Shown here: positions 1 to 64,000 of the stretch, in pieces
How positions within the stretch are numbered: position 1 is the first letter of the stretch
How the letters are laid out: every line of letters starts with the position of its first letter
Origin: an uncultured Microcaldota archaeon
GTDB lineage: Archaea; Micrarchaeota; Micrarchaeia; Micrarchaeales; Micrarchaeaceae
Direction of reading: 5' to 3'
NCBI GenBank assembly: GCA_903884115.1
Contig: CAISDH010000033.1
Span: forward strand, 62,001 to 126,000
Length of the DNA: 64,000 nucleotides
Made by a program: the position numbers and the translations under genes
Notes under the pieces: generated by a model
What the model saw: the letters and a program-made list of their open reading frames with translations, nothing else
What the model was told of the DNA's origin: nothing
Databases searched by the model: none

Positions 1-1
1 C

Positions 2-76
2 GCTATCATAGAAAAAGGGCACGTCAAGAAAATAAAGGACGTTCCATACGCGCAGGCGTTCAGCACCAAGTTCTAG
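2..76 (+). CDS. 3' end of a truncated protein-coding gene
   Basis: An open frame enters from the left edge and ends with TAG at 74-76, giving a 24-residue C-terminus that ends in AQAFSTKF. It is too short to assign. It lies 52 bp upstream of the EncFtn gene on the same strand. EncFtn genes usually neighbour an encapsulin shell gene, so that is one possibility, but nothing in these residues proves it. Confidence refers only to this being a real reading frame. Confidence 0.45.
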   Translation, partial: AIIEKGHVKKIKDVPYAQAFSTKF

Positions 77-128
77 CTCCTCAGACTGCAATATTATTAA
101 GCTGTCCCTGGTATTATTGCCTGATTCA

Positions 129-380
129 ATGGCAGAATATGAAGATTGGAACAAGCTGACAGAAGGCACAAAGGATCTGGAAAGGGCAAGGCAGTCGCTG
201 GTTGAAGAGCTGCAGGCCATAGACTGGTACCAGGAGCGAATAGACCTGACCAAGGACGCGTCGCTCAAGAAGGTCCTGGAACACAACAGGGACGAGGAAA
301 AGGAGCACGCAGCGATGCTGATGGAATGGGTAAGGAACAACGACCCCGTACAGGATAAGAAATTCAAGGAGCACGATTGA
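129..380 (+). CDS. Encapsulated ferritin-like protein (EncFtn family)
   Basis: Small four-helix-type iron protein of 83 residues. The family oxidises Fe(II) at an interface between two subunits and normally works inside an encapsulin nanocompartment. The hallmark blocks are clear: VEELQAIDWYQERID, supplying a metal-ligand Glu and the conserved Trp-Tyr, and NRDEEKEHAAM, supplying the ExxH ligands. This closely matches my memory of the Rhodospirillum rubrum EncFtn core. The start is ATG 129; an in-frame TTG at 117 would add four residues. The protein ends at KFKEHD with no recognisable encapsulin cargo-loading tail. The stop codon overlaps the open frame of the following aminopeptidase. Only 24 codons of the upstream gene are visible, so a partner shell gene cannot be confirmed. 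Confidence 0.85.
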   Translation: MAEYEDWNKLTEGTKDLERARQSLVEELQAIDWYQERIDLTKDASLKKVLEHNRDEEKEHAAMLMEWVRNNDPVQDKKFKEHD

Positions 381-448
381 CAAGGAAACAATCAGAGAAA
401 ATCAGCTCAGGCACACATACAGGATACTGTCCGCTTTCACGTGGTTAC

Positions 449-2971
449 ATGCCCCGCAATGACACATGGTCTTTAGGCAACGCAGTCGTTCCGACACACT
501 ATGCGATAAGGATTGAGCCTGACCTCTCAACGTTCATATTTATGGGCGACGAAACAATCCACGTCAGAGTAAGCAAAGCATCAGATCGAATAACATTGAA
601 CGTAAAGGAGCTAAAGATAAGTTCGGCATCTGTGAAGGCCGGAAATCGGACGTACAAGGCTAAATTATCAGAAAACAAGGTCAAGGAAGAGTTGACTCTC
701 ATCCTGTCCCATAGGGTGAAAGGAGAAGCGGAGATTTGCATAACATTCTCTGGTCGCAACACCGAAAGGCTATGCGGCTTCTATAAGAGCAGTTATAAGT
801 ATAAAGGCAAAGAGAGATGCCTGCTGACCACGCACTTCGAGCCGAGTGACGCCAGAGCAGCATTTCCCTGTTTCGACGAGCCGGCGCTAAAGGCAACATT
901 TTCATTGTCGCTCATAATAGACCGCAATCTAAGCGCAATCTCCAACATGCCTATAAAGAACGAGTCGAACACGGCTGACGGCAGAAAGCGCGTAAACTTC
1001 ATCAGAACTCCAAAAATGAGCAGCTATCTGCTTTATTTCGGTGTTGGAAATTTCGAACGCGCGATCAAACGCATTGGAAAGATAGAAGTGGGCGTAGTTA
1101 CCGTGCCCGGGCGTATCAAGCAGGCCAAGATGTCACTGAAGTTCGCAGTAAAGTCCATAAACTTCTACCAGAAATATTTCAGAATAAACTATCCGCTGCC
1201 TAAACTCGACATGATAGCCGTGCCGGACTTCTCCTATGGAGCCATGGAGAACTGGGGTGCCATGACGTTCCGTGAATCTAACCTGCTAGGTGATGAGAAG
1301 AAAAGCGCTACGCGGACAAAGCAGAACATAGCGCTTGTGGTTGCGCATGAGATCGCCCATCAGTGGTTTGGAGACCTTGTGACCATGAAATGGTGGGACG
1401 ACCTCTGGCTAAATGAGAGCTTTGCTACCTTTCTGGAGTACAAAGCTGTAGATTCAGCATTTCCAGACTGGAAGCTATCCGACCAATACCTTATAGATAC
1501 GGTGTCTGTAGCTCTCAATTCTGACCAGCTACTTTCCACGCATCCGATAAGCGTCCATGTAACGAACCCTGCCGAGAGTGAGCGTCTTTTTGACAGAATA
1601 AGTTACGAGAAGGGAGGTTCGATTCTTTATATGCTAGAGGATTATGTGGGGCAGGATGTGTTCAGAAAAGGCCTGCACAATTACCTTAGTAAGAAGGCAT
1701 ATTCCAATGCCACAAAATCCGATCTCTGGAACGAGATAAGCGCCGAGGCAAGAAAGAGGGGCATTCGAGATGTCGAGTTGGTCGCAAGAAAGTGGATAGA
1801 TGCTCCAGGATACCCTCTGATAGAGGCGTCCAAAGCGGGCAGCACCCTGCAACTTGTCCAGAATAGGCTCACACTTTCAAAGACAATCAGCGGACAAGTA
1901 TGGCCTATCCCTCTAAGATACAGAATGCAAGACGGATCTCAAGGAAAGAAGTTGATGTTAGGCAGAACTGCCAGCATAGTGCTGGGAGACAACAGGTGGG
2001 CCAAGTTGAATCTCTCTCAGGCAGGCTTCTATAGGGCATCGTATCCTGAATATATTTTGGAAGAGTTGGGAGGTGCCATCCACTCCGGAATAATTGCAGA
2101 CAGAGACGCATGGGGAATTGTCAACGACCTGTTCTTCTTGGCCCGCTCCGGAAGGATTCCAGCTAAAAAATACCTTGGTTTTGTCACGAAGTACTGTATG
2201 CTGGATTCGCACCTTCTCAATCTTAGCGTCCTGTCTCACCTGCAATGGTTCTGCCTGGAATTGCATGGCACAAAGATGCAGGACGAAGCAAATAAGGTCG
2301 CAGAATCTTATGGCAACATCCTGTTGAAGAGGCTTACCTGGCATTTCAAGCGGAGCGACAACAACATAACTACGGCGCTACGCGGTGCCTCTATATCCTT
2401 GTTGGGTCTTGTAGGAGACAAGAAAGTGGTTGAAGTTTCCAAAGCGATGTTCAATACCTTCCTGAAAAAAGGGATACCGATAAACCCCGATCTGTGTTTG
2501 CCTGTCTATGCCACTGTAGTGCGCTCAGACACCGGCAGAGCATATGGCACCATGAAAAGACTCTATGCAGAAGAAGGGACTCCGGAAGAGCAGAGAAGGC
2601 TACTGCTAGCAATCGGCTCTGCGAGCGACCCTTCCCACCTGCGCGACGCACTATCTTTCTCTGCCTCAAAAGCCGTAAGACTGCAGGATTCCTATCTTAT
2701 ACCCTCTTCAGAATCAAGCCATCCAGAAGCTCATGCAGCACTCTGGAAGTGGGTAAAGCAGAACTGGAAAAATATCCTGAAAAGATACCCCATAAATATG
2801 CGCATAATGTTCGTAGAGATCTTCGCAAACGTCAACGACAGGCGCATATATGCTGACATAAAGAAGTTTTTTGGCAAGAAAGAGAACGTAAGGGATGAAA
2901 TACGCATGTCTGTCACGCAGACGCTAGAGAGGATAGAGGCAAACCTCTCGTTCATAGAGAAGAATGCCTAG
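449..2971 (+). CDS. M1 family zinc aminopeptidase (tricorn-interacting-factor type)
   Basis: Gluzincin aminopeptidase of 840 residues that removes N-terminal amino acids from peptides, probably finishing cytosolic proteolysis downstream of the proteasome. The GAMEN exopeptidase motif is at residue ~264 and the zinc site HEIAH with WFGDL at ~300, followed by the third ligand in NESFATF. Length fits archaeal F2/F3-type M1 enzymes, including the long C-terminal helical domain. The start is set at ATG 449, because family members begin just before a VVPTHY-type segment. The frame stays open back to a TTG at 377 that overlaps the EncFtn stop, so a 24-residue N-terminal extension is possible. It converges on the SIMPL-domain gene with a 3 bp gap. 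Confidence 0.93.
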   Translation: MPRNDTWSLGNAVVPTHYAIRIEPDLSTFIFMGDETIHVRVSKASDRITLNVKELKISSASVKAGNRTYKAKLSENKVKEELTLILSHRVKGEAEICITFSGRNTERLCGFYKSSYKYKGKERCLLTTHFEPSDARAAFPCFDEPALKATFSLSLIIDRNLSAISNMPIKNESNTADGRKRVNFIRTPKMSSYLLYFGVGNFERAIKRIGKIEVGVVTVPGRIKQAKMSLKFAVKSINFYQKYFRINYPLPKLDMIAVPDFSYGAMENWGAMTFRESNLLGDEKKSATRTKQNIALVVAHEIAHQWFGDLVTMKWWDDLWLNESFATFLEYKAVDSAFPDWKLSDQYLIDTVSVALNSDQLLSTHPISVHVTNPAESERLFDRISYEKGGSILYMLEDYVGQDVFRKGLHNYLSKKAYSNATKSDLWNEISAEARKRGIRDVELVARKWIDAPGYPLIEASKAGSTLQLVQNRLTLSKTISGQVWPIPLRYRMQDGSQGKKLMLGRTASIVLGDNRWAKLNLSQAGFYRASYPEYILEELGGAIHSGIIADRDAWGIVNDLFFLARSGRIPAKKYLGFVTKYCMLDSHLLNLSVLSHLQWFCLELHGTKMQDEANKVAESYGNILLKRLTWHFKRSDNNITTALRGASISLLGLVGDKKVVEVSKAMFNTFLKKGIPINPDLCLPVYATVVRSDTGRAYGTMKRLYAEEGTPEEQRRLLLAIGSASDPSHLRDALSFSASKAVRLQDSYLIPSSESSHPEAHAALWKWVKQNWKNILKRYPINMRIMFVEIFANVNDRRIYADIKKFFGKKENVRDEIRMSVTQTLERIEANLSFIEKNA

Positions 2972-2974
2972 CGG

Positions 2975-3718
2975 TCACTTGCTGTAATAGAATATCACGG
3001 ACACCGTCCCTGTTACCTCTGCAGTGCCTGGATAAAACGCCAGATTGCTGCTAACGCCGGATTTCGTCGCAGCGGCGCCGCCGCTATATATCGGATAAGC
3101 CCTGTACGTGCTCACGGTTATGTTGATCGGCGTAAGCATGGCATTCTGGCCCACAATCGCGTGCGCCTGAGATGTTGCATTTGCAATTGCTGATGACAGC
3201 GCCGTGCTCCTGAGGTTGCTGGACTGCGAGGCTGAAAGCATGGTGTACTCGCTGCTTACGTACACGTTTGACATGTTTGATAGTGCGTCAAGAAATGCGC
3301 TTATTCTCTGCGTGCTCACCGTTGTATGAAGGTTTTCCTCAGCAAGGTAGGGCCTGCTGGTTCCATTCGTGTTGTTCTTGTTCCAAGTACCTGCCTTGGT
3401 CAGCGTGTACGAATCTGTGCTTATGTTGCTTCTGTTCCAGTTCACGTAATTCATCAACGTAGCATTAAGCATGCTCAATGTTGCTGAAAGGTTTGCGGCC
3501 GCGTCGCCAGATGACGCGCCGGTGCCGTTAGCATAAATGAAGACCTGCACCTCTGTAGGAATTTCGGATGCGCTGCCCGATGCAGTTACTGTAATTGTGT
3601 GCATTCCAAAGCGCATTATCAACGGAGTTAACGCGCTGAACAGAATGGCGACACCTAGTATCGCTGCGAGACATACAAGTGCTATGTTTGTGATAGGTTC
3701 ACGCATTTTATCACGCAT
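2975..3718 (-). CDS. SIMPL (DUF541) domain protein, membrane-anchored and extracytoplasmic
   Basis: Protein of 247 residues with an N-terminal membrane anchor (ITNIALVCLAAILGVAIL), then a SIMPL/DUF541-type domain. The domain opens with TITVTASGSAS and has the typical alternating ISTDSYTL and later NITVSTYRAYP strands. The function of the family is poorly defined; bacterial members are periplasmic and linked to stress. Many N-x-S/T sequons suit a glycosylated external domain. The start is ATG 3718 because a TATA-like box (TATAAGA on the minus strand, about 3738-3747) lies 25 bp upstream, giving a leaderless mRNA. The frame extends upstream to 3766, but that start would lie upstream of the box. 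Confidence 0.75.
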   Translation of the reverse strand: MRDKMREPITNIALVCLAAILGVAILFSALTPLIMRFGMHTITVTASGSASEIPTEVQVFIYANGTGASSGDAAANLSATLSMLNATLMNYVNWNRSNISTDSYTLTKAGTWNKNNTNGTSRPYLAEENLHTTVSTQRISAFLDALSNMSNVYVSSEYTMLSASQSSNLRSTALSSAIANATSQAHAIVGQNAMLTPINITVSTYRAYPIYSGGAAATKSGVSSNLAFYPGTAEVTGTVSVIFYYSK

Positions 3719-3737
3719 AAATATAGAGAGGGCTGTT

Positions 3738-3747
3738 CTTATATCTG
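3738..3747 (-). promoter_or_regulatory. TATA-like box for the SIMPL gene
   Basis: The minus strand reads AGATATAAGA with its centre about 25 bp before ATG 3718. This is the archaeal TATA-to-start spacing and decides the start of the downstream gene. Confidence 0.5.
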
Positions 3748-3822
3748 ACGCTTGTATTGCACACATGCGCGTCCGAAGTTTCGAAATATCAACACAAAAA
3801 CCTTAACCTTTAGGCAAGAATT

Positions 3823-3842
3823 CCGCGACCTTTAGGTCGTGG
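3823..3842 (+). repeat. IS200/IS605-type terminal hairpin
   Basis: The 8-bp stem CCGCGACC / GGTCGTGG closes a TTTA loop and is preceded by GAATT. The short stem with a TTTA loop resembles the imperfect palindromes that TnpA recognises at IS200/IS605 ends. It lies 100 bp before a truncated tnpA, so it is probably a surviving element end. Which end it represents is unresolved, because no tnpB is present. Confidence 0.55.
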
Positions 3843-3942
3843 ATGAATTGCATCCTTGCTGAAATACTTTTCCTGCCGATTTCTGCGTAATGCAGCCGCG
3901 GCGCGGAAAAAATTGCGCCGCAAACTGCAGATACGTGATCTC

Positions 3943-4245
3943 ATGGATAGTGGAACTGCTACGAATAAAGAACCATCGGCCGACCGTGTTAGCCACCAGT
4001 ATAATTTCCAGCATCTTGTCTTCGTGACGAAATACCGGTACAAGATGTTCAAGAACCCAAAGACGATCGCTGCAATCCGTAGCGCCCTCTATAACGTGGC
4101 AGAGAGGTATAAGATCTCAATAAAGGAAATGTCCTTCGGCGATGATTTCGCACACGTACATCTTGAGACTGGGATTCCAAATACAATGTCAGTTGCGAAT
4201 GCCGTAGTAATTAAAGTAATAAAAAAGGTAAAACAGGTAGTTTAA
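3943..4245 (+). pseudogene. tnpA: Truncated IS200/IS605 TnpA (Y1/HUH) transposase
   Basis: About 100 residues match the N-terminal two thirds of the Y1 transposase that moves single-stranded IS200/IS605 DNA. Visible are the strand HLVFVTKYR and the HUH metal motif HVHLE in GDDFAHVHLE, followed by the IPNTMSVANAV segment. The frame then runs into an unrelated lysine-rich tail and stops. The helix carrying the catalytic tyrosine and the usual terminal ~40 residues are missing, so the protein cannot cleave DNA. No tnpB remains. The ATG at 3943 is the probable original start; the frame is open back to 3856. Confidence 0.75.
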
Positions 4246-4277
4246 TAAACTGCACTTTGTTATATATTGGTGATAAA

Positions 4278-4682
4278 ATGGCAGAAAAATTGGCAGAAAA
4301 AGGAGGCAACTCTCTTAGAAAGAACCTGTTGGAAATAGGTGCAGTTGTAGCCGCAGTTGCAATTACTGCAGAATTGGCTAATACTGCGCGCAAGTTGAAA
4401 AATGAAGGAAAGCTAAACAGGGAGGAAGCAGAGAAAATGATACACGAGGCTGTCAGTAAATATACTGGTGAAGGCACAAAATACGTAAACGACGCAGTGA
4501 GCAAGTTCGACGACTTTGTCAAGGGAAACGAATTTGTGACCAAAAATGATATAAAAAGTCTTAAGGCACAGATAGACAAGCTCAACAAGCTTTCTGGAAA
4601 GGCGGCAGCTAATCTTTCTAAGAAAGCAAGCAAAGGCGCGAAGAAGGTTGGCAAGATGGTTTCAGGTAAACGAAAGAAGTAA
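4278..4682 (+). CDS. Small helical membrane-associated protein, unknown function
   Basis: Not recognised. It encodes 134 residues: a short basic N-terminus, an apolar stretch (LLEIGAVVAAVAITAEL), then charged heptad-like helix (NREEAEKMIHEAVSKY, IKSLKAQIDKLNKL) and a very basic tail. The layout loosely resembles phasin-like amphipathic proteins, but no motif proves that. ATG 4278 follows GGTGATAAA, and a TATA-like TTTAATAAAC about 30 bp upstream supports this start over TTG 4257. It lies between the IS relic and tRNA-Ala, with the tRNA on the opposite strand. Confidence 0.7.
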   Translation: MAEKLAEKGGNSLRKNLLEIGAVVAAVAITAELANTARKLKNEGKLNREEAEKMIHEAVSKYTGEGTKYVNDAVSKFDDFVKGNEFVTKNDIKSLKAQIDKLNKLSGKAAANLSKKASKGAKKVGKMVSGKRKK

Positions 4683-4699
4683 GCCTGAAAGAAAATTTT

Positions 4700-4802
4700 G
4701 GACTCGGCGGGGATCGCACCCGCGACCTTCCGATTTTTTGGATTTCTAACCCTGTGCGGGCCATCATGCAAATCGGACGCTCTACTACTGAGCCACGAGC
4801 CC
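4700..4802 (-). tRNA. tRNA-Ala (anticodon TGC) with a 32-nt intron
   Basis: On the minus strand the acceptor arms GGGCTCG / CGAGTCC contain the G3:U70 pair that identifies alanine tRNA. The D stem is GCTC/GAGC, the anticodon stem TCCGA/TCGGA, and the T stem GCGGG/CCCGC. The loop TTTGCA..A gives anticodon TGC. The extra 32 nt (4735-4766) sit between positions 37 and 38, the usual site of archaeal introns removed by the splicing endonuclease. CCA is not encoded. Oddities: the D loop is only 7 nt (AGTAGTA) without the GG pair, and the T loop is TGCGATC with G where psi-55 normally is. Confidence 0.88.
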
Positions 4803-4835
4803 TTGATATGGATTAGGTAAAAAGCGTATTTAGCT

Positions 4836-5216
4836 TTAATGGCGCATGCGTGCTTTCTTCGCATGCTGTTTCTTGTGCCCCAGCATCTTCAATAACTTTG
4901 CAGTGGGCGTGCGTGCCTTCTTATGCTTGGCCGTCTTTCTGGCCGCTGTATGCCTCTTTCTAGCAGCACTGGACTTAACACTGCCTTCCGTCAGCTCATC
5001 CACAAGTTCGATGTCCTTGCCGTTCTTCTCCTTCTGTTGCAGATTGTTCAGCATCGTGTCCACCACGTTGTCGCTGACGGGATCAGTATCCTTGGTGCCG
5101 CCTGACAGCAGCGCGTTCTCGACGTCGCCCTTGACTAGCATGTTGTTCAGCGCGCGCATCTGCTTTATCCTCTCAAGCTCGCGTGCGTACTTGCCCTTCT
5201 TGCTATCCTGCGCCAT
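4836..5216 (-). CDS. Small highly basic protein, unknown function
   Basis: Not recognised. It encodes 126 residues starting at ATG 5216 (MAQDSKKGKY); an upstream TTG at 5237 is possible. The N-terminal half is helical and mixed in charge (ARELERIKQMRALNNML, VVDTMLNNLQQKEKN). The C-terminal 45 residues are almost all Lys, Arg, His and Ala (ARKRHTAARKTAKHKKAR), suggesting binding to RNA or DNA. It lies between tRNA-Ala and the 23S rRNA and reads away from the rRNA. A chromatin or ribosome-associated role would fit the composition but is only a guess. Confidence 0.65.
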   Translation of the reverse strand: MAQDSKKGKYARELERIKQMRALNNMLVKGDVENALLSGGTKDTDPVSDNVVDTMLNNLQQKEKNGKDIELVDELTEGSVKSSAARKRHTAARKTAKHKKARTPTAKLLKMLGHKKQHAKKARMRH

Positions 5217-5480
5217 GAAATGCCTATAATCTAGCAATGTTTTTAACTCTTGCTGCCCATACGGCGCGCTCCACGCACCAAGCCTGCGTAAAGAGAGGCA
5301 CCTACTTTACATTTCAACAAATATTTACAAACAAACTACAGAAAACCTAGTATGAATCAGAAACAGATAGGAAAATGAAGGTCGAGAGGCAGGGTTAACC
5401 TAAACTCTGCGAAAAGAAGCACAGGTCGCGCATATTTGCGACGGAACTGGGTTATGGGAAGTCTCGGAAAGACCAATAAG

Positions 5481-5490
5481 CTTTTTATAC
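5481..5490 (+). promoter_or_regulatory. TATA-like box of the 23S rRNA gene
   Basis: CTTTTTATAC is the best TATA-like element upstream of the rRNA. Transcription would start near 5512-5516, leaving a ~120-nt leader before the terminal stem. The 5217-5480 stretch before it holds no gene that I can support. Confidence 0.5.
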
Positions 5491-5635
5491 CTTATGCGAC
5501 CTAAATAGTGTTGGTGCCTTTATGGCAGCATAAGCTCTTACATTCGAAATATTTGAGAGCCTGTTTTTCGCTTGATGAAAATATTATGTAGAGGGTATGC
5601 TCTGTGATATCGTGCTTTTGCATGATTGATGTGAG
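5491..5635 (+). other. Leader of the 23S rRNA transcript
   Basis: Spacer between the putative promoter and the terminal helix of 23S rRNA. No tRNA, 16S 3' end or reading frame is evident. A C-box-like TTGATGA occurs near 5572, but no matching D box was found, so no guide RNA is called. Confidence 0.4.
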
Positions 5636-8491
5636 GAGAAGCTTGCAATATTAAGCCGTCTAGGGAATGACTTGGCTGTAGTAGCGATGAAAGCCCTGGC
5701 AAGCTGGGATAATCCCGGGGTAGCCGCAGGTCAGGCTGTGAACCCGGGGTCGCTGAATTGTGCAGAGATGCACGCAAACGCGGGGAACTGAAATATCTTA
5801 GTACCCGCAGGAGAAGAAAGAATTTTCGATGCAGCTAGTAAAACGATTGAACGCTGCGGAGGGCAAACCGAATCCTGCTTTGCAAAAGGCGTGGAGATGT
5901 GGTGCAGAAGGGGTCCAAAAGATGAGTCAAACGCATTGGAAAGTGCGGCCACAGAGAGTGACAGCCTCGTAGGCGAAGTCCAATGGATCATATACTGCGA
6001 GAGAGTAATTCCGCCTGAGTACGCGGAGTGAATACGGGGGCATTAAACCCCAACCCTAAATATTGACTACAGACCGATAGCGTACAAGTAGCGCGAGCGA
6101 AAGTTGAAAAGAACCCAGGAATGGGAGTGAAATAGATCTGAAACTAGGCGGTTACACACAGGCAAGGCACGAAAGTAATGAAGTGTTTTGAAGCGAAGAT
6201 GCGTAAGCATCAAGCGAAAGGCATGGAACAGTGTTTTGCCATTCTTCTTGAAGCAAGAGCCAGGGAGTGTATTTGAGTGGCGAGCCGGAAGGCGAAGCGA
6301 AAGCGAGAGCATGCAGATTCGAGATGCAGGGTATGAAAATGCCTGAGTCACTTGAGTACGACCCGAAGCCATTGTGATCTACGCGCGACCAGGGCGAAGG
6401 CAGGCTAACGCCTGCTGGAGGCCCGCAACCCGTCATGGTATATCCTGTTGGGTGAGTCGCGGGTAGTGGCGATATACCTTTCGAACATGGCAATAGCGGG
6501 TCCCTTCTGAAGTATCTTTAGGATAGCTCCGAGCGAGCTTGCGTGCGCGGTAGAGCAACCGAATAACTGAAAAGGTGTCGAAAGGCACCGTCAGTTTATC
6601 GAACTCCGAATGCGCGCGCTGCGTAGACCTCGGGAGTCGGCTGCGCTGGGTATGCTAGCGTGGCGAGACCGGAAAGACGGTAACTAAGGCTAAGGCCCCC
6701 AAATCCTGATTGAATGCATTGAAAGCTTGTGATGTCATAGACAGCTGGGAGGTAGGCTCAGAAGCAGCCACCCTTCAAAAAACGCGTAATAGCGTACCAG
6801 TAGAGACATTGCTGGCCTAAAACATACGGGGCTAAGTCAGGTGCCGATACCTTAGAATGCGAAAGCATTAGTAAGAAGGCGTGCCTCATGACGAGAAGTG
6901 CGTCCGAGAGGACACATGGACCATGTGGCAGCGATAATCCTGGTATTAGTAACAGCATATATGGGTGAGAATCCCATACACCGGAAGCACACGGTTTTCT
7001 TCGCAACGCTTGTCAGCGGAGAGTTAGGCGATCCTAAGCCATGCGCTAATAACAAAATGGCAAAAGGGAAGCTGGTTAATATCCCAGCCCCTAGGATGTA
7101 GGCGCGGCAACGCAAGGCAGATTTCTGAAGTTTGGGGATAGTTCCGCAAGAAAGTGCAAACGGCTGCAGAGTCTCGTTATGAGGAGAAGCAGCTAAATGA
7201 ACTATTGGAATGAATTCCTGAGCACGTCAAAAGGGAATCTGCAACGATCATCCTAGTCCGTACCTAGATCTAGCACAAGTGCTGCTGGCTGAAAAAGCCA
7301 AGGTGTGTCGGAATAACTGACGTTAGGGAAATCGGCAAGTTGGTGGCGTAAGTTATCGATAAGCCATGTCTGCGCCTTGTAAGCGCAGATGTCACTGGCC
7401 AGGGAACAACAACTGTTTAGCTAAAACACAACTCACCGCAAAGCCGTAAGGCTAAGCACAGTGGGTGACGCCTGCTCACCGCTAGTACGTGAAAACCCAG
7501 TTCAATGGGAATAAGCGCTAGCAAAGAGCGGGGATAATTCTGATCCTCTTAAGGTAGCGTTATACCTCGTCACTTAATAGGTGACCTGCATGAAGGGCGT
7601 AATGATTGTTCCACTGTCCCAACGTTGGATCTGGTGAACTTACAGCGCGGTGAATATGCCGCGATCCCCCAGTGGGAGAAAAAGTCTCCATGAAGCTTTA
7701 CTGCAGCCTGTAGTTGTTGCAATATGTGCTATACATAGCGTAAGTGGGAGCGTCGAACGCAGCGCTTTGGTGCTGCGCGAGCAACAATGTAACACCACTT
7801 TTAGCGTGTGTTGTAGCTTACCCGAAAGGGGACAGCTGCAGGTGGGCAGTTAGACTGGACGGTCGCTTTCGATAATGAAACGAAAGTGATCAATGCTCTG
7901 CTTAGGCGGGTTGGAAACCCGCCGTAAAGCATAAAGGCAAATGCAGGGCTGACTGTATACCGAAAAGCGTGGTATGCAGACTGGAAACAGGGGCTTAATG
8001 AGCTCTGGTGCGCCCTTTTAATGGGGCCCCATGCTGTCAAACAAGTTACTCTGGAGGTAATCGATTCGTCGCCGGCAAGAGTTCGCATCGACCCGGCGGT
8101 TTGATACATCGATATGGTCTCGGGTTATCCCGGCTGTGCATAAGCAGCCAAGGGTTGGGCTGTTCGCCCATTAAAAACCCACGTTAGTTGCGTTCAGTCC
8201 GCCGTGAGGCAGGACGGTATGATCTACTGGGGGTGTTAGTGTTAGAGGATAAGATCCCCTCAATACGAGAGGAACGGGGGGTCGGCGTCTCTAGTGTACC
8301 TGTTGTGATTGCATTGCAGGGTAGCCACACGCCATATGGATAAGTCCTGAAAGCATCTAAGGACGAAGCTATACCCGAAACGAAACACTAGGACGGTCGG
8401 AATAGACGACTTTGATAGGACGGGTGCATAAGCAGAGAGCGCAAGCGATTTGCGGACATACCGTTACTAAAGTCTAAATTGCAAGCTTCTC
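5636..8491 (+). rRNA. 23S ribosomal RNA (stand-alone gene)
   Basis: The ends are set by a perfect 14-bp complement, GAGAAGCTTGCAAT at 5636-5649 and its reverse complement at 8478-8491, so mature ends may lie a few bases inside. The 2856-nt length fits an archaeal 23S without an intron. Landmarks in order: the domain I GAACTGAAATATCTTAGTACCC block, the GTPase-centre AGGCTCAGAAGCAGCCACCC, the CTTAAGGTAGCG helix-71 region, the peptidyl-transferase segments (7676-7700, 8050-8120, 8190-8220), and the sarcin-ricin loop at 8261-8275. Several near-universal bases in domains IV and V are changed (see findings). No 16S or 5S gene lies on either side, so the rRNA genes are unlinked. Confidence 0.95.
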
Positions 8492-8495
8492 TTCA

Positions 8496-8512
8496 TCCTT
8501 TTTTCTTTTTAG
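8496..8512 (+). terminator. T-rich terminator of the 23S rRNA
   Basis: The run CCTTTTTTCTTTTT follows the end of the rRNA stem directly. Archaeal RNA polymerase terminates on such T-tracts without needing a hairpin. Confidence 0.6.
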
Positions 8513-8605
8513 AAAAATGCCCAGCGTAAGCTAGGTATGCTCTTTCTTGGCTGGAAAAAGGAAATTTTTATTCCCAGCGTAAGCCATGCACAATATGAAT
8601 GACGT

Positions 8606-8630
8606 ACTTATTAATTTTCCCATTTTATAT
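8606..8630 (+). promoter_or_regulatory. Duplicated promoter block, copy 1 (first SHOCT gene)
   Basis: A 25-nt block containing TTATTAATTTTCC and TTTTATAT. It recurs with a single mismatch at 9168-9192 before the second SHOCT gene. The TTATTAATTTT part lies about 30 bp before ATG 8645, consistent with a leaderless or nearly leaderless mRNA. Confidence 0.55.
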
Positions 8631-8644
8631 TCTATAGTGCTGAC

Positions 8645-9139
8645 ATGACCGATGACGCGAATTTAAAAATACTTAAAAGGCGTTACGCTAAGGGGGAAAT
8701 CACAAAAGCGGAATACGACCAGATGAAGGAAGACCTTAGCGGGGTAAAAATCATGCCGAAAATCTCATCCAAGGCATCCTCGCCAGCTCCAAATATAAAA
8801 TTCTCCGATCTTAACGCTGCGATGAGCGCAGACATCAACAAGATCGTAATAGCAATCGTAGTCGGCACAATAATAAGCGCCGCTTTAAGTTTTAAAATTA
8901 ACGCCCTAGGCCTATTATTTGGCGGAATTGCTACTGGCTTAATTTTGGGCAAGGGCGTTAAAATGGGTCTTGGTGTTGGTTTTGTGGTGGGTATCCTTGG
9001 CGGTATTGTCATCTTGTTAATCACAGGAAGCTCTCCATTGTACATTGTTGACAATTTTATCGGTGTAATCGTGCTTGCCCTTATTGGTGGTGTCGGGGGT
9101 ATTGTAGGTCAGTACTTCGCAAAGTTCATTAAACTGTAA
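8645..9139 (+). CDS. SHOCT-domain membrane protein (copy 1)
   Basis: Protein of 164 residues. The first ~32 form a SHOCT domain (NLKILKRRYAKGEITKAEYD, QMKEDL), a short helical module often at the ends of bacterial and archaeal membrane proteins and thought to aid oligomerisation. A linker follows, then about four glycine-rich membrane helices from residue ~60 (VIAIVVGTIISAALSF, LGLLFGGIATGLIL, GVGFVVGILGGIVILL, GVIVLALIGGVGGIVG). The SHOCT segment and promoter are nearly identical to the next gene, but the membrane domains are unrelated. Function unknown. Confidence 0.8.
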   Translation: MTDDANLKILKRRYAKGEITKAEYDQMKEDLSGVKIMPKISSKASSPAPNIKFSDLNAAMSADINKIVIAIVVGTIISAALSFKINALGLLFGGIATGLILGKGVKMGLGVGFVVGILGGIVILLITGSSPLYIVDNFIGVIVLALIGGVGGIVGQYFAKFIKL

Positions 9140-9167
9140 CCGAAAAAGCACGTGCTGCGGTTGATAT

Positions 9168-9192
9168 ACTTATTAATTTTCCTATTTTATAT
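9168..9192 (+). promoter_or_regulatory. Duplicated promoter block, copy 2 (second SHOCT gene)
   Basis: Same 25-nt block as at 8606-8630 with one C-to-T change. It is centred about 27 bp upstream of GTG 9207. Conservation of both promoter and SHOCT codons suggests a recent segmental copy and shared control. Confidence 0.55.
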
Positions 9193-9206
9193 CATACTGT
9201 GTTTAC

Positions 9207-9857
9207 GTGGCTGAAGACGCGAATTTAAAAATACTTAAAAGGCGTTACGCAAATGGCGAAATCACCAAGGCGGAATACGACCAGATGAAGGAAGACCTGA
9301 CAGGAGTCAAAAGTGAGACACCAATCGCAGCCAAGACCTCCATTGCGGGTAAGGCTTCCACTCAAACTCCAGGTGCGACGTCTCCTTTGGTGGGGGTGGC
9401 GGTTGTGCTTCTTGTGGTTGCATTTGTATGGTACTTCGTGAGTTCTATTCTTCCGCCTATAAGTTCCTTGCCAGGCGAGAGTACTTCTATCTACACTCCA
9501 GTCTACAGTACAACGATGGAACCTGTGTATACTACCACGTTTGATATAGATAACTGCTACAGCAGTCAGGTCATAAGATATGTGTTGACGGAACTTAGCA
9601 CCAACAGAACTTTTTCAGCAAATTATTCTGTGGCCCGCTCCCCTTTCATAAACCAGTGTCCCACGGGCAGCGTTACGATGTTGATGGGTGAGAACGGTGC
9701 GTATTCTTTTACCATCTATACGGCGGATGGCCACGAGGCGTGGTGGAACAAGATATACATTAATGCAGGATCAGCGGCAACTTTAATAGTCGCCTCCAAC
9801 GGTGGCGGTCTGAGCACAAGCAGCCTTGCCAATGTTCAAGCCGACGGCAGCAGCTAG
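9207..9857 (+). CDS. SHOCT-domain protein with one membrane helix and external domain (copy 2)
   Basis: Protein of 216 residues starting at GTG 9207. An N-terminal SHOCT module nearly identical to copy 1 is followed by a Ser/Thr/Ala linker, one transmembrane helix (VGVAVVLLVVAFVWYFVSSIL, residues ~63-83), and a ~130-residue Ser/Thr/Tyr-rich domain with Cys pairs and N-x-S/T sequons. The last domain probably lies outside the cell. Its fold is not recognised. The contrast with copy 1 shows the SHOCT region acting as a portable N-terminal tag with its promoter. Confidence 0.78.
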   Translation: MAEDANLKILKRRYANGEITKAEYDQMKEDLTGVKSETPIAAKTSIAGKASTQTPGATSPLVGVAVVLLVVAFVWYFVSSILPPISSLPGESTSIYTPVYSTTMEPVYTTTFDIDNCYSSQVIRYVLTELSTNRTFSANYSVARSPFINQCPTGSVTMLMGENGAYSFTIYTADGHEAWWNKIYINAGSAATLIVASNGGGLSTSSLANVQADGSS

Positions 9858-9950
9858 AACTAGGATCAAACCGCAAGCAACGTTCCAGCGGACTGGCTCT
9901 CTTTATGATTTGCCTTTTGAAAACCGCCCAAATCAGCCCTACGTTTCTTT

Positions 9951-10412
9951 TTAGGCGCCACTCAACGTGTCTTCCAAAATTTTGCTGGTTTCGTTCAGGC
10001 TGCTTGCGAATTGAGTTAACCTTTGACGCTCTGTAATGTTCTGAGCATACCACTTTGCTAAGAATGCCGTATCATCCAGCCCTTTCTTAAGTTCGGGATA
10101 TTTTCGCCCGTTCACTACTTCCGCGGCCTCGTTTATGCGTTTGGAGAATTCTTTGGCTGCGCCCTCATCACTAGATACCTTATTTACCGCTCCATCGAAG
10201 GAGACTATGCTCTTTAATTGTTTCATGCAGCCGAGATCCATGGAGAATATCTTCTGCATTGGTTTATCCATCTTGTCAACTTTGTTCAGACTGCTGGCCA
10301 AACTTTCAACAAAGCTGTTAGCTGCCTTATCCAAGGCTTTCGCAGCCTGACTCACGTCCGTACTTCTTCCCTGAGCTGACACAGCACCTACGTTTAATTC
10401 AATGCTTGACAT
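9951..10412 (-). CDS. Unknown helical protein downstream of ftsZ
   Basis: Not recognised. It has 153 residues, is predicted to be nearly all alpha-helical, and lacks a signal or membrane segment (ALDKAANSFVESLASSLNKV, AAKEFSKRINEAAEVV, ASSLNETSKILEDTL). It starts 20 bp after the ftsZ stop on the same strand, so the two are probably co-transcribed. A role linked to cell division is an inference from position only. Confidence 0.7.
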   Translation of the reverse strand: MSSIELNVGAVSAQGRSTDVSQAAKALDKAANSFVESLASSLNKVDKMDKPMQKIFSMDLGCMKQLKSIVSFDGAVNKVSSDEGAAKEFSKRINEAAEVVNGRKYPELKKGLDDTAFLAKWYAQNITERQRLTQFASSLNETSKILEDTLSGA

Positions 10413-10432
10413 GATATCCTCTCAATTGCGAT

Positions 10433-11518
10433 CTACTTTTCTATCTGCTCTCTCTGAAAGACCTCATCAAGGTCGATCTCCTCCATGCTCTTGATGCTCT
10501 TTGCTATCTCATGCTCTGTGTATTCTGGGAAATCGACTCCGCTGACCACTATCATGACGCGCAGCGCGTCCTTCTTGATCTCAGGGTCTATCCTTGCGCC
10601 CCACTTAACCAATGCGTCGCTGTTCACCCTTGCCGCGATGTCCTGGAACACTGCCTCTGCCTCTCTTAATGTGAGGCTCTCCCCGCCGACTATGTTAACC
10701 AAGGCCTTCTTTGCATTGGTGAGGTCTGCGTCGAGCATCGGGCTCTTTATCGCATTCTCCAGTGCCACAACTGCCCTGCTTGTGCCGTCGCCTCCAGCGA
10801 TGCCCTCTCCTGTGCCTATCACAGCGTAGCCGCCATCCTTGAGCACGGTCCTAAGATCTGCGAAGTCTATGTTCACCATTCCAGACTTCGTGACCATCTC
10901 AACGATGCCTTTCGTAGCGTTCGCAAGCACTTCATCAGAAACTCTGAATGCCATGTTCAACGGAAGGTCCGGCGCCACTGCTAGCAGCTTGTCGTTGTGT
11001 ATTATTATTGCCGTGTCGACTACCTTCTTCAGCTTTGCAAGACCCTCCAATGCGTTATGCATCCTCATCTTGCCCTCGCTTGAGAACGGCAGTGTAACTA
11101 TTGCTATCGTAAGTGCGCCTGCCTCCTTCGCCTCGTGCGCAATCGTGGCAACGGATCCTGTGCCAGTTCCGCCTCCAAGTCCGCAGGTTATGAATGCAAG
11201 CTGAGCATCGCCAAGCATGTGCCGTATCTCCTCCTTGCTTTCCACTGCTGCTTCTTCACCCACCTTTATATCGCTGCCAGCGCCCAATCCACGCGTCAGT
11301 TTCTTGCCGATGAGCAGTTTGCGTTCGGCTTTTATCTTTACAAGATGCGCAGCGTCAGTATTCATCGCGACAAGAGTCGCGCCCTGCACGCCGATGCTGC
11401 TGAGCCTTGCTATCGTGTTGCTTCCGCTGCCTCCGGTGCCTATCACGTAAATCTTGGGTTTTGCGCTCTCAATAAAGCGCAATATCTCCTCATCATCAGG
11501 ACTAAGCATCTCTGCCAT
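10433..11518 (-). CDS. ftsZ: Cell division GTPase FtsZ
   Basis: Tubulin-like GTPase of 361 residues that polymerises into the division ring. The GTP-binding motifs are intact: GTGGSGSNTIARL at residue ~27, GLGAGSDIKVG, and the tubulin signature GGGTGTGS at ~115. The T7 synergy-loop region (NIDFADLRTVL) that completes the active site of the neighbouring subunit is also present. After the core there is a short acidic tail ending in DEVFQREQIEK. Length is normal for archaeal FtsZ. A 153-residue unknown gene follows 20 bp downstream. Confidence 0.96.
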   Translation of the reverse strand: MAEMLSPDDEEILRFIESAKPKIYVIGTGGSGSNTIARLSSIGVQGATLVAMNTDAAHLVKIKAERKLLIGKKLTRGLGAGSDIKVGEEAAVESKEEIRHMLGDAQLAFITCGLGGGTGTGSVATIAHEAKEAGALTIAIVTLPFSSEGKMRMHNALEGLAKLKKVVDTAIIIHNDKLLAVAPDLPLNMAFRVSDEVLANATKGIVEMVTKSGMVNIDFADLRTVLKDGGYAVIGTGEGIAGGDGTSRAVVALENAIKSPMLDADLTNAKKALVNIVGGESLTLREAEAVFQDIAARVNSDALVKWGARIDPEIKKDALRVMIVVSGVDFPEYTEHEIAKSIKSMEEIDLDEVFQREQIEK

Positions 11519-11590
11519 GAAATTACCGGTCGCGCTTTAGCTAGGAAGCGAAAAGATAAAATACTATTGACTTGTTGCGGTGAAGGGTCC

Positions 11591-12547
11591 CTATCTGGCG
11601 TTACGCAGGATGTGCTCGTCAACAAGCTCCTTTGCTGCCGCTTCATACTCCACTTTTGGTTCGAATCCAAGCTCGCGCCTCGCCTTTGATATGTCGAACA
11701 CCCTGTCGCTTGTGATCTTGCTTATGTGATCGGATATTACCTTCGGTCTAGACCCCTTGAACTTTGACGTGAGCATTTCGTAATGCGCCATTATGTCCGC
11801 TACATATTTCGGCACATGCCTGTGCGGTGTCTGAACTCCAAGATATTTCGTTAGAAGGTTGAATAGCTCTTTCTGGGGCTTCACTTCCTTTCCAGCAACC
11901 AGATACACCTCTCCAGGTGTTCCCCTGTCCTTTGCAAGCAGCAAAGCGTCTATCAGGTCGTTTATGTGTATCCAGTGTATCCTGTTGTTGCCGCTGCCTA
12001 TGATGGGCATCTTGCCCTTCTCCAGCTGCATCAATACATATTCGTAACCGTCCTTGAATCCCTTGCCAAAGATGTCAGACGAGCGCAAGACAATGCCCTT
12101 CCTATCTAGGACAAGCCGCTCCGCAATCGACTTTGTCTTGCCGTAGAACCCTGATGGTGCGTACGGTGTCAGCTCTGTTATCAGGGAATTGGCATGGTAG
12201 CCGTACACTGCAGTGGATGACAGATAGATGAATTTGCTGGCGTGCGATGCCTCCACCAAGTTCTTGGTGCCTGTGACATTCACATCGAACATGAGGCTCC
12301 TTGGTGCAGTGTAGTCCAGTACTGCGGCGAGGTGGTATACTGCATCCACGTCTTTCATTGCTTTGGCTACGGCCTCCTTGTTGAGAATGCTTCCCCTGAC
12401 TATCTCCGCACCTTTTGGGGCGACATCGAAATCCATTATAAATACTCTTACGCGCTCTCCCCTTTCGACAAGTGCGTCGACAAGGCGCTTTCCAACCCTT
12501 CCGCTGGCGCCTGTCACCAGGACCGTCCGGCCGTTTGATTCTGCCAT
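11591..12547 (-). CDS. NAD(P)-dependent epimerase/dehydratase (extended SDR)
   Basis: Protein of 318 residues with an N-terminal Rossmann motif (VLVTGASGRVGKRLVDAL), an acidic residue after strand 2, the structural LSSTAVYG segment and catalytic YGKTK. It belongs to the GalE-like extended SDR group acting on nucleotide sugars or related substrates. The exact substrate cannot be read from sequence. ATG 12547 (MAESNGR) is taken as the start; an in-frame ATG six bases upstream is also possible. It lies downstream of the bud32 gene on the same strand, separated by ~95 bp. Confidence 0.85.
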   Translation of the reverse strand: MAESNGRTVLVTGASGRVGKRLVDALVERGERVRVFIMDFDVAPKGAEIVRGSILNKEAVAKAMKDVDAVYHLAAVLDYTAPRSLMFDVNVTGTKNLVEASHASKFIYLSSTAVYGYHANSLITELTPYAPSGFYGKTKSIAERLVLDRKGIVLRSSDIFGKGFKDGYEYVLMQLEKGKMPIIGSGNNRIHWIHINDLIDALLLAKDRGTPGEVYLVAGKEVKPQKELFNLLTKYLGVQTPHRHVPKYVADIMAHYEMLTSKFKGSRPKVISDHISKITSDRVFDISKARRELGFEPKVEYEAAAKELVDEHILRNAR

Positions 12548-12642
12548 AAACATGCAATATTAGTTTCGGATTTACTCCTATTTATATGCTCTTTTTGTGC
12601 CAATTTGTTTGCAGGTCTTTGTATGGTTGTCAAACGGAAGAT

Positions 12643-13266
12643 CTACGTGGTGGCCAGGGTTCTTGTCTGGTACCTGCCGCGCCGTTCTATTGCATTCAGC
12701 CTGCCTTCTGTCCTGTTGCTTGCGTTGTATGCTTTTCTGTACCCTGCCATGAAGCTGGAAAATTCTGCGCTGGAGAGCGATCTTTTCATCAGCAGAAGGT
12801 CAAGTGCCATTTCCTCCACTGAGCTCATAGTGGAGGAAAGCCCGAAATCTATCACATACGCAATGCTGTCGCATACCATTATGTTCGCAGGTGTGTAATC
12901 GCCGTGGGCTATTCCTGCCGAATGCATGCGCCCTGCATACGCTCCGATATCAAACAGGATCGTTTCAAGCCTTCCTGCGCTAATGCCACGTTCCAGCATC
13001 TTGTTGAGGTTTGTTCCGCGCAATCGGCCCATGTATATGTCGAAATCGTCAACAAGCAGCAACACTGGAGTCTTCACCCCTGCAAGCGATGCAAGCGCTA
13101 GTGCCCTTGCCTCTGTCTTGGTTCTCTGCCTCCTTAGCGCATCGTCTAGCTGCCTCACTCTGTAGCTCTTTGGCAAGCGCCTCTTGACAACTGCATCTTC
13201 TCCAAGGAGTGCGGTTGCGTATATCTTTGCCTCTGCGCCCTCTGATATAAGCTCCATCATTTCCAC
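12643..13266 (-). CDS. bud32: KEOPS complex kinase/ATPase Bud32
   Basis: Small atypical protein kinase (207 residues) of the KEOPS complex. It supports Kae1 in making N6-threonylcarbamoyl-adenosine (t6A) at tRNA position 37. The N-lobe has AEAKIY and the Lys in AVVKRRL. The catalytic loop is HGDYTPANIM and the DFG equivalent is DFGLSS. The small size with no activation segment fits Bud32. It overlaps the end of kae1 by 10 bp, an arrangement that gave Kae1-Bud32 fusions in other archaea. Confidence 0.92.
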   Translation of the reverse strand: MEMMELISEGAEAKIYATALLGEDAVVKRRLPKSYRVRQLDDALRRQRTKTEARALALASLAGVKTPVLLLVDDFDIYMGRLRGTNLNKMLERGISAGRLETILFDIGAYAGRMHSAGIAHGDYTPANIMVCDSIAYVIDFGLSSTMSSVEEMALDLLLMKRSLSSAEFSSFMAGYRKAYNASNRTEGRLNAIERRGRYQTRTLATT

Positions 13267-14237
13267 TCCAGTACAACCTTGTCTACCCTGTATTTCTGGT
13301 TCACGCTGCAGTCCTCGAGCCTGTGCTTGGCTCCTGAGAGCAGCAGCCTCTCTGCTACAAGTGCGATCATTGCGCCGTTGTCTGCGTTGAATTCATTCGG
13401 CGCCACTCCAAATCTTACTTTGTGTGATGCGGCCACCATCGACAGCATCTCCTGCAGCCTTGCGCTCTGAGCCACGCCGCCGCAGACTATAAGCGTATGC
13501 TTGCCCGTTAGCAGAAGTGCCCTCTCTGTAGCTTCGCACAGCATAGAGAACGCAGTCTCCTGCAAGGAGTATGCCACATCCTTCAGCGCATGGTTATTGA
13601 GCATCTTTACTGCATTGGTCATAAGGCCTGCAAACGCGAAGTCCATGCCCTTGACGGTGTAAGGCATGCTGATGTAATTTCCGCCCTGAGCCGCGCTCGC
13701 TACTTCCGAGCCCCACGCACGCTTGAACCCCGCGTCTCTTGCGAAGTTGTCGAGCATGTTACCCACGCCTATGTCAAAAGTCTCTCCATACACGTGGTAG
13801 TGCTTGCGTGGCTCGTCCACGATTGCAAGAATCTGGGAGTTGCCTCCGCTGACATACAGCACCAGAGGGTCGCGAGCCTTGCACATATGACTCGTTATCT
13901 CTATGTGCGCAACCGCATGGTTCACGTGGAATATCGGAATTCCATAGCGCTGCGCAAGGCTCCTTGCCGCGAGCATGCCCACCTCAAGGCAGGGCCCCAA
14001 CCCTGGGCCCTTTGTATATCCAACCGCCTCTATGTCGCGAATTCCTATTCCTGCATTCTTCAGCGCTCTTCCCAACGTGGCGTGGAGGTTCTTAGTGTGC
14101 AGCGCGGCTGCGCGCATAGGCAGAATGCCCGCATTGCCTATCTTGTACATGCGCTTCTCGTTTGCAAGGATTAGTCCGTTATCAACTATGCCGATTCCAA
14201 GCGTGTGTGCGCTGCTCTCTATCCCAAGGACGGGCAT
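13257..14237 (-). CDS. kae1: KEOPS catalytic subunit Kae1 (TsaD family)
   Basis: Protein of 326 residues in the ASKHA superfamily that transfers the threonylcarbamoyl group to A37 of ANN-decoding tRNAs. The start MPVLGIESSAHTLGIGIVD is typical. The metal-binding HVNHAVAHIEI is at ~110 and the later metal Asp lies in NADNGAM. The nucleotide loop is CGGVAQSARL. It overlaps bud32 and follows the aIF1 gene by 8 bp, forming a translation-related operon with uL29 and aIF1. Cgi121 is encoded separately at 56.8 kb. Confidence 0.95.
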   Translation of the reverse strand: MPVLGIESSAHTLGIGIVDNGLILANEKRMYKIGNAGILPMRAAALHTKNLHATLGRALKNAGIGIRDIEAVGYTKGPGLGPCLEVGMLAARSLAQRYGIPIFHVNHAVAHIEITSHMCKARDPLVLYVSGGNSQILAIVDEPRKHYHVYGETFDIGVGNMLDNFARDAGFKRAWGSEVASAAQGGNYISMPYTVKGMDFAFAGLMTNAVKMLNNHALKDVAYSLQETAFSMLCEATERALLLTGKHTLIVCGGVAQSARLQEMLSMVAASHKVRFGVAPNEFNADNGAMIALVAERLLLSGAKHRLEDCSVNQKYRVDKVVLEWK

Positions 14238-14245
14238 TTAACCGC

Positions 14246-14551
14246 CTATGAGGCATCTATGCTTGACTCCTTGTAGCCTATGCTTATCAGCGCTTTCTTG
14301 GTCGCAAGCTTGTGTTCGCCCTGCAGCTCTATTATGTTGTGCTTCGACGTGCCGCCGCATGCGAGGATGCGCTTCAGGTTCTTGGCTGTCTTTTCCAGTT
14401 CATCCTGGCTTATCCCTTCGACCACTGTTACGTACTTGTCGAATTTCGCCTTCTTAGTATAGACTCTAATCTTGGTTTCTGTTTCTCTTTCCAGGACGTT
14501 GCAAACGCAAATCTCTAGCGGAAGACCACACTTGGGGCAGATGTCCGGCAT
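14246..14551 (-). CDS. Translation initiation factor aIF1 (SUI1 family)
   Basis: Protein of 101 residues. aIF1 binds the small ribosomal subunit near the P site and guards start-codon choice. The N-terminus has a zinc-ribbon-like pair, CPKCGLPLEICVC. The SUI1 fold follows, with TVVEGI, LACGGTSKHN (the conserved basic loop) and a C-terminal IELQGEH segment. The start codon directly follows the uL29 stop. Confidence 0.93.
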   Translation of the reverse strand: MPDICPKCGLPLEICVCNVLERETETKIRVYTKKAKFDKYVTVVEGISQDELEKTAKNLKRILACGGTSKHNIIELQGEHKLATKKALISIGYKESSIDAS

Positions 14552-14749
14552 TTAATTCTTGGCACCTCTCTCCTTGAGCATTGTATTTATCCTTGCGATG
14601 GTCCTTCTGATTTCCCTTACCTTTACGATCTTGCTCTGAACTCCTGTTGACGCTGTCTTGTTCCTCTCTATGTTAAGCTCAAGCACAAGCTGATCGCGTG
14701 TGCTCGCAAGTGCGTCGTTCTGCATTCCCCGTATGTCCTTTATCTTCAT
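14552..14749 (-). CDS. rpl29: Ribosomal protein uL29
   Basis: Protein of 65 residues of the large subunit, bound to 23S rRNA near the exit tunnel. The two long helices show the family pattern: MKIKDIRGMQNDAL, then LVLELNIERNK, then the VREIRRTIARINTML signature. It heads the uL29-aIF1-kae1-bud32 operon. A TATA-like GTTTAAAG (14779-14786, minus strand) would place transcription start only ~8 nt upstream of the ATG. Confidence 0.93.
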   Translation of the reverse strand: MKIKDIRGMQNDALASTRDQLVLELNIERNKTASTGVQSKIVKVREIRRTIARINTMLKERGAKN

Positions 14750-14778
14750 AAACTACCATATGTATTTGGAACTTCAAG

Positions 14779-14786
14779 GTTTAAAG
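14779..14786 (-). promoter_or_regulatory. TATA-like box of the uL29-aIF1-kae1-bud32 operon
   Basis: The minus strand reads CTTTAAAC about 34 bp before ATG 14749. It sits between the structured intergenic element and uL29. Confidence 0.4.
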
Positions 14787-14823
14787 ACTTTGGTTTTTCG
14801 GAAGTCTTTAATCTATTCCTGAT

Positions 14824-14920
14824 TCGTGCCAATCCCTGCTGTCGCATTGGTCCGACAGGCCAGGTTATCCGCCAGAAGAACGCCTGCGCCGCAGGCTTTA
14901 TGCGCCTGCGTTAGGCCATG
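14824..14920. other. GC-rich structured intergenic element
   Basis: The region contains three perfect short hairpins: CTGTCG/CGACAG, GCCTGC/GCAGGC around a 7-nt TTTATGC-type loop, and CCTGC/GCAGG, plus flanking GGCC repeats. It sits between the uL29 promoter and the stop of the 110-residue gene, overlapping the latter. It could be a small structured RNA or a transcription barrier. No known RNA family is recognised. Confidence 0.4.
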
Positions 14921-15243
14921 CTTCTTTCTTTTGCAGGTGTGATCTTCACTTTGTCTTTTTCTATTATGCTACCCAATTCATATTTTGTTCTGGATTCGAA
15001 CCATCCTGTCGGGACTGCTATGGACACTAGCTCGCTATAGATGTCTTCCAGGCGCCACAAAGCTTCACCTGATAGACTTCCTTTTTTAACAATCCCTAGT
15101 ATCTCCTGTACGTCTTTTGCATCACGTCTTGACAGCTCCTGTACGATGTACCGGTGGGCATTGCCTGTATTTTCAGATACAGCTCTAATAAAAAAGACAG
15201 TGCTTTCTTTTTCTGCAGTCCTGATAAGATTGGCTATCTCCAT
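14911..15243 (-). CDS. Unknown 110-residue protein
   Basis: Not recognised. It is a soluble, mixed-charge protein with a helical first half (VQELSRRDAKDVQEILGIVK) and a more extended second half (AVPTGWFESRTKYELGSIIE). A TATA-like TTTTAAATAAT centred near 15269 lies 26 bp before the ATG, so the mRNA is probably leaderless; this supports a real gene and this start. It diverges from lonB. Confidence 0.7.
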   Translation of the reverse strand: MEIANLIRTAEKESTVFFIRAVSENTGNAHRYIVQELSRRDAKDVQEILGIVKKGSLSGEALWRLEDIYSELVSIAVPTGWFESRTKYELGSIIEKDKVKITPAKERSMA

Positions 15244-15262
15244 AGTATATTTCAGACCTTGT

Positions 15263-15273
15263 ATTATTTAAAA
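15263..15273 (-). promoter_or_regulatory. TATA-like box of the 110-residue gene
   Basis: The minus strand reads TTTTAAATAAT, centred 26 bp before ATG 15243, a leaderless arrangement. Confidence 0.5.
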
Positions 15274-15444
15274 GTTACTGCCCTTTACCTTGGATTTTTT
15301 GCCATGCTCTGGGTGTTGAAACTCCATAAACCGTCTGGAAACAAATTCTTTGAGCGTCTCTCGGATAGGCATCAGAAGAATAACCTCTTAATGTAACAAT
15401 CTCTGCGGCTGCCCTTCCATAGGTTTTTATATCCTAAGTGGAGA

Positions 15445-17403
15445 ATGTCTCTGAAGAGAATGCCCATCAAGTTCAAGACGACAGCAGACATAAAAATACC
15501 GACAAGCCTGATTGACCAGGTCATCGGGCAGAAGAACGCGACAGAGATAATCAAGAAGGCAGCGAAGCAAAGGCGCAACGTGCTTCTTGTTGGCTCGCCA
15601 GGCACTGGAAAGACTATGCTAGCCCAGGCCATGGCGGAGATGCTGCCGCCCACCGAACTTGAAGATGTGCTAACGTACAAGAACCAGAATGACGAGAATC
15701 AGCCCATTGTTAAGACTGTGAAGACATATCCCAATCCCATACGCGGTGATAAACTCGGCGACGGGCAGGGCAGGATGATGCTGCAAAAGGAGCGCATGAG
15801 GAACCGTGCCATGCTGGGCAAGAACAACTCCATTGTGGCTCCGATCGTGATGGTGCTCATCATTTTGCTTTTTGCCATTTCTCTTACAGGTATCATAAAG
15901 GACTATGAGCTCGTGGTGCTTGCGGCACTCATGCTCGGAATCATGATATTCGGATCAGTGCTCATGTTCATGAGCAGCATGGTAAGGCGGGTCGGCCTCC
16001 CTGGCATGTTCGATTCGAACGAGCCCAAGCTGATAGTGGACAACACAGGAGTGGCACACGCCCCGTTCATCGACGCAACAGGGAGCAAGGCAGGGGCGTT
16101 GTTCGGCGATATCAGGCACGATCCATTGCAGAGCGGAGGAATGGGCACTCCGGCGCACCTGCGCGTCGAGAGCGGCGCAATACAGAAGGCCAACAAGGGA
16201 GTCCTGTTCATCGACGAGGTTTCCAGTCTGGATCCCAAGTCTCAGCAGGAGCTTCTCACCGCAATGCAGGAGAAGAAATATTCAATAACGGGTCAGAGTG
16301 AGATGAGCTCGGGCGCGCTGGTCAGGACTGAGCCCGTGCCGTGCGACTTCATACTTGTCGCTGCAGGAAATCTTCAGGACATACAGAACATGAGGCCGGC
16401 GCTGCGATCGAGGATACGCGGCTACGGCTACGAAGTCTACATGGAATCTACTATGGACGACAACGCAACAAACAGGGATTTCCTAACAAGGTTCATCGCC
16501 CAAGAGGTTTACAAGGATGGCAAGATACCTCACTTCGACAAAGGAGCTGTCGACGAGATCATAGAGGAGGCAAGGAGGCGCGCAGGCAGGAAAAGAAAGC
16601 TCACGCTCATACTCAGGGATCTTGGCGGCCTGGTCAGGGCATCGGGAGACCTTGCGATAGAGCACGGCAAGAAGGTCGTGACAAAAGAGGAAGTTGTCGG
16701 CGCCAAGGCGCTTGCAAAACCCATAGAGTCGCAGGCAGTATCCCAGTACATAGACTACAGCAAGGACTACCGGGTGTTCGAGACCAGGGGGTTCAGCGTG
16801 GGCAAGGTGAACGGTCTTGCAGTGATGGGCTCATCAGACCTGCTCTCATCTGGAATAATCATGCCGATAGTTGCGGAGGTCACGCCCGCAGGCTCCAGGG
16901 CTGAAGGCAAGTTTATCGCCACGGGCAGGCTCGGCAAGATAGCGAACGAGGCAGTGAAGAACGTCAGCGCTATAATCAAGAAGCACATGGGCCGGGATGT
17001 TTCGAATTATGACCTGCACGTGCAGTTCCTGCAGACCTACGAGGGCGTGGAGGGCGACAGCGCAAGCATGGCAGTTGCGATAAGCATCATCTCTGCGATG
17101 GAGGGGGTGCCGGTAGACCAATCCCTTGCGATGACCGGCTCTCTCTCGGTGAGGGGCGAGGTGCTGCCTGTAGGAGGCGTCACGCAGAAGGTCGAGGCGG
17201 CAATAAATGCCGGGCTCAGAGAGGTCATACTTCCAAAAAGCAACCTTGACGACGTTTATCTGAACAAGGATATGCTCAAGAAGATAAAGCTAATTCCTGC
17301 AAGCACGCTAGCGCAGGTGCTCGAGTACTCCCTAAAGCCGAGCAAGCGCAAGCGCGAACTGATCAGCGAGCTCAGGAAGCACCAGGGGTATAAAGGTGTC
17401 TGA
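15445..17403 (+). CDS. lonB: Archaeal membrane-bound Lon protease (LonB)
   Basis: ATP-dependent protease of 652 residues that removes damaged membrane and soluble proteins. Walker A (GSPGTGKT, residues 50-57) is split from Walker B (VLFIDEV) by the archaeal insertion carrying two membrane helices (~130-150 and ~156-176). The C-terminal protease domain has the catalytic dyad Ser539 in GDSASMA and Lys582 in GGVTQKVEA, 43 apart as in Lon. A second ATG at 15460 fits the TATA-like TTTTTATATCC slightly better. The stop overlaps the start of top6A by 8 bp. Confidence 0.96.
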
Positions 17404-18514
17404 TCAGAAGCCAGCAAAGCAGCGCAAGGATGCGGGAGGCATTCTGGAGCAGTTCGGAAACAACATAGTGACCGATGTCAACGCTGGCAGGAACCCTAAG
17501 TTTGTGACACTTACCAGGACCAGGTCCAACATCAAGTACAACGACAAGGCCGGCATATTGTCTCTGGGCGATGCCCAGGAGGAGCGCAATTTCCTGAACG
17601 TGGCGCAGACCAAGCGCTTCATGCAGACTATTGCAATAGCTGCGAAATGCCACAAGTTCGTCAGGGAGAACCTCAGCACGTCGATAAGAGGTTTGTTCTA
17701 CCAGCTCAAGTACTCTCTGGGAGAGGACATCGACGAGAACATATTCAACGAGCAGTCAGAATCCAATCCATTGATAGAAGACCTCGAAGTTGCGCTCAAC
17801 CTGAAGAGAGAAGACCTCAAGCTCAATGCCAACAGGAAGGGCGTCGTGGCCGGCAACATGCGCGTCATAGACAAGTTCGGCGGCGAGACTGTTGAGATAG
17901 ACGTCAGCAAGTCAGGAAGGAGCGGATGGGCGATACCGAGCGACGTCGACAACGACATAGAATTTGCGGACGTGAAAGCGAAGTACGTGCTCAGCGTCGA
18001 GAAGGACGCGATCTGGCAGCTTCTCAACCAGGACGGGTTCTGGAAGAAGGAGAACTGCATACTCATCTCCCCACAGGGTCAGGCATCAAGGGGCACAAGG
18101 CGCCTCATAAGGAAGTTGGCAGACCTGGATCTGCCGGTATATGTGTTCAACGATGCGGATGCATGGGGCTGGTACATCTACTGGACGATAAAGACCAGCA
18201 GCATTAACCTCGCGTACATGAGCAAGGAGATAGCGACCCCAGAAGCGAAGTTCATCGGAGTAACGATGTCGGACATAGAGCACTACAGCTTCCTCAAGGA
18301 CCTCACCATGAAAGCGACAGATGTCGACCTGAAGCGTGCGCAGGAGCTGCTGGAATACTCCTGGATAAACAAGCACAAACCTTGGGTAGACGAGCTCAAC
18401 AAGGTACTGAAGACAAAAACAAAGTTGGAACAGGATGCGTTGCAAGGCCCGAGGCTGACCTTTGTCGACGACTACATAAAGGACAAGATAAAGAACAAGG
18501 AATTCATGCCATGA
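17396..18514 (+). CDS. top6A: DNA topoisomerase VI subunit A (Spo11 homologue)
   Basis: Protein of 372 residues. Top6A is the DNA-cleaving subunit of the type IIB topoisomerase that removes supercoils and untangles chromosomes. The catalytic tyrosine lies in RGLFYQLKY (Tyr ~102). The Toprim metal residues are in SVEKDA and NDADAWGW. It starts at GTG 17396 inside the last codons of lonB. The ATPase partner Top6B, often adjacent, is not next door nor anywhere in this window. Confidence 0.95.
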
Positions 18515-18678
18515 TTGGCACTGGCTCTCTCAGAGCTATGTACAAAGCATGATAACAACTAGTCATGGCTCTTTTCTCATTTTTTTATTTCTTTGACTTA
18601 TTGGATCGCCAGAACTCCGTGCTTAAATTAGTTATATTTACATACTAAATAAGTACTTAGAGACTATGCGGGGTTTAC

Positions 18679-19602
18679 ATGAAAAATGATAGGGCAAGGA
18701 TCCTTGTAATAGGAGCAGGCGTAAACGGTTCGGTGTATGCCACCGTCCTACACAATGGCGGGATTAATGTAACAATACTTGCGCGTGGTAAGCGTTACGA
18801 AGAAATTAGAAAGGAAGGAATAATCATTGAGGAACCGCTTAAAAACAAACGAAGCGTTACTCGAGTCAAGGTAATCCGAACCTTAAAGCCAAACGACATA
18901 TATGACTATATTCTTGTAGTAGTTCGAAGGAATCAAGTATCAGAACTGCTGCCGGTATTGGCCAGGAACAAGTCTCCGAATGTGGTATTCACAGGGAACA
19001 ACCTCGCAGGTCCTGATGAGTATGTTGATGCCCTGGGCAAGGACCGTGTCATGATGGGGTTTGTATATGCTGGCGGAAAACGGGAAGGGGATATCATCAA
19101 GGCAGTAGTCCTCAAATCTGCCACAGTTCCTTTCGGTGAGGTCGACGGAACCATAACCCCGAGGCTTACGCGGCTTATAAACATTTTACACCAAGCAGGA
19201 TTCAAGGCAGAGGCATCGAAAAGTATTGTAGATTTCGTCTTCACGCACGGAATTGGCGTTCCTCTGTTTGCTGAACTTATTATCAAACATGGAATTAGCA
19301 CTCGAGATTTGGCTAAGTCTGACGCTGACCTTGGGCTTCTTGTAGATTCCATGAGGGAATCATTTTACGTCCTCAGGGCGCTCGGGTATAGAGTAGTTCC
19401 CAGAAGCCTGAGTTTGGTTGAAATTCTCCCGCGTTTCTTGTTGGTTCTGTTTTTCAAGGTATTCCTCTCTTTGAAATTAGCAGAGGTCGGAGGGGCATAT
19501 CATGTTTCTCAAGCGCCAGATGAGGTGCAGTTCCTTGCTCAGGAGCTTGCGGTTCTGTCAAAAAGTCAGGTCTACCTTCGCCTGCAATCAAAAAAGTGCT
19601 AG
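18679..19602 (+). CDS. Ketopantoate-reductase-like oxidoreductase (ApbA/PanE family)
   Basis: Protein of 307 residues. The Rossmann motif VIGAGVNGSVYATVL at the N-terminus binds NADP(H), and the ILARGKR segment following strand 2 matches the family. The second, helical domain contains the KSIVDFVFTHGIG region in place of the usual catalytic Lys segment. True ketopantoate reductases make pantoate for coenzyme A; the match is at family level, so the substrate is unsure. Base composition is more AT-rich than neighbouring operons, hinting at acquisition. A TATA-like ACTAAATAAG lies ~30 bp before the ATG. Confidence 0.78.
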   Translation: MKNDRARILVIGAGVNGSVYATVLHNGGINVTILARGKRYEEIRKEGIIIEEPLKNKRSVTRVKVIRTLKPNDIYDYILVVVRRNQVSELLPVLARNKSPNVVFTGNNLAGPDEYVDALGKDRVMMGFVYAGGKREGDIIKAVVLKSATVPFGEVDGTITPRLTRLINILHQAGFKAEASKSIVDFVFTHGIGVPLFAELIIKHGISTRDLAKSDADLGLLVDSMRESFYVLRALGYRVVPRSLSLVEILPRFLLVLFFKVFLSLKLAEVGGAYHVSQAPDEVQFLAQELAVLSKSQVYLRLQSKKC

Positions 19603-19615
19603 CAATGAATCCTGT

Positions 19616-19677
19616 CACTTATCCTGCGTCTAAGTGATAGCTTATTTTCCAGTACCTGACATCTCTCAAGGATTTCT
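19616..19677. repeat. Dispersed ~62-nt intergenic repeat, copy A
   Basis: The sequence from CACTTATCCTGCG through ACATCTCTCAAGG aligns along its whole length with two copies at 44862-44924 and 44964-45026. Shared blocks include TATCCTG, TAAGTGAT, GCTTATT and ATCTCTCA. It lies between two convergent gene ends. Confidence 0.55.
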
Positions 19678-19734
19678 GCTATACTTAACAAATTCTTGTA
19701 GGAAGCGTTACTGGTGGTGATGCCTCTTGAACCA

Positions 19735-21051
19735 TCAGATCCTAATTACCGGCTCAACACTTCCAAGGCCTATCTTCTTGAGCATCGCATTGGGGTTGTC
19801 ATAATAATCCCTTACTGCCTCGCTGATGCTCCTCATGTCGCGCTTGCCTATCTTGTTCAGCCTTTCCAGGATTGTAGCCCTTACCCTCTCCTCTGCCATG
19901 ATGTCGGCAGGTGATATCGCAAGAAGCTTTGAAAGGACGTCCCTGTAAGTGACGGTGGGTATTGGCGTTGACGATAGGTGCGTCTTGTAATCGTACTTGT
20001 ACAGGTCGGAAAGGAGCACCTGGGTCTCTACTCCTGATATTTCGGATATCTGCGTTATCTTCCTGGTCGGCGTGCCCTTGTCATACACTGTGGACACGAC
20101 CACCAGTGCATCTATCACAGGTATGATGTCCATAGGCACGTTCATCGGCGTGTGTGTCAGCCTGTTAACTATGTCCCTTGTTGAAGATGCGTGTATTGTG
20201 CCCATCGATATCTTTCCTACGTTCATTGCAGTAATCATGTCGCTAGCCTCTTCACCTCTCACCTCTCCTACAATTATCATATCAGGGCGCATTCTGAGTG
20301 CGTTCTTCACCAATTCCTCCATTGTCATTTCTTCGCTGGTCTCCAGCTGCACGCAGTTCTCCTGTGTTGACGAGTCAAGCTCGTACGTTTCCTCTATTGT
20401 TACGATGCGCTGCTCAGGCCTGAAAAATGAGAACAGCGCATTGAGAAGAGTTGTCTTGCCGCTCGCAGGCATCCCTCCTATAAGCAGGTTTGCGGGCCTG
20501 GTGCGGAGACCCTCCACATAGAGCCAGAACCTTGCTGCAAGCTGGTAGTCCATTTCCCCTGTGTTTATCAGGTCGAGTATGCTCATCGGCTTTTTCTTGA
20601 AGTTCCTTATCGTGATATTGTAGCCTAGTGGCGACGCTATGATGTTCGCCCTGCTCCCGTTAGGCATGTGAACATCAAGGATGCTGCCCTTGACGATCTC
20701 GTTCGTTGCATAGAGCTTGAGCTTGTTCACGAGCCTGCCCAGCTCATCAGTGTTTTCCAGGCTCTCCTCTGTCTTCTCAGCGCCATGCCCTGCTTTGTAC
20801 ACAAATATATTGTTTGTGTTGTTTACCATTATGTCTTCTATGTTCTCATCGTCCAGATACTTTGTTATCGGGAAGAAGTCGTTCATATCGGCGATTATGC
20901 GCTCTGCATCGTCCTTTTCAATGCTCGGTGCAAGAGACCTCAAGATCCTTAAAACAAGCTGTCTGCGCACGCTCTTATCCGCGCTTTCAGAGAATCTCCC
21001 CTCCATCTGCGCCAATATTGTATCCTCAATAGCCCGAAGCTCTTCATCCAT
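19735..21051 (-). CDS. Type IV pilus/archaellum-type secretion ATPase (GspE/VirB11 superfamily)
   Basis: Hexameric ATPase of 438 residues that powers assembly of pili or export of pilin-like proteins. Walker A is GGMPASGKTTLLNAL, the Asp box is VTIEETYELD, Walker B is DMIIVGEVRG and the His box is GTIHASSTRDIVNRL. The N-terminal domain (ITKYLDDENIEDIMVNN) is the usual one. ATG 21051 (MDEELRAI) is preferred over an upstream in-frame start at 21111. The companion membrane protein (TadC/ArlJ type) is not adjacent. The next gene upstream encodes a pilin-like giant protein, a likely substrate. Confidence 0.92.
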   Translation of the reverse strand: MDEELRAIEDTILAQMEGRFSESADKSVRRQLVLRILRSLAPSIEKDDAERIIADMNDFFPITKYLDDENIEDIMVNNTNNIFVYKAGHGAEKTEESLENTDELGRLVNKLKLYATNEIVKGSILDVHMPNGSRANIIASPLGYNITIRNFKKKPMSILDLINTGEMDYQLAARFWLYVEGLRTRPANLLIGGMPASGKTTLLNALFSFFRPEQRIVTIEETYELDSSTQENCVQLETSEEMTMEELVKNALRMRPDMIIVGEVRGEEASDMITAMNVGKISMGTIHASSTRDIVNRLTHTPMNVPMDIIPVIDALVVVSTVYDKGTPTRKITQISEISGVETQVLLSDLYKYDYKTHLSSTPIPTVTYRDVLSKLLAISPADIMAEERVRATILERLNKIGKRDMRSISEAVRDYYDNPNAMLKKIGLGSVEPVIRI

Positions 21052-21175
21052 GGGATCAGAGAGATAGATAAGGCAAATTATAAAGACATGTTGTAACTGC
21101 TTATGCCTCATTGTTGTAATCTTCTTCAGACCAAGCGGTTGATCCGGCGTTTAAAACTCAATTTCCCAATCAACA

Positions 21176-22825
21176 TCATGGTATGCACGCAGAAGGGCCA
21201 GTCCACGTGAGCGTCACGCTGCCGCCTGCCCCTCCACTGCCTGCACTAAGCGTTAAGCTGCCTCCTCCTGTGCCAGTTGATCCGCCGGTTCCGCCTGTGC
21301 CAGAGGTAGAAACTCCTGATGAGCCATTGGAACCTCCACTACCTCCGGAATTTACCAGGTTACCTCCCCCTCCGCCTCCTCCTCCATAGCCGCCCCCTCC
21401 GCCACCGTTGCCATATGAACTGCCGCTACCGCCTGTGCCGCCTGTGGAATAACTTCCACCTCCTCCTCCAGGGTATGTATTACTTGAATACTGAGCTATT
21501 GCGCCGTTGCCGCCTGTAGACAAACCTCCAGCTCCGCCCCAGTATGTGCCACTTGGACAATTTCCAGCACTTCCACCACCACTATCCGAACCACCTCCGC
21601 CCGCGCAAATCTGTCCATTTGCTCCGGTTCCACCAGCACCCCCTGCAGCATATCCTTCTTCCAGTCCATTTACAAATATAATAGAGCTTCCCCCTCCGCC
21701 GCCGCCTGACGCTGTCTGACTTGGACTGCCTGTTGATCCTGCAGCACCGCCTCCTCCTCCATAGTAGCCACTGCCGCCTCCTCCTCCACTAAGACATGTT
21801 CCTCCACAGGCGCCGTTGGACTCGCCTCCACCTCCCCCTCCACCACCTCCAATTATGACGTTAACAACAGAACCAGGAGATAGTACAAGAGGTCCCCAAT
21901 AGATACTATTGCTTGTGGCTCCATTAGATCCTGTCGCACCAGTTGAGCCCTGACCACAGCAGGCACCTGAGCCTCCTCCCCCTCCACCACCGCCGCCGTA
22001 AATGGTAAAGCTGACAGTCGCTGCTATTGGTGAAGTATACAATGCATTACTTGTGATGGTGAGGCTGCATAGTATATTGAAGTTAGCAGCCTCACTGTCC
22101 GCACTTGCAGGCATTGTCAAAATACACGAGCTTGAAGTTCCCGAACATGATGTTCCTGACCAACTGTTGAAAGTATTGGTTCCGATTGGCGTCTCGGTAA
22201 GGGTGATTGTATTTCCTGCTGCGTAGGTTCCAGAGCACGGTACCGGACTGCACGATATTGTGCCGCCAGTTCCGGCTGTTGCAGAGAATGCGTATGTGTT
22301 TGGCGGCGGCGCAGCAACAGAGGTGGCATAGGTCACCTTTGTCTGTACCTGGCCTACTTTTGAGACCAAACCCGTCTGCGTCCCATAATTATACTGGATC
22401 CATAGCATGCCAAAGAAAGTTGTTCCTACTGTGTTCGTAGGTAGATGACATACGAATGAAGCGCTTGTTTGCTGATCATATGAAAGGGTGAGGCTCGCTG
22501 GAGAGAAAGTAGAAGGTTGTGTCGTGGAGTTGGAGCAGGCCGTGCCTGTGACCGTCAAGGCCCTGCCTGCGCTGCTCACCTGCCCGATTGAAACCGACAG
22601 AATGCCGTTGCTCATCAGCACAGGATTGCCGCAGACGTAGCCGACTACGCCTCCGCACGAGCCACTGCTGCCTCCTCCTGGAGCAGAGAATACTCCGAGG
22701 GACCACAGAGAGGCCAGCACGACTGATATTATCAGAATTGTCCATCCATATGTCATGAGGTACTCCATCGCCGACTGCGATCCTACTCTGATCATAGGTG
22801 TGCGTTGCTTCGTCTTTCTTTTCAT
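21176..22825 (-). CDS. Glycine-rich pilin-like surface protein with an InlB-type repeat domain
   Basis: Protein of ~549 residues. It begins with a class III (type IV pilin-like) signal: a basic start, SQSAMEYLMTYGWTILIIS, then hydrophobic helix. A ~130-residue beta region follows. Next comes a domain like the InlB B-repeat (GGTISCSPVPCSGTYAAG, then NTFNSWSG). The second half is extremely glycine-rich with runs of 8-10 Gly mixed with Ser, Asn and Tyr, and ends in a beta segment (VTLTWTGPSACIP). Several Cys pairs suggest disulfides outside the cell. It probably forms or decorates a pilus made with the adjacent ATPase. ATG 22825 follows an in-frame GTG 22828. Confidence 0.82.
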   Translation of the reverse strand: MKRKTKQRTPMIRVGSQSAMEYLMTYGWTILIISVVLASLWSLGVFSAPGGGSSGSCGGVVGYVCGNPVLMSNGILSVSIGQVSSAGRALTVTGTACSNSTTQPSTFSPASLTLSYDQQTSASFVCHLPTNTVGTTFFGMLWIQYNYGTQTGLVSKVGQVQTKVTYATSVAAPPPNTYAFSATAGTGGTISCSPVPCSGTYAAGNTITLTETPIGTNTFNSWSGTSCSGTSSSCILTMPASADSEAANFNILCSLTITSNALYTSPIAATVSFTIYGGGGGGGGGSGACCGQGSTGATGSNGATSNSIYWGPLVLSPGSVVNVIIGGGGGGGGGESNGACGGTCLSGGGGGSGYYGGGGGAAGSTGSPSQTASGGGGGGSSIIFVNGLEEGYAAGGAGGTGANGQICAGGGGSDSGGGSAGNCPSGTYWGGAGGLSTGGNGAIAQYSSNTYPGGGGGSYSTGGTGGSGSSYGNGGGGGGYGGGGGGGGNLVNSGGSGGSNGSSGVSTSGTGGTGGSTGTGGGSLTLSAGSGGAGGSVTLTWTGPSACIP

Positions 22826-22915
22826 CACAACCTTAACTACATCGAAGATAAGTTATTTATGGATTCGGAAGCAAGGAGAACCTCAACATGCAGCTATTTC
22901 GTACCATGCCTGTAG

Positions 22916-24247
22916 TCACGAAGCGGGCAGTATCGCATCAACTATGAACTCGCTGCTGTAAGGCATGAGGGCATCATAGCTCTCCCCAGTTCCGAAGAAT
23001 AGGATTGGCACTCCCGTTGTCTTTGCGATTGAAAGCGCGCTGCCGCCCTTCGCGTCGCAATCGAGCTTTGTCAGTATTATGCCGTCTATGTGTACGTGCT
23101 TGCCGAATTCGCTGATCTGTTCGGAGATCACATTCCCTGCTGTGCTCTCGCCTATGAATATGGTGATGTCGGGCTTGCACACCCTCACCATCTTCTCTAT
23201 CTCGCTTATCAGGCTCTTGTTCGTCTCTTGCCTGCCAGCGCTGTCTATGAGAACTAGTTGTATGCCCTTCGATTTCGCATGCGCTATCGCATCGAACGCA
23301 ACGCTTGCAGGGTCCGCACCGTACTTGCTCTTTATTATCGGAACCCCTATCTTCTTCGCGTGGATTTCCAGCTGCTCTATCGCAGCTGCGCGGAATGTGT
23401 CGCTTGCTGAAAGAATTGAGCTCATTCCCTGCATCTTGAGATTGTACGCCAGCTTTGCTATCGTAGTTGTCTTGCCTGCGCCGTTAGGTCCCAGGAATAG
23501 TATCCTTACTGGTGCACTTCCCTTTGCAATGCTCTGCGCAATCAGATCGTTGAATCCTGCCTTCGGACCGCTGTTCAGTATCTGCAGGAGTGCGCGCCTT
23601 ACGACGTCGGTCACCTCATCGTCTATCTTACCTGATCTGATCTGAGTCCCTGCAAGTTGGCTCTTCAGGTCGTGCACGAATTCTTCAGTGGTGCTGTAGG
23701 CAACGTCAGAGCGCAGCATTGGCTCCTTCATGCTGTCTGCAAATCCATCTATCTCCTTGCCGCTCAGTGTTATGTTTTTGACAAACATGCTCTTTATCTT
23801 CGTAGTGAGCTTCAGGTCTATCCTGAGCCTCTCTTCTTGCTTCTCAGAGACTGCGGGTTTTACTACCTCTACATTGGGTTTTGTTTCGTGTTTTTTGGCA
23901 ATTGTCGGCTTCTCAGGTTCTACCTTGCGCTTCTCTTCCTGCATTTCGACAATCTTGGGCCTCTCAATCTCAGTCTTGGGCTTCGTTTCATGCCTTTCAA
24001 CGAAGGCAGGTTTTTCAATCTCGGTCTTGGGCGCTGGCTTCGGCTCTGTTATCATAGGTTTCGTTTCAACCTTAGGAGCCGCTTCCTGCCTCTCGGTTAT
24101 TGCTATCTTCTCAGTTTCTGGCCTGGGTTTGGTTTCGGGCCTTTCTACCGCAGGCATCTCCTGTACTGTCTCCGTGCTCTTGGTTTCCTCGCGCTTTGCA
24201 AAGCCCTTTATCGTGTCTGTGAGCTTCTTTCGGAGCGCTTCGAACAT
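22916..24247 (-). CDS. ftsY: Signal recognition particle receptor FtsY
   Basis: Protein of 443 residues that docks SRP-ribosome complexes at the membrane. The C-terminal NG GTPase domain has G1 LGPNGAGKTTTIAKLA, the insertion-box region DTFRAAAIEQLE, G3 DSAGRQ, G4 TKLDCDAKGG and a final FGTGESYDAL. The N-terminal ~130 residues are a charged linker made of repeated units of the type ETKP-x-TEIEKP-x-VERHE, which may bind the membrane. It ends the ribosomal eS19 to FtsY operon, 2 bp after the prefoldin gene. Confidence 0.95.
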   Translation of the reverse strand: MFEALRKKLTDTIKGFAKREETKSTETVQEMPAVERPETKPRPETEKIAITERQEAAPKVETKPMITEPKPAPKTEIEKPAFVERHETKPKTEIERPKIVEMQEEKRKVEPEKPTIAKKHETKPNVEVVKPAVSEKQEERLRIDLKLTTKIKSMFVKNITLSGKEIDGFADSMKEPMLRSDVAYSTTEEFVHDLKSQLAGTQIRSGKIDDEVTDVVRRALLQILNSGPKAGFNDLIAQSIAKGSAPVRILFLGPNGAGKTTTIAKLAYNLKMQGMSSILSASDTFRAAAIEQLEIHAKKIGVPIIKSKYGADPASVAFDAIAHAKSKGIQLVLIDSAGRQETNKSLISEIEKMVRVCKPDITIFIGESTAGNVISEQISEFGKHVHIDGIILTKLDCDAKGGSALSIAKTTGVPILFFGTGESYDALMPYSSEFIVDAILPAS

Positions 24248-24249
24248 AC

Positions 24250-24681
24250 CTATACCTGCATTTCGCTGCTATTCATCTTGTATTCAATCTCTATCAGCGC
24301 AGATTCCAGCTCGCGCTTATTCTTCAGAAGCTTGTTCAGTATTGCTGTCTTGAACTCCACCTGCGTGCTCAAGAACGCCTTGGCGTCGTCCACTGCCTTC
24401 TCCACGACATAGTTGCCGCCGACCTCGACAAGGACCGTTCTGGTGTTGTTGGGCACCGCCCTGATGTAGACCCCTGCTCCTGTGCTGATCAGCGATTCCT
24501 TGCCGTTGAGCAGCTCGATGTTCTCCAGCGTGCGCTGCGATGCGCCCAACTCGCGCATCTCCTGAAGCACCATCTGCGTGGAGTTGTTGACAAGGGCGTA
24601 CTGGTTCTGGTACACCTGCCTTGCATACCCGAGCTCTTCGAGCTCCGAGACCTTTCCCTCTTTTGGTTCTTCTTTTGCCAT
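24250..24681 (-). CDS. pfdA: Prefoldin alpha subunit
   Basis: Protein of 143 residues. Prefoldin is a jellyfish-shaped hexamer that hands unfolded proteins to the thermosome. The sequence shows the expected plan: an N-terminal coiled coil (VSELEELGYARQVYQNQYALV), a beta hairpin region with GAGVYIRAVP and VLVEVGGNYVVEK, then a second coiled coil (LNKLLKNKRELESALIEIEY). Start ATG 24681 (MAKEEPKEG) is preferred; the frame is open further upstream but overlaps aIF6. The gene position between aIF6 and FtsY is conserved in archaea. Confidence 0.92.
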   Translation of the reverse strand: MAKEEPKEGKVSELEELGYARQVYQNQYALVNNSTQMVLQEMRELGASQRTLENIELLNGKESLISTGAGVYIRAVPNNTRTVLVEVGGNYVVEKAVDDAKAFLSTQVEFKTAILNKLLKNKRELESALIEIEYKMNSSEMQV

Positions 24682-24689
24682 ATAGTGCA

Positions 24690-25352
24690 CTACTCGTTTT
24701 CCAGAGATTGAAGTATCCTGTTCAGCTCGTAGCCCGTTGTCGCTTCGCCTATGACGATGCCGTTGGAGTTCGCAGCTCCGGCAAGCCCGATGGCGAGCGA
24801 GCCTGTGTTTGCAGTTGATAATGTTGATTCGAATCCGCACGCGCTATCGAGCATCCGCTTCTCCTCCTCGGTGCTTCTGTTGTTGAGCACGCATCCCCTG
24901 TTTGTCAGTATGTTGTTCGCCCCGACGGTCTTGAAGCCTCCTGCCTCTGCCTTCACCACTTCGACGTCAAGTATGTCCCCTATGCTTTTAGCGTCCGCGC
25001 TGCTGTATTCTGAGTTTATGAATGCGATCTTGTCATTCGCAAGCACGTTGTTTCCTATGGCGTTCAGCCTGCTCCCGACCACCCCTATCTTCAGGTCGAG
25101 CTTGAGAGAGCGCAGGTATGAAAGCTCATCGTCAGTCGTGAGGTCCGAGAGCGCAATGCCGTTGGAGTTCGCCCTTGCAAAGATGCCGATAAGGTGGGAG
25201 TCCGCTACGGACAGCTCGACGGGTTTCGCCGAAAGCGCATGCGAGATCAGCTCCTTCATATGCCTTTCTATGCCTCTGTAGCAGAAAACGAACTTATCGC
25301 TTGCAATCACATAGGCGCCTACAAAATCGCTACCATGCACCCTATGTTTCAC
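24690..25352 (-). CDS. Translation initiation factor aIF6
   Basis: Anti-association factor that binds the large subunit and blocks premature joining. About 220 residues form five pseudo-repeats; clear marks are ARANSNGIALSD, DLKIGVVGSRLNAIGNNVL, TVGANNILTNRGCVL and AAANSNGIVIG. GTG 25352 (VKHRVHGSDFVGAYV) is chosen because family members begin just before a GS-x-x-VG segment and it starts downstream of the eL31 stop. An ATG at 25406 would add 18 residues and overlap eL31. Confidence 0.92.
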   Translation of the reverse strand: MKHRVHGSDFVGAYVIASDKFVFCYRGIERHMKELISHALSAKPVELSVADSHLIGIFARANSNGIALSDLTTDDELSYLRSLKLDLKIGVVGSRLNAIGNNVLANDKIAFINSEYSSADAKSIGDILDVEVVKAEAGGFKTVGANNILTNRGCVLNNRSTEEEKRMLDSACGFESTLSTANTGSLAIGLAGAANSNGIVIGEATTGYELNRILQSLENE

Positions 25353-25365
25353 TGCTTCCACAGTC

Positions 25366-25854
25366 TCACTTCTGTGACTTTTCAGTAAGGGTTGCGTTTC
25401 TTTCATTTTCAGGGCTTTTCTTCATGTTGGCTGCATCGGCCGTTCGCGTTGCGTTCTCCTGGCGTTTCTGCGCACGTTCTGGTGCGGGCCTCTCCTTCGC
25501 AGTCTGCGCGCCTCCTTTTTTCTCCACGTCCTTGTTCTCGGTTTTCGCCGCATGCGCTGTCTGCTTCTGCTCTGATGCCTTTGGTGTCTTGTCCTTCGCA
25601 GCCTGCTCCTTGAACAGAGATGCTGTTGCGATGCCTTTGTCAATGTCTATGCTCAGCTTCACAGGCTTCATGCGCAGTGAATGCGCTGTTATCTCATTGT
25701 TGAGGTCCCTGCTGAACTTGACCTTGTCTAGGTCCACTTTCATGTAGTGCGAGACTCTCTCCCTTATGTAGGTCGCCGCCTTCCTCATGCGTTTTGTCCT
25801 TGGCTGCGTCACAAGGTATTTCCTTATGCTTATTGTGATTAGTTTACTTGCCAT
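25366..25854 (-). CDS. rpl31e: Ribosomal protein eL31 with a long charged C-terminal extension
   Basis: Protein of 162 residues; the usual archaeal eL31 is about 80-90. Residues 1-85 are the ribosomal domain (RKYLVTQPRTKRMRKAATYI, then the HSLRMKPVKLSIDIDKG end). The following ~75 residues are a low-complexity Lys/Glu/Ala/Gln tail (KDVEKKGGAQTAKERP). The tail is probably disordered and could bind RNA or partners. Start ATG 25854 lies 2 bp after the eL39 stop. Confidence 0.92.
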   Translation of the reverse strand: MASKLITISIRKYLVTQPRTKRMRKAATYIRERVSHYMKVDLDKVKFSRDLNNEITAHSLRMKPVKLSIDIDKGIATASLFKEQAAKDKTPKASEQKQTAHAAKTENKDVEKKGGAQTAKERPAPERAQKRQENATRTADAANMKKSPENERNATLTEKSQK

Positions 25855-25855
25855 A

Positions 25856-26017
25856 TCACTCATCCTTTATTCTCATCTTGGTTCTCCTCCAGTCCCTTGC
25901 GAACCTGTTGCTTTCCAATCTCCTGTGCGTCCTGAGCCTTGCCAATAGCGGCATGCGCCTGGACTGCTTGAGCTTCTTGCCCAGCCTTCGTTTCTTATAG
26001 TTGGTTTTCTTAGACAC
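25856..26017 (-). CDS. rpl39e: Ribosomal protein eL39
   Basis: A 53-residue, highly basic protein that lines the peptide exit tunnel. The minus strand reads GTG TCT AAG AAA, giving MSKKTNYKKRRLGKKLKQ, then RRMPLLARLRTHRRLESNRF and the hallmark C-terminus DWRRTKMRIKDE. GTG 26017 is the start and TGA at 25856-25858 the stop, two bases before the eL31 ATG. It is short enough to be missed by automatic calling. Confidence 0.93.
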   Translation of the reverse strand: MSKKTNYKKRRLGKKLKQSRRMPLLARLRTHRRLESNRFARDWRRTKMRIKDE

Positions 26018-26021
26018 ATAA

Positions 26022-26327
26022 TCACTTGTGTTTGAACGATATTGTCGGTTCTTTCTTGTACGTGATCCTCTCTACCAGCGCCTTCAGCTGGCTTTCCGTA
26101 AGCTTGCCCGTTATCCTGTTGCTCTGCACCAGCGACACTACAAGGTTGACAAGCTGGTCATAGAGCTCCGGGTTGGAGACTCTCACGTTCATCATCCTTT
26201 CATATGCGGTGCTGTCCAGGAACCTGCGCATGATCTCTTTCTTCTGCTGCTCCATCTGGGCGTTTCTTATCGCTTCCGAGACCCTCTTTCGCATGCGCTT
26301 CTGGTACTGCTCCTCTTCCTCTGCCAT
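26022..26327 (-). CDS. PDCD5/TFAR19-family DNA-binding protein
   Basis: Protein of 101 residues, a compact three-helix bundle with an N-terminal charged helix (EEEEQYQKRMRKRVSEAI). The family core is RRFLDSTAYERMMNVRVSNPEL, with later LKALVERITYKKEPTISFKHK. Archaeal homologues bind DNA or ribosome-related partners, but the exact role is unsettled. Its ATG overlaps the end of the eS19 gene and it precedes eL39, the conserved archaeal order. Confidence 0.92.
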   Translation of the reverse strand: MAEEEEQYQKRMRKRVSEAIRNAQMEQQKKEIMRRFLDSTAYERMMNVRVSNPELYDQLVNLVVSLVQSNRITGKLTESQLKALVERITYKKEPTISFKHK

Positions 26328-26740
26328 TACTTTGCACCTGCAGAATCATTGCAAATCTTGTCAAGGAACGATCTGCCCTGCGGGGTTATGATGCGCCCTG
26401 CCTTGGTGGTCTTGACGTAATTGAGCTTCTCAAGTTCGATGAGCGCATCGCGTATTATGCTGCCTCCCGCTTTCATAAAGTGCTTCCTGTGTATCACGTG
26501 CTCCTTCTTGTTGCCGTACCACGTCCTGAGCCTTGATACGCCTACGGGTCCGTTTATGTAGACCTTGCGGAGTATCGACGCACATCTGATATACCAGAAA
26601 TCAGGGCTTACCGGAGCTCGCTCCCTTCCGGCGCTGCTCTTGACAAAGTCAATGTATGCCGGCTTTTTCACCTTGTCCTTGAGCTTTTGCGCAGCTGCAT
26701 CTATCACGGTCGAAGCCTTAGTTTCGTATACATTAGCCAT
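26327..26740 (-). CDS. rps19e: Ribosomal protein eS19
   Basis: Small-subunit protein of 137 residues, first gene of the eS19-PDCD5-eL39-eL31-aIF6-prefoldin-FtsY operon. Family segments are clear: PVSPDFWYIRCASILRKVY, GVSRLRTWYGNKK, HRKHFMKAGGSIIRDALIE and GRIITPQGRSFLDKI. ATG 26740 (MANVYETK) is preferred over an ATG 12 bases upstream. Confidence 0.95.
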   Translation of the reverse strand: MANVYETKASTVIDAAAQKLKDKVKKPAYIDFVKSSAGRERAPVSPDFWYIRCASILRKVYINGPVGVSRLRTWYGNKKEHVIHRKHFMKAGGSIIRDALIELEKLNYVKTTKAGRIITPQGRSFLDKICNDSAGAK

Positions 26741-26784
26741 AGAATTCATCAACTAGGATTGATATATTTTTAACGAAAGTGCAT

Positions 26785-27948
26785 TTATGCCTTGTGTTTG
26801 CCGCGCCTCCTGCCGTCCTGCCCCGGTTTGTGCATCCAGGGCCTGGATTTCCTTTCCCAGGGCTTAGCTCCGCGCACCTGATTGTCTGATTTATGGTGTC
26901 CCTGTCCGGATCCGCCCTCGGTCCTTGGGCCCCTCATGCCCCTCCTGGAATCGCTCTCCCACGGCATCGGCCTGCTCGACTGCGGCCTGGACTCCCGCAC
27001 CCACTGCTTGGGCTCGGCTGCCTGCTGCTCCGGTTCGCGGTTCCAAGGCCTTGATTCCCTTGGCCAAGGCCTTCTTTCCCTTCTGCGCGGCCCTGATTTC
27101 TTTGCCCTTTCTATACTCTCCTTCAGATCTGTCTTCAGCTTCTCCGCTATGAAATTCTTCGTGAAATAATCGCTCTTCAGGGCTATGCTTATCTTTGCGG
27201 CATAGATTCTCGCTATCCTGCCGCGAAGGTCCTTTGGCGCCCCGCTGATCTCAGGCATCTTGAATATCAGCCCGTACTTGGGCGGCTTGCTCCCGAACTT
27301 AAGGTGCTTGAACAGCGATTTCTCTGCGCCGAGTAGCTGTATCGTGCTTGCTGGCAGGATTGCAAGCCTCTCAAGGGAGCCCGCCTTGCTAAGCAGTTCC
27401 GCTGCAATCTTCTCATCAGTGAGGCACGCGGTGTTCGGCATTATCTCCGTACTGACTTTCTTTATATATGCATCAAGTATGTCAAGCGTGCTCACAAGTT
27501 CGTTCGAAAGCTGCGCAAAGCGCAACACCGCGACGCGCTCCCTATCGCTCATATGCCTTCCGATCGTGGATACTGCCCTGGTGAACACCTCATCAACGCG
27601 CTTCTCATCTTTAAGCACTGAAACTATTCCCTCCCTGTTCATCTTCTCCGGATCGTTAAGCACCAATGCAAGGTCTGCAAGCGTTCTTGGGTTGCCTACC
27701 TTCAATTCCGGGAAGTAGATGCCGTACCACTCCGTAAGCCTCTCAAACGACAGGTTGTATGCCTTGCTTATCTCCAGATAGGCGTTTATCGCCTGTATCA
27801 GCGCATACTCCTCGCTGGCATAGGCACTCCTTATGCCCTCCTTTGCGTTTTTGAGCATCGCCGCGCGCGCCTGCTCGAAGCTTGTCTTTGGCAACCTGAT
27901 CCCTTTATTAATATTAGGCACAAAGCATATAATATCCTTCGGGAACAA
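26785..27948 (-). CDS. nop5: Nop5-type box C/D RNP core protein with reduced N-terminal domain and RPW-rich tail
   Basis: Scaffold of box C/D guide RNPs that direct 2'-O-methylation. The coiled coil (YALIQAINAYLEISKAYN) and Nop domain (ERLAILPASTIQLLGAEKSLF, then GSKPPKYGLIFKMPEI, RGRIARIYAAKISIALKSDY) are intact. Unlike typical Nop5 proteins, only ~35 residues precede the coiled coil, so most of the ~110-residue fibrillarin-binding domain is missing. The C-terminal ~110 residues are a repeat tail with ESRPW and RG units. The start is uncertain: TTG 27948 lies about 27 bp from a TATA-like CATAAACG. glyS diverges 25 bp away. Confidence 0.9.
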   Translation of the reverse strand: MFPKDIICFVPNINKGIRLPKTSFEQARAAMLKNAKEGIRSAYASEEYALIQAINAYLEISKAYNLSFERLTEWYGIYFPELKVGNPRTLADLALVLNDPEKMNREGIVSVLKDEKRVDEVFTRAVSTIGRHMSDRERVAVLRFAQLSNELVSTLDILDAYIKKVSTEIMPNTACLTDEKIAAELLSKAGSLERLAILPASTIQLLGAEKSLFKHLKFGSKPPKYGLIFKMPEISGAPKDLRGRIARIYAAKISIALKSDYFTKNFIAEKLKTDLKESIERAKKSGPRRRERRPWPRESRPWNREPEQQAAEPKQWVRESRPQSSRPMPWESDSRRGMRGPRTEGGSGQGHHKSDNQVRGAKPWERKSRPWMHKPGQDGRRRGKHKA

Positions 27949-27973
27949 GCTATTCGTTTACAAGAGTGCGTTT

Positions 27974-29452
27974 ATGAAGAAAGAGAGCAAAGCATGGGAT
28001 ATAGTCGCAAGGCGCGGCATCTACTTTCAGGCGTTTGGGATATATGAGAGCATAGCAGGCTTCTACGATTACGGGCCTGTGGGCTTCAGAATAAGGAAGA
28101 ACCTGGAGAACCTGTGGCGTTCCATCGTTGTCAGAAGAACCGGTTCATTGGAGATAGACGCCACGAAGGTTGTGTCAGAAGTGGTTCTGAAGGCCAGCGG
28201 CCACGTAGCTACGTTCGCGGACTTTATAACAATTTGCGATACGTGCAAGACATCATACCGTGCCGATAAGATAGTGGAAGCTTATTACGAAAGTAAGGGC
28301 ATGCAGAAGGAGTTTGACAGCGTAAAGAAGATGAACGCTGCAGCTCTCCAGTCTGCGCTCGACACTCTTGGAATAAAGTGCGCTGCATGTGGAGGTATCA
28401 AGTACAGCAAGGTCGAGCCTTTCAACATGCTCTTCAAGACGCAGGTAGGCCCCTATGGCAGGGATCCTGCATATCTGAGGCCAGAAACTCCGCAGGGCAT
28501 ATTCATAGACTTCTGCCACATATTCAAAACAAACTCTGTCAAGCTGCCTGTAGGGATATGTCAGATAGGTGTTGTTTTCAGGAACGAGATATCGCCAAGG
28601 CAGCAGCTTGTGAGACTAAGGGAGATAACGCAAATGGACTTGGAGCTATTCATAGACCCTGACGAAGATCCGAAAGATCTTCTAGAGTTTGACATGAACG
28701 AGATTCTCAATACAAAGGTGAACTTCATTCGCAGAGGTACCGATAATGAGGAGAAACTTACACTTAAAGAGTTGCTCGAGAAAGGCTCCATCCCGAACAA
28801 GTACTTTGCGTCACTGCTGTTTCTTGAGGACCGCCTGCTTTCCGTTGCGGGCTTTGACCCCTCAACATACCGGTTCAGGGAACTGAACCTTGAGGAGCTG
28901 CCCTTCTACTCCAAGGGTAATGTAGATTTGGAAGTGAAAACAAGTTACGGTTACATTGAACTTGCTGGCAATGCGTACCGGACAGACTACGACCTGTCAT
29001 CACATGCAAAGATGTCAGGCAAGGACCTCAGCGTAATAAACAACGAGAAAAAGATAGTGCCTCACATAGTTGAGGCTTCGATGGGGCTGGACCGGCTTGT
29101 CTTCTCGCTGCTGGACAACAGCGTTGTTGAGGACAAGGAGCGTGGCTGGGACTGGCTCAAATTGAAAGAGTCTGTTGCACCTTACAAGTACGGGATATTC
29201 CCGTTGCAGAAGGACGACAAGCTGATTGAAAAGGCAAAGACGCTGTACCGCAGCATGCTCGAAAAGAACATAGACTGTTTCTATTCTGAGACTGCAAGCA
29301 TAGGCAAGCGCTATGCAAGGGCTGATGAAATAGGTGTGCCCTATGCAATAACCATCGACTACCAGACTATGGAAGACAATACCGTGACCGTGCGCAGCAT
29401 AAAGGATGCAAGCCAATTAAGAAAACCGATAAATGAGCTATTGGTTGCGTGA
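27974..29452 (+). CDS. glyS: Glycyl-tRNA synthetase (class II, archaeal type)
   Basis: Protein of 492 residues that charges tRNA-Gly. Motif 1 lies near the N-terminus after YDYGPVGFRIRKNL. A zinc-type insertion has CDTCKTSYRAD and CAACGG. Motif 2 is in GVVFRNEISPRQQLVRLREI and motif 3 in EASMGLDRLVFSLL. The C-terminal anticodon domain ends with QTMEDNTVTVRSIKDASQLR. ATG 27974 is chosen because the longer frame from 27833 lies inside the divergent nop5 gene. A decayed second copy of its last ~55 codons lies at 31102-31272. Confidence 0.95.
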   Translation: MKKESKAWDIVARRGIYFQAFGIYESIAGFYDYGPVGFRIRKNLENLWRSIVVRRTGSLEIDATKVVSEVVLKASGHVATFADFITICDTCKTSYRADKIVEAYYESKGMQKEFDSVKKMNAAALQSALDTLGIKCAACGGIKYSKVEPFNMLFKTQVGPYGRDPAYLRPETPQGIFIDFCHIFKTNSVKLPVGICQIGVVFRNEISPRQQLVRLREITQMDLELFIDPDEDPKDLLEFDMNEILNTKVNFIRRGTDNEEKLTLKELLEKGSIPNKYFASLLFLEDRLLSVAGFDPSTYRFRELNLEELPFYSKGNVDLEVKTSYGYIELAGNAYRTDYDLSSHAKMSGKDLSVINNEKKIVPHIVEASMGLDRLVFSLLDNSVVEDKERGWDWLKLKESVAPYKYGIFPLQKDDKLIEKAKTLYRSMLEKNIDCFYSETASIGKRYARADEIGVPYAITIDYQTMEDNTVTVRSIKDASQLRKPINELLVA

Positions 29453-29559
29453 TGTGTAGCGTATACTTGGTGCTGTTTGGTTCAACAATTGTCAGGTCTT
29501 TTCAGATGTTTCTAAAAACCCGAACCTACTTATAATACTTGCGCCTTTGCAGAAAAAGA

Positions 29560-30591
29560 CTAATCAAAATCCCTTTTTGCAGATTTATACGCTAAAGATA
29601 CTCCTGGAAAGTTTCTGGCAGGACATATGAGATCTTTTTTATTTTTACTTACCATTCCTCTACTCCACATTGCTACTTTGTTGGGATCCAACTCCAAACT
29701 TCCATCAGGTAACAATTTACCTACATTGTTATACTCTGCCGAATACAACAGCACTGGACATTTCTGAATATCACCGGTTGCTCTTATGACAAAAGCGTAT
29801 GGCCTAGCTGCATAACAGAGATTCAAGGGATTTTCCCTGAATATCTTCAGGTTAAGCGACTTTGCATATTCTATCAATTCTTTAAGTGGTTTTTTCGTCT
29901 CTATTATGGGCAGCGTTTCATCATTTTTACCTCCATATTTAGATAAAGGAAGAATGAGTAATGAAAACCTCTTATCTGTTCCAAGGTCTGCTTTAATACG
30001 ACGTATAAACCGCTTCATACTTGTTAGATTCTTACTATTTACGTGCATGCGTATTATTATTGAAAAATCAAGATTCGTTTTGCTTGCAAAAACTATGTTA
30101 TTCCAGATTGTATCAAAGGTAGGGTCGCCGCTTACGCTATGCCTTAATTTGTTATGCTCCTCTCTATCTCCATCAAAGCTTATCTGATAAGATATGATTC
30201 CCTTTTTTACAAGCTCGGATAGTTTGTCTACTTTTAACAACGAGGCATTAGTTGTTATAAGTCCAAGTACCTCAAGGTTTGGATTGTACTCCTTTTTTAA
30301 ATAATTAACATGTTCCATTACGTCCGATATCACATTTTGTGCTAAAAGCGGCTCTCCACCATACCAGCGTATGATTAATGTTTTTAGGTCTGGTATTCTT
30401 TGTTCAAGTAAATGTTTAATAGCCAAAACAGTCTCTGCAGACATTTTTCCTATTAAAAAATCTTCGTAGCAATAAATGCAACGGAAATTACACTGCTCTG
30501 TCGGCAATATTGTGAGTTCCAATCTTCTATTTAGGTCCTCTATTATGTTTATCAGTACCACCACTTTACATCGTACCGACTGTGCTCGCAT
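29560..30591 (-). CDS. Radical SAM enzyme with half-SPASM (twitch-like) C-terminus, probable peptide maturase
   Basis: Protein of ~343 residues in an AT-rich segment. The N-terminal radical SAM motif CNFRCIYC binds the [4Fe-4S] cluster that cleaves S-adenosylmethionine, followed by WYGGEPLL and ITTNASLL. The C-terminus has a C-x13-G-x4-C pattern (LCYAARPYAF..TGDIQKCPV) and one later Cys (LICPARNFPG). This resembles the first half of a SPASM domain, enough for one auxiliary cluster. Such enzymes commonly install crosslinks in ribosomally made peptides. A 42-residue Cys-ending gene lies 48 bp upstream on the same strand. ATG 30591 is used; GTG codons at the VVVLINII segment are alternatives. 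Confidence 0.85.
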   Translation of the reverse strand: MRAQSVRCKVVVLINIIEDLNRRLELTILPTEQCNFRCIYCYEDFLIGKMSAETVLAIKHLLEQRIPDLKTLIIRWYGGEPLLAQNVISDVMEHVNYLKKEYNPNLEVLGLITTNASLLKVDKLSELVKKGIISYQISFDGDREEHNKLRHSVSGDPTFDTIWNNIVFASKTNLDFSIIIRMHVNSKNLTSMKRFIRRIKADLGTDKRFSLLILPLSKYGGKNDETLPIIETKKPLKELIEYAKSLNLKIFRENPLNLCYAARPYAFVIRATGDIQKCPVLLYSAEYNNVGKLLPDGSLELDPNKVAMWSRGMVSKNKKDLICPARNFPGVSLAYKSAKRDFD

Positions 30592-30639
30592 TGGCCCTAA
30601 TCCTGTCAATAGTGAGATACTGCGTCTAGTTGCACAATT

Positions 30640-30768
30640 TTAGCATTTGCCTTCTAGGCACTGTATTAATTTCACTTTTGACATCTTCTGCATTATTGCT
30701 TTGCTAACTTTGGGATTGAAAGCTTCAATCCTGCCAAATTTGTCGAAAGACATATTTATGTCGTTCAT
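30640..30768 (-). CDS. Candidate RiPP precursor peptide, 42 residues
   Basis: Short frame from ATG 30768 to TAA 30640 on the minus strand. It begins MNDINMSFDKFGRIEAF, continues through a Lys/Met-rich helix-like middle (SKAIMQKMSKV), and ends KLIQCLEGKC with Cys at 37 and 42. A TATA-like TTTTAAATA is centred 25 bp before the ATG, which marks this exact codon as a leaderless start. The radical SAM gene follows after 48 bp. A leader-plus-short-Cys-core plan with an adjacent radical SAM maturase is typical of ribosomally synthesised, post-translationally modified peptides. No known precursor family is recognised, so the assignment is inference from layout. Confidence 0.6.
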   Translation of the reverse strand: MNDINMSFDKFGRIEAFNPKVSKAIMQKMSKVKLIQCLEGKC

Positions 30769-30788
30769 CCCATCAACCACTCTTGTAA

Positions 30789-30797
30789 TATTTAAAA
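30789..30797 (-). promoter_or_regulatory. TATA-like box of the peptide/radical SAM cassette
   Basis: The minus strand reads TTTTAAATA, centred 25 bp upstream of ATG 30768. This spacing predicts a transcript beginning at or next to the start codon. Confidence 0.55.
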
Positions 30798-31101
30798 GTA
30801 ATAGTATAATAAATTTATGGTTAAAGGTCCAAAACTGTCTGGAGTCGGCTACAACCTTATTCTCTAACTAAATACGAAATCTGGCTGGTATTTCGACAAT
30901 AGTTCGGTCAACAGATCGAAATTGACGATGAGTATCTGATAAAACCTCCACGTATGAATTCAAACAGGCAACCATACTCGCTGGAATTGGTATGGCGTTA
31001 TGATCAAAGAAGTTCCTCAGTAACTAATTTATAGACGGAAAACAACTCTCGGTGGAATTGAATTGGTTTGTGAGGAACTTGTAACACAGAGTAGTCTGGG
31101 A
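30798..31101. other. AT-rich stretch without an assigned gene
   Basis: No supported gene. A 44-codon open piece runs from about 30902 to 31030 on the plus strand (including the segment PYSLELVWRYDQRSS) but has no clear start or family. The region may hold remains of DNA brought in with the cassette, or more decayed glyS sequence. Confidence 0.4.
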
Positions 31102-31272
31102 TGTGTGCTTTTTGACACTGATAGAAATGTTGTTAGACTTTCAGGTCTAATTACTTTCACGATTGGCTATACTTCAATAACCGTGTATTTTCAGACCTTG
31201 AAGAATAACGCTGTTACGATAAGGAGTGTAAAAAACACCACACAGGTTAGGAAGCCGATAAGCGAGATATGA
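31102..31272 (+). pseudogene. Decayed duplicate of the glyS 3' end
   Basis: The frame encodes a diverged copy of the GlyRS C-terminus. Its end reads ITVYFQTLKNNAVTIRSVKN and then TTQVRKPISEI, against ITIDYQTMEDNTVTVRSIKD and ASQLRKPINEL in the intact gene; 16 of 31 residues are identical by eye. Weaker similarity reaches back to a Cys codon at about 31102. The rest of the synthetase is absent. Its stop codon overlaps the ogg start, which suggests that glyS and ogg were originally neighbours and the cassette entered between them. Confidence 0.75.
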
Positions 31273-32147
31273 TGGCCGTGCGTCTGCAAGAGATAAGGGC
31301 CAAGGTTTTTGACATAAGGCACACTTTCGAGAGTGCGCAGCCGCTGACGTTCTACGCCTATTACGACTATGCCGATAGGGTGCTCACGTATCCCAGCAGC
31401 AAGGGCCTGGTTACTGCCGTATTCAACGGGAGCAGCGGCAACTGCCGCATCGTGGCGCACAGCAGCGGTACCCTTAGCGCAAAAGAAGAGATAACCAGCC
31501 GTTTTCGTCTCAGGGACGACATGAAGAAGATATACAGGCGTATAAGTACGGACAAATTCGTACGCGCGGCGATAAAAGAATACTATGGCATGCGCCTGAC
31601 CCGCAACGACCCGTGGGAGACCACCATGTGCTTTATCGTGTCGCAGCTGAACAACGTGAAGAGGATAACGATGATCATGCACAACATCATAAACGTGCTT
31701 GGAAGCCCGATAATGGACGACACAGGCGTAATGGCCGGCAGGGGCTTCCCAAATTGCGAGAGCCTGGCGAACGCGACAGAGAAGAAGCTCATGGCATGCG
31801 GCGCGGGGTTCAGGGCAAAGTATTTGGTTCAGGCTGCGGAATTCTGCACCAACAACATTGAGCTGGACAAACTCAAGTGCAGGAGCTACGGCAAGATAAA
31901 GGAGCAGCTCATGGAAATACCTGGCATCGGCGACAAGGTCGCGGACTGCATAGCTCTGATGGGCTATGGGAAGCTTGAGGCATTTCCCATAGATGTCTGG
32001 ATTAAACGAACTCTCGAGAATATGTACTTCAACGGCAAGCCAAAGAAGATAGAAGAACTGCACGAATTCGCGGAAGAGCGCTTCGGAGACCTTGCGGGAT
32101 ACGCTGAGCAATATATTTATGTGTACGGCAGGCATATGAGACCATGA
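31269..32147 (+). CDS. ogg: 8-oxoguanine DNA glycosylase/lyase (OGG1-like, HhH-GPD)
   Basis: Base-excision repair enzyme of 292 residues that removes oxidised guanine and nicks the strand. The helix-hairpin-helix is LMEIPGIGDKVADCIAL with the catalytic Lys in GDKVADC. The essential Asp follows in FPIDVWIKR. The N-terminal domain is the OGG type rather than AlkA. Start ATG 31269 overlaps the stop of the glyS remnant; a second ATG follows directly. Its last four bases overlap the translin gene (ATGA). Confidence 0.9.
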   Translation: MMAVRLQEIRAKVFDIRHTFESAQPLTFYAYYDYADRVLTYPSSKGLVTAVFNGSSGNCRIVAHSSGTLSAKEEITSRFRLRDDMKKIYRRISTDKFVRAAIKEYYGMRLTRNDPWETTMCFIVSQLNNVKRITMIMHNIINVLGSPIMDDTGVMAGRGFPNCESLANATEKKLMACGAGFRAKYLVQAAEFCTNNIELDKLKCRSYGKIKEQLMEIPGIGDKVADCIALMGYGKLEAFPIDVWIKRTLENMYFNGKPKKIEELHEFAEERFGDLAGYAEQYIYVYGRHMRP

Positions 32148-32719
32148 AAGAGCTACAACAGGACATCGACAGCATAAGCGCTTATCTGGCGAAGAAGCAG
32201 AAGGCGTTCGACAGCGTGACAGACCTTACCCGCAGCATAATCCGTAACGCCGCACAGGCCATAACACAACTGCACAACGGAGACAAGAGTGCTGCTAAGA
32301 AGACGATGGCCAGCGCATACGGCGATGTCAAGAAAGCTGTCAAGTTCGGCGCGGAGTTCGAGTACTACACGCGCCAGGCGTGCCAGGAATACGCTGAAGC
32401 AAGGATATTCTACGGCATAGTTGACAAAGGAGTGGTGCCATCACAGCGCGAGACAGACGTCAACCAGGAGGCATACCTTCTCGGTCTCATGGACGTCATG
32501 GGGGAGCTCAAGCGCGAGATCCTGGAGGAGCTAAGGAAAGGCGGAGAGGATCGCGCAGAGGCATACTTCGAAAATATGAAGCAGATCTACGACACCACAA
32601 GGAGCGTCAGGTTCGCGGAGGCCGTCCTCTCGGGATTCAGAAGAAAGCAGGACACAGCCAGGATACAGCTCGAAAGCGCAGGAAGCGAGATCCTATCATT
32701 CAAGAAGAGGGGCGCTTAA
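32144..32719 (+). CDS. Translin-family RNA/DNA-binding protein
   Basis: All-helical protein of 191 residues related to translin/TRAX, which form octameric baskets that bind and in some cases cleave RNA. Recognisable blocks include LTRSIIRNAAQAITQLHNGD, FEYYTRQACQEYAEARIFYG, AYLLGLMDVMGELKREILEE and RRKQDTARIQLES. Archaeal members bind single-stranded nucleic acids. The TRAX-type catalytic triad was not traced with certainty. It is translationally coupled to ogg, which suggests a nucleic-acid maintenance operon. Confidence 0.88.
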   Translation: MKELQQDIDSISAYLAKKQKAFDSVTDLTRSIIRNAAQAITQLHNGDKSAAKKTMASAYGDVKKAVKFGAEFEYYTRQACQEYAEARIFYGIVDKGVVPSQRETDVNQEAYLLGLMDVMGELKREILEELRKGGEDRAEAYFENMKQIYDTTRSVRFAEAVLSGFRRKQDTARIQLESAGSEILSFKKRGA

Positions 32720-32774
32720 AACCTAGGCAGTGAGAAGGTTTATAGATTTTTGAAGCTCTCCATCTGTGTTTTTC

Positions 32775-34997
32775 ATGCTCGGCATTAGCGTTGACAGGAA
32801 GGCTCTGAAACAGTATGCCCTGATTGCGCTTGCATACCTTGCAATCGCGCTAGTGTTCTTCTGGCCCATGATAATTAACATTACATCTACGGTGCCTGGC
32901 ACCGGCGGTGACACCTTCCAGAGCATGTGGGAGCTGTGGTGGGTCCCGTACTCCATGCTCACACTCCATTCCTCTCCTTACTTCAGCCACTACCTTTTCT
33001 ATCCTATCGGGGCCAACCTGGCTACGCAGACTCTTGCCCCTATAGCGGGGCTTGTCAGCCTGCTCTTCCAGCCGGTCAACCTTGCGTTCGCATTAAACAT
33101 GATGTTGCTGCTGGGCTTCGTGCTAGCCGGGCTGTTCACGTACATGCTTGCGTTCCATGTGACGAAGCATCGCGCCGCGTCTTTCATTGCCGGTTTCATC
33201 TACGCGTTCAGTCCCATACACACCATACAGGCATTTGGGCATCTGCAGTTCACAAACATAGAGTTCATACCTCTCTTCCTGCTGCTGCTCCTCTATATGA
33301 TAGACGAGAAGAAGCCCATGTATGCCATATATGCCGGAATATCCTTCGTGCTTCTGACCTTCATGGGTGACATAGAGCAGGGCCTCATGGCCGTGCTTCT
33401 CACATTCTTCGTGCTCGCGTACATGGCTATCGACAAAAACCACCGGCACAAAGTGCTGAACAAAAAATTCGCTGTGTTGTTTGCCGAGATGCTGGCAGTG
33501 ATATTAGTGCTGGGATCTCCATTCATATCTGGAATAATCTCGTCGTTGAACAAAGGAGTGCTCTCCACAATAAACTCACAGGCCACGACCTCGTACAATG
33601 AACTCTACAGCCCAGATCTTCTTTCTTTCTTCGTTCCAAGCGCGTACAACGGCCTGCTCAGCTTCATTAGCGGCGGCTTCAGTTCAATATTCGCGCCAGC
33701 ATCGGCCGAGCGCACTACCTACATAGGCTACAGCGTCATATTCCTGGTGCTGGTGGCATTGGCGCACGAGTACAAGACGCGCTTCAAGGACACGGGGGTT
33801 TACCTGGTTCCTCTGGTGCTCTTCTTGCTGCTCTCAATAGGGCCGTACCTGCAGATAAACGGCAACCCGACCCAAGTGCCGGGGCTCTACCAGATATACC
33901 ACCTGATACCCCTGGTCAGCGTGCTCAGGGAGCCGGGCAGGTTCGACATGATGGTCGAGTTGTTCTTTGCCATCTTCGCAGCGATTGGCTTGGTGCTGCT
34001 TGACGGTGCGCTTTCTACCTCTAGTTTCAAGAAGTACGTGCCGTTTCTGTTCTTTGCGCTCATCATGCTCGAGTACAACCCCTGGCCAGTAAGCCAGCAC
34101 ATGCTGAACAGCATGTACACGCTCAACACCACAATACCCCAGGCATACTACCAGATAGGCAAGCTCAGTGGTAACTTCTCTGTTCTGATACTGCCCACAA
34201 TACCAAACTACCTGAGCGCCACTCCGGAGCTGTACCCTGGGATGGCACTTTACTATCAGACTGCTTTAAAGAAACCGCTGGTCGGCGGATACGTGCTGAG
34301 GATAAACACAACACAAGCGGCATCTCTGGTAGATGTGCCCCTGCTGGCCTCGGCATACTATCTGCAGAACGGCCAGGGACTTGTGTATGGCTCTCCATTG
34401 CAGGAAAACTACACCAACACAACGGAATTATTCCTCGCCACCTACAATGTCGGCTTTGTCTCCATGATAAGGCAGGCATTCAATCAGACAGAGCAGGAGG
34501 TGCTTGGATCGTATCTCGCCGGCTTCCTTGGGCCTTCAGTATATCAGACCAACAACACGATAATTTTCTCTACAAGCAAGCTCGCAGACACGGCAGGCAA
34601 ATCACTCGTGGCATTCACTCCTGTGCTTCTCGAGAATCCCAACAGCGTCTGGCAGCCTGGTTGGGTTCTTTGCGGATCGTCTTCGCTCTGCAGCAAAGAC
34701 TTCCTCAACGCGTGGTTTGGCACTAACATGGCGTACGTGGGCCTATACTCTCCAAATTACACCACGGCCAACATAAGCATGCGTGCCCTCTCTCCTTTAG
34801 GCGCTACGCAGGAATACGTCTACTTGAACAACCAGCGCCTCACCGCGCTGAACCTGACAGATTCTCTGCAGAACTTTTCGTTCGGAGCAGACTTGCACAA
34901 GGGCCTCAACTACCTCCTTTTCTTTTCGGGCGGCAACCAGAATGGCACCACCCCTGTCATAGGAATTAGAAATTTCACAGTTCAGAATCGACCCTGA
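32775..34997 (+). CDS. Polytopic GT-C-like membrane protein (paralogue 1)
   Basis: Protein of 740 residues: about 11-13 membrane helices in the first ~440 residues and a large external domain with many N-x-S/T sequons. The first loop has GTGGDTFQSMWELWW, and later SPDLLSFFVPSAYNGL and LREPGRFDMM. The plan and acidic first loop resemble GT-C glycosyltransferases that use lipid-linked sugars, but no named family is proven. It is clearly paralogous to the gene at 53890-56148. Next downstream, on the other strand, are a GT2 transferase and an epimerase, which supports a role in glycan assembly. ATG 32775 is used; GTG 32766 is possible. Confidence 0.8.
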   Translation: MLGISVDRKALKQYALIALAYLAIALVFFWPMIINITSTVPGTGGDTFQSMWELWWVPYSMLTLHSSPYFSHYLFYPIGANLATQTLAPIAGLVSLLFQPVNLAFALNMMLLLGFVLAGLFTYMLAFHVTKHRAASFIAGFIYAFSPIHTIQAFGHLQFTNIEFIPLFLLLLLYMIDEKKPMYAIYAGISFVLLTFMGDIEQGLMAVLLTFFVLAYMAIDKNHRHKVLNKKFAVLFAEMLAVILVLGSPFISGIISSLNKGVLSTINSQATTSYNELYSPDLLSFFVPSAYNGLLSFISGGFSSIFAPASAERTTYIGYSVIFLVLVALAHEYKTRFKDTGVYLVPLVLFLLLSIGPYLQINGNPTQVPGLYQIYHLIPLVSVLREPGRFDMMVELFFAIFAAIGLVLLDGALSTSSFKKYVPFLFFALIMLEYNPWPVSQHMLNSMYTLNTTIPQAYYQIGKLSGNFSVLILPTIPNYLSATPELYPGMALYYQTALKKPLVGGYVLRINTTQAASLVDVPLLASAYYLQNGQGLVYGSPLQENYTNTTELFLATYNVGFVSMIRQAFNQTEQEVLGSYLAGFLGPSVYQTNNTIIFSTSKLADTAGKSLVAFTPVLLENPNSVWQPGWVLCGSSSLCSKDFLNAWFGTNMAYVGLYSPNYTTANISMRALSPLGATQEYVYLNNQRLTALNLTDSLQNFSFGADLHKGLNYLLFFSGGNQNGTTPVIGIRNFTVQNRP

Positions 34998-35030
34998 GAC
35001 CGATAGTCCTATGCTCTGCATCGTTGCGGT

Positions 35031-35741
35031 TTAATTGCCTAACGAGTAGCTTATCCCGTCCTTTACTATGTAGAGCAGGCCCTTTATGCCATCCATCGCA
35101 TTGATCTTCTTGCCCTCTTCAAACGTCCTTCCATTGTACCTTATCGGCACCTCCTCGATCTTGTAGCCGTTCCTTACTATCTGCGCAGCAATCTCCGTCT
35201 CTATCAGGAAGTCGCGATGCCGAAGCTTGCTCGGATCTACCATGTTCCTGTAGAACAGCTTGTAACACGTGTATATGTCCGTTATCCTTTGCCTGAAGAA
35301 GAATGAGAAAGCGGAACTCATAGTCATGTTTGCCAGCTTGGCTAGCCGGTACTGATGGCCCACATTCCTGCCCAGTATCCTGCTTCCAAACACCGCGTTT
35401 TTTGCCCCGATCTTGTTTAGCAATTTCTGATAATCTTCAGGGAAATATTCTGAATCCGCATCCTGTATCAGCACCAGCCCGTTCCGTACCATTTTGATTC
35501 CTGCAATAAGTGCCGCACCCTTGCCTCTCTGGATTTTGTTCTTCTTTTTGCGTATCAGCCGTACCCTGCCGTCCCTGGCCATGATCTTTCTCACTATCTC
35601 CGTACTTCTGTCTGTTGAATCGTCCATCACTATTACTCTGGCGACGCAGTCCTGTTTCAGAACCCTGCCGATGATCTGCCCCACAGTCCTCTCCTCATTG
35701 TAGACGGGCACGATCACGCTTATTTTTTCTGCACTCTTCAT
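35031..35741 (-). CDS. Glycosyltransferase family 2 (dolichyl-phosphate sugar synthase-like)
   Basis: Protein of 236 residues with a GT-A fold. The N-terminus is VIVPVYNEERTVGQII, a nucleotide-binding Asp lies in VIVMDDSTD, and the metal-binding DAD motif is in VLIQDADSEYFPEDY. The fourth segment, YTCYKLFYR, matches DPM1/DPG synthase-like enzymes. It lacks C-terminal membrane helices. It probably loads a sugar onto a polyprenyl phosphate, the donor type used by GT-C enzymes such as the converging gene. ATG 35741 is preferred to a TTG nine bases upstream. Confidence 0.9.
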   Translation of the reverse strand: MKSAEKISVIVPVYNEERTVGQIIGRVLKQDCVARVIVMDDSTDRSTEIVRKIMARDGRVRLIRKKKNKIQRGKGAALIAGIKMVRNGLVLIQDADSEYFPEDYQKLLNKIGAKNAVFGSRILGRNVGHQYRLAKLANMTMSSAFSFFFRQRITDIYTCYKLFYRNMVDPSKLRHRDFLIETEIAAQIVRNGYKIEEVPIRYNGRTFEEGKKINAMDGIKGLLYIVKDGISYSLGN

Positions 35742-35781
35742 ATTTCTCAACCCGATGCGGGCATAAACGGCCTAGGGTGCA

Positions 35782-36765
35782 TTATCTGTACCTATCCAAG
35801 TTCTTTGAGAACCAGTCCATCGTTGCTGACAGTCCTTCCTCGAGCGTGAACTTCGGTTCCCATTTGAGCAACTGCCTTGTCTTGCTGCTGTCTACGCCAA
35901 AGTCTATGGGTTTCCCGTCTATCATCTCTCCTGCTTCGTATGGCATCGGCGCAATAGATATGGGCTTAAACCCTTTCTTCTCTGCAATGCCGTTGATCAT
36001 GTTTGCGAGCTCCGTGTTTGTGACTATCCTGTCCCCCTTATTGCCTGCGCAGTTAAGCACCATTCCGTTGTAGGCTTCAACATTGTCAGTAAGCTTGTCG
36101 TAGAACGAGAGGAAATCATCAGCATACGACCACAGTCTCTTCGCTTCTGGAGAGCGCAGCTTGAACTCCTTCTTGTCCTGGAGCGTATGCAGTATGTAGC
36201 GTCCCACCAGCTCGTCAGAGCGCATGCGCGGTCCGTATCCGCTTCCCACAACCACTATGACCACTGGAACTCCATGGCCCCTGTGATATGCCTGATATAG
36301 AAGTTCAACCGCTCCCTTGGTCCAACCGTACTGAGTGGACGGCAGAGGGAACGTCTCTTCAGTGAGAATGGTGTTGACTTTATGTCCGTATCTCGCGTTG
36401 AACGATGAGGGATATATTATTACGGGCTTTTTCTTCATCTCTTTTACGATCTTCAGCAGGTGAAGCGGAGGCAACACGTTTCCAAGAAGCGTGTGCTCCG
36501 GAGACAGCGTACCTTCAGGCCTATCGGCAACAGCAAGTCCGCAATCGACCACTATGTCCATGCCATCGAGGTCCTTTTCTGTTATGTCTACTGTTGACTT
36601 CCATAGGTACTCGACTTTGTCCCTGACATTCACATCAGAGAGTTTCCATGCTTCATCGACTCGGACTATGTCGAGCAACGATACGTTGTATCCCTTGTCT
36701 ATGAACAAGCGGGATAGGCCAGAACCAAGAGTGCCCGCCCCTCCGCAGATTAAAACGTTAGTCAT
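35782..36765 (-). CDS. NAD-dependent nucleotide-sugar epimerase/dehydratase (extended SDR)
   Basis: Protein of 327 residues. The Rossmann motif is LICGGAGTLGSGLSRLF, the serine region YPSSFNARYG and the catalytic YGWTK. The C-terminal half (WEPKFTLEEGLSATMDWF) matches GalE/RfbB-like sugar enzymes. It precedes the GT2 gene by ~40 bp in the same direction, so the pair probably supplies and transfers a sugar. The specific reaction is not determinable. Confidence 0.88.
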   Translation of the reverse strand: MTNVLICGGAGTLGSGLSRLFIDKGYNVSLLDIVRVDEAWKLSDVNVRDKVEYLWKSTVDITEKDLDGMDIVVDCGLAVADRPEGTLSPEHTLLGNVLPPLHLLKIVKEMKKKPVIIYPSSFNARYGHKVNTILTEETFPLPSTQYGWTKGAVELLYQAYHRGHGVPVVIVVVGSGYGPRMRSDELVGRYILHTLQDKKEFKLRSPEAKRLWSYADDFLSFYDKLTDNVEAYNGMVLNCAGNKGDRIVTNTELANMINGIAEKKGFKPISIAPMPYEAGEMIDGKPIDFGVDSSKTRQLLKWEPKFTLEEGLSATMDWFSKNLDRYR

Positions 36766-36862
36766 AAAGAGACTTTACTGAATTCAGGTATAAAAGTCTT
36801 GCTCCTCTATCGTTGAGAATTCCTTTCCTTATGAAGGACCCGCATATAGGAAACGCCTGCAA

Positions 36863-38182
36863 TCATCTTTTCTTATCGGACTTCTTTATCGCATTCTCCA
36901 GTACGTCCATACCCTTTTCTATGTTATCCATCTCCATGGTTATCGGAGGTATTATCCTTATGGTTGAAATCCCTGCAGGCAACAGAAGCAATCCGTTACG
37001 GAAGCACTCGTCCACAATCTTTGCCCGCTCAGCAACCGCCGGTACCTTGCTCCTTCTGTCCCTGACAAGTTCCATGCCTATCATGAGCCCAATGCCCCTG
37101 ACGTCGCCGATGATATCATAGTCTGACATCATCTCATGCAGCCTGTCCATCACGAACTCTCCCTTGGTTCTTACTGCGCCCTGCAAGCTCTTCATGTTTC
37201 TCTTCACGTAGTCCAGCGACGCTTCTGCCGCTGCTATGGCGAGAAGGTTGCCTCCAAAAGTGCCTGCATGCTCTCCTGGCTTCGAATCTCCAAGAGCCCT
37301 TCTTGCTACAGTGGCGCCTATCGGAACACCCGCGCCAAGAGCCTTTGACATCGTGTATATATCCGCTTCAACTCCGAAGTTGTCAAGCGCAAGGAACTTG
37401 CCTGTGCGCATGTAGCCTGCCTGGATCTCATCGTCAACAAGCAGTATGCCGTTGTCGCTCGCCAGCTTTCTCAGCTTCTGCACGAACCTCTTGGGCGGCA
37501 CGATGTAACCACCCTCTCCCTGCACAGGCTCCATGAATATTGCTGCTATCTCGTCCGGCGAAGTCTCTTTTGCAAAGATGTTGCTCTCTACGAAATCAAT
37601 GCATGCGTCTGCGCACTCGTCTTCGCTGCTCGTGTTGAACGGGCACCTGTATGGGTATGGATACGGAGCGTGTATCACATTCGGTCCAGGCCCTATGTAT
37701 TTGCGCTGTATTGCCTTTGATGCGGTGAGCCCCAGAGCGCCGAGCGTCCTTCCATGGAATGAGTTGTAGAAAGACAGCAGGTACGGACGCCGCGTGAATA
37801 TCCTTGTAAGCTTTATCGCGTCCTCTATGGACTCTGCGCCAGAGTTGGAGAAAAACACACGGCCGAACCCTTTCGGGAACATGGTCACGAGCTTTTCGGC
37901 GAACCTGACAGGCGTCTCCGAGAAGAAATCAAGGAACGCAGGGTGCATGAGCTTGTCTACCTGCCCCTTTACTGCCTGTCTTATCTCTTCATTGGCGTTG
38001 TCTCCAAGTGTGTACACGCCTATGAAGCTTGAGAAGTCTATGAATCTGTTTCCTGCCACGTCGTAGGCAAAATCTCCCGATGCATGATCCACCACGAACG
38101 GGAAGTGCTCTCTTGACGTTGTGAACATTACCTTCTTGTCCCGCGCTATTATGTTTCTTATCCTGTCGTTGATTTTTATCAT
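36863..38182 (-). CDS. Class III PLP aminotransferase (GabT/ArgD/LysJ-like)
   Basis: Protein of 439 residues that moves an omega-amino group to 2-oxoglutarate. Key parts: VFFSNSGAESIEDAIKLTR (cofactor phosphate loop), FYNSFHGRTLGALGLT, the Asp that holds the pyridine ring in LLVDDEIQAGY, and the Schiff-base Lys in YTMSKALGAGVPIGA. Sequence features favour 4-aminobutyrate or acetyl-ornithine type, but substrate choice is unsure. It sits 1 bp after the acyl-CoA synthetase genes, which links it to amino-acid breakdown giving ATP. Confidence 0.9.
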   Translation of the reverse strand: MIKINDRIRNIIARDKKVMFTTSREHFPFVVDHASGDFAYDVAGNRFIDFSSFIGVYTLGDNANEEIRQAVKGQVDKLMHPAFLDFFSETPVRFAEKLVTMFPKGFGRVFFSNSGAESIEDAIKLTRIFTRRPYLLSFYNSFHGRTLGALGLTASKAIQRKYIGPGPNVIHAPYPYPYRCPFNTSSEDECADACIDFVESNIFAKETSPDEIAAIFMEPVQGEGGYIVPPKRFVQKLRKLASDNGILLVDDEIQAGYMRTGKFLALDNFGVEADIYTMSKALGAGVPIGATVARRALGDSKPGEHAGTFGGNLLAIAAAEASLDYVKRNMKSLQGAVRTKGEFVMDRLHEMMSDYDIIGDVRGIGLMIGMELVRDRRSKVPAVAERAKIVDECFRNGLLLLPAGISTIRIIPPITMEMDNIEKGMDVLENAIKKSDKKR

Positions 38183-38183
38183 G

Positions 38184-39566
38184 CTATTGCCTGTAGCGAG
38201 AATAGCTTATCAGCGCCGCGAGCGAGCTTGCGGCGTCGCTTGGCGAGGAATACACGGGCACCCCTGAACTCTCCAGCATGATTTTGTGCATTTCAGTGAA
38301 GTTCCCTCCCATGCAGATCACGACCATCGGCTTCTTCATGCCTGTGGCGTGGTGTATCAGCTTCTCGGCTACCCTGGAATCTGCGCCTGGGGTCTGGAAC
38401 AGCGCGACAACTATAAGAGCGTCAACTCCAGGATCCGCCTCTATGACATCAAGCGCGTCTCCGAATCTCTTGTCGTCCGCATCTCCGCCCACGTCCAAAG
38501 GCAGGCGTATGTTGACTATCGGCGGCATCGTCTTCCTCAATGTCGCTTGAGAAGCTTCCGTTAGCTGTGCTTGCTTCAGGTCGTTGTCTGCGAGCGCATC
38601 TGTAGCGAGCACGCCCATACCTCCGCCATTCGTGAGTATCGCAACCCTGTTGCCTGTGCAGAGCGGTTGCCCGGATAGGATCTTCGCATAGTTTAGAAGG
38701 TCCTTCAGGTCTTTTGCGGCTGTGAATCCGAACTGCCTGAATACTGCGTCATAAGCTTCATAACCGCCTGCAAGTGCGGCAGTGTGCGAGTGGGCTGCCT
38801 GCATGCCAGCATCGCTCCTGCCTCCTTTTATTATAACCACTGGCTTTATCTTCGTCGCCTTCTTCGCAACCTCTACGAACTCCTTGCCGCGCTTCACTCC
38901 CTCTATGTAAAAGACGATGACTTTTGTCTCCTTGTCATGCATCAGGTAGTTGAGCACATCCACTTCATCAATGACTGCCGCGTTGCCATACGATATGAAG
39001 CGCGCAAGGCCGAATCCCTCGTGCATCATCTCATCAAGCACTGCGCTGCCTACCGCGCCGCTCTGAGACACAAAGCTTATGTTGCCGATCTTCGGCTTGT
39101 CCAGTTTGAATGTGGGCAGGAACAGCGTGTTTATCCTTGACCTGAGGTCCATGACCCCCAGGCAGTTAGGTCCTATGACCGGCAGCGCGTATTTCTTTGC
39201 CACTCTTTCTAGCTCCTTCTCAAGGTCCACGTTGCCTACCTCTGCGAATCCGGCGCTTATCACCACGACGCCCTTGACGTGCGCCTTGCCGCACTCCTCG
39301 AGCGCAGCGGGTACTGCCTGAGCAGGTATCGCGATGACAGCGAGATCTATGTTCTGCTTCACATCGAGAACGCTTTTGTATGCCTTGAATCCGAGTATGC
39401 TCCCCTGGCTGTTTATGTTTATGGGAAAGATCTTGCCTGAGAATCCGACATCTATGTAGTTCCGCATTATTATGTTTCCTATTTTGCCTGTGTTATCAGT
39501 AGCGCCTATTATCGCGACCGACTTTGGATACATTATCGGAGTGAGGTCCGCGTATTTTTGTGTCAT
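38184..39566 (-). CDS. acdA: ADP-forming acetyl/acyl-CoA synthetase, alpha subunit
   Basis: Protein of 460 residues that makes ATP directly from acyl-CoA, ADP and phosphate, a hallmark of archaeal fermentation. It has a CoA-binding Rossmann domain (VAIIGATDNTGKIGNIIM), a succinyl-CoA ligase-like domain with SQSGAVGSAVLDEM, and the phospho-His region HSHTAALAGG. A C-terminal flavodoxin-like domain follows. The separate beta subunit overlaps upstream by 4 bp, so the enzyme is the split alpha/beta form. Confidence 0.94.
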   Translation of the reverse strand: MTQKYADLTPIMYPKSVAIIGATDNTGKIGNIIMRNYIDVGFSGKIFPININSQGSILGFKAYKSVLDVKQNIDLAVIAIPAQAVPAALEECGKAHVKGVVVISAGFAEVGNVDLEKELERVAKKYALPVIGPNCLGVMDLRSRINTLFLPTFKLDKPKIGNISFVSQSGAVGSAVLDEMMHEGFGLARFISYGNAAVIDEVDVLNYLMHDKETKVIVFYIEGVKRGKEFVEVAKKATKIKPVVIIKGGRSDAGMQAAHSHTAALAGGYEAYDAVFRQFGFTAAKDLKDLLNYAKILSGQPLCTGNRVAILTNGGGMGVLATDALADNDLKQAQLTEASQATLRKTMPPIVNIRLPLDVGGDADDKRFGDALDVIEADPGVDALIVVALFQTPGADSRVAEKLIHHATGMKKPMVVICMGGNFTEMHKIMLESSGVPVYSSPSDAASSLAALISYSRYRQ

Positions 39567-40180
39567 TGTAACAACATCCTCAAGTCTACGGCATCGTATG
39601 TGCCATCGTGCAGTATTATCGGGTTCAGGTCAAGCTCCTCCATCTTGTTCTCTGAAAACAGTTTTGACGTATTCTCCAGAAGCGACACTATCATTTTCTC
39701 CGTCTTGTCATCAGGCGCTATCATCTTTCTCGACTTCAGTTGGTAAAGCATCGCCAGCGCGTCTTTCTTTCCTATCGGGCACAGGCGCAATGCAAAATCC
39801 TTGAAGATCTCTACGTACGTTCCGCCAAGGCCGATCAGCAGCAGCTTTCCAAACTGCGGGTCTGTCTTGCCTCCAATTATTATCTCAATGCCCTTGCCCA
39901 CCATCCTCTGTGCAAGCACCTTGTACGGGCTAAGGTCCCGCGCCTTTATTTCAAGCGCTTTGTACGCCGACCTTACCTTCTCTTCAGAATTCAGGTTCAG
40001 TGCAACCAAGCCGTGGCTGGCCTTGTGCAGGGCCTTCTCGCTTATCACCTTCAGAACTATCGCGTCGCTAGAGGCGAACTTTGCGGCATCATCCGCGCTT
40101 GTAACATACTTGCTATCCACGCTTCGAATCCCATGGTCCTGGAGGAGCTTTTGGGCTTGCATGTAGTCCAGCAGTTGCAT
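39563..40180 (-). CDS. acdB: ADP-forming acetyl/acyl-CoA synthetase, beta subunit
   Basis: ATP-grasp subunit of 205 residues that passes phosphate between the phospho-His of the alpha subunit and ADP. The family marks are VLKVISEKALHKASHGLV, QRMVGKGIEIIIGGKTDPQFG, LIGLGGTYVEIFKD and a C-terminal EELDLNPIIL. It lies first in the acdB-acdA-aminotransferase operon and overlaps acdA by ATGA. Confidence 0.93.
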   Translation of the reverse strand: MQLLDYMQAQKLLQDHGIRSVDSKYVTSADDAAKFASSDAIVLKVISEKALHKASHGLVALNLNSEEKVRSAYKALEIKARDLSPYKVLAQRMVGKGIEIIIGGKTDPQFGKLLLIGLGGTYVEIFKDFALRLCPIGKKDALAMLYQLKSRKMIAPDDKTEKMIVSLLENTSKLFSENKMEELDLNPIILHDGTYDAVDLRMLLQ

Positions 40181-40191
40181 AGCATCAACGA

Positions 40192-40929
40192 TTATATTTT
40201 CTTAAATAATATGAGCGCGTACACTACAGCGATCACTACGACAACAGCCGCGATGCCGATGATGAGCATCTTTCTCCTCTTCTTCCCTGCGCGTATCTTC
40301 TCCTCTGCTTCTGCCAAGCTTTTTTCCGGAGGCATCTGCGCAGCGTTCTGCGCCGCCTGCGCTTCGACCTTGGGCTGTGCAGCCTGAGGATTCTGTTGGA
40401 AGCCCTGTTGCATCATCTGCTTTGTCTGCTGTGCTGTCGGAGCTGCTGTGCCAGCGTCTGTTCCTGCTTGAGGCATGCCTGCCTTGACCTGGAGGAAGCC
40501 CTTCTCTGTAAGTGCGATGCTGACGTTGCCGTTCCTCATGTCGTAAGAAAGGTACGCGTTCTGCGCCAGCTTGTAGATCCTAAGCGCAAAGTCCTTCTGC
40601 GTCACGTTAACGCTCTGATTCAGCTCCTGTACGTTGCGCTTTCCTGCAGAGAGCTGGTTCAGTATTGTGAAGTCTAGTTGGTCGAAAGGCGTGTTCGCCT
40701 TGTCGTGCGCATCGTTAAGCAGCTGTTTTCCCAGTTCTGTGATGGTTATCGCGCTCTGTCCTGGAAATGCCGTGGTAAAATCAATCAGGCCCTTCTGCTT
40801 AAGCGTCGCAAGTATGCTCGATGCGTCGAAAAATGAAGAATTTATGACACCTCCGAACTTCTCAACAACAGAGTCGGGAGTTATCCGTGTAAGTGCGGCG
40901 AGGTCTACAAAATTAATCTCATCAGCCAT
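40192..40929 (-). CDS. Winged-helix protein with a C-terminal membrane anchor
   Basis: Protein of 245 residues starting at ATG 40929 (MADEINFVDL). Two consecutive winged-helix-like units are visible (ASSILATLKQKGLIDFTT..TELGKQLL and LDFTILNQLSAGKRNVQELN..LTEKGFLQV). A Gln/Ala/Pro-rich linker, a basic stretch (RAGKKRRKM) and a single transmembrane helix (LIIGIAAVVVVIAVVYALIL) follow. This is a tail-anchored layout that could hold DNA or a regulator at the membrane. No specific family was recognised. It diverges from the beta-CASP gene. Confidence 0.75.
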   Translation of the reverse strand: MADEINFVDLAALTRITPDSVVEKFGGVINSSFFDASSILATLKQKGLIDFTTAFPGQSAITITELGKQLLNDAHDKANTPFDQLDFTILNQLSAGKRNVQELNQSVNVTQKDFALRIYKLAQNAYLSYDMRNGNVSIALTEKGFLQVKAGMPQAGTDAGTAAPTAQQTKQMMQQGFQQNPQAAQPKVEAQAAQNAAQMPPEKSLAEAEEKIRAGKKRRKMLIIGIAAVVVVIAVVYALILFKKI

Positions 40930-41012
40930 GCTACTATAAAGAAACAAACATATATTAACTTTGCAGGGAGATATCGACATTGTTCTGCGTATTCTCAAAG
41001 CGAATGGTTTCT

Positions 41013-42254
41013 ATGTTATTAAGATTTCTGGGCGGTGCCCAGGAAGTAGGAAGGTCTGCTGTATTGCTAGAAGATGGGAAGCAACTCCTTCTCGACTATG
41101 GGGTAAAGATTGACCACAAGATGGAATACCCGTTGTCAATACCAAAAGCGGATGCGGTTGTCCTGAGCCATGCCCATCTTGACCACTGCGGGTTCATGCC
41201 TGCACTCTACAACAAGACGTTACCTCCCACGATAGGCACCGCGCCGACCCTGAAGCTTTCGCAGCTGCTGCTCGAGGACTCCTTGGGCATCGCCAGGAAG
41301 CAGCATGTGCCAGAGCGCTTCCACAAGCGGCAGATAAGGAGCTTTGAGAACAGGTTCGTAAGCACTGACTACCACGAAAATGCTGACGCAGGCGGCTTCG
41401 ACATAGAGCTCTTTGACGCTGGGCACATAAGCGGCAGCGCGATAACACGGATAAACAGGAGAGGTCGCAGAATAGTCTACACTGGCGACTTCAAGCTCAC
41501 GCCGCAGCGCCTTCACAAAGGCGCAGAGATTGTGGAGAGCGACGTGCTGATAACGGAATCAACGTATGCCACCAGGGTGCACCCGGACGTGCAAATGCTC
41601 GTGACCGAGTTCATAGGCAAGATCAAGGAGGTGCTTGACAACGGCGGCACTGCGCTGCTTCCCGTATTTGCAGTGGGAAGGAGCCAGGAGATCCTCACAA
41701 TACTCTACGAGCACGGCCTTGCTGGTAGGACATACCTGGACGGCATGGCAAAGTCTGCAACATCCGCTGTGCTGAGGTATCCGCAATTCATCACAAACGA
41801 AGAGCTTCTGTCAAATGCTGTTTCAGAGACCACGCTGATAAACGAGCATGGTGACAGGGACAGGGCGCTTGAAGAGCCATCCATAATACTTACTACTGCA
41901 GGCATGCTAAACGGCGGGCCTGTCCTTGATTACATAACGCGGCTCAACAGGAATTCGTACGTATTCCTTACAGGCTATCAGGTCAAAGGCACAAACGGAA
42001 GGATGCTGTTGGACCACGGAAGGATAAACTTGCACGGCAAATCCCGGAAGATAACGACCCCCGTAAGCTATTACGATTTCTCCGCGCACGCGGACAGGAA
42101 CGACCTCCACGAGTACATCAAGAGGAGCGGACCGCAGACTGTCGTTTGCATGCACGGGGATGTTGAATCCACCACGCAGCTAGCAGAGAGCCTGAAGCTT
42201 GACGGATACGAGGCGTACGCTCCCAAGATCGGCGACACCATAGAGATAAAGTAG
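41013..42254 (+). CDS. Beta-CASP metallo-beta-lactamase ribonuclease (archaeal CPSF2/RNase J-like)
   Basis: Protein of 413 residues that cuts or trims RNA from the 5' side or at 3'-end sites. The metal motif 2 is SHAHLDHCG, with further ligands in DAGHISGSA and YTGDFK. The beta-CASP domain has LPVFAVGRSQEIL, TTAGMLNGGPVL and the final SAHADRNDL and MHGD. No N-terminal KH domains are present, so it is the short archaeal form. ATG 41013 (MLLRFLGGAQEVG) fits family starts; ATG 41004 or a TTG at 40980 would extend it. Confidence 0.92.
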   Translation: MLLRFLGGAQEVGRSAVLLEDGKQLLLDYGVKIDHKMEYPLSIPKADAVVLSHAHLDHCGFMPALYNKTLPPTIGTAPTLKLSQLLLEDSLGIARKQHVPERFHKRQIRSFENRFVSTDYHENADAGGFDIELFDAGHISGSAITRINRRGRRIVYTGDFKLTPQRLHKGAEIVESDVLITESTYATRVHPDVQMLVTEFIGKIKEVLDNGGTALLPVFAVGRSQEILTILYEHGLAGRTYLDGMAKSATSAVLRYPQFITNEELLSNAVSETTLINEHGDRDRALEEPSIILTTAGMLNGGPVLDYITRLNRNSYVFLTGYQVKGTNGRMLLDHGRINLHGKSRKITTPVSYYDFSAHADRNDLHEYIKRSGPQTVVCMHGDVESTTQLAESLKLDGYEAYAPKIGDTIEIK

Positions 42255-42345
42255 GATATGCGAGGGCTTTCTGGGCAGATAGTCTAACCTGCTGGCCAAA
42301 TCCCTTCCGCTTGACAAAAGCAGAATAAAGCACAGCACGCAAAAG

Positions 42346-42354
42346 TATTAAATA
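42346..42354 (+). promoter_or_regulatory. TATA-like box of the DUF3494 gene
   Basis: TATTAAATA is centred about 32 bp before ATG 42382 and only 17 bp before ATG 42367, supporting the later start. Confidence 0.45.
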
Positions 42355-42381
42355 ACTCTGCTTAGTATGATACTCGATTCC

Positions 42382-44658
42382 ATGATGGGAAAAAATAGAC
42401 TGTTCGGCATGCTTTTCGGTATGGTTTTCCTAGCGCTTTTTCTAGTGCAGTCGGCTAGCGCTCTGTCTATATCAGTTGCACTATCTTCAACGCCGGCTCT
42501 GCCTTCACCTCAAGCCATAGGCAATATTGTTGTATTCAATGCGCTTGCAACTGGAGGAAGCGGAATCTACCTGACATACTCTTTCCTAGTATTCAACTCA
42601 GTAACTAACACAGTGGTCGGATATCAGTCTAGCTCCTCAAACAGCTTCACGTATACGGTAAACGGATTGGTTGGAGATACACAGTTCGCAAACGTTGTTG
42701 TCGTCGATAGCGGCAGTAATACCGTAAATTCTATTAATTCGGGAATGCTTACAGTAGTAACTGGAATTACATGCCCTTCCTGCCATGCGACAGCAGTGAA
42801 TCTTAGGACGGCAGGCGATTTTGCTGCCTTTGCAGATCAGGGCATCTCATTTTCAGGAACAACTCCCGTTATTGGAGATATTGGATTGGGTCCGGCAGTG
42901 ACTAGCACGTCCTTCACAGGATTTAGTCAAACACAGACCAACACAATCCCTCTTAACACATATGCGACATCAACTTATGTGATCGGAAGAATGTATGCAT
43001 ATGATTATGCCGTGCCAACTCCGGCCAACGTCGGCACAGCAGCAGGCGATATGCTGACTGCATATACTAATGCACAGGGCGAGACAAACCCCACAGCTTC
43101 CGAACTTGGTGCCGGAATTATCGGTGGTATGACACTTGCACCCGGCCTTTACAAGTGGTCCTCGGGCGTCACTATACCGATAACTACAACTCTTACTCTT
43201 GATGCCCAGGGCAATCCAAACGCCCTCTGGGTATTCCAGATTGCAGGAGCATTTTCCAACCTTGGTAATGTTGTCCTGATTAACGGTGCACAAGCTAAAA
43301 ACGTCTACTGGGCGGTTGCAGGGGCAGGAGGCCCGATTGGAGTGACTCTTGGAAGCGGTTCTTCCACAGTTGGAACTATTCTGTCTTCCTATGCTATTGC
43401 ATTCTCTGGCACAGGTGCAGCACTGAATGGCAGAGCCCTGTCACAGACTACAGTTACCCTGGCAGGCAACACTGGAACTTTTGCAATACCTGCAGGATCT
43501 GCGGTGCCGCCATTTGCAATAAACACCGTAACTACCCTGACTTCAAATGATAATCCTGCAGCATTAGGAGATACGATAACATTCACTGCAAATGTAATAC
43601 CAAGCGCAGGTTCAATTCCCAATAATGAGCTAATAACCTACTATGACGGTGCAACTGTTATTGGAACCGGAAACACAGTATCTGGATTAAATTCAATCGC
43701 ACTGTCCTCTCTTACTGCGGGGAGCCACAGCCTAACTGCAGTATATGCTGGATATTCTGACTTTGGATCGAGCACAAGCAATACGCTAGTGCAGGTAGTA
43801 AGTCCTGCCGGTGCAACTACCACCATAGTAGGAGCAACTACTACTGTTCCATCAGGTAATGGTAACGGCGGAAGTAGCGGAGGCACAAGCGAAGGCAGTG
43901 GCGGCACAACAGCAGGAGGTTCATCAGCAACGCCTGTCATAATCAGCCTTAGCAATGGATCCTGCTTCCAGATAGTGAACTTAAGCCAGGACAACACGCA
44001 GAAACTCCACATGAATGGAGGCATTAATCTGACTACCGTCCTGAATTTCATATCTCCGGACGCCGGCGGAGTAAGCATAAACAATAAGACTTACACCCTT
44101 GCACTGGGACAGTTCCAGGTAGTGGGATACAAGAGCAACAACTACACGTACACCGTGCTGCTCAACAACATCACATACGTGCCAATAAGGCATACCATAA
44201 CTCTGACCCTGTGCGCAGCACCTATAGTGCTCTCACCTACTGTGCCTGTCATAGTCAACGGGACGCCCACAGCGGTGCTTCTGACAGTAGCTTCGAAGAG
44301 TGCGTCTGCTGGCCAGACAGACATAGTGTCTGCAACCACGTCATCGACCGGTCCAATAGTTATGCTGGTTGACGGCACTGTTCAGGCTAAGGGAACTACA
44401 TCAGTAACATTCAATGTCGGAAGTCTATCCGCAGGCCAGCAGTACACCGTACAGGCTTGCGATATAAGCACGCTTCCGCAAGTATGCAGCCTTGTGCAGA
44501 AACTGAACATACTTGCACCAACAGCTGCAAGCACCACAGTGCCGCCTACACCTGTCAGCTCAAACAATGACTTGCTCTACGCGGGCATAGCCGTTGTGGT
44601 TGTAGCTGCTGTAGGAGGAGTGGCATACTACCTGCTAATGAAGAAGCCGAAGAAGTAA
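42382..44658 (+). CDS. Secreted ice-binding-like (DUF3494) surface protein with Ig-like domains and membrane anchor
   Basis: Protein of 758 residues. A signal peptide (FLALFLVQSASALS) precedes a beta domain of ~110 residues. Next comes a DUF3494 domain, the fold of microbial ice-binding proteins, with NLRTAGDFAAFADQGISF, TPVIGDIGLGPAV, GMTLAPGLYKWSSGV, LTLDAQGNPNALWVFQI and NVVLINGAQAKNVYW. A bacterial Ig-like domain (TLTSNDNPAALGDTITFTAN), a Gly/Ser/Thr linker, another beta domain and a C-terminal helix with KKPKK anchor follow. Real ice binding is not implied; many relatives are adhesins. Base use is slightly AT-richer than neighbours. Confidence 0.88.
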   Translation: MMGKNRLFGMLFGMVFLALFLVQSASALSISVALSSTPALPSPQAIGNIVVFNALATGGSGIYLTYSFLVFNSVTNTVVGYQSSSSNSFTYTVNGLVGDTQFANVVVVDSGSNTVNSINSGMLTVVTGITCPSCHATAVNLRTAGDFAAFADQGISFSGTTPVIGDIGLGPAVTSTSFTGFSQTQTNTIPLNTYATSTYVIGRMYAYDYAVPTPANVGTAAGDMLTAYTNAQGETNPTASELGAGIIGGMTLAPGLYKWSSGVTIPITTTLTLDAQGNPNALWVFQIAGAFSNLGNVVLINGAQAKNVYWAVAGAGGPIGVTLGSGSSTVGTILSSYAIAFSGTGAALNGRALSQTTVTLAGNTGTFAIPAGSAVPPFAINTVTTLTSNDNPAALGDTITFTANVIPSAGSIPNNELITYYDGATVIGTGNTVSGLNSIALSSLTAGSHSLTAVYAGYSDFGSSTSNTLVQVVSPAGATTTIVGATTTVPSGNGNGGSSGGTSEGSGGTTAGGSSATPVIISLSNGSCFQIVNLSQDNTQKLHMNGGINLTTVLNFISPDAGGVSINNKTYTLALGQFQVVGYKSNNYTYTVLLNNITYVPIRHTITLTLCAAPIVLSPTVPVIVNGTPTAVLLTVASKSASAGQTDIVSATTSSTGPIVMLVDGTVQAKGTTSVTFNVGSLSAGQQYTVQACDISTLPQVCSLVQKLNILAPTAASTTVPPTPVSSNNDLLYAGIAVVVVAAVGGVAYYLLMKKPKK

Positions 44659-44681
44659 ATAACGGCATGTTAGGCTGAATT

Positions 44682-44722
44682 AGAGGTGCAGGGAGTTTTC
44701 CCTGCCTCTCGTTTTCTTTTTT
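44682..44722 (+). terminator. Hairpin plus T-tract terminator of the DUF3494 gene
   Basis: AGAGGTGCAGGGA / TCCCTGCCTCT forms a strong stem closing a short T-rich loop and is followed by GTTTTCTTTTTT. It lies 24 bp after the stop codon. Confidence 0.7.
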
Positions 44723-44797
44723 AGCTTTTTACACAGGCAAATGCAGGTAAACCGCCATGGCCTCTTTTTCCTGGTTTCTTTACTTTAGTGTGTTTAA

Positions 44798-44847
44798 GGC
44801 ACACCATATCGCGCTGCTGGAGCGCTTAACTTGAAGGTTAGTGTGCC
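44798..44847. other. Intergenic inverted-repeat structure (possible three-way junction)
   Basis: The outer arms GGCACAC (44798-44804) and GTGTGCC (44841-44847) enclose two small hairpins, GCGCT/AGCGC and TAAC/GTTA. The nested pairing suggests a folded RNA or a cruciform. No known family is recognised. It lies in the 357-bp gap between two convergent genes, upstream of repeat copies B and C. Confidence 0.4.
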
Positions 44848-44861
44848 TGCCTTTGCCTATC

Positions 44862-44924
44862 CCCTGTCCTATGCCCTAAGCACGGGCTTATTTATCTAGT
44901 AAATGACGTCTCTCAGAGCTTCCT
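44862..44924. repeat. Dispersed ~62-nt intergenic repeat, copy B
   Basis: Shares with copies A and C the blocks CTAAG, GGCTTATT, TAGTAA and GACGTCTCTCAGAG. It lies 40 bp from copy C in the same orientation, between convergent genes. Confidence 0.55.
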
Positions 44925-44963
44925 CAAAGTGACACAACGTAGAATCGGGTTCAATCATTCTAT

Positions 44964-45026
44964 GCCTTATCCTGTGCCATAAGTGATGGCCTATTATCAT
45001 AGGTAAGAGACCATCTCAGAATTTCT
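44964..45026. repeat. Dispersed ~62-nt intergenic repeat, copy C
   Basis: Contains GCCTTATCCTGTG, ATAAGTGATGGCCTATT and ATCTCAGAATTTCT, aligning with copy A at 19616-19677. The last ~11 bases reach into the 3' end of the zinc-finger membrane protein gene. Confidence 0.55.
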
Positions 45027-46029
45027 GGACTCCTGCTGGAACGGCCATGCGGCTGAGATCCGCGAACGGCGATTCCTCTTCTGCAGAGTATGTCACCCTG
45101 GAATATGCAAGAGATACCAGGCCAGTGAATGACACTGCGGAGATTACCGCGATGTACAAGGTTCCGCTGCCCAGAAACAGGTAGCTGAAGAGTGCAATGT
45201 CCCCGATGCATGCCGCAGTCCCGATCCAATACGCGCGCTTTGACTGCATCACGATCATTATGGCGGAAACCAGCGAGACAATCGTAAGCAGTGTTTCCAA
45301 CAGCAGAGTTTCGTAGCTTATGTTCAGGGTCGTCAAGAATGTTTTGGCACCCAGAATCCTCACGGTGTTTATAACATATGCCAGCTGTGCATTGGCCGAA
45401 AGTATGAATACTGCGAACACGAGCATCAGCATCGCGGAAGCCACAAAGCTCATGTTGGTGTATTTCGTGTACACTCCCTCCGCATGCGTCCTTGAAACCT
45501 TGTCTATGTCCTCTAAGCAGTAATGCTCATTGTTGAGCTCCTCTATATCCTCATAGCAGAACGGCCTGTGGCAGTAGTTGCATACTGCATACGCCGGCCT
45601 CCATGCGTGCCATGCGCAGAACTGGTCTTTTGCGCCTTCAGTGCCCCCTGCATTTTTTCCAGCAGTGACGACGGGTACCTCCTCATTTGCACGAGCCTCA
45701 ACAGCAGACGGGCGCTCCCTTCCTGCCTGGTATGTAAGCGGAGCCCACTCAGGAGTCGCTGCCTCTGCATTCTCTTTCACAGGGATCTGTTGCGGCTGCG
45801 GCCTGGCCTGCAAAGGCGCCTGCACTTCCTGTTCGGCCTTCTTAATGGGAATCTGTTGCGGTTGTGGCTGCGGCTTGACCTGTTCCGGAACCTGTACTGC
45901 CTGCTCCACATTCTCTTTCACAGGAATAGGCTGCGGCTTGACCTGCTCTGCTGCGGCTGGCGTCTTTTCCTCTTCTTTTTTTGCGCCAGCTCTTACCTTG
46001 AAAATCAGCAGGTCATCCGGGCTTAACAT
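45016..46029 (-). CDS. Membrane protein with B-box-like zinc finger and PQ-rich repeats
   Basis: Protein of 337 residues. The N-terminal ~105 contain three imperfect repeats of Pro/Gln/Glu/Lys units (VKPQPIPVKENVEQ, QPQPQQIPIKKAEQ). A Cys/His cluster at ~137-172 (CAWHAWRPAYAVCNYCHRP, then EHYCLEDID) resembles a B-box zinc finger. Four membrane helices follow (SAMLMLVFAVFILSA and three more). The function is unknown; the finger may bind a partner at the membrane. The eS26 stop overlaps its ATG by 1 bp. Confidence 0.8.
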   Translation of the reverse strand: MLSPDDLLIFKVRAGAKKEEEKTPAAAEQVKPQPIPVKENVEQAVQVPEQVKPQPQPQQIPIKKAEQEVQAPLQARPQPQQIPVKENAEAATPEWAPLTYQAGRERPSAVEARANEEVPVVTAGKNAGGTEGAKDQFCAWHAWRPAYAVCNYCHRPFCYEDIEELNNEHYCLEDIDKVSRTHAEGVYTKYTNMSFVASAMLMLVFAVFILSANAQLAYVINTVRILGAKTFLTTLNISYETLLLETLLTIVSLVSAIMIVMQSKRAYWIGTAACIGDIALFSYLFLGSGTLYIAVISAVSFTGLVSLAYSRVTYSAEEESPFADLSRMAVPAGVQKF

Positions 46030-46262
46030 TACAATTCCCTTTTCGCTCTTTCTATGGCTTGCCTTCTCTTCTTCTCAAATATGCCCCTGTGCTTAGCACA
46101 GCTTATGCAGTAATATATCTTCAGCCTTTCGAAAAAGCGGACATCCTGTGCCGTCTTCATATCAGTGCCGAAACGCACTGCCTTCTCGTCCGATACTGAC
46201 TTGTTCCTAGGTATCTTCCTTCCGCAGGAAGCGCACACTACTGTAGTTTCACGCCCTCTCAT
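46029..46262 (-). CDS. rps26e: Ribosomal protein eS26
   Basis: Protein of 77 residues that contacts mRNA near the exit channel of the small subunit. The zinc pair CASCGRKIPRNKSV and CISCAKHRGIF with the spacing between them (DVRFFERLKIYYC) is the eS26 pattern. The basic end RRQAIERAKREL also fits. eS26 occurs in only part of the archaea. Confidence 0.85.
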   Translation of the reverse strand: MRGRETTVVCASCGRKIPRNKSVSDEKAVRFGTDMKTAQDVRFFERLKIYYCISCAKHRGIFEKKRRQAIERAKREL

Positions 46263-46331
46263 AAACTCTTATTTTATTGATAAAGGAAGATTAATAATCC
46301 TTTATGGGCAAAATGTGCTAGAGCTGTTTTT

Positions 46332-46910
46332 ATGAAAGTCTATGTTCTTGGAGATGATCGCGAATCTGTGATAAGGCTGTCCAACTTCATAAATTCGGCT
46401 GGCAGCACTGCCATAATTAGCGAGACGGTGTCATCTGACTACACTGCGCTTGTAGAGGACCTGCTTGATGATAAGGGCCGCCACACCGACCTGGCTGTCG
46501 TAATATCAAAGCAGCCGATAGAGGCCAGCATAGAGGCGAACCGGAGCGGCAAGTTCAGAGCTGTCGTGTGCAGGAACAAGCGGGAAGCTGCAAAGGCAAG
46601 GAAGGCGCATGCCGATGTCATTGTTCTGGACCGCGGCGACCTGGAAGACGACGGCGGAGGCGATATTATAGAGGGGTGGCTTGGAGCTGAAGAGAGGGGC
46701 ACCGAGGACGAAGAGGTTCCGGAGCCTAAGCAGGCCAATCGCCCAGATACGTTAAAACACCTATTTTCTTTTGCAAACCGGAAGCCCGCGCGCAAAAAGC
46801 GCAATAACACAGAGCGCGAAGAGGAAGAAGAGCCAGAAGACGAAGAAATTCCGAAGCCGAAGGGCAAGGGCATCATCGATAACATAAAATATACATTCGG
46901 AATAGAATAG
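46332..46910 (+). CDS. RpiB/LacAB-like domain protein with an acidic-basic tail
   Basis: Protein of 192 residues. The first ~115 look like a Rossmann-type RpiB/LacA fold (MKVYVLGDDRESVIRLSNFI, DLAVVISKQPIEASIEANR, FRAVVCRNKREAAKARKAHA, DVIVLDRGD). Normal RpiB isomerase catalytic residues (Cys in a GTG-I-G setting) are absent, so sugar isomerase activity is unlikely. The tail is rich in Glu and Lys. A small helix-turn-helix gene follows 7 bp downstream; a sensing role is conceivable but unproven. Confidence 0.65.
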   Translation: MKVYVLGDDRESVIRLSNFINSAGSTAIISETVSSDYTALVEDLLDDKGRHTDLAVVISKQPIEASIEANRSGKFRAVVCRNKREAAKARKAHADVIVLDRGDLEDDGGGDIIEGWLGAEERGTEDEEVPEPKQANRPDTLKHLFSFANRKPARKKRNNTEREEEEEPEDEEIPKPKGKGIIDNIKYTFGIE

Positions 46911-46917
46911 TGGTTTC

Positions 46918-47235
46918 TTGTACTTGGACTGCGACAGGGCCATGCGGATCATAGTACCGGCGATGCGTGTGGCTGTTGCAAAGAGGCTTAGCGAGAAGGG
47001 CATGTCACAGGTTGAGATAGCTAAGAGGTTGGGGGTGGCGCAAGCTGCGGTAAGCAAGTACCTAAACAGCGATTACTCCAAGAAGATAGCTGTGTTGGAA
47101 AGGCTCATAACAAAGCGCAAGCTTGAGCGCAGGATAGTGGAGTTAGCCCTATCCGGCAACAAGAGGGAGCTTGAGAACGAGATCAGCAGCCTTGCACTTA
47201 ACAGCAAAATTGTGTGCGGAGCACTGAAGCTGTAA
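46918..47235 (+). CDS. Helix-turn-helix transcription regulator (archaeal XRE/ThiN-N type)
   Basis: Protein of ~105 residues. The segment PAMRVAVAKRLSEKGMSQVE, then IAKRLGVAQAAVSKYLN is a classic HTH resembling the N-terminal domain of archaeal ThiN-type regulators. The rest is a charged helix (LERRIVELALSGNKRELENE). Start is TTG 46918 or ATG 46942. It is closely spaced with the RpiB-like gene and upstream of the tetraether synthase gene, so it may control either. Confidence 0.8.
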   Translation: MYLDCDRAMRIIVPAMRVAVAKRLSEKGMSQVEIAKRLGVAQAAVSKYLNSDYSKKIAVLERLITKRKLERRIVELALSGNKRELENEISSLALNSKIVCGALKL

Positions 47236-47338
47236 AACCTGGGACGTGGGCGAAGCGCAGCAGCAGGCATTTTTTCCTCGTTATTTTGCATCTGAATATT
47301 GCAATTTTTGAACGTGAGTAAAGATTCAAACCCACACT

Positions 47339-47349
47339 GCTTAAATAGC
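47339..47349 (+). promoter_or_regulatory. TATA-like box of the tetraether synthase-like gene
   Basis: GCTTAAATAGC is centred 28 bp before ATG 47372, a leaderless arrangement. Confidence 0.55.
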
Positions 47350-47371
47350 TTCAAAATGCCTAAATTCAGGG

Positions 47372-49177
47372 ATGGTAGTGCCAGAAAACCCACAACGTGA
47401 GCTTTTAGCCGAAGAGCCATACGCCGAAGTTAGCGAAGCCGCGCAGGGGCAGTCCCCGTATCACAGGAGCCCAGAAGAGATAGACAAGCTGCCTGTTATC
47501 GAGAGTACGCTGACTGTATGTCCGGAGTGCAAGCTCATAATAGAGGGCAAACTCTACAGGGATGGCGACAATGTAATGATTCGGAAATACTGTCCGGAGC
47601 ATAAGTGGACAATCGAAAAGTACTGGGAAGACTACGACATGTACATGAAGATGAGGAAGTTCAGCTACACGGGCAGGGGCTTCGACAACCCTAACTTTGT
47701 AACCTCCACAAAGGGTGCCAACTGCCCCTTCGATTGCGGATTCTGCGAGCGGCACAAGTCGCACACTGCATTGGCGAATGTAGTGGTCACAAACAGGTGC
47801 CACCTCTCATGCTGGTATTGCTTCTTTTATGCCAAGGAAGGAGACAGCGTGTACCAGCCTTCGCTTGATGAATTGAGAAAGCTGTTCAGGAATCTCAGGA
47901 ACCAGAGGCCCATACCCACAAACGCGTTGCAGTTAACCGGCGGGGAACCCACAATGAGGGAGGATCTTGTCGACATTGTAGTTGCTGCAAAAGAGGAGGG
48001 CTTCGACCAGATACAGCTCAACACTACAGGAATAAACATCGGGCTGCACCCTGAGCTGGCTGTCAAGTACAGGCATGCTGGCGTGAGCACGCTCTATATG
48101 AGCTTCGACGGCGTCAGCGCAAGGACAAATCCTAAAAACCACTGGGAGATACCATTGACGCTAGATGCCCTGCGCAAGGCGTCCGTTGGCTGCGTGCTTG
48201 TTCCGGCAGTCATAAGGACTGTCAACGACGGCGAGCTTGGCGCGATAATAAACTTTGCAGTTAACAACAGCGACGTGGTGAAGGCTGTGAACTTCCAGCC
48301 CGTGTCGCTTGTAGGAAGGATGCCTGTCAGTCAGCGGGAGAAGCAGAGGATAACAATTCCTGGCGCGATAAAGCTCATAGAGGAGCAGACAAACGGCGTC
48401 ATAAGGAAGGAGCACTGGTTCACTGTGCCTTGTGTTGGGGATATAAGCAAGTTCGCAGAGGCACTCACAGGCGAGTTCAAGTACGATCTCTCCGTGCACT
48501 TCGCATGCGGTGCGGGATGCTACCTGTTCATAGAGCCCAACGGCAAGATAACGCCAATCACTGAGTTCTTGGATGTATACGGGCTGATGGAGCACCTGCA
48601 CAGCGCGATAAATGAGATGGAAGGCAGGGGCAAGCTAGCAAGGAAGTCCATAGCAGCAAAGGCGCTCCTAGGCATCGGCAAATTCATCGACAAGGAGAAG
48701 CAGCCAAAGAGCCTGAATTTCACCAATCTGCTCGTGTCGCTTCTCACGAAGAACAACTTTAAGACGATGGGCAAAATACAGCTGAAGATGCTGTTCCTGG
48801 GAATGATGCACTTCCAAGACGAGTACAATTATGATGTACAGAGAGTCGAGAAGTGCGGCGTCAGCTATGCGATGCCAGACGGGGAGATCCTGCCTTTCTG
48901 CACATTCAATGTGTTTCCCGAAATATACAGGGACAAGGTCCAGAAGCAGTTTAGCATACCGCAGAGCGAATGGCAAGCTACGCATCCAGGCTGGACGTAC
49001 TCCAAAGACAAGTACGTTAGAAACGTCAAGGAGCTGCAGGGCACCAACGAATACAAGAAGACGTACGGTGAGCTGAAGGACTACTTTGCGCTGCCTGTCA
49101 ACGGCGGCAAGAGCGTAAAAAATTTCTCAGTAAGCGATACCGAGCATGATGGCGCAGCACATACCAAAGAGGCGTAA
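47372..49177 (+). CDS. tes: Radical SAM tetraether lipid synthase-like protein (Tes family)
   Basis: Protein of 601 residues. The family joins the tails of two archaeal diether lipids into membrane-spanning tetraethers (GDGT). Tes-like features: an N-terminal zinc-type pair (CPECKLIIEGKLY..CPEHKW), an auxiliary-cluster set CPFDCGFCERHKSHT, the radical SAM motif NRCHLSCWYCFF, and LTGGEPTMREDL. C-terminal Cys-containing segments (HFACGAGCYLFI, ILPFCTFNVFPE) complete the pattern. The call rests on recalled similarity to the MJ0619 group. The next gene starts just after its stop. Confidence 0.82.
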   Translation: MVVPENPQRELLAEEPYAEVSEAAQGQSPYHRSPEEIDKLPVIESTLTVCPECKLIIEGKLYRDGDNVMIRKYCPEHKWTIEKYWEDYDMYMKMRKFSYTGRGFDNPNFVTSTKGANCPFDCGFCERHKSHTALANVVVTNRCHLSCWYCFFYAKEGDSVYQPSLDELRKLFRNLRNQRPIPTNALQLTGGEPTMREDLVDIVVAAKEEGFDQIQLNTTGINIGLHPELAVKYRHAGVSTLYMSFDGVSARTNPKNHWEIPLTLDALRKASVGCVLVPAVIRTVNDGELGAIINFAVNNSDVVKAVNFQPVSLVGRMPVSQREKQRITIPGAIKLIEEQTNGVIRKEHWFTVPCVGDISKFAEALTGEFKYDLSVHFACGAGCYLFIEPNGKITPITEFLDVYGLMEHLHSAINEMEGRGKLARKSIAAKALLGIGKFIDKEKQPKSLNFTNLLVSLLTKNNFKTMGKIQLKMLFLGMMHFQDEYNYDVQRVEKCGVSYAMPDGEILPFCTFNVFPEIYRDKVQKQFSIPQSEWQATHPGWTYSKDKYVRNVKELQGTNEYKKTYGELKDYFALPVNGGKSVKNFSVSDTEHDGAAHTKEA

Positions 49178-49181
49178 CCAG

Positions 49182-49796
49182 ATGGATAGCAACACACAAC
49201 CCGCCAAGGAGCAAAAATTTGTCATGAACGGCACGGCCTTATTCGTACTTGAAGACAGCAAGAAGTACCGCATTCCATATCACATCATAAAGAGGGCGGT
49301 ATTCTCAAACCTTAAGAAAGCAGATCTCATCGACGTTCCGCATTCTGCAAGGCTGCAATATAAGCTCATGCTTATGGGCGCGGTGATAAAAGCCATAGTT
49401 GACTTCGACGAGCTAAAGATAACCGTGATGTACAATCCGACAGGCGCGGACAACGGCATGCCGAAGACGAGCATGGAGCAGCTCACCAACTTTCTTGCAC
49501 AAGAAGGCATTCCTGCTAACGCGGGCAGCACGAAGAACGAGGACTGCGACTACTTGGAGTTCTACTCCTACGCATACTCCTCTCCATCGATAAGGAAGAG
49601 CGCGCCGTACAGCTATACTTTGGAAGAATGGGAAAAGCTCGAATCCGCATATATCAAGAAGCGCACAAAAGAGGACAGAGAGAAGTTTGCAAAGTTCCGT
49701 GAATGGCAGGATATTTATGCGAAAGAGAAGGGTGTTGCTGACGTGCAGAGCGCAAAAGCACGTTCGATTTCTAATATCTTCGGACTCAAGAAGTAA
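49182..49796 (+). CDS. Unknown protein coupled to the tetraether synthase-like gene
   Basis: Not recognised. It encodes 204 residues starting at ATG 49182, 4 bp after the tes stop. A mixed alpha/beta N-terminal half (TALFVLEDSKKYRIPYHIIK, KITVMYNPTG) is followed by a charged helical half (TLEEWEKLESAYIKKRTKED, REKFAKFREWQDIYAKEKG). No membrane segment or metal motif is seen. Tight coupling suggests a partner role with Tes. Confidence 0.75.
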   Translation: MDSNTQPAKEQKFVMNGTALFVLEDSKKYRIPYHIIKRAVFSNLKKADLIDVPHSARLQYKLMLMGAVIKAIVDFDELKITVMYNPTGADNGMPKTSMEQLTNFLAQEGIPANAGSTKNEDCDYLEFYSYAYSSPSIRKSAPYSYTLEEWEKLESAYIKKRTKEDREKFAKFREWQDIYAKEKGVADVQSAKARSISNIFGLKK

Positions 49797-49811
49797 TGGC
49801 ATCAGCAAACG

Positions 49812-51446
49812 TCAGAGCTCCAGCTCCGCTGCCACCGTGGGCTCTTCAAGGCCGAAGCTCTCGAGCACCTTTGGATGAAGCTCTCCGAAATGGCCTATGA
49901 CCCTGCCCTTGACCTTTACGGCTGCGCACCTGCCTTCTATGAACGCGCTGTCGTGCGCGTCTTCAACAGTGTAGCTATCGATGCGCATGTGCTTCAGCGC
50001 TGATTCCGTTAAGGCTTTTATCTCGGAGAAATTCGCCCTCGAATGCTCGCTGACGAATGCCATGCTCCTGCCCTCGATGGCCTTGCCGCCCTTGACAGAG
50101 AACACGCTCCCTATCTCGAACAGCCGCAGCGGCATTCGCTCGCTCCTCGACTCGCTCATGTTCTGCAGCAGCTCGTGCAGTATATTTGTCCTGAGCATCG
50201 TCATGTTCTCTGTCTTGGAATATGATACTTTTACAGTGCTATCCGCATCCTCTGGGCGCATCATGTTCTCGAAATTCACTTTTTCATTCGTAAGGTATGT
50301 GTTCATGGCCTCCGTGAAGCCCAGGCCTACCATTGTCCTTCCCAGCTTGTTCGCATACTCTACTGCGTCGTCAGGAGTGCCCTGGAATGCCCCAAGCACA
50401 GGAAGCGGATCTATCCTGTCATAGCCGTATGCTATCGCAATGTCTTCTATAACATCCTGCTCGTTGAGCACGTCGACCCTGTAGGGCGCTACGCGCACAA
50501 GCAACGAATTGCCGTACTTTGCAGCTACATGGCCCAGCCTGTTTGCCAGCTCTATCATTCTGTCCTGGTCTACAGGAACACCTAATGTCCTCTGTATCTC
50601 TGTGATTTTCACCTTGACATCCTTGTAATCCAAGATTGGCGTGGTTTCTTTTTTCGCCGCATAACTGACTATGCAGGGATATACTTCAGCACCCATGTCT
50701 ATCAGCGAGCACGCTAGCAGTCTGCATGCCTGATCCATCCCTGTCTTTGATATTCCTGTTATGTCAACGAAGAGATTCTTTGTCTGCTCTGTAACTCTGG
50801 TGAATTCAGAGTTTATGATTGGTATCATGCTCATGATATTGTTCTTTGCATCAACCAAATATGGATACTTGCTGCTCTTGGAATCCTTCAGAGTGTATGC
50901 GTATTCTATGCCTTTGGCATGCTTTGCGATTATTTCTTCGAAACGCATCTTCTTGTTCATTCCCAACGGGATGAATTCCTTATCACGTGCAGCATCGTAG
51001 ACGAGCGGAGAGCTTATGACATCAAGGTTGTGCAGCCCTATTGCGAACTTTTTGCGCTTTCTTCCATATGTATCGCACAGCTTTTCGGTGAAGTTTATGA
51101 AATAGAGCAGGTTGTTGCCTGTAAGATTCACGTTTTTTGCAACGATCCCTGCTATAAAAGGCCGTGCCTCTTTCACTGCTGGCGTTGTCCGTATCTCGAT
51201 AAGTGGGTCTTTGTTTATCTTGTATGCGTTCTCTTTCGGCTCCCTTTTGCCTATAAAGTTCAAGATCGCGCGCACAAACCCAGTAAAATCCAGCAAATCT
51301 GGCCTGTTCGGGCTTATGTCTACAGTTATATCCTCATCGGTTGAATCATCGACATCTATGCCAAGCCTTGGCAGCTCCTTCAGAAGTATGTCGGCATCTA
51401 ATCCGAATCCCTTAAGGTCTGCGTACTTGAATGTTATTGCGGCCAA
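49812..51446 (-). CDS. pheT: Phenylalanyl-tRNA synthetase beta subunit
   Basis: Protein of 544 residues, the archaeal/eukaryal form of the non-catalytic subunit that helps bind tRNA-Phe. It starts ITFKYADLKGFGL, with a B3/B4 editing-type region (ARPFIAGIVAKNVNL), the B5 domain (DVLNEQDVIEDIAIAYGYD) and the catalytic-like C-terminal core (PLRLFEIGSVF). It lies 4 bp after pheS on the same strand. Confidence 0.95.
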   Translation of the reverse strand: MAAITFKYADLKGFGLDADILLKELPRLGIDVDDSTDEDITVDISPNRPDLLDFTGFVRAILNFIGKREPKENAYKINKDPLIEIRTTPAVKEARPFIAGIVAKNVNLTGNNLLYFINFTEKLCDTYGRKRKKFAIGLHNLDVISSPLVYDAARDKEFIPLGMNKKMRFEEIIAKHAKGIEYAYTLKDSKSSKYPYLVDAKNNIMSMIPIINSEFTRVTEQTKNLFVDITGISKTGMDQACRLLACSLIDMGAEVYPCIVSYAAKKETTPILDYKDVKVKITEIQRTLGVPVDQDRMIELANRLGHVAAKYGNSLLVRVAPYRVDVLNEQDVIEDIAIAYGYDRIDPLPVLGAFQGTPDDAVEYANKLGRTMVGLGFTEAMNTYLTNEKVNFENMMRPEDADSTVKVSYSKTENMTMLRTNILHELLQNMSESRSERMPLRLFEIGSVFSVKGGKAIEGRSMAFVSEHSRANFSEIKALTESALKHMRIDSYTVEDAHDSAFIEGRCAAVKVKGRVIGHFGELHPKVLESFGLEEPTVAAELEL

Positions 51447-51450
51447 ATCA

Positions 51451-52911
51451 TCACAACTCTTTTCTATTCCTGAGCCAACCCATGTTGTTGTTGTAGAGTG
51501 CGGTCAAAGAATCGACGTTCATGAGGTTGAGTCCGATTCTTTCCGCTCCTGCTCCCCATGCAAGCACAGTCTTGTTCGTACCCATCGCATTCGTTATCTC
51601 TTTTCTTATTATGCCCGATCCGCACAATTCTATTGTCTTCCCCAGGCGTTCGTCGTGGTAATACACGTCAAGCCCGGGTTCTACAAACGGATAATACGCA
51701 GGCTTCATGTGCACATCCATGCCCAATGCGCCGTAGTAGTTCTTGAGTATGCCCATCAGGTGCGCCAACGTGAGTCCATCGCCTATGACTATGCCGTCTG
51801 ATTGGTAGAGCTCTGCAAGATGCTTGTAATCTATGCTCTCATTCCTGAAGACCTTTCCAACAGAAAATAATTTTATAGGCTCGTAGCCGCTGCTCTCAAG
51901 CGCAAATTTCCTAAGCTGTCGCATCGTTGTCGCTGTCGTGTGCGTTCTCAACAAGGCCTGCTTTGATATTGTATCACGCCATTCATTCTGCCATCCCTTT
52001 TCATGGGCCTCTCTCATTTTTCCAAGCAGTTCCAGGTCTTCTATATCTATTGTCTTAGGGTTCGATAGGAAGTACGTGTCCTGCATCTCCCTTGCAGGGT
52101 GGTCCTGCGGCACGAACAGTGCATCGAAATCCCAAAATGCAGATTCTATCACAGGTCCCGTCACTTCCATGAATCCCATGCTGATCCATATGTTCCTTAT
52201 TTTGTCTAGGATCTCGTGCATTGGGTGCAGCCTTGCAGCATATTCTGGCTCCGTTGGCGCGTTAACGTCGTAGCCGCGCAGCCCATCTGTCTGCCATTTC
52301 CTGCTTTTTATGATCTCGCGCGTGAGCTGGCCTATGCCCTTCCCAGTCTCCTGCTCAAGCAGCGTCAAGCCGCTCTTGTTGATGGATACGTCTGTTATTT
52401 CTCCTCTTTCTTTCAGCTTTATCAGGTTCCTGTTAGACAGCAGCTGCACCGCCTCCTTGTTGGACAAGAGCAGCTTCTCCAGTGCGTCGCTCTTAGCGCT
52501 GCCAAGGTCGTTTATCAGCTTCCTTGTGGCATATTCCTTCTTCCCGTCCGCAATCAGCGCGCCCTCCTTCAAGAGCTTGGCCTCCTTTCCGGTTATCTCA
52601 ATCCATCCATTCTTCTTTGCCCAGATCAGTCCTATCTTGTCCATGATCTTTTCGAGAGGCATGCTCCCGTTTCCGAGCGCCTTCACCAGCGATTCTTCTG
52701 GGAACTGCTTCAGGTAGCTCTTGCCTTCTTTGCTTATCTCGATGCCGTAGGTGCTCTTCCTTGTTATGCTGACTGCGTTGCTCTTGGCAAGGTTCTCCAG
52801 CGCCCATACGACGGAATCCTTTCCAAGCTTGAGCTGCTCCTCTAAGCGGGATGGCGTTGCGCTCTTCTGCCCTTTCAAGAGCTTCAGGATTTCAATCTCG
52901 TACTCGTGCAA
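51451..52911 (-). CDS. pheS: Phenylalanyl-tRNA synthetase alpha subunit
   Basis: Catalytic class II subunit of ~486 residues. Two N-terminal winged-helix units (LHEYEIEILKLLKG onward) bind tRNA. Motif 1 sits near HPMHEILDKIRNIWISMGF. Motif 2 has RTHTTATTMRQL and SVGKVFRNE. Motif 3 is LAWGAGAERIGLNLM. TTG 52911 is chosen because family members start LH-x-Y-E; GTG 52923, overlapping the upstream stop, would add four residues. Confidence 0.94.
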   Translation of the reverse strand: MHEYEIEILKLLKGQKSATPSRLEEQLKLGKDSVVWALENLAKSNAVSITRKSTYGIEISKEGKSYLKQFPEESLVKALGNGSMPLEKIMDKIGLIWAKKNGWIEITGKEAKLLKEGALIADGKKEYATRKLINDLGSAKSDALEKLLLSNKEAVQLLSNRNLIKLKERGEITDVSINKSGLTLLEQETGKGIGQLTREIIKSRKWQTDGLRGYDVNAPTEPEYAARLHPMHEILDKIRNIWISMGFMEVTGPVIESAFWDFDALFVPQDHPAREMQDTYFLSNPKTIDIEDLELLGKMREAHEKGWQNEWRDTISKQALLRTHTTATTMRQLRKFALESSGYEPIKLFSVGKVFRNESIDYKHLAELYQSDGIVIGDGLTLAHLMGILKNYYGALGMDVHMKPAYYPFVEPGLDVYYHDERLGKTIELCGSGIIRKEITNAMGTNKTVLAWGAGAERIGLNLMNVDSLTALYNNNMGWLRNRKEL

Positions 52912-52922
52912 GGAACCACACA

Positions 52923-53696
52923 CTACCTGACGCGGAGATATGTATAGAGAAGAACCAGCAACACCACTATCGCTATGATGACGTATGTGAACGCTCCCAG
53001 CGCATTGTATATGCCGACAAAGAAGCTCGTTACTTCCGTCTGTATGCTCTCCATGATCACAAATGTGAGGTTGAATTTGGATAGTGGCTCGCTGTACAGC
53101 CATGCTATGGTCGTTGTATTCTTGTAGCCGCTAGTGAATGCCGATGGCGGATAGTCCGGCAGCGGATATGCGCTCTTGATAACTGCACCCTTCGGCATCA
53201 CTATTGTAAGCGTAGTGTTGGGAATAAGCACCTGACCGCTTGCGCCGTGCTCGAAGTTGAACACATCAGGGTTGAAGTCATACACAAAGGTCCTGGGTGC
53301 AGTCTGGTTCACGCTAGTGACGTTGCTGACAGTGTAGCCCACGAGTATGTATGCTGTGTTGATTCCGTTGCTGCTCATCACCGATCCTGGAAGCAGCTTG
53401 AAATTGTGGACGCTGGTGCTCGGGTTTATGATGTGCTGCACTAGCAGCGGACCTACGAGTTCCTGCCAATCACTGAGCGTCAAGTTGAGCGCGACTCTGT
53501 TAGTCAGGTATTGGCTGACGGAGCTGTTGCTCATCTCAACGGTTAGCAGCTCTGTCACCTGAGCACTTGTGTTTATGTCCAAAACTAGCGTGACATTGAG
53601 GTGTGTCACTGTATATGATGCACCTGATACAGGCAGCGCTGCGACCGCCAACAGACCCGCCAGCAACGCATACCCCAGCGCTCTTTTGCCATCCAT
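52923..53696 (-). CDS. Secreted, C-terminally anchored surface protein, unknown function
   Basis: Protein of 257 residues. An N-terminal signal peptide (LGYALLAGLLAVAALPVSGA) precedes a ~200-residue beta-rich domain with many N-x-S/T sites. A C-terminal transmembrane helix (FTYVIIAIVVLLVLLYTYL) then ends at once with RVR. This resembles archaeal membrane-anchored sensory or structural proteins, but the fold is not recognised. ATG 53696 precedes the signal peptide. The gene abuts pheS, whose start overlaps its stop. Confidence 0.75.
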   Translation of the reverse strand: MDGKRALGYALLAGLLAVAALPVSGASYTVTHLNVTLVLDINTSAQVTELLTVEMSNSSVSQYLTNRVALNLTLSDWQELVGPLLVQHIINPSTSVHNFKLLPGSVMSSNGINTAYILVGYTVSNVTSVNQTAPRTFVYDFNPDVFNFEHGASGQVLIPNTTLTIVMPKGAVIKSAYPLPDYPPSAFTSGYKNTTTIAWLYSEPLSKFNLTFVIMESIQTEVTSFFVGIYNALGAFTYVIIAIVVLLVLLYTYLRVR

Positions 53697-53889
53697 AGTA
53701 CTTTCACCTGATTGTGACTGCCATCTTATAAATAGCTTTTGTGTTGCCTTCCACCGATACATGATAAACATTATATAGTTTTATTGTACAACCTCTCACA
53801 AGTGAAACTCTGTTGGGTGCAAACGGCTCTGTAATGCGTCCTAACCTGTGTGGCGGGCGAATAACAGTTTCAAAGCCACGATGATATTT

Positions 53890-56148
53890 ATGAACGAACA
53901 AACGCGTAATTTGGTCGGTGCTTTGCGCGGCCTTCCATGGAAGGGATACCTCTGCGCAGCAGTTGCATATCTGTTCATAGCCCTGGTGCTGTTCTATCCG
54001 TTGACATTGAACCTGAGTAATGTGACTCCCGGCTCCAGCGGCAATTCCTACCAGAACCTGTGGGACATATGGTGGGTCAACCAGGCAGTATTCGGCCTGC
54101 ACACCAGCATATACTATACGAACCTTCTCTTCTGGCCCATAGGTGTGAACCTCGTGTATCAGACGATGAGCCCCCTGCTTGCTCTGGTCTCCGTGCCGTT
54201 CCAGGCAATTGGTGTGGTATTCGCATACAACATGATCTTCTTCCTGAGCTTCGTGCTCTCGGGCCTTGGCATGATGCTGCTTGCTAAGTACATCACAAAG
54301 AATTCCTATGCGGCTTTCTTTGCCGGCCTTGTGTTCACGTTCAGCAGCTTCCACATAGCGCAGGCATACTCGCACCTGAGCTTCCTGAACATCATGTTCG
54401 TGCCGCTGTTCCTGTATTTCATGCTCAGGTGCGTGCACGAAGGAAAGCGCATCGACGCAGTAGGCATGGCAGCATCGTTCGCACTCTCCGCGCTGGTTGG
54501 GGGCGATGAGCAGGCGCTGATGCTTGCGCTGCTCCTAGTGTCCGCTGTCGTGGCGTATCTTGCATTCAGCAAGGACAGGCGGCGCGTACTCAGCATGCGC
54601 TTCGCATCAAACCTTGCGCTTTTTGCTGCGCTCTCATTCCTGCTTGGCTTATGGCTGTTCCTGCCTACGGCAAACGCATTGCTTCACAGCGGCGCCCTTT
54701 CGTCATCAAACTCCATGAACAGCGTGAAGTATAACGAGCTGTGGAGTTCGGACATCCTATCCTTCTTCGTGCCGAGCTATTACAACGGGATCTTCAGCTG
54801 GCTGGCGAACGGGACGTACTCGACCATATATGCCGGAATGCCGACAGAGCGCACAGCGTACCTGTCGTTTACCGTGCTGTTACTTGCGATCTATTACGCG
54901 TACAGGCAAAAGGTTCACGCTGCGCCGTGGATTGCCGGTGCTGTTCTGTTCGGACTGCTCTCATTGGGCCCCTATATAGAGTTTAACGGCATCATTTCGC
55001 AAATTCCAAGCATTTATTACGCATATCGCCTGATGCCGTACATCAATGCCATAAGCGAGCCTGGAAGATTCAACCTCATGACTACGATGTTCTTTGCCAT
55101 ACTTGCTGCCTTCGGAGCGAAGCTGCTGCTGGAAAGGAACCACGCCAAAGAAAGTTTGTTGCACAACAGGCTGCTTGTCGTGGGTGTGATATCCTTCCTA
55201 TTCCTTCTGGAGAGCAATGGAATGCCTCTTGGCTCATCACTTGCACAGCCGGCCGTGACGTACGTCAGTGTGCCGAAGCTCTACAATATACTGGCAACTC
55301 TGCCTGCCAACTTCTCGGTGCTGCAGCTGCCTGCCACAGCAGTCTCTTACAACGCGATCCTATCCGCAGGCAAGGCGACATACTACACGAGCATATCCCA
55401 CAAACCGCTTGTGGGTGGCTACGTCACAAGAAGCAACCAAACCGATACGCTGGTGCTGTACAACATACCTCTGGTGCTGCAGGACCAGAACCTTCTATCG
55501 TATGGCAACCTGAGCTATGGGAGCCCTGTGATAGAGAATTACACCAACCAGACGCTGCTCACGCTGTTCAACTACAACACGGCGTTCGTGATTGTTGACA
55601 AGAACGCATACAACACCACATCACTGTCGCAAATGACAAACTATCTTACGAGCGTGTTCGGGAAGCCTGTGTATGGTGACAACTCCACTTCCGCATTCAG
55701 CACAACAAATGCGGTAAACGGCTCCATATTCAGGAGCTTCGTCTCGTACCCGATACTGACGCAGTGGCAGACCACGCTGATACCGTTGAATGGCACATAC
55801 AGCCAGGCATGGGAACCGTTTCAGTCTGGAGCTATCATCGTGTACGCGCCGTATGCAAACGCAACAAGCACAGCAAAAGCGATAAATCCCTCTTCAAACT
55901 ACTACATAAACGCCACAATAAAGCTCCGTGCCATCTCGGCTTCGCCCCAGAAGCTGTACGTGGCTGAGCAGGCGGGCATATCCACGAAGACAATAGCGCA
56001 GCTCAATGTGACAGACACCCTGCAAAGCTATACCGTGAACGTCACGCTGGCATCAGGACCCATAGGCAACACCCTCTTCTTCATAAAGGGAGACAAGAAT
56101 GTCACCACTGCAATAGTCGGCATCACGTTCTCCAGGCGCATCGCATGA
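53890..56148 (+). CDS. Polytopic GT-C-like membrane protein (paralogue 2)
   Basis: Protein of 752 residues, homologous over most of its length to the gene at 32775-34997. Paired motifs: SSGNSYQNLWDIWWVN in the first loop, SSDILSFFVPSYYNGI, SEPGRFNLM and HKPLVGGYV. Membrane helices fill the first ~440 residues and a glycosylated-looking external domain the rest. The first-loop Asp of paralogue 1 (GDTFQ) is Asn here (GNSYQ), so the two may differ in catalysis. It ends by overlapping the XPF nuclease start by 4 bp. ATG 53881 is an alternative start. Confidence 0.8.
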   Translation: MNEQTRNLVGALRGLPWKGYLCAAVAYLFIALVLFYPLTLNLSNVTPGSSGNSYQNLWDIWWVNQAVFGLHTSIYYTNLLFWPIGVNLVYQTMSPLLALVSVPFQAIGVVFAYNMIFFLSFVLSGLGMMLLAKYITKNSYAAFFAGLVFTFSSFHIAQAYSHLSFLNIMFVPLFLYFMLRCVHEGKRIDAVGMAASFALSALVGGDEQALMLALLLVSAVVAYLAFSKDRRRVLSMRFASNLALFAALSFLLGLWLFLPTANALLHSGALSSSNSMNSVKYNELWSSDILSFFVPSYYNGIFSWLANGTYSTIYAGMPTERTAYLSFTVLLLAIYYAYRQKVHAAPWIAGAVLFGLLSLGPYIEFNGIISQIPSIYYAYRLMPYINAISEPGRFNLMTTMFFAILAAFGAKLLLERNHAKESLLHNRLLVVGVISFLFLLESNGMPLGSSLAQPAVTYVSVPKLYNILATLPANFSVLQLPATAVSYNAILSAGKATYYTSISHKPLVGGYVTRSNQTDTLVLYNIPLVLQDQNLLSYGNLSYGSPVIENYTNQTLLTLFNYNTAFVIVDKNAYNTTSLSQMTNYLTSVFGKPVYGDNSTSAFSTTNAVNGSIFRSFVSYPILTQWQTTLIPLNGTYSQAWEPFQSGAIIVYAPYANATSTAKAINPSSNYYINATIKLRAISASPQKLYVAEQAGISTKTIAQLNVTDTLQSYTVNVTLASGPIGNTLFFIKGDKNVTTAIVGITFSRRIA

Positions 56149-56792
56149 ATGCACTAAAGGTGATCGTGGATTCGCGCGAGAGGAACACGGAGCTGCTGGA
56201 CACGCTGAAGTCCAACGGCCTAGAAATCGACAGCAAAATGCTCAACGTTGGCGATTTTGTGCTGTCGGACAGGGTGTGCGTTGAAAGGAAGACGGTCAGC
56301 GATTTCGAGAACTCCATAATCAACGGCAGGCTCTTCGACCAGATAAGGAGGCTGAAGGAGCACTACCGGTTTCCCCTGCTCATAATAGAGGGCGACAGCT
56401 CTGATTTCAGGCTCGGCAGCATGGTCATGAACGGCACGATCGCTTCACTATGCATCGATCACGGCATTGTTGCGCTGTCCATGCGCAACGCAAAGGAAAC
56501 GGCAGAGATCATGATCAGCATTGCAAGGAGGGAGCAGCGCGGCGCTTCAAGGGAACCGTCTGCCAAAGGAGGGATGCGCGCATACACCCCAGAGCAGCTG
56601 CAGCAGCGCATAATCGGCAATCTTCCAGGTGTGGGACCCAAGATCGCAAAAATGCTCCTTGAGCATTTCGGCAGCATCAGGAGCGTATTCAACGCGAGCA
56701 AGGACGAGCTCATGAAGGTAGACAAGATAGGGAAAAAGAAGGCGGAGCAGATATACTCTGCGATGAACGGTCCGTATGATTCACGGGCCTAG
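56145..56792 (+). CDS. xpf: XPF/ERCC4-type structure-specific endonuclease (short form)
   Basis: Nuclease of 215 residues that cuts branched DNA in repair and replication restart. The ERCC4 domain has VDSRERN, GDFVL and the catalytic VERKTVSDF. A (HhH)2 DNA-binding domain follows (IIGNLPGVGPKIAKMLLEHF, then VDKIGKKKAEQIY). There is no helicase domain, unlike Hef; this is the small form known from Crenarchaeota and others, which normally needs PCNA. The end overlaps the convergent Cgi121 gene by 12 bp. Confidence 0.93.
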   Translation: MNALKVIVDSRERNTELLDTLKSNGLEIDSKMLNVGDFVLSDRVCVERKTVSDFENSIINGRLFDQIRRLKEHYRFPLLIIEGDSSDFRLGSMVMNGTIASLCIDHGIVALSMRNAKETAEIMISIARREQRGASREPSAKGGMRAYTPEQLQQRIIGNLPGVGPKIAKMLLEHFGSIRSVFNASKDELMKVDKIGKKKAEQIYSAMNGPYDSRA

Positions 56793-57284
56793 CCGAGACA
56801 CTGCCATGGCCTGCATTATGCTGCTGTGCGCATTGCCCGCGCTTTTTATTCCCAACTTCTTGAACACCGCGCTCTGGTGTGCCCTGCCCGGGTCAAAAGC
56901 AACAACACTCTCCAGCATCGGTGCTATCTTCGAGAACGCCTCTTCACTGCTGGCAAACGCCACCACCTTAGAGCCTGGCTTTGCGCCCGCGATCTCAAGC
57001 GCGCTGTGTATCTGGTCAGTGAGAGCTACGAACAGGAGCATCTCCATTCCTATGCTTTTTGCCCTGTTCGTATGATTCTTAAACGTGAGCAGCGCGTTGA
57101 GATATGCTCCAAGAACGTGCGTCTTGCTTGCGATGGCCGCGCTATCAAATACCTGTACTGCGCATGTCTCATCACTGATGCGTGTCACGCAGTCCACGAG
57201 CTTATTGACATCGATCGGCAGGGCTTCCTTTACAACTGCTTTTGAGATTTCATTCATGGCGCGCTCGAATGCTATGGAAGCCAC
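56781..57284 (-). CDS. cgi121: KEOPS accessory subunit Cgi121
   Basis: Protein of 167 residues that binds Bud32 and the tRNA 3' end in the KEOPS complex. The family pattern is [20 protein letters not shown] (the HVLGA-type helix), [20 protein letters not shown] and [19 protein letters not shown]. The assignment agrees with Kae1 and Bud32 at 12.6-14.2 kb. The final domain with [12 protein letters not shown] is also typical. Pcc1 was not found in this window. Confidence 0.85.
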
Positions 57285-57346
57285 ACACTCACTTCACATC
57301 TGCCACAGAGACCAGTGCCTGCCGGCTGCATGCCTTTCTGCCTTAT

Positions 57347-57369
57347 CCTTGCTTTGGGTCAAAGCAAGG
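57347..57369. terminator. Perfect 10-bp hairpin at the hppA stop codon
   Basis: CCTTGCTTTG and CAAAGCAAGG pair perfectly around a 3-nt loop, spanning the TGA stop of hppA. There is no T-tract behind it on the hppA strand, so RNA stability or slowed polymerase is as likely as termination. Confidence 0.5.
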
Positions 57370-59383
57370 TGTGCAGAATGAACAGCGGGCCGAATACCAG
57401 GCAGACCGTGTTGATCAGCTTGATCAGGACGTGCAGAGACGGTCCTGCAGTGTCCTTCAGCGGGTCGCCAAAGGTGTCTCCTGTGACTGCCGCCTTGTGG
57501 GCTTCAGAGCCCTTGCCGCCAAAGTGACCCTCCTCTATGTATTTCTTGGCATTGTCCCAAGCAGCACCTCCGGTGTTCATCTGCGTTGCCAGGATAAAGC
57601 CAGCTACTGTAGCTCCAATCAAGAACGCGCCTACCGATTCGGCGCCCAAGGTGAGGCCCAAGGCTATCGGAACTACAACAGGCAGCAAGCCAGGAATTAT
57701 CATCTCCCTTTGTGCAGCCACGGTTGAGATGTCGACTGCCCTTGAGTAGTCCGGCTTTGCTTTTCCTTCCATCAGGCCTTTTATTTCCCTGAACTGCCTT
57801 CTTACTTCTTCGACCATCTTGAATGCGGCTCTTCCTACTGCGCGTATCGCGAACGATGCGAATACGAATGGTAGCAGTGCTCCGATGAATAGGCCGACCA
57901 TTATCTGCGGCGAGACTATGTCTACTACTGTTATGTGTGTAACTTGCAGGTATGCTTGGAACAGCAGCATTGCTGCCAATCCGGCAGAGCCCACCGCATA
58001 ACCCTTTGTCAGCGCCTTTGTCGTGTTTCCTGTTGCATCAAACGCGTCTGTTGTTTTTCTTACCTTCTTGGGTGCATTGGCCATTTCTGCAATGCCGCCT
58101 GCGTTATCCACTATCGGCCCAAATCCGTCCAGGCCAAGGATCATTCCTGCTATTGATAGCATGCCCATTGTGGCGACGGCCGTGCCGTATATGCCTCCCA
58201 AGTATGCGCTTATGCCATTTGCAGCTGCGAACAGAGTCCCAAGATAGTACGAGACCAGGATTGCAGCAGCGACGACCAGAACAGGCACTGTAGGAGATTC
58301 CAGAGAGATTGCAAATCCCCTTATTATGTTTGTCGCGTGCCCTGTCTTTGATGCTTCTGCAATCTCTTGGACCGGCTTGTGCGCCTTTGATGTGTAGTAC
58401 TCTGTTACCAAGACTATGATCAGGCTTGCGCCTAGTCCGACCATGCTGGCCAAGAACAGGTTGAAGTCTGTTATTGTGTACCTAATGAGTGCATAGAATC
58501 CAACTATTGCAAAGACCACTGTTGCCACCAGGCCGTTCCTGAGGGCGTCCATCGGGTCCTTGCCTTCCTTCGCCTGCACAAATGGCACTCCAAGCAGCGA
58601 AGCGAATATTCCTACTGATCTTGCAAGCAATGGGAATATGACGAAGAAGAAGTTCTTTGTAAGTACGTACAGAGAGAATCCTATGATCATTGCCGCAATG
58701 TTCTCTCCTGCCATGCTCTCGAACAGGTCGGCACCCCTGCCTGCCACGTCTCCCACGTTGTCACCAACATTGTCAGCAATTACCGCTGCGTTCCTTGGGT
58801 CGTCTTCAGGTATGCCTGCCTCCACTTTTCCTACGAGGTCAGCACCAACATCTGCCGCTTTTGTGAATATTCCTCCGCCAAGCTGGGCAAACAGAGCCGC
58901 TAGCGATGCGCCGAAACCGAAACCGACAAGCAATGAGGGATTATTGCCATAAAGCAGGAACAGGGTAGATATGCCGATCAGGCTCAGTCCGACGTTGAAC
59001 AGGCCCATTACCAGTCCGCCGTAGAATGCCACCTTCATGGCCTTGTTCACTCCGGAATTTGCGGCATATGTCGTCCTCGCGTTTGATCTGGTTGCGACTG
59101 CCATGCTGACGTATCCGGCGAGCAGAGACATTATCGCGCCAGCAACGAATGCGAGTGATGTTTTCAGCCCGAAGGCAAAATAAAGCACGACCGCCAAGAT
59201 TAGCGAGATCACGCTTATTGTTTTGTACTGCCTCTTCAGGTAAGCGTTCGATCCGATTCTGATGGCATCGGATATCTCTTCCATCTTCTTGTCTTTCACC
59301 TTTTGCTTTGAAATCCAGAAAACTAGCACCAACGCGGTAGCTAGAGACACAAAGCCTGCGAAGAAAGCAAATTCTAGGACCAT
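57359..59383 (-). CDS. hppA: Membrane-bound proton-translocating pyrophosphatase (K+-independent type)
   Basis: Integral membrane pump of ~674 residues with 15-16 helices that uses pyrophosphate to export H+. Catalytic segments: [39 protein letters not shown], and the later [16 protein letters not shown]. The residue that sets potassium need is Lys in [11 protein letters not shown], where K+-dependent enzymes have Ala. It is therefore predicted to be K+-independent and H+-pumping. ATG 59383 ([10 protein letters not shown]) is preferred; an ATG at 59410 is possible. Confidence 0.95.
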
Positions 59384-59458
59384 AGACTCACATATTCCTT
59401 TCATTTGCACTAATTAATGTTATTATGCCTTTCCTTTCTGTTTTTTAGAACAGAGTAG

Positions 59459-60100
59459 CTAATCAGCTAAAACTGATTCGTAGATTTCCGCCGTGCCGCG
59501 CAATGTCACGAATATTACCAGAAGAGCAGCAAGCGCATATCCTATTTGCAGGTTCCAACCTGATATGTACACGAGCATAAGGTATGAGAATGTCAGCGCC
59601 TTGAGCACGTTCGCGATGAGCCTGCTGGTCTTTGACGTGTACACGATCCTGGCGAAGCGCGTCTTGGTCTTGGACGAGGTTCCCTTGCCGCCCATCAATG
59701 CATCTGCAATGGAGTGCACTGCCAATACGAGCAGAATCACATAGAAGGGAAGTATCCTAACGTAGGTGAACAGCATCCAGAGCGAGTACTCGACCATCCG
59801 GTCCCCCGCGATGTCCATCCGTGGACCCCATTTCGCTATCTTGGCTATTTTGGGTTTGTATCCTGCAACCATCCTTGCCGCAGCATCGTCGCCCATTGCG
59901 TATCTGAGGTAGGTGCCGAAGCCGATCTTTCCCTTGCTCACCTCGCTCAAGGCAAAGAACCCGTCAATGCCGTCCGACACCAGGGCGGCGATAAACAGCG
60001 CTACCGGGATTATCGGGTTCATTTTCAGAAGCACTGCATAGGCTATCACAGGTATCGCTGCGATCCTGAACGCCGTTGCCATGTCAGCTTTTCTCATCAC
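59459..60100 (-). CDS. CDP-alcohol phosphatidyltransferase-like membrane protein with variant motif
   Basis: Protein of 213 residues with ~5-6 membrane helices. The family signature needs DG-x2-AR-x8-G-x3-D-x3-D. Here the first half reads SDGIDGFFAL (no AR) and the second half GPRMDIAGDRMVEY. About 45 extra residues lie between them (GYLRYAMGDDAAARM-like segment). The metal-binding Asp residues are all present, so a phospholipid head-group or polar lipid reaction is possible but the substrate is unclear. It lies between hppA and the pilin gene. Confidence 0.75.
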   Translation of the reverse strand: MMRKADMATAFRIAAIPVIAYAVLLKMNPIIPVALFIAALVSDGIDGFFALSEVSKGKIGFGTYLRYAMGDDAAARMVAGYKPKIAKIAKWGPRMDIAGDRMVEYSLWMLFTYVRILPFYVILLVLAVHSIADALMGGKGTSSKTKTRFARIVYTSKTSRLIANVLKALTFSYLMLVYISGWNLQIGYALAALLVIFVTLRGTAEIYESVLAD

Positions 60101-60150
60101 TGCACCACTAGATCAATCAACTGGTCTGCCTTATAAATACAGAGCGTCAC

Positions 60151-60684
60151 TCACGTCAACTTCTGCGATATCTTTGCTATGGCCGTGTGCTGGAATCCCG
60201 TCTGCAGGTTGGTGTAGCTCAACACGATATAGCCACTATATAGCGTTCCGGTGGCGCCAGAGACTACTGCGCCGTTCTGGTAGCACGGAATGGAAGTAAA
60301 CGTGTAGTTGCTGCCTATTCCTATGTATATATTGCTGCTGGCAGGCATGTAGCTTATCATGCCTGTCACTGTGCCCTGGTCGTTGCACCCTATGGCCGTG
60401 ACGTTTATCGGCGTCCCCAGCGACTGGCCAACGGTCACTGCCACATTGCCTGTCGTGTGCGACAGGGCTACGACACCGCAGGTGAAGGAAGCAGGGAATA
60501 CGCAGTAGCTTGGCGCAAAAGCGCTCGGGTTGAACACGTTCAGCATGAACAATGCTGCAAGTATTATGGATAACACCAGGATTGCCCAGCCGTAGGTTAT
60601 GAGGTATTCCATGGCCGACTGCGCTTTGTCGTTTCCATCTTCCAGTCTGCTCTCCAGGCTTTCAAGCTCCTTCCTTGCGTGCAT
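60151..60684 (-). CDS. Type IV pilin-like protein (class III signal peptide)
   Basis: Protein of ~177 residues. A basic/acidic leader of ~20 residues precedes the prepilin peptidase site and QSAMEYLITYGWAILVLSII, followed by a hydrophobic helix and a ~120-residue beta domain with four Cys. The QSAMEYL(I/M)TYGW motif is shared with the giant glycine-rich protein at 21176-22825. Probable major or minor pilin exported by the ATPase at 19.7-21.1 kb. ATG 60684 fits the TATA-like box at 60715-60726; ATG 60699 is an alternative. Confidence 0.85.
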   Translation of the reverse strand: MHARKELESLESRLEDGNDKAQSAMEYLITYGWAILVLSIILAALFMLNVFNPSAFAPSYCVFPASFTCGVVALSHTTGNVAVTVGQSLGTPINVTAIGCNDQGTVTGMISYMPASSNIYIGIGSNYTFTSIPCYQNGAVVSGATGTLYSGYIVLSYTNLQTGFQHTAIAKISQKLT

Positions 60685-60714
60685 GTGATTCGAGAGCATA
60701 TGATAGACGAACAC

Positions 60715-60726
60715 TTATATATTTTG
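60715..60726. promoter_or_regulatory. Shared divergent TATA-like box (pilin and eL30 operon)
   Basis: CTTATATATTTT can serve both strands. It lies ~36 bp before the pilin ATG on the minus strand and ~44 bp before the eL30 ATG on the plus strand. Confidence 0.45.
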
Positions 60727-60763
60727 CTAAGACAATAACTATACTTTCTTCAGTGCTGATTTA

Positions 60764-61063
60764 ATGGCAGATTTATCTAATGATATACGCTTAGCTGTAG
60801 ACAGCGGTGAAGCCAGGCTCGGAATTAACGGCGTAAAGGAGTCGATAAGCTCGAACACCGCGAAAGTGGTTGTCGTGGCCGTGCCGAACAAGCAGGAGTT
60901 CCTGCAGGACCTGGTGCACCTCTGCAAGCTTTCGGGAACGAAGCTGCTGCAGTTCAAGGGCACTTCAATGGAGCTGGGCGCGGTGTGCGGAAAGCCATAC
61001 TCTGTCGCGGCGCTTTCAGTGATATCACCGGGCAACTCAAACATACTTAACGAGAGCTATTGA
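60764..61063 (+). CDS. rpl30e: Ribosomal protein eL30 (L7Ae superfamily)
   Basis: Protein of 99 residues in the large subunit. The L7Ae/L30e fold shows LAVDSGEARLGINGVKESI at the start, KVVVVAVPNKQEFLQDLVHL and the RNA-contact end LGAVCGKPYSVAALSVI. It begins the eL30-uS12-uS7-EF2 operon, the order conserved in archaea (often preceded by RNA polymerase subunits, which are absent here). Confidence 0.92.
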   Translation: MADLSNDIRLAVDSGEARLGINGVKESISSNTAKVVVVAVPNKQEFLQDLVHLCKLSGTKLLQFKGTSMELGAVCGKPYSVAALSVISPGNSNILNESY

Positions 61064-61067
61064 TTAT

Positions 61068-61496
61068 ATGGCAAACGGAGAATTCGCAGCAAGGAAGCTT
61101 CTAAGGCAGCGCAGGCACCAGCGCCTGCTCAAGAAATGGTACAAGCGTAAGATACTCCACCTGAAGGAGAAGTACGACGCCCTAGGCAACACCCCAAGGG
61201 CAAAGGCCCTCGTCCTGCAGAAGTTCATACTGGACCAGAAGCAGCCGAACTCTGGCAAGATCAAGTGCGTAAAGGTGCAGCTCATAAAGAACAACAAGAT
61301 TGTCGGAGCTTTCGTACCGTTTGACGGTTCAATAAACTTCATAGATGAGCACGATGAGGTTACCATAGAGGGCCTTGGCGGCTCGCAGAGAGGTCAGCTC
61401 GGCGCGATCCCGGGACTAAAGTACAAGGTGGCCGAGGTCAACGGCGTGAACCTCTGGCTGGTCAGGTCCGGCAAGAAGGAGAAGCCAAAGAGATGA
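61068..61496 (+). CDS. rps12: Ribosomal protein uS12
   Basis: Decoding-centre protein of 142 residues. Archaeal marks are FAARKLLRQRRHQRLLKKWY, the PNSGKIKCVKVQLIKN region near the A site and FVPFDGSINFIDEHDEVTIE. The C-terminus WLVRSGKKEKPKR is basic as usual. It starts 4 bp after eL30. Confidence 0.96.
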   Translation: MANGEFAARKLLRQRRHQRLLKKWYKRKILHLKEKYDALGNTPRAKALVLQKFILDQKQPNSGKIKCVKVQLIKNNKIVGAFVPFDGSINFIDEHDEVTIEGLGGSQRGQLGAIPGLKYKVAEVNGVNLWLVRSGKKEKPKR

Positions 61497-61500
61497 TCAT

Positions 61501-62253
61501 ATGGCTGAAGAGCAACCAATTCAAGCAACAGCGAACGCGGCACAGGCTGTGCAGCCAGTGAAAGAGGCAGAAGCCGCAAATGTCGCAGTTCCAAAGCGGG
61601 TCAAGAAACAGGCGAAGCCAGAATCCAAGCCAGTTGTTGAAGGCATATTGATAAAGCCCCTGCTTTTTGAAAAGTACAGCTTTGACGTAGAGGTTGCAGA
61701 TCTCAGCCTCAGGAACTACATCAACCTCAAGCAGGCGCAGTACCCTCTCTCTTGCAGGCGCGGAAGCCAGAAATCCTTCTCAAAGGTGAATGTCGGCATC
61801 ATAGAGAGATTGGAGAACTCGCTCATGCGCGGAGGCACAGGCGGCAAGGTAGGAGGCCATGTTATACGTACAAAAGGGAGACTGCAAGGCAAGAAGCTCA
61901 AGGTCATAAAGATTATCGAGGATGCGTTCGACATCGTCAACACAAAGACTGGCGCGAACCCCGTGCAAGTGTTCATAAAGGCGCTTGAGAACAGCGCGCC
62001 GATAGAGGACACGACCCACGTCGTGTACGGAGGCATAACCTCAAATGTCGCAGTTGACATAAGCGCCAGCAGAAGGCTGGACATCGCACTGAGAAACGTA
62101 GCACATGCAACTATCATAGGAGCGTTTGGCAATAAGCGCACAATGGCAGAGGCGCTCGCCAATGAGCTCATGCTTGCATCCAACGGTGACATAAACAGCT
62201 TCGCACTAAAGCGCAAGAACGAGATAGAGCGCATGGCGCGCAGCGCCAAGTAG
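61501..62253 (+). CDS. rps7: Ribosomal protein uS7 with an N-terminal extension
   Basis: Protein of 250 residues; typical archaeal uS7 is ~190-215. The first ~45 residues are a low-complexity Ala/Gln/Val/Lys extension (ATANAAQAVQPVKEAEAAN). The ribosomal part follows with YINLKQAQYPLSCRRGSQ, RLENSLMRGGTGGKVGGHVI, ANPVQVFIKALENSAP and the C-terminal ALKRKNEIERMARSAK. It contacts mRNA and tRNA in the E site. Confidence 0.95.
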   Translation: MAEEQPIQATANAAQAVQPVKEAEAANVAVPKRVKKQAKPESKPVVEGILIKPLLFEKYSFDVEVADLSLRNYINLKQAQYPLSCRRGSQKSFSKVNVGIIERLENSLMRGGTGGKVGGHVIRTKGRLQGKKLKVIKIIEDAFDIVNTKTGANPVQVFIKALENSAPIEDTTHVVYGGITSNVAVDISASRRLDIALRNVAHATIIGAFGNKRTMAEALANELMLASNGDINSFALKRKNEIERMARSAK

Positions 62254-62261
62254 CTGATCCT

Positions 62262-64000
62262 ATGGCAAGAAAGGAGTACATCGTAGAGGAGATAACCTCA
62301 TTGATGAGCGACCTCGACGCGATACGCAACATAGCGATCATAGCGCACGTGCACCACGGCAAGACAACGCTCACAGACTCATTGCTTGTACGGGCAGGCC
62401 TCATATCCAAGACGGTTGCCGGCGACGTGCTCTACACGAACTACGAAGCAATTGAAAAGGACCGCAGGTTGACTATAAAGTCAGCAAACATCTCATTGGG
62501 ATTCAACTACAAGAACAAGGACTACATAATCAACCTCATAGACACGCCGGGCCACGTTGACTTCGGAGGCCACGTGACTAGGTCGATGCGCGCAGTAGAT
62601 GGTGTGGTGCTCGTGGTCGATCCTGTCGAAGGCATCATGCCGCAGACAGAGACCGTCGTAAGGCAGGCAATGAAGGAGAAGGCAAAGCCGGTGCTGTTCG
62701 TCAACAAGGTCGATCGCCTCCTAAACGAGCTCAGGCTCACACCGGAGCAGACCTTTGAACGTTTGCTCAATCTGATAAACGACGTCAACAAGCTCATAGA
62801 CAGGTATGTCGCTGACGAGTTCGTAGGCAAATGGAACGTGAGCGTGGAGAACGGCAGCGTGTGCTTCGGCTCCGCGTACGACAAGTGGGCCATCTCCAAG
62901 TACATCATGGAGAAATACAAGATAACGTTCAAGCAGATATTCGAGCTCACCATGCAGGGCGAGGAAGGTCTCAAAAAGCTGCAGGAGCTCGCGCCGATAG
63001 ACGATGCTGCGCTTGCGATGATCGTCGACCATCTGCCCTCTCCAAGGGAGGCGCAGAAGTACAGGATACCCCAGATATGGGCAGGGGACCTTGAGAGCAC
63101 AGAGGGCAAGTCGATGCTCGCATGCGATGCCAAGGCAAGCACGAACATAGTGATATTCCACATGATGTACGACCAGCACAGCGGAGAGGTCGCAGTTGGC
63201 AGGGTCTTCTCAGGAGTTGTGAAGAAGGGGGTTGAGTTCCACCTGTCAGGAAGGAGCGACACCCAGAAAGTGCAGCAGGTGGGCATCTACATGGGCCATG
63301 ACAAGGTCATGGTCGATTCCGTGCCTTGCGGCAACATCGCGGCTATAGTTGGTCTGAAGGATGTCTCCGTTGGCACAACTCTGAGCGAGACTCCGATAGA
63401 GCCGTTCACGCAGATAGTGCACTACTCCAAACCCGTCGTCACTAAGGCAATAGAGCCCAAGGACTCAAGGGATACTACAAAGCTTATAGAGGCACTGCGC
63501 ATGCTCTCGAAGCAGGATCCGACGATAAAGGTCGAGATAAACCAGGATACAGGAGAGCACCTTGTGAGCGGAATGGGCGAGCTGCACCTCGAGATAGTCG
63601 AGACGAAGCTCAGGGACGACTTCGGCGTGCAGATAACAACGAGCGAGCCGATTGTGGTGTACCTTGAGACCATAGAGAAGAAAATAGGTCCTGTAGAGGG
63701 AAAGTCACCGAACAGGCACTCAAAGTTCTATGTCACAGTCGAGCCCGCAAGCGACACAGTGTTCAAGGCAATGGACAGCGGTGCCATACGCGACGGCAAG
63801 CCCAAAGGCAAAACCGCTGTAGAGGCAATGGTCATAGCAGGCCTTGACCGCGTCACCGCGAAGGGCGTGATGTATGTTTCAAACAACTGCATGCTTGTGG
63901 ACCAGACCAAAGGCGTGCAGTACATGAACGAAGTCGAGGAGACGCTCGTTGACGGCTTTGTTGAGGCAGTTGCAACAGGCCCAATGGCAAGGGAGAAATG
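62262..64000 (+). CDS. fusA: Elongation factor 2 (5' part, cut by the window edge)
   Basis: Translocation GTPase; 579 codons are in view and the C-terminal domains III-V end is missing. G1 is AHVHHGKTT (residues 28-36), where nearly all EF2/EF-G relatives have Asp at the fourth position (AHVDHGKTT). G2/switch I is DRRLTIKSANISL, G3 DTPGHVDFGG and G4 NKVDRLL. Later domain II/III segments (GELHLEIVETKL) are normal. The ATG lies 8 bp after the uS7 stop. Confidence 0.95.
   Translation, partial: MARKEYIVEEITSLMSDLDAIRNIAIIAHVHHGKTTLTDSLLVRAGLISKTVAGDVLYTNYEAIEKDRRLTIKSANISLGFNYKNKDYIINLIDTPGHVDFGGHVTRSMRAVDGVVLVVDPVEGIMPQTETVVRQAMKEKAKPVLFVNKVDRLLNELRLTPEQTFERLLNLINDVNKLIDRYVADEFVGKWNVSVENGSVCFGSAYDKWAISKYIMEKYKITFKQIFELTMQGEEGLKKLQELAPIDDAALAMIVDHLPSPREAQKYRIPQIWAGDLESTEGKSMLACDAKASTNIVIFHMMYDQHSGEVAVGRVFSGVVKKGVEFHLSGRSDTQKVQQVGIYMGHDKVMVDSVPCGNIAAIVGLKDVSVGTTLSETPIEPFTQIVHYSKPVVTKAIEPKDSRDTTKLIEALRMLSKQDPTIKVEINQDTGEHLVSGMGELHLEIVETKLRDDFGVQITTSEPIVVYLETIEKKIGPVEGKSPNRHSKFYVTVEPASDTVFKAMDSGAIRDGKPKGKTAVEAMVIAGLDRVTAKGVMYVSNNCMLVDQTKGVQYMNEVEETLVDGFVEAVATGPMAREK

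What the first reader, a model, noticed from the sequence alone, without database searches (positions are those of the whole stretch)
29560..30797. Candidate archaeal RiPP cassette: Cys-ending 42-residue peptide plus half-SPASM radical SAM enzyme
A leaderless 42-codon gene ending KLIQCLEGKC (Cys37, Cys42) sits 48 bp upstream of a radical SAM enzyme whose C-terminus has the C-x13-G-x4-C pattern of SPASM/twitch maturases. The TATA-like box lies exactly 25 bp before the short gene's ATG. Known families pair such enzymes with precursor peptides that receive thioether or carbon crosslinks. I recognise no matching precursor family. The AT-rich composition differs from the surrounding operons, so the pair looks like a transferred unit. 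No protease or exporter gene is visible nearby.
Basis: partly seen in the sequence, partly recalled or inferred. Interest (0 to 1): 0.82.

Follow-up and report, generated by a model that had tools for sequence, protein, structure and literature searches.

The report
Micrarchaeal modified-peptide gene pair
A tiny archaeon carries a two-gene cassette: a small peptide ending in cysteine, and an iron-sulfur enzyme that probably cross-links it; the same unrecognised family recurs in other Micrarchaeota, in scattered bacteria and in a phage, so it looks like a mobile peptide natural-product system with no current family name.

Summary
The window belongs to a Candidatus Micrarchaeota genome. On the minus strand a 42-residue peptide gene (30640-30768, ending CLEGKC) lies 48 bp upstream of a radical SAM enzyme (29560-30591) with a CX3CX2C motif and a three-Cys twitch domain. 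Homologous enzymes (43-47% identity) in six other Micrarchaeota, more distant bacterial ones and one phage enzyme mostly sit beside short peptides with the same layout: a leader motif [hydrophobic]-D-x-x-G-[R/K]-[hydrophobic], then a core with C-x(3-6)-C near the end. That combination occurs in 0 of 846 background ORFs. Tandem peptide copies differ mainly by synonymous changes. No NCBIfam or Pfam model names the peptide; the best maturase model scores 121-164 bits against a 525 cut-off. No RRE was found. The pair was acquired: it lies between an intact, foreign-looking glyS and a decayed glyS 3' end that still abuts its usual neighbour ogg. Most likely mechanism: the leader docks directly on the maturase, which installs Cys-based (probably thioether) cross-links in the C-terminal core. 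Chemistry, cleavage, export and target are inferred.

The parts
30640..30768 (-). Precursor peptide gene, 42 aa, leader plus Cys-ending core
   Evidence: top hit of 1400 window frames to a leader profile built without it (E 0.026)
30727..30750 (-). Leader motif SFDKFGRI (D-x-x-G-[R/K])
   Evidence: D9 and G12 conserved in the archaeal precursor alignments; 0 of 846 background ORFs have it followed by two Cys; predicted beta-hairpin
30643..30660 (-). Core CLEGKC (Cys37-x4-Cys42), C-terminal
   Evidence: C-x(3-6)-C near the end recurs in the precursors of related loci
29560..30591 (-). Radical SAM/twitch peptide maturase, 343 aa from ATG (TTG at 30609 possible)
   Evidence: PF04055 3.6e-13; best PDB sequence match 5WGG 6.1e-19; AlphaFold2 mean pLDDT 87.8 and Foldseek matches to anSME, CteB and SkfB
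30469..30492 (-). CX3CX2C motif for the SAM-binding 4Fe-4S cluster
   Evidence: Invariant in 14 homologues; L046 was left out because its reading frame lacks this stretch
29758..29817 (-). Twitch motif C259-x13-G-x4-C278
   Evidence: Invariant in 14 homologues
29623..29625 (-). Third auxiliary-cluster cysteine, C323 (in a Cys-Pro)
   Evidence: Invariant in 14 homologues
30788..30796 (-). TATA-like box TTTAAATAT upstream of the peptide gene
   Evidence: Sequence; weak, AT-rich region
27977..29452 (+). Intact glyS, probably imported with the cassette
   Evidence: 60-68% identity to a genome of another family (L083) but 43-48% (N part) to own-family genomes; ogg shows the reverse
31038..31272 (+). 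Decayed remnant of a second glyS 3' end
   Evidence: tblastx E 2e-9 to intact glyS; 25-nt match 28936/31038; abuts ogg as in relatives
31269..32147 (+). ogg-like DNA glycosylase, native neighbour of glyS
   Evidence: HhH-GPD and OGG_N; directly follows glyS in most Micrarchaeota examined

Best explanation
This is a minimal RiPP cassette (ribosomally made, enzymatically modified peptide) that arrived by horizontal transfer at the 3' end of glyS. The 42-residue peptide is translated as leader plus core. The leader (beta-hairpin MSFDKFGRIEAF followed by a helix) is recognised by the maturase without a PqqD-like RRE. The maturase makes a 5'-deoxyadenosyl radical at its CX3CX2C cluster. The C-terminal Cys-x4-Cys core reaches the auxiliary cluster, held by three Cys and probably with an open site for a substrate thiolate, and a Cys sulfur is joined to a carbon of a nearby residue (sactipeptide- or ranthipeptide-like thioether). 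A cellular protease then releases a small Cys-containing cyclic peptide, most likely used in competition or signalling. Shown by computation: gene pairing, conserved leader and core, invariant cluster ligands, mainly synonymous change between tandem copies, patchy distribution, transfer scar. Inferred: leader docking, thioether chemistry, cleavage, export, target. My odds: RiPP pair 0.9; thioether chemistry given that 0.6; competition or signalling role 0.5.
For: Linked DxxG-leader/Cys-core peptides in 7 of 8 archaeal loci tested and 3 of 8 bacterial loci by the pattern, against 0 of 846 background ORFs, plus near-matching peptides in L038, L039 and L043. Tandem precursors in L023, L024 and L038; the L023 core block differs at 11 synonymous and 2 nonsynonymous codons, the L038 pair at 11 and 5. 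Precursor profile hits in the family lie only at these loci. The nearest solved sequence is the thioether-forming SCIFF maturase CteB, with SkfB also hit, and the best-scoring named rSAM models are Cys-rich, Clo7bot, ranthipeptide and geopeptide maturases. The fold matches anSME, CteB, ChlB, SkfB and SuiB. In a model of peptide plus enzyme read through the TAA, the leader forms a hairpin with pLDDT about 73-78 while the linker is about 37-48. Accessory genes fit RiPP loci: M16 peptidase (L066), transglutaminase-like and PPDK_N/PEP-utiliser proteins, C39 ABC exporter, HlyD and S41 protease in bacteria. The phage copy L112 has a peptide ending CGIGC.
Against: No RRE, protease or exporter is linked in the window, and the genome lacks PqqD, ABC_membrane and M16 matches. 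A C-terminal Cys has no residue after it, so its thioether partner would have to lie upstream, unlike PapB. Core residues other than Cys are not conserved. L022 has a leader fused to the enzyme and no core. pLDDT does not prove docking, and coordinates could not be inspected. The background pattern was written after seeing the archaeal peptides.
Confidence: 0.75

Rival explanations
1. RiPP cassette, but the enzyme does not form thioethers: it makes a C-C or ether cross-link, epimerises, or otherwise oxidises residues near the two Cys, which then form a disulfide or bind metal.
For: Radical SAM/SPASM sequence similarity does not fix the chemistry: the model also matches anSME, SuiB (C-C) and EpeE (epimerase). 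Acceptor residues are not conserved between cores.
Against: Cys is the only conserved core residue, and the best-scoring named maturases are those of Cys-rich or thioether peptides. No aromatic residue is conserved, as cyclophane formers would need.
Confidence: 0.3
2. Metal-binding or redox-cofactor peptide: the modified Cys-x(3-6)-Cys tail is a ligand or electron carrier used inside the cell, which would explain the missing exporter.
For: No ABC_membrane match in the genome; C-x(3-4)-C tails; PqqA and mycofactocin are precedents for intracellular rSAM-made cofactors (established knowledge).
Against: Cores vary widely in length and number of Cys, and cofactor precursors are usually strongly conserved. 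Bacterial relatives sit with C39-ABC/HlyD export genes, and the phage copy has a signal-peptide-like N-terminus.
Confidence: 0.15
3. Decaying immigrant: the pair was once functional but is now a non-expressed passenger.
For: Flanked by a pseudogene remnant; missing processing genes; a broken relative with internal stops in G049 (L031) and an enzyme fragment in G026 (L028).
Against: Both window ORFs are intact with all motifs, while the neighbouring glyS remnant has decayed badly; that suggests selection has kept the pair.
Confidence: 0.1
4. The short ORF is a chance ORF and the enzyme acts on another protein, as sulfatase-maturing enzymes do.
For: The top structural matches by E-value are anSME chains.
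Against: Conserved leader and Cys core at the same place in many loci, 0 of 846 in background; mainly synonymous differences between duplicates.
Confidence: 0.03

Closest known systems
TIGR04463 radical SAM/SPASM RiPP maturases ('rSAM_vs_C_rich')
   Same: Best NCBIfam match (121 bits window, 146-164 bits relatives); named for a Cys-rich partner
   Different: Far below the 525-bit cut-off; aligns only from model position 62-80 on, so the N-terminal part is absent; three-Cys twitch instead of full SPASM
SCIFF maturase CteB and ranthipeptides, including PapB
   Same: Closest solved sequence (5WGG); Cys-containing core; rSAM plus auxiliary cluster
   Different: No RRE; no six-Cys SCIFF precursor; no CX3D/E core motif; PapB model 89 of 340 bits needed
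Sactisynthase SkfB
   Same: rSAM plus twitch (per PMC8326336); sequence and fold matches
   Different: SkfB carries an N-terminal RRE; the precursors here match no known sactipeptide family
archaeal rSAM RiPP clusters predicted by antiSMASH (PMC12144867, PMC12153355)
   Same: Ranthipeptide/sactipeptide-type clusters reported across archaea including DPANN (PMC12144867); RiPP-related clusters in DPANN of acid mine drainage (PMC12153355)
   Different: I found no description of this precursor family, the DxxG leader, or the glyS insertion in the passages read; supplementary tables could not be opened

Membership tests
rSAM-modified RiPP (general) | Radical SAM core with CX3CX2C | tested here: met
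   C34, C38, C41 invariant in 14 homologues
rSAM-modified RiPP (general) | Small precursor with conserved leader and variable core next to the maturase | tested here: met
rSAM-modified RiPP (general) | Modified peptide product | not testable with these tools
   Needs mass spectrometry
rSAM-modified RiPP (general) | Leader recognised by a fused or separate RRE (common, not universal) | tested here: not met
   The 343-aa enzyme begins close to the rSAM core; no PF05402 match in the genome; an HMM search could miss a divergent RRE
Sactipeptide/ranthipeptide (thioether RiPP) | Auxiliary-cluster Cys in a SPASM or twitch domain | tested here: met
   C259-x13-G-x4-C278 and C323 invariant: twitch type
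Sactipeptide/ranthipeptide (thioether RiPP) | Cys S-to-C thioether in the core | not testable with these tools
   Needs product analysis
TIGR04463 family | Score above curated cut-off (525) | tested here: not met
   121.3 bits for the window protein, 146-164 for relatives
PapB ranthipeptide maturases (NF047865) | Score above cut-off (340) | tested here: not met
   89.2 bits
PapB ranthipeptide maturases (NF047865) | CX3D/E core motif | tested here: not met
   Core is CLEGKC; Glu is at Cys+2 and nothing follows Cys42
SCIFF maturase (TIGR03974) | Score above cut-off (425) and six-Cys precursor | tested here: not met
   50.5 bits; precursor has two Cys

The most novel reading that the evidence does not exclude
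A cross-domain, mobile RiPP family whose leader is a DxxG[R/K] beta-hairpin docking directly on an RRE-less twitch maturase, and whose free C-terminal Cys of a C-x(3-6)-C tail is modified by a linkage not yet described, giving DPANN archaea a secreted or cell-bound peptide aimed at their hosts or neighbours.
Probability: 0.3. Interest if true: 0.8.

Novelty: new variant of a known kind. Interest (0 to 1): 0.62.

Why it matters
DPANN archaea are tiny and host-dependent, and according to PMC12144867 the only archaeal RiPPs validated before that work were two haloarchaeal lanthipeptides. A two-gene cassette with a recognisable precursor family is small enough to express in E. coli, so it makes two questions directly testable: do Micrarchaeota make modified peptides, and can an rSAM maturase read its leader without an RRE? 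The leader motif also gives a search handle for related precursors in bacteria and phages that annotation misses, and the glyS scar shows one route by which such cassettes enter reduced archaeal genomes.

Tried and rejected
Chance ORF: rejected by conservation, background count and codon comparison. Known NCBIfam or Pfam precursor family: none. RRE elsewhere in the genome: none. Exporter of the ABC_membrane type or M16 peptidase elsewhere: none. tRNA-targeted integration: no tRNA in the window; no clean att-like repeat stood out. Self-resistance GlyRS idea (a foreign glyS as immunity gene): considered, but no other cassette was seen beside an aminoacyl-tRNA synthetase gene in the regions listed (not annotated exhaustively), so not pursued. 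Literature on TIGR04463 and on ChlB/ChlA: no papers held. Strong support for archaeal monophyly of the enzyme was not obtained (74/83).

Full report
What is there. The window is part of a 1.02 Mb, 57-contig genome, 92% complete. Homologues with named records, including members of the same family, are Candidatus Micrarchaeota. On the minus strand, a 42-codon ORF (30640-30768) is followed after 48 bp by a radical SAM ORF (29560-30591 from ATG; a TTG at 30609 is possible). The enzyme matches PF04055 at 3.6e-13. C34/C38/C41 form CX3CX2C; C259-x13-G273-x4-C278 and C323 form a twitch-type auxiliary site; all are invariant in 14 homologues. L046 was not in that alignment because its reading frame lacks the CX3CX2C stretch, which may be a sequence error or a decayed gene. 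An AlphaFold2 model of the window enzyme has mean pLDDT 87.8, and Foldseek finds anSME, CteB, ChlB, SkfB and SuiB. By sequence, the best solved relative is 5WGG (6.1e-19), which is CteB.

Is the peptide real? A search of the family found six other genomes with strong matches to the enzyme, 43-47% identical, and an order-level search added one more, G148. Reading around them gave peptides ending ...HNFGCGAGC...HNVGCGAGCGGGNTVCT...GGCNNNGCTKGADSHCTNKGC...SSCSNNGCTGSNGGCTNRCR...GGCGPSDC and ...SGCDGANTGCQNSGCDGSNSGC; one with CGVGCPCPGGC followed by a longer tail; and, beside an enzyme fragment in G026...DGCNHGICINSGSC. Upstream of the Cys core lies a shared motif, such as VTIDRYGRVIL, VSFDLFGRFRV, KVVMDKYGRAS or the window's MSFDKFGRIEA. 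A pattern for this motif followed by at least two Cys matched 0 of 846 background ORFs, but linked ORFs in 7 of 8 archaeal and 3 of 8 bacterial loci tested. The pattern was written after the archaeal peptides had been seen, so this is a description of enrichment, not a blind test. A leader profile built without the window peptide ranks that peptide first of 1400 window frames, E 0.026. Tandem precursors support coding function: the L023 core block differs at 11 synonymous and 2 nonsynonymous codons, the L038 pair at 11 and 5. In 85 family genomes, a precursor profile hits only these loci (members of the profile match by construction, but the zero elsewhere is informative).

Exceptions. In G065 (L022) the leader is in frame with the enzyme and no Cys core was found. 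G001 (L027) is cut by the contig end. G049 (L031) holds a degenerate enzyme fragment with stops and no peptide. Overall 8 of 301 genomes in the phylum search have a strong enzyme match, in 7 of 126 genera: patchy, as expected for transfer and loss.

Wider distribution. Bacterial enzymes at about 37-42% identity without an RRE occur in Cytophagales, Prodigiosinella, Streptomyces, Opitutia, Inquilinus, Rhodococcus, Rhizobium and Cupriavidus. Several have DxxG/Cys peptides: L038 (tandem), L039 (downstream), L040, L041, L043 and L046. More distant Paenibacillus, Heyndrickxia and Proteiniclasticum enzymes have extra N-terminal sequence and more C-terminal Cys. Three proteobacterial loci carry S41-type proteases, with HlyD or C39-ABC exporters. 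A viral contig (L112) with terminase, RecE-like and Erf-like genes carries a 71-aa peptide with a signal-peptide-like start and the end NGTCGIGC, directly before a 32%-identical enzyme. The archaeal enzymes fall on one side of a branch with moderate support, 74/83. Accessory genes vary among Micrarchaeota: PPDK_N/PEP-utiliser proteins in L023 and L026, a transglutaminase-like protein in L024, a second radical SAM protein and an FkbM-type methyltransferase in L022, an M16 peptidase in L066.

How it got here. In most Micrarchaeota examined, glyS is followed directly by ogg. In the window, the cassette lies between an intact glyS and a decayed second glyS 3' end: tblastx E 2e-9, 50% identity over 32 residues, with an upstream 25-nt piece matching 28936-28960 at 31038-31062. 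This remnant still overlaps the ogg start. The intact glyS is most similar to a genome of another family (60-68% to L083) while ogg is most similar to own-family genomes (about 56%, against about 45%). The simplest reading is that a foreign block carrying glyS and the cassette replaced native glyS and left its 3' end behind; the remnant is too short to place by itself. The AT-rich stretch includes the cassette and the remnant. No att-like repeat or tRNA was found.

Mechanism. Shown by computation: pairing, motifs, fold, mainly synonymous change between duplicates, transfer scar. Inferred: direct leader docking. There is no RRE in the enzyme and no PqqD match in the genome. Inferred: thioether chemistry, from the nearest relatives (CteB, SkfB, Cys-rich and ranthipeptide maturase models) and from Cys being the only conserved core residue. 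The twitch site has three Cys; an open coordination position for a substrate thiolate is plausible, since a review discusses a substrate-binding role for SPASM/twitch clusters (PMC8326336). A Cys at the very C-terminus must pair with a residue before it, which differs from PapB's Cys-to-Asp/Glu links. Processing and export are unexplained: no ABC_membrane or M16 match exists in the genome.

Comparison and verdict. PMC12144867 and PMC12153355 report predicted RiPP clusters in archaea including DPANN, so the kind is known; I found no description of this family in what I could read. It passes the general tests for an rSAM RiPP, fails the cut-offs of every named family tested, and lacks an RRE. 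I rate it a new variant of a known kind, interest 0.62.

Noticed in passing
window 27977-29452 and 31038-32147: glyS and the neighbouring ogg have nearest relatives in different families, and a decayed second glyS 3' end sits between them: an apparent replacement of an aminoacyl-tRNA synthetase gene by transfer.
   Followed up: partly
L112:5131-6975 (IMGVR_UViG_3300033388_006103): A phage contig carries a Cys-ending peptide (CGIGC) with a signal-peptide-like start, a related radical SAM enzyme, and an upstream 175-aa protein also with a signal-like start.
   Followed up: partly
L023:2613-4607, L026:10442-12484: PPDK_N/PEP-utiliser mobile-domain proteins with an unassigned C-terminal third follow the maturase immediately; possible phosphotransferase tailoring or immunity.
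   Followed up: partly
L022:9453-10565: The leader motif is in frame with the maturase and no core is seen; a natural leader-enzyme fusion or a deletion product.
   Followed up: no
L026:12414-13151, L028:2227-2823: Related beta-rich (DUF4097-like) proteins lie near the cassette in two genomes.
   Followed up: no
L066:390-704: IS66 transposase remnant directly upstream of the cassette in G148.
   Followed up: no
L002:880-2157 (G000:C25): A second SPASM-type radical SAM protein in the same genome, downstream of a 201-aa Cys-containing ORF; not part of this family (31% over 157 aa).
   Followed up: no
L046:5956-6933: The Cupriavidus homologue's reading frame lacks the CX3CX2C stretch; sequencing error or inactive gene.
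   Followed up: no
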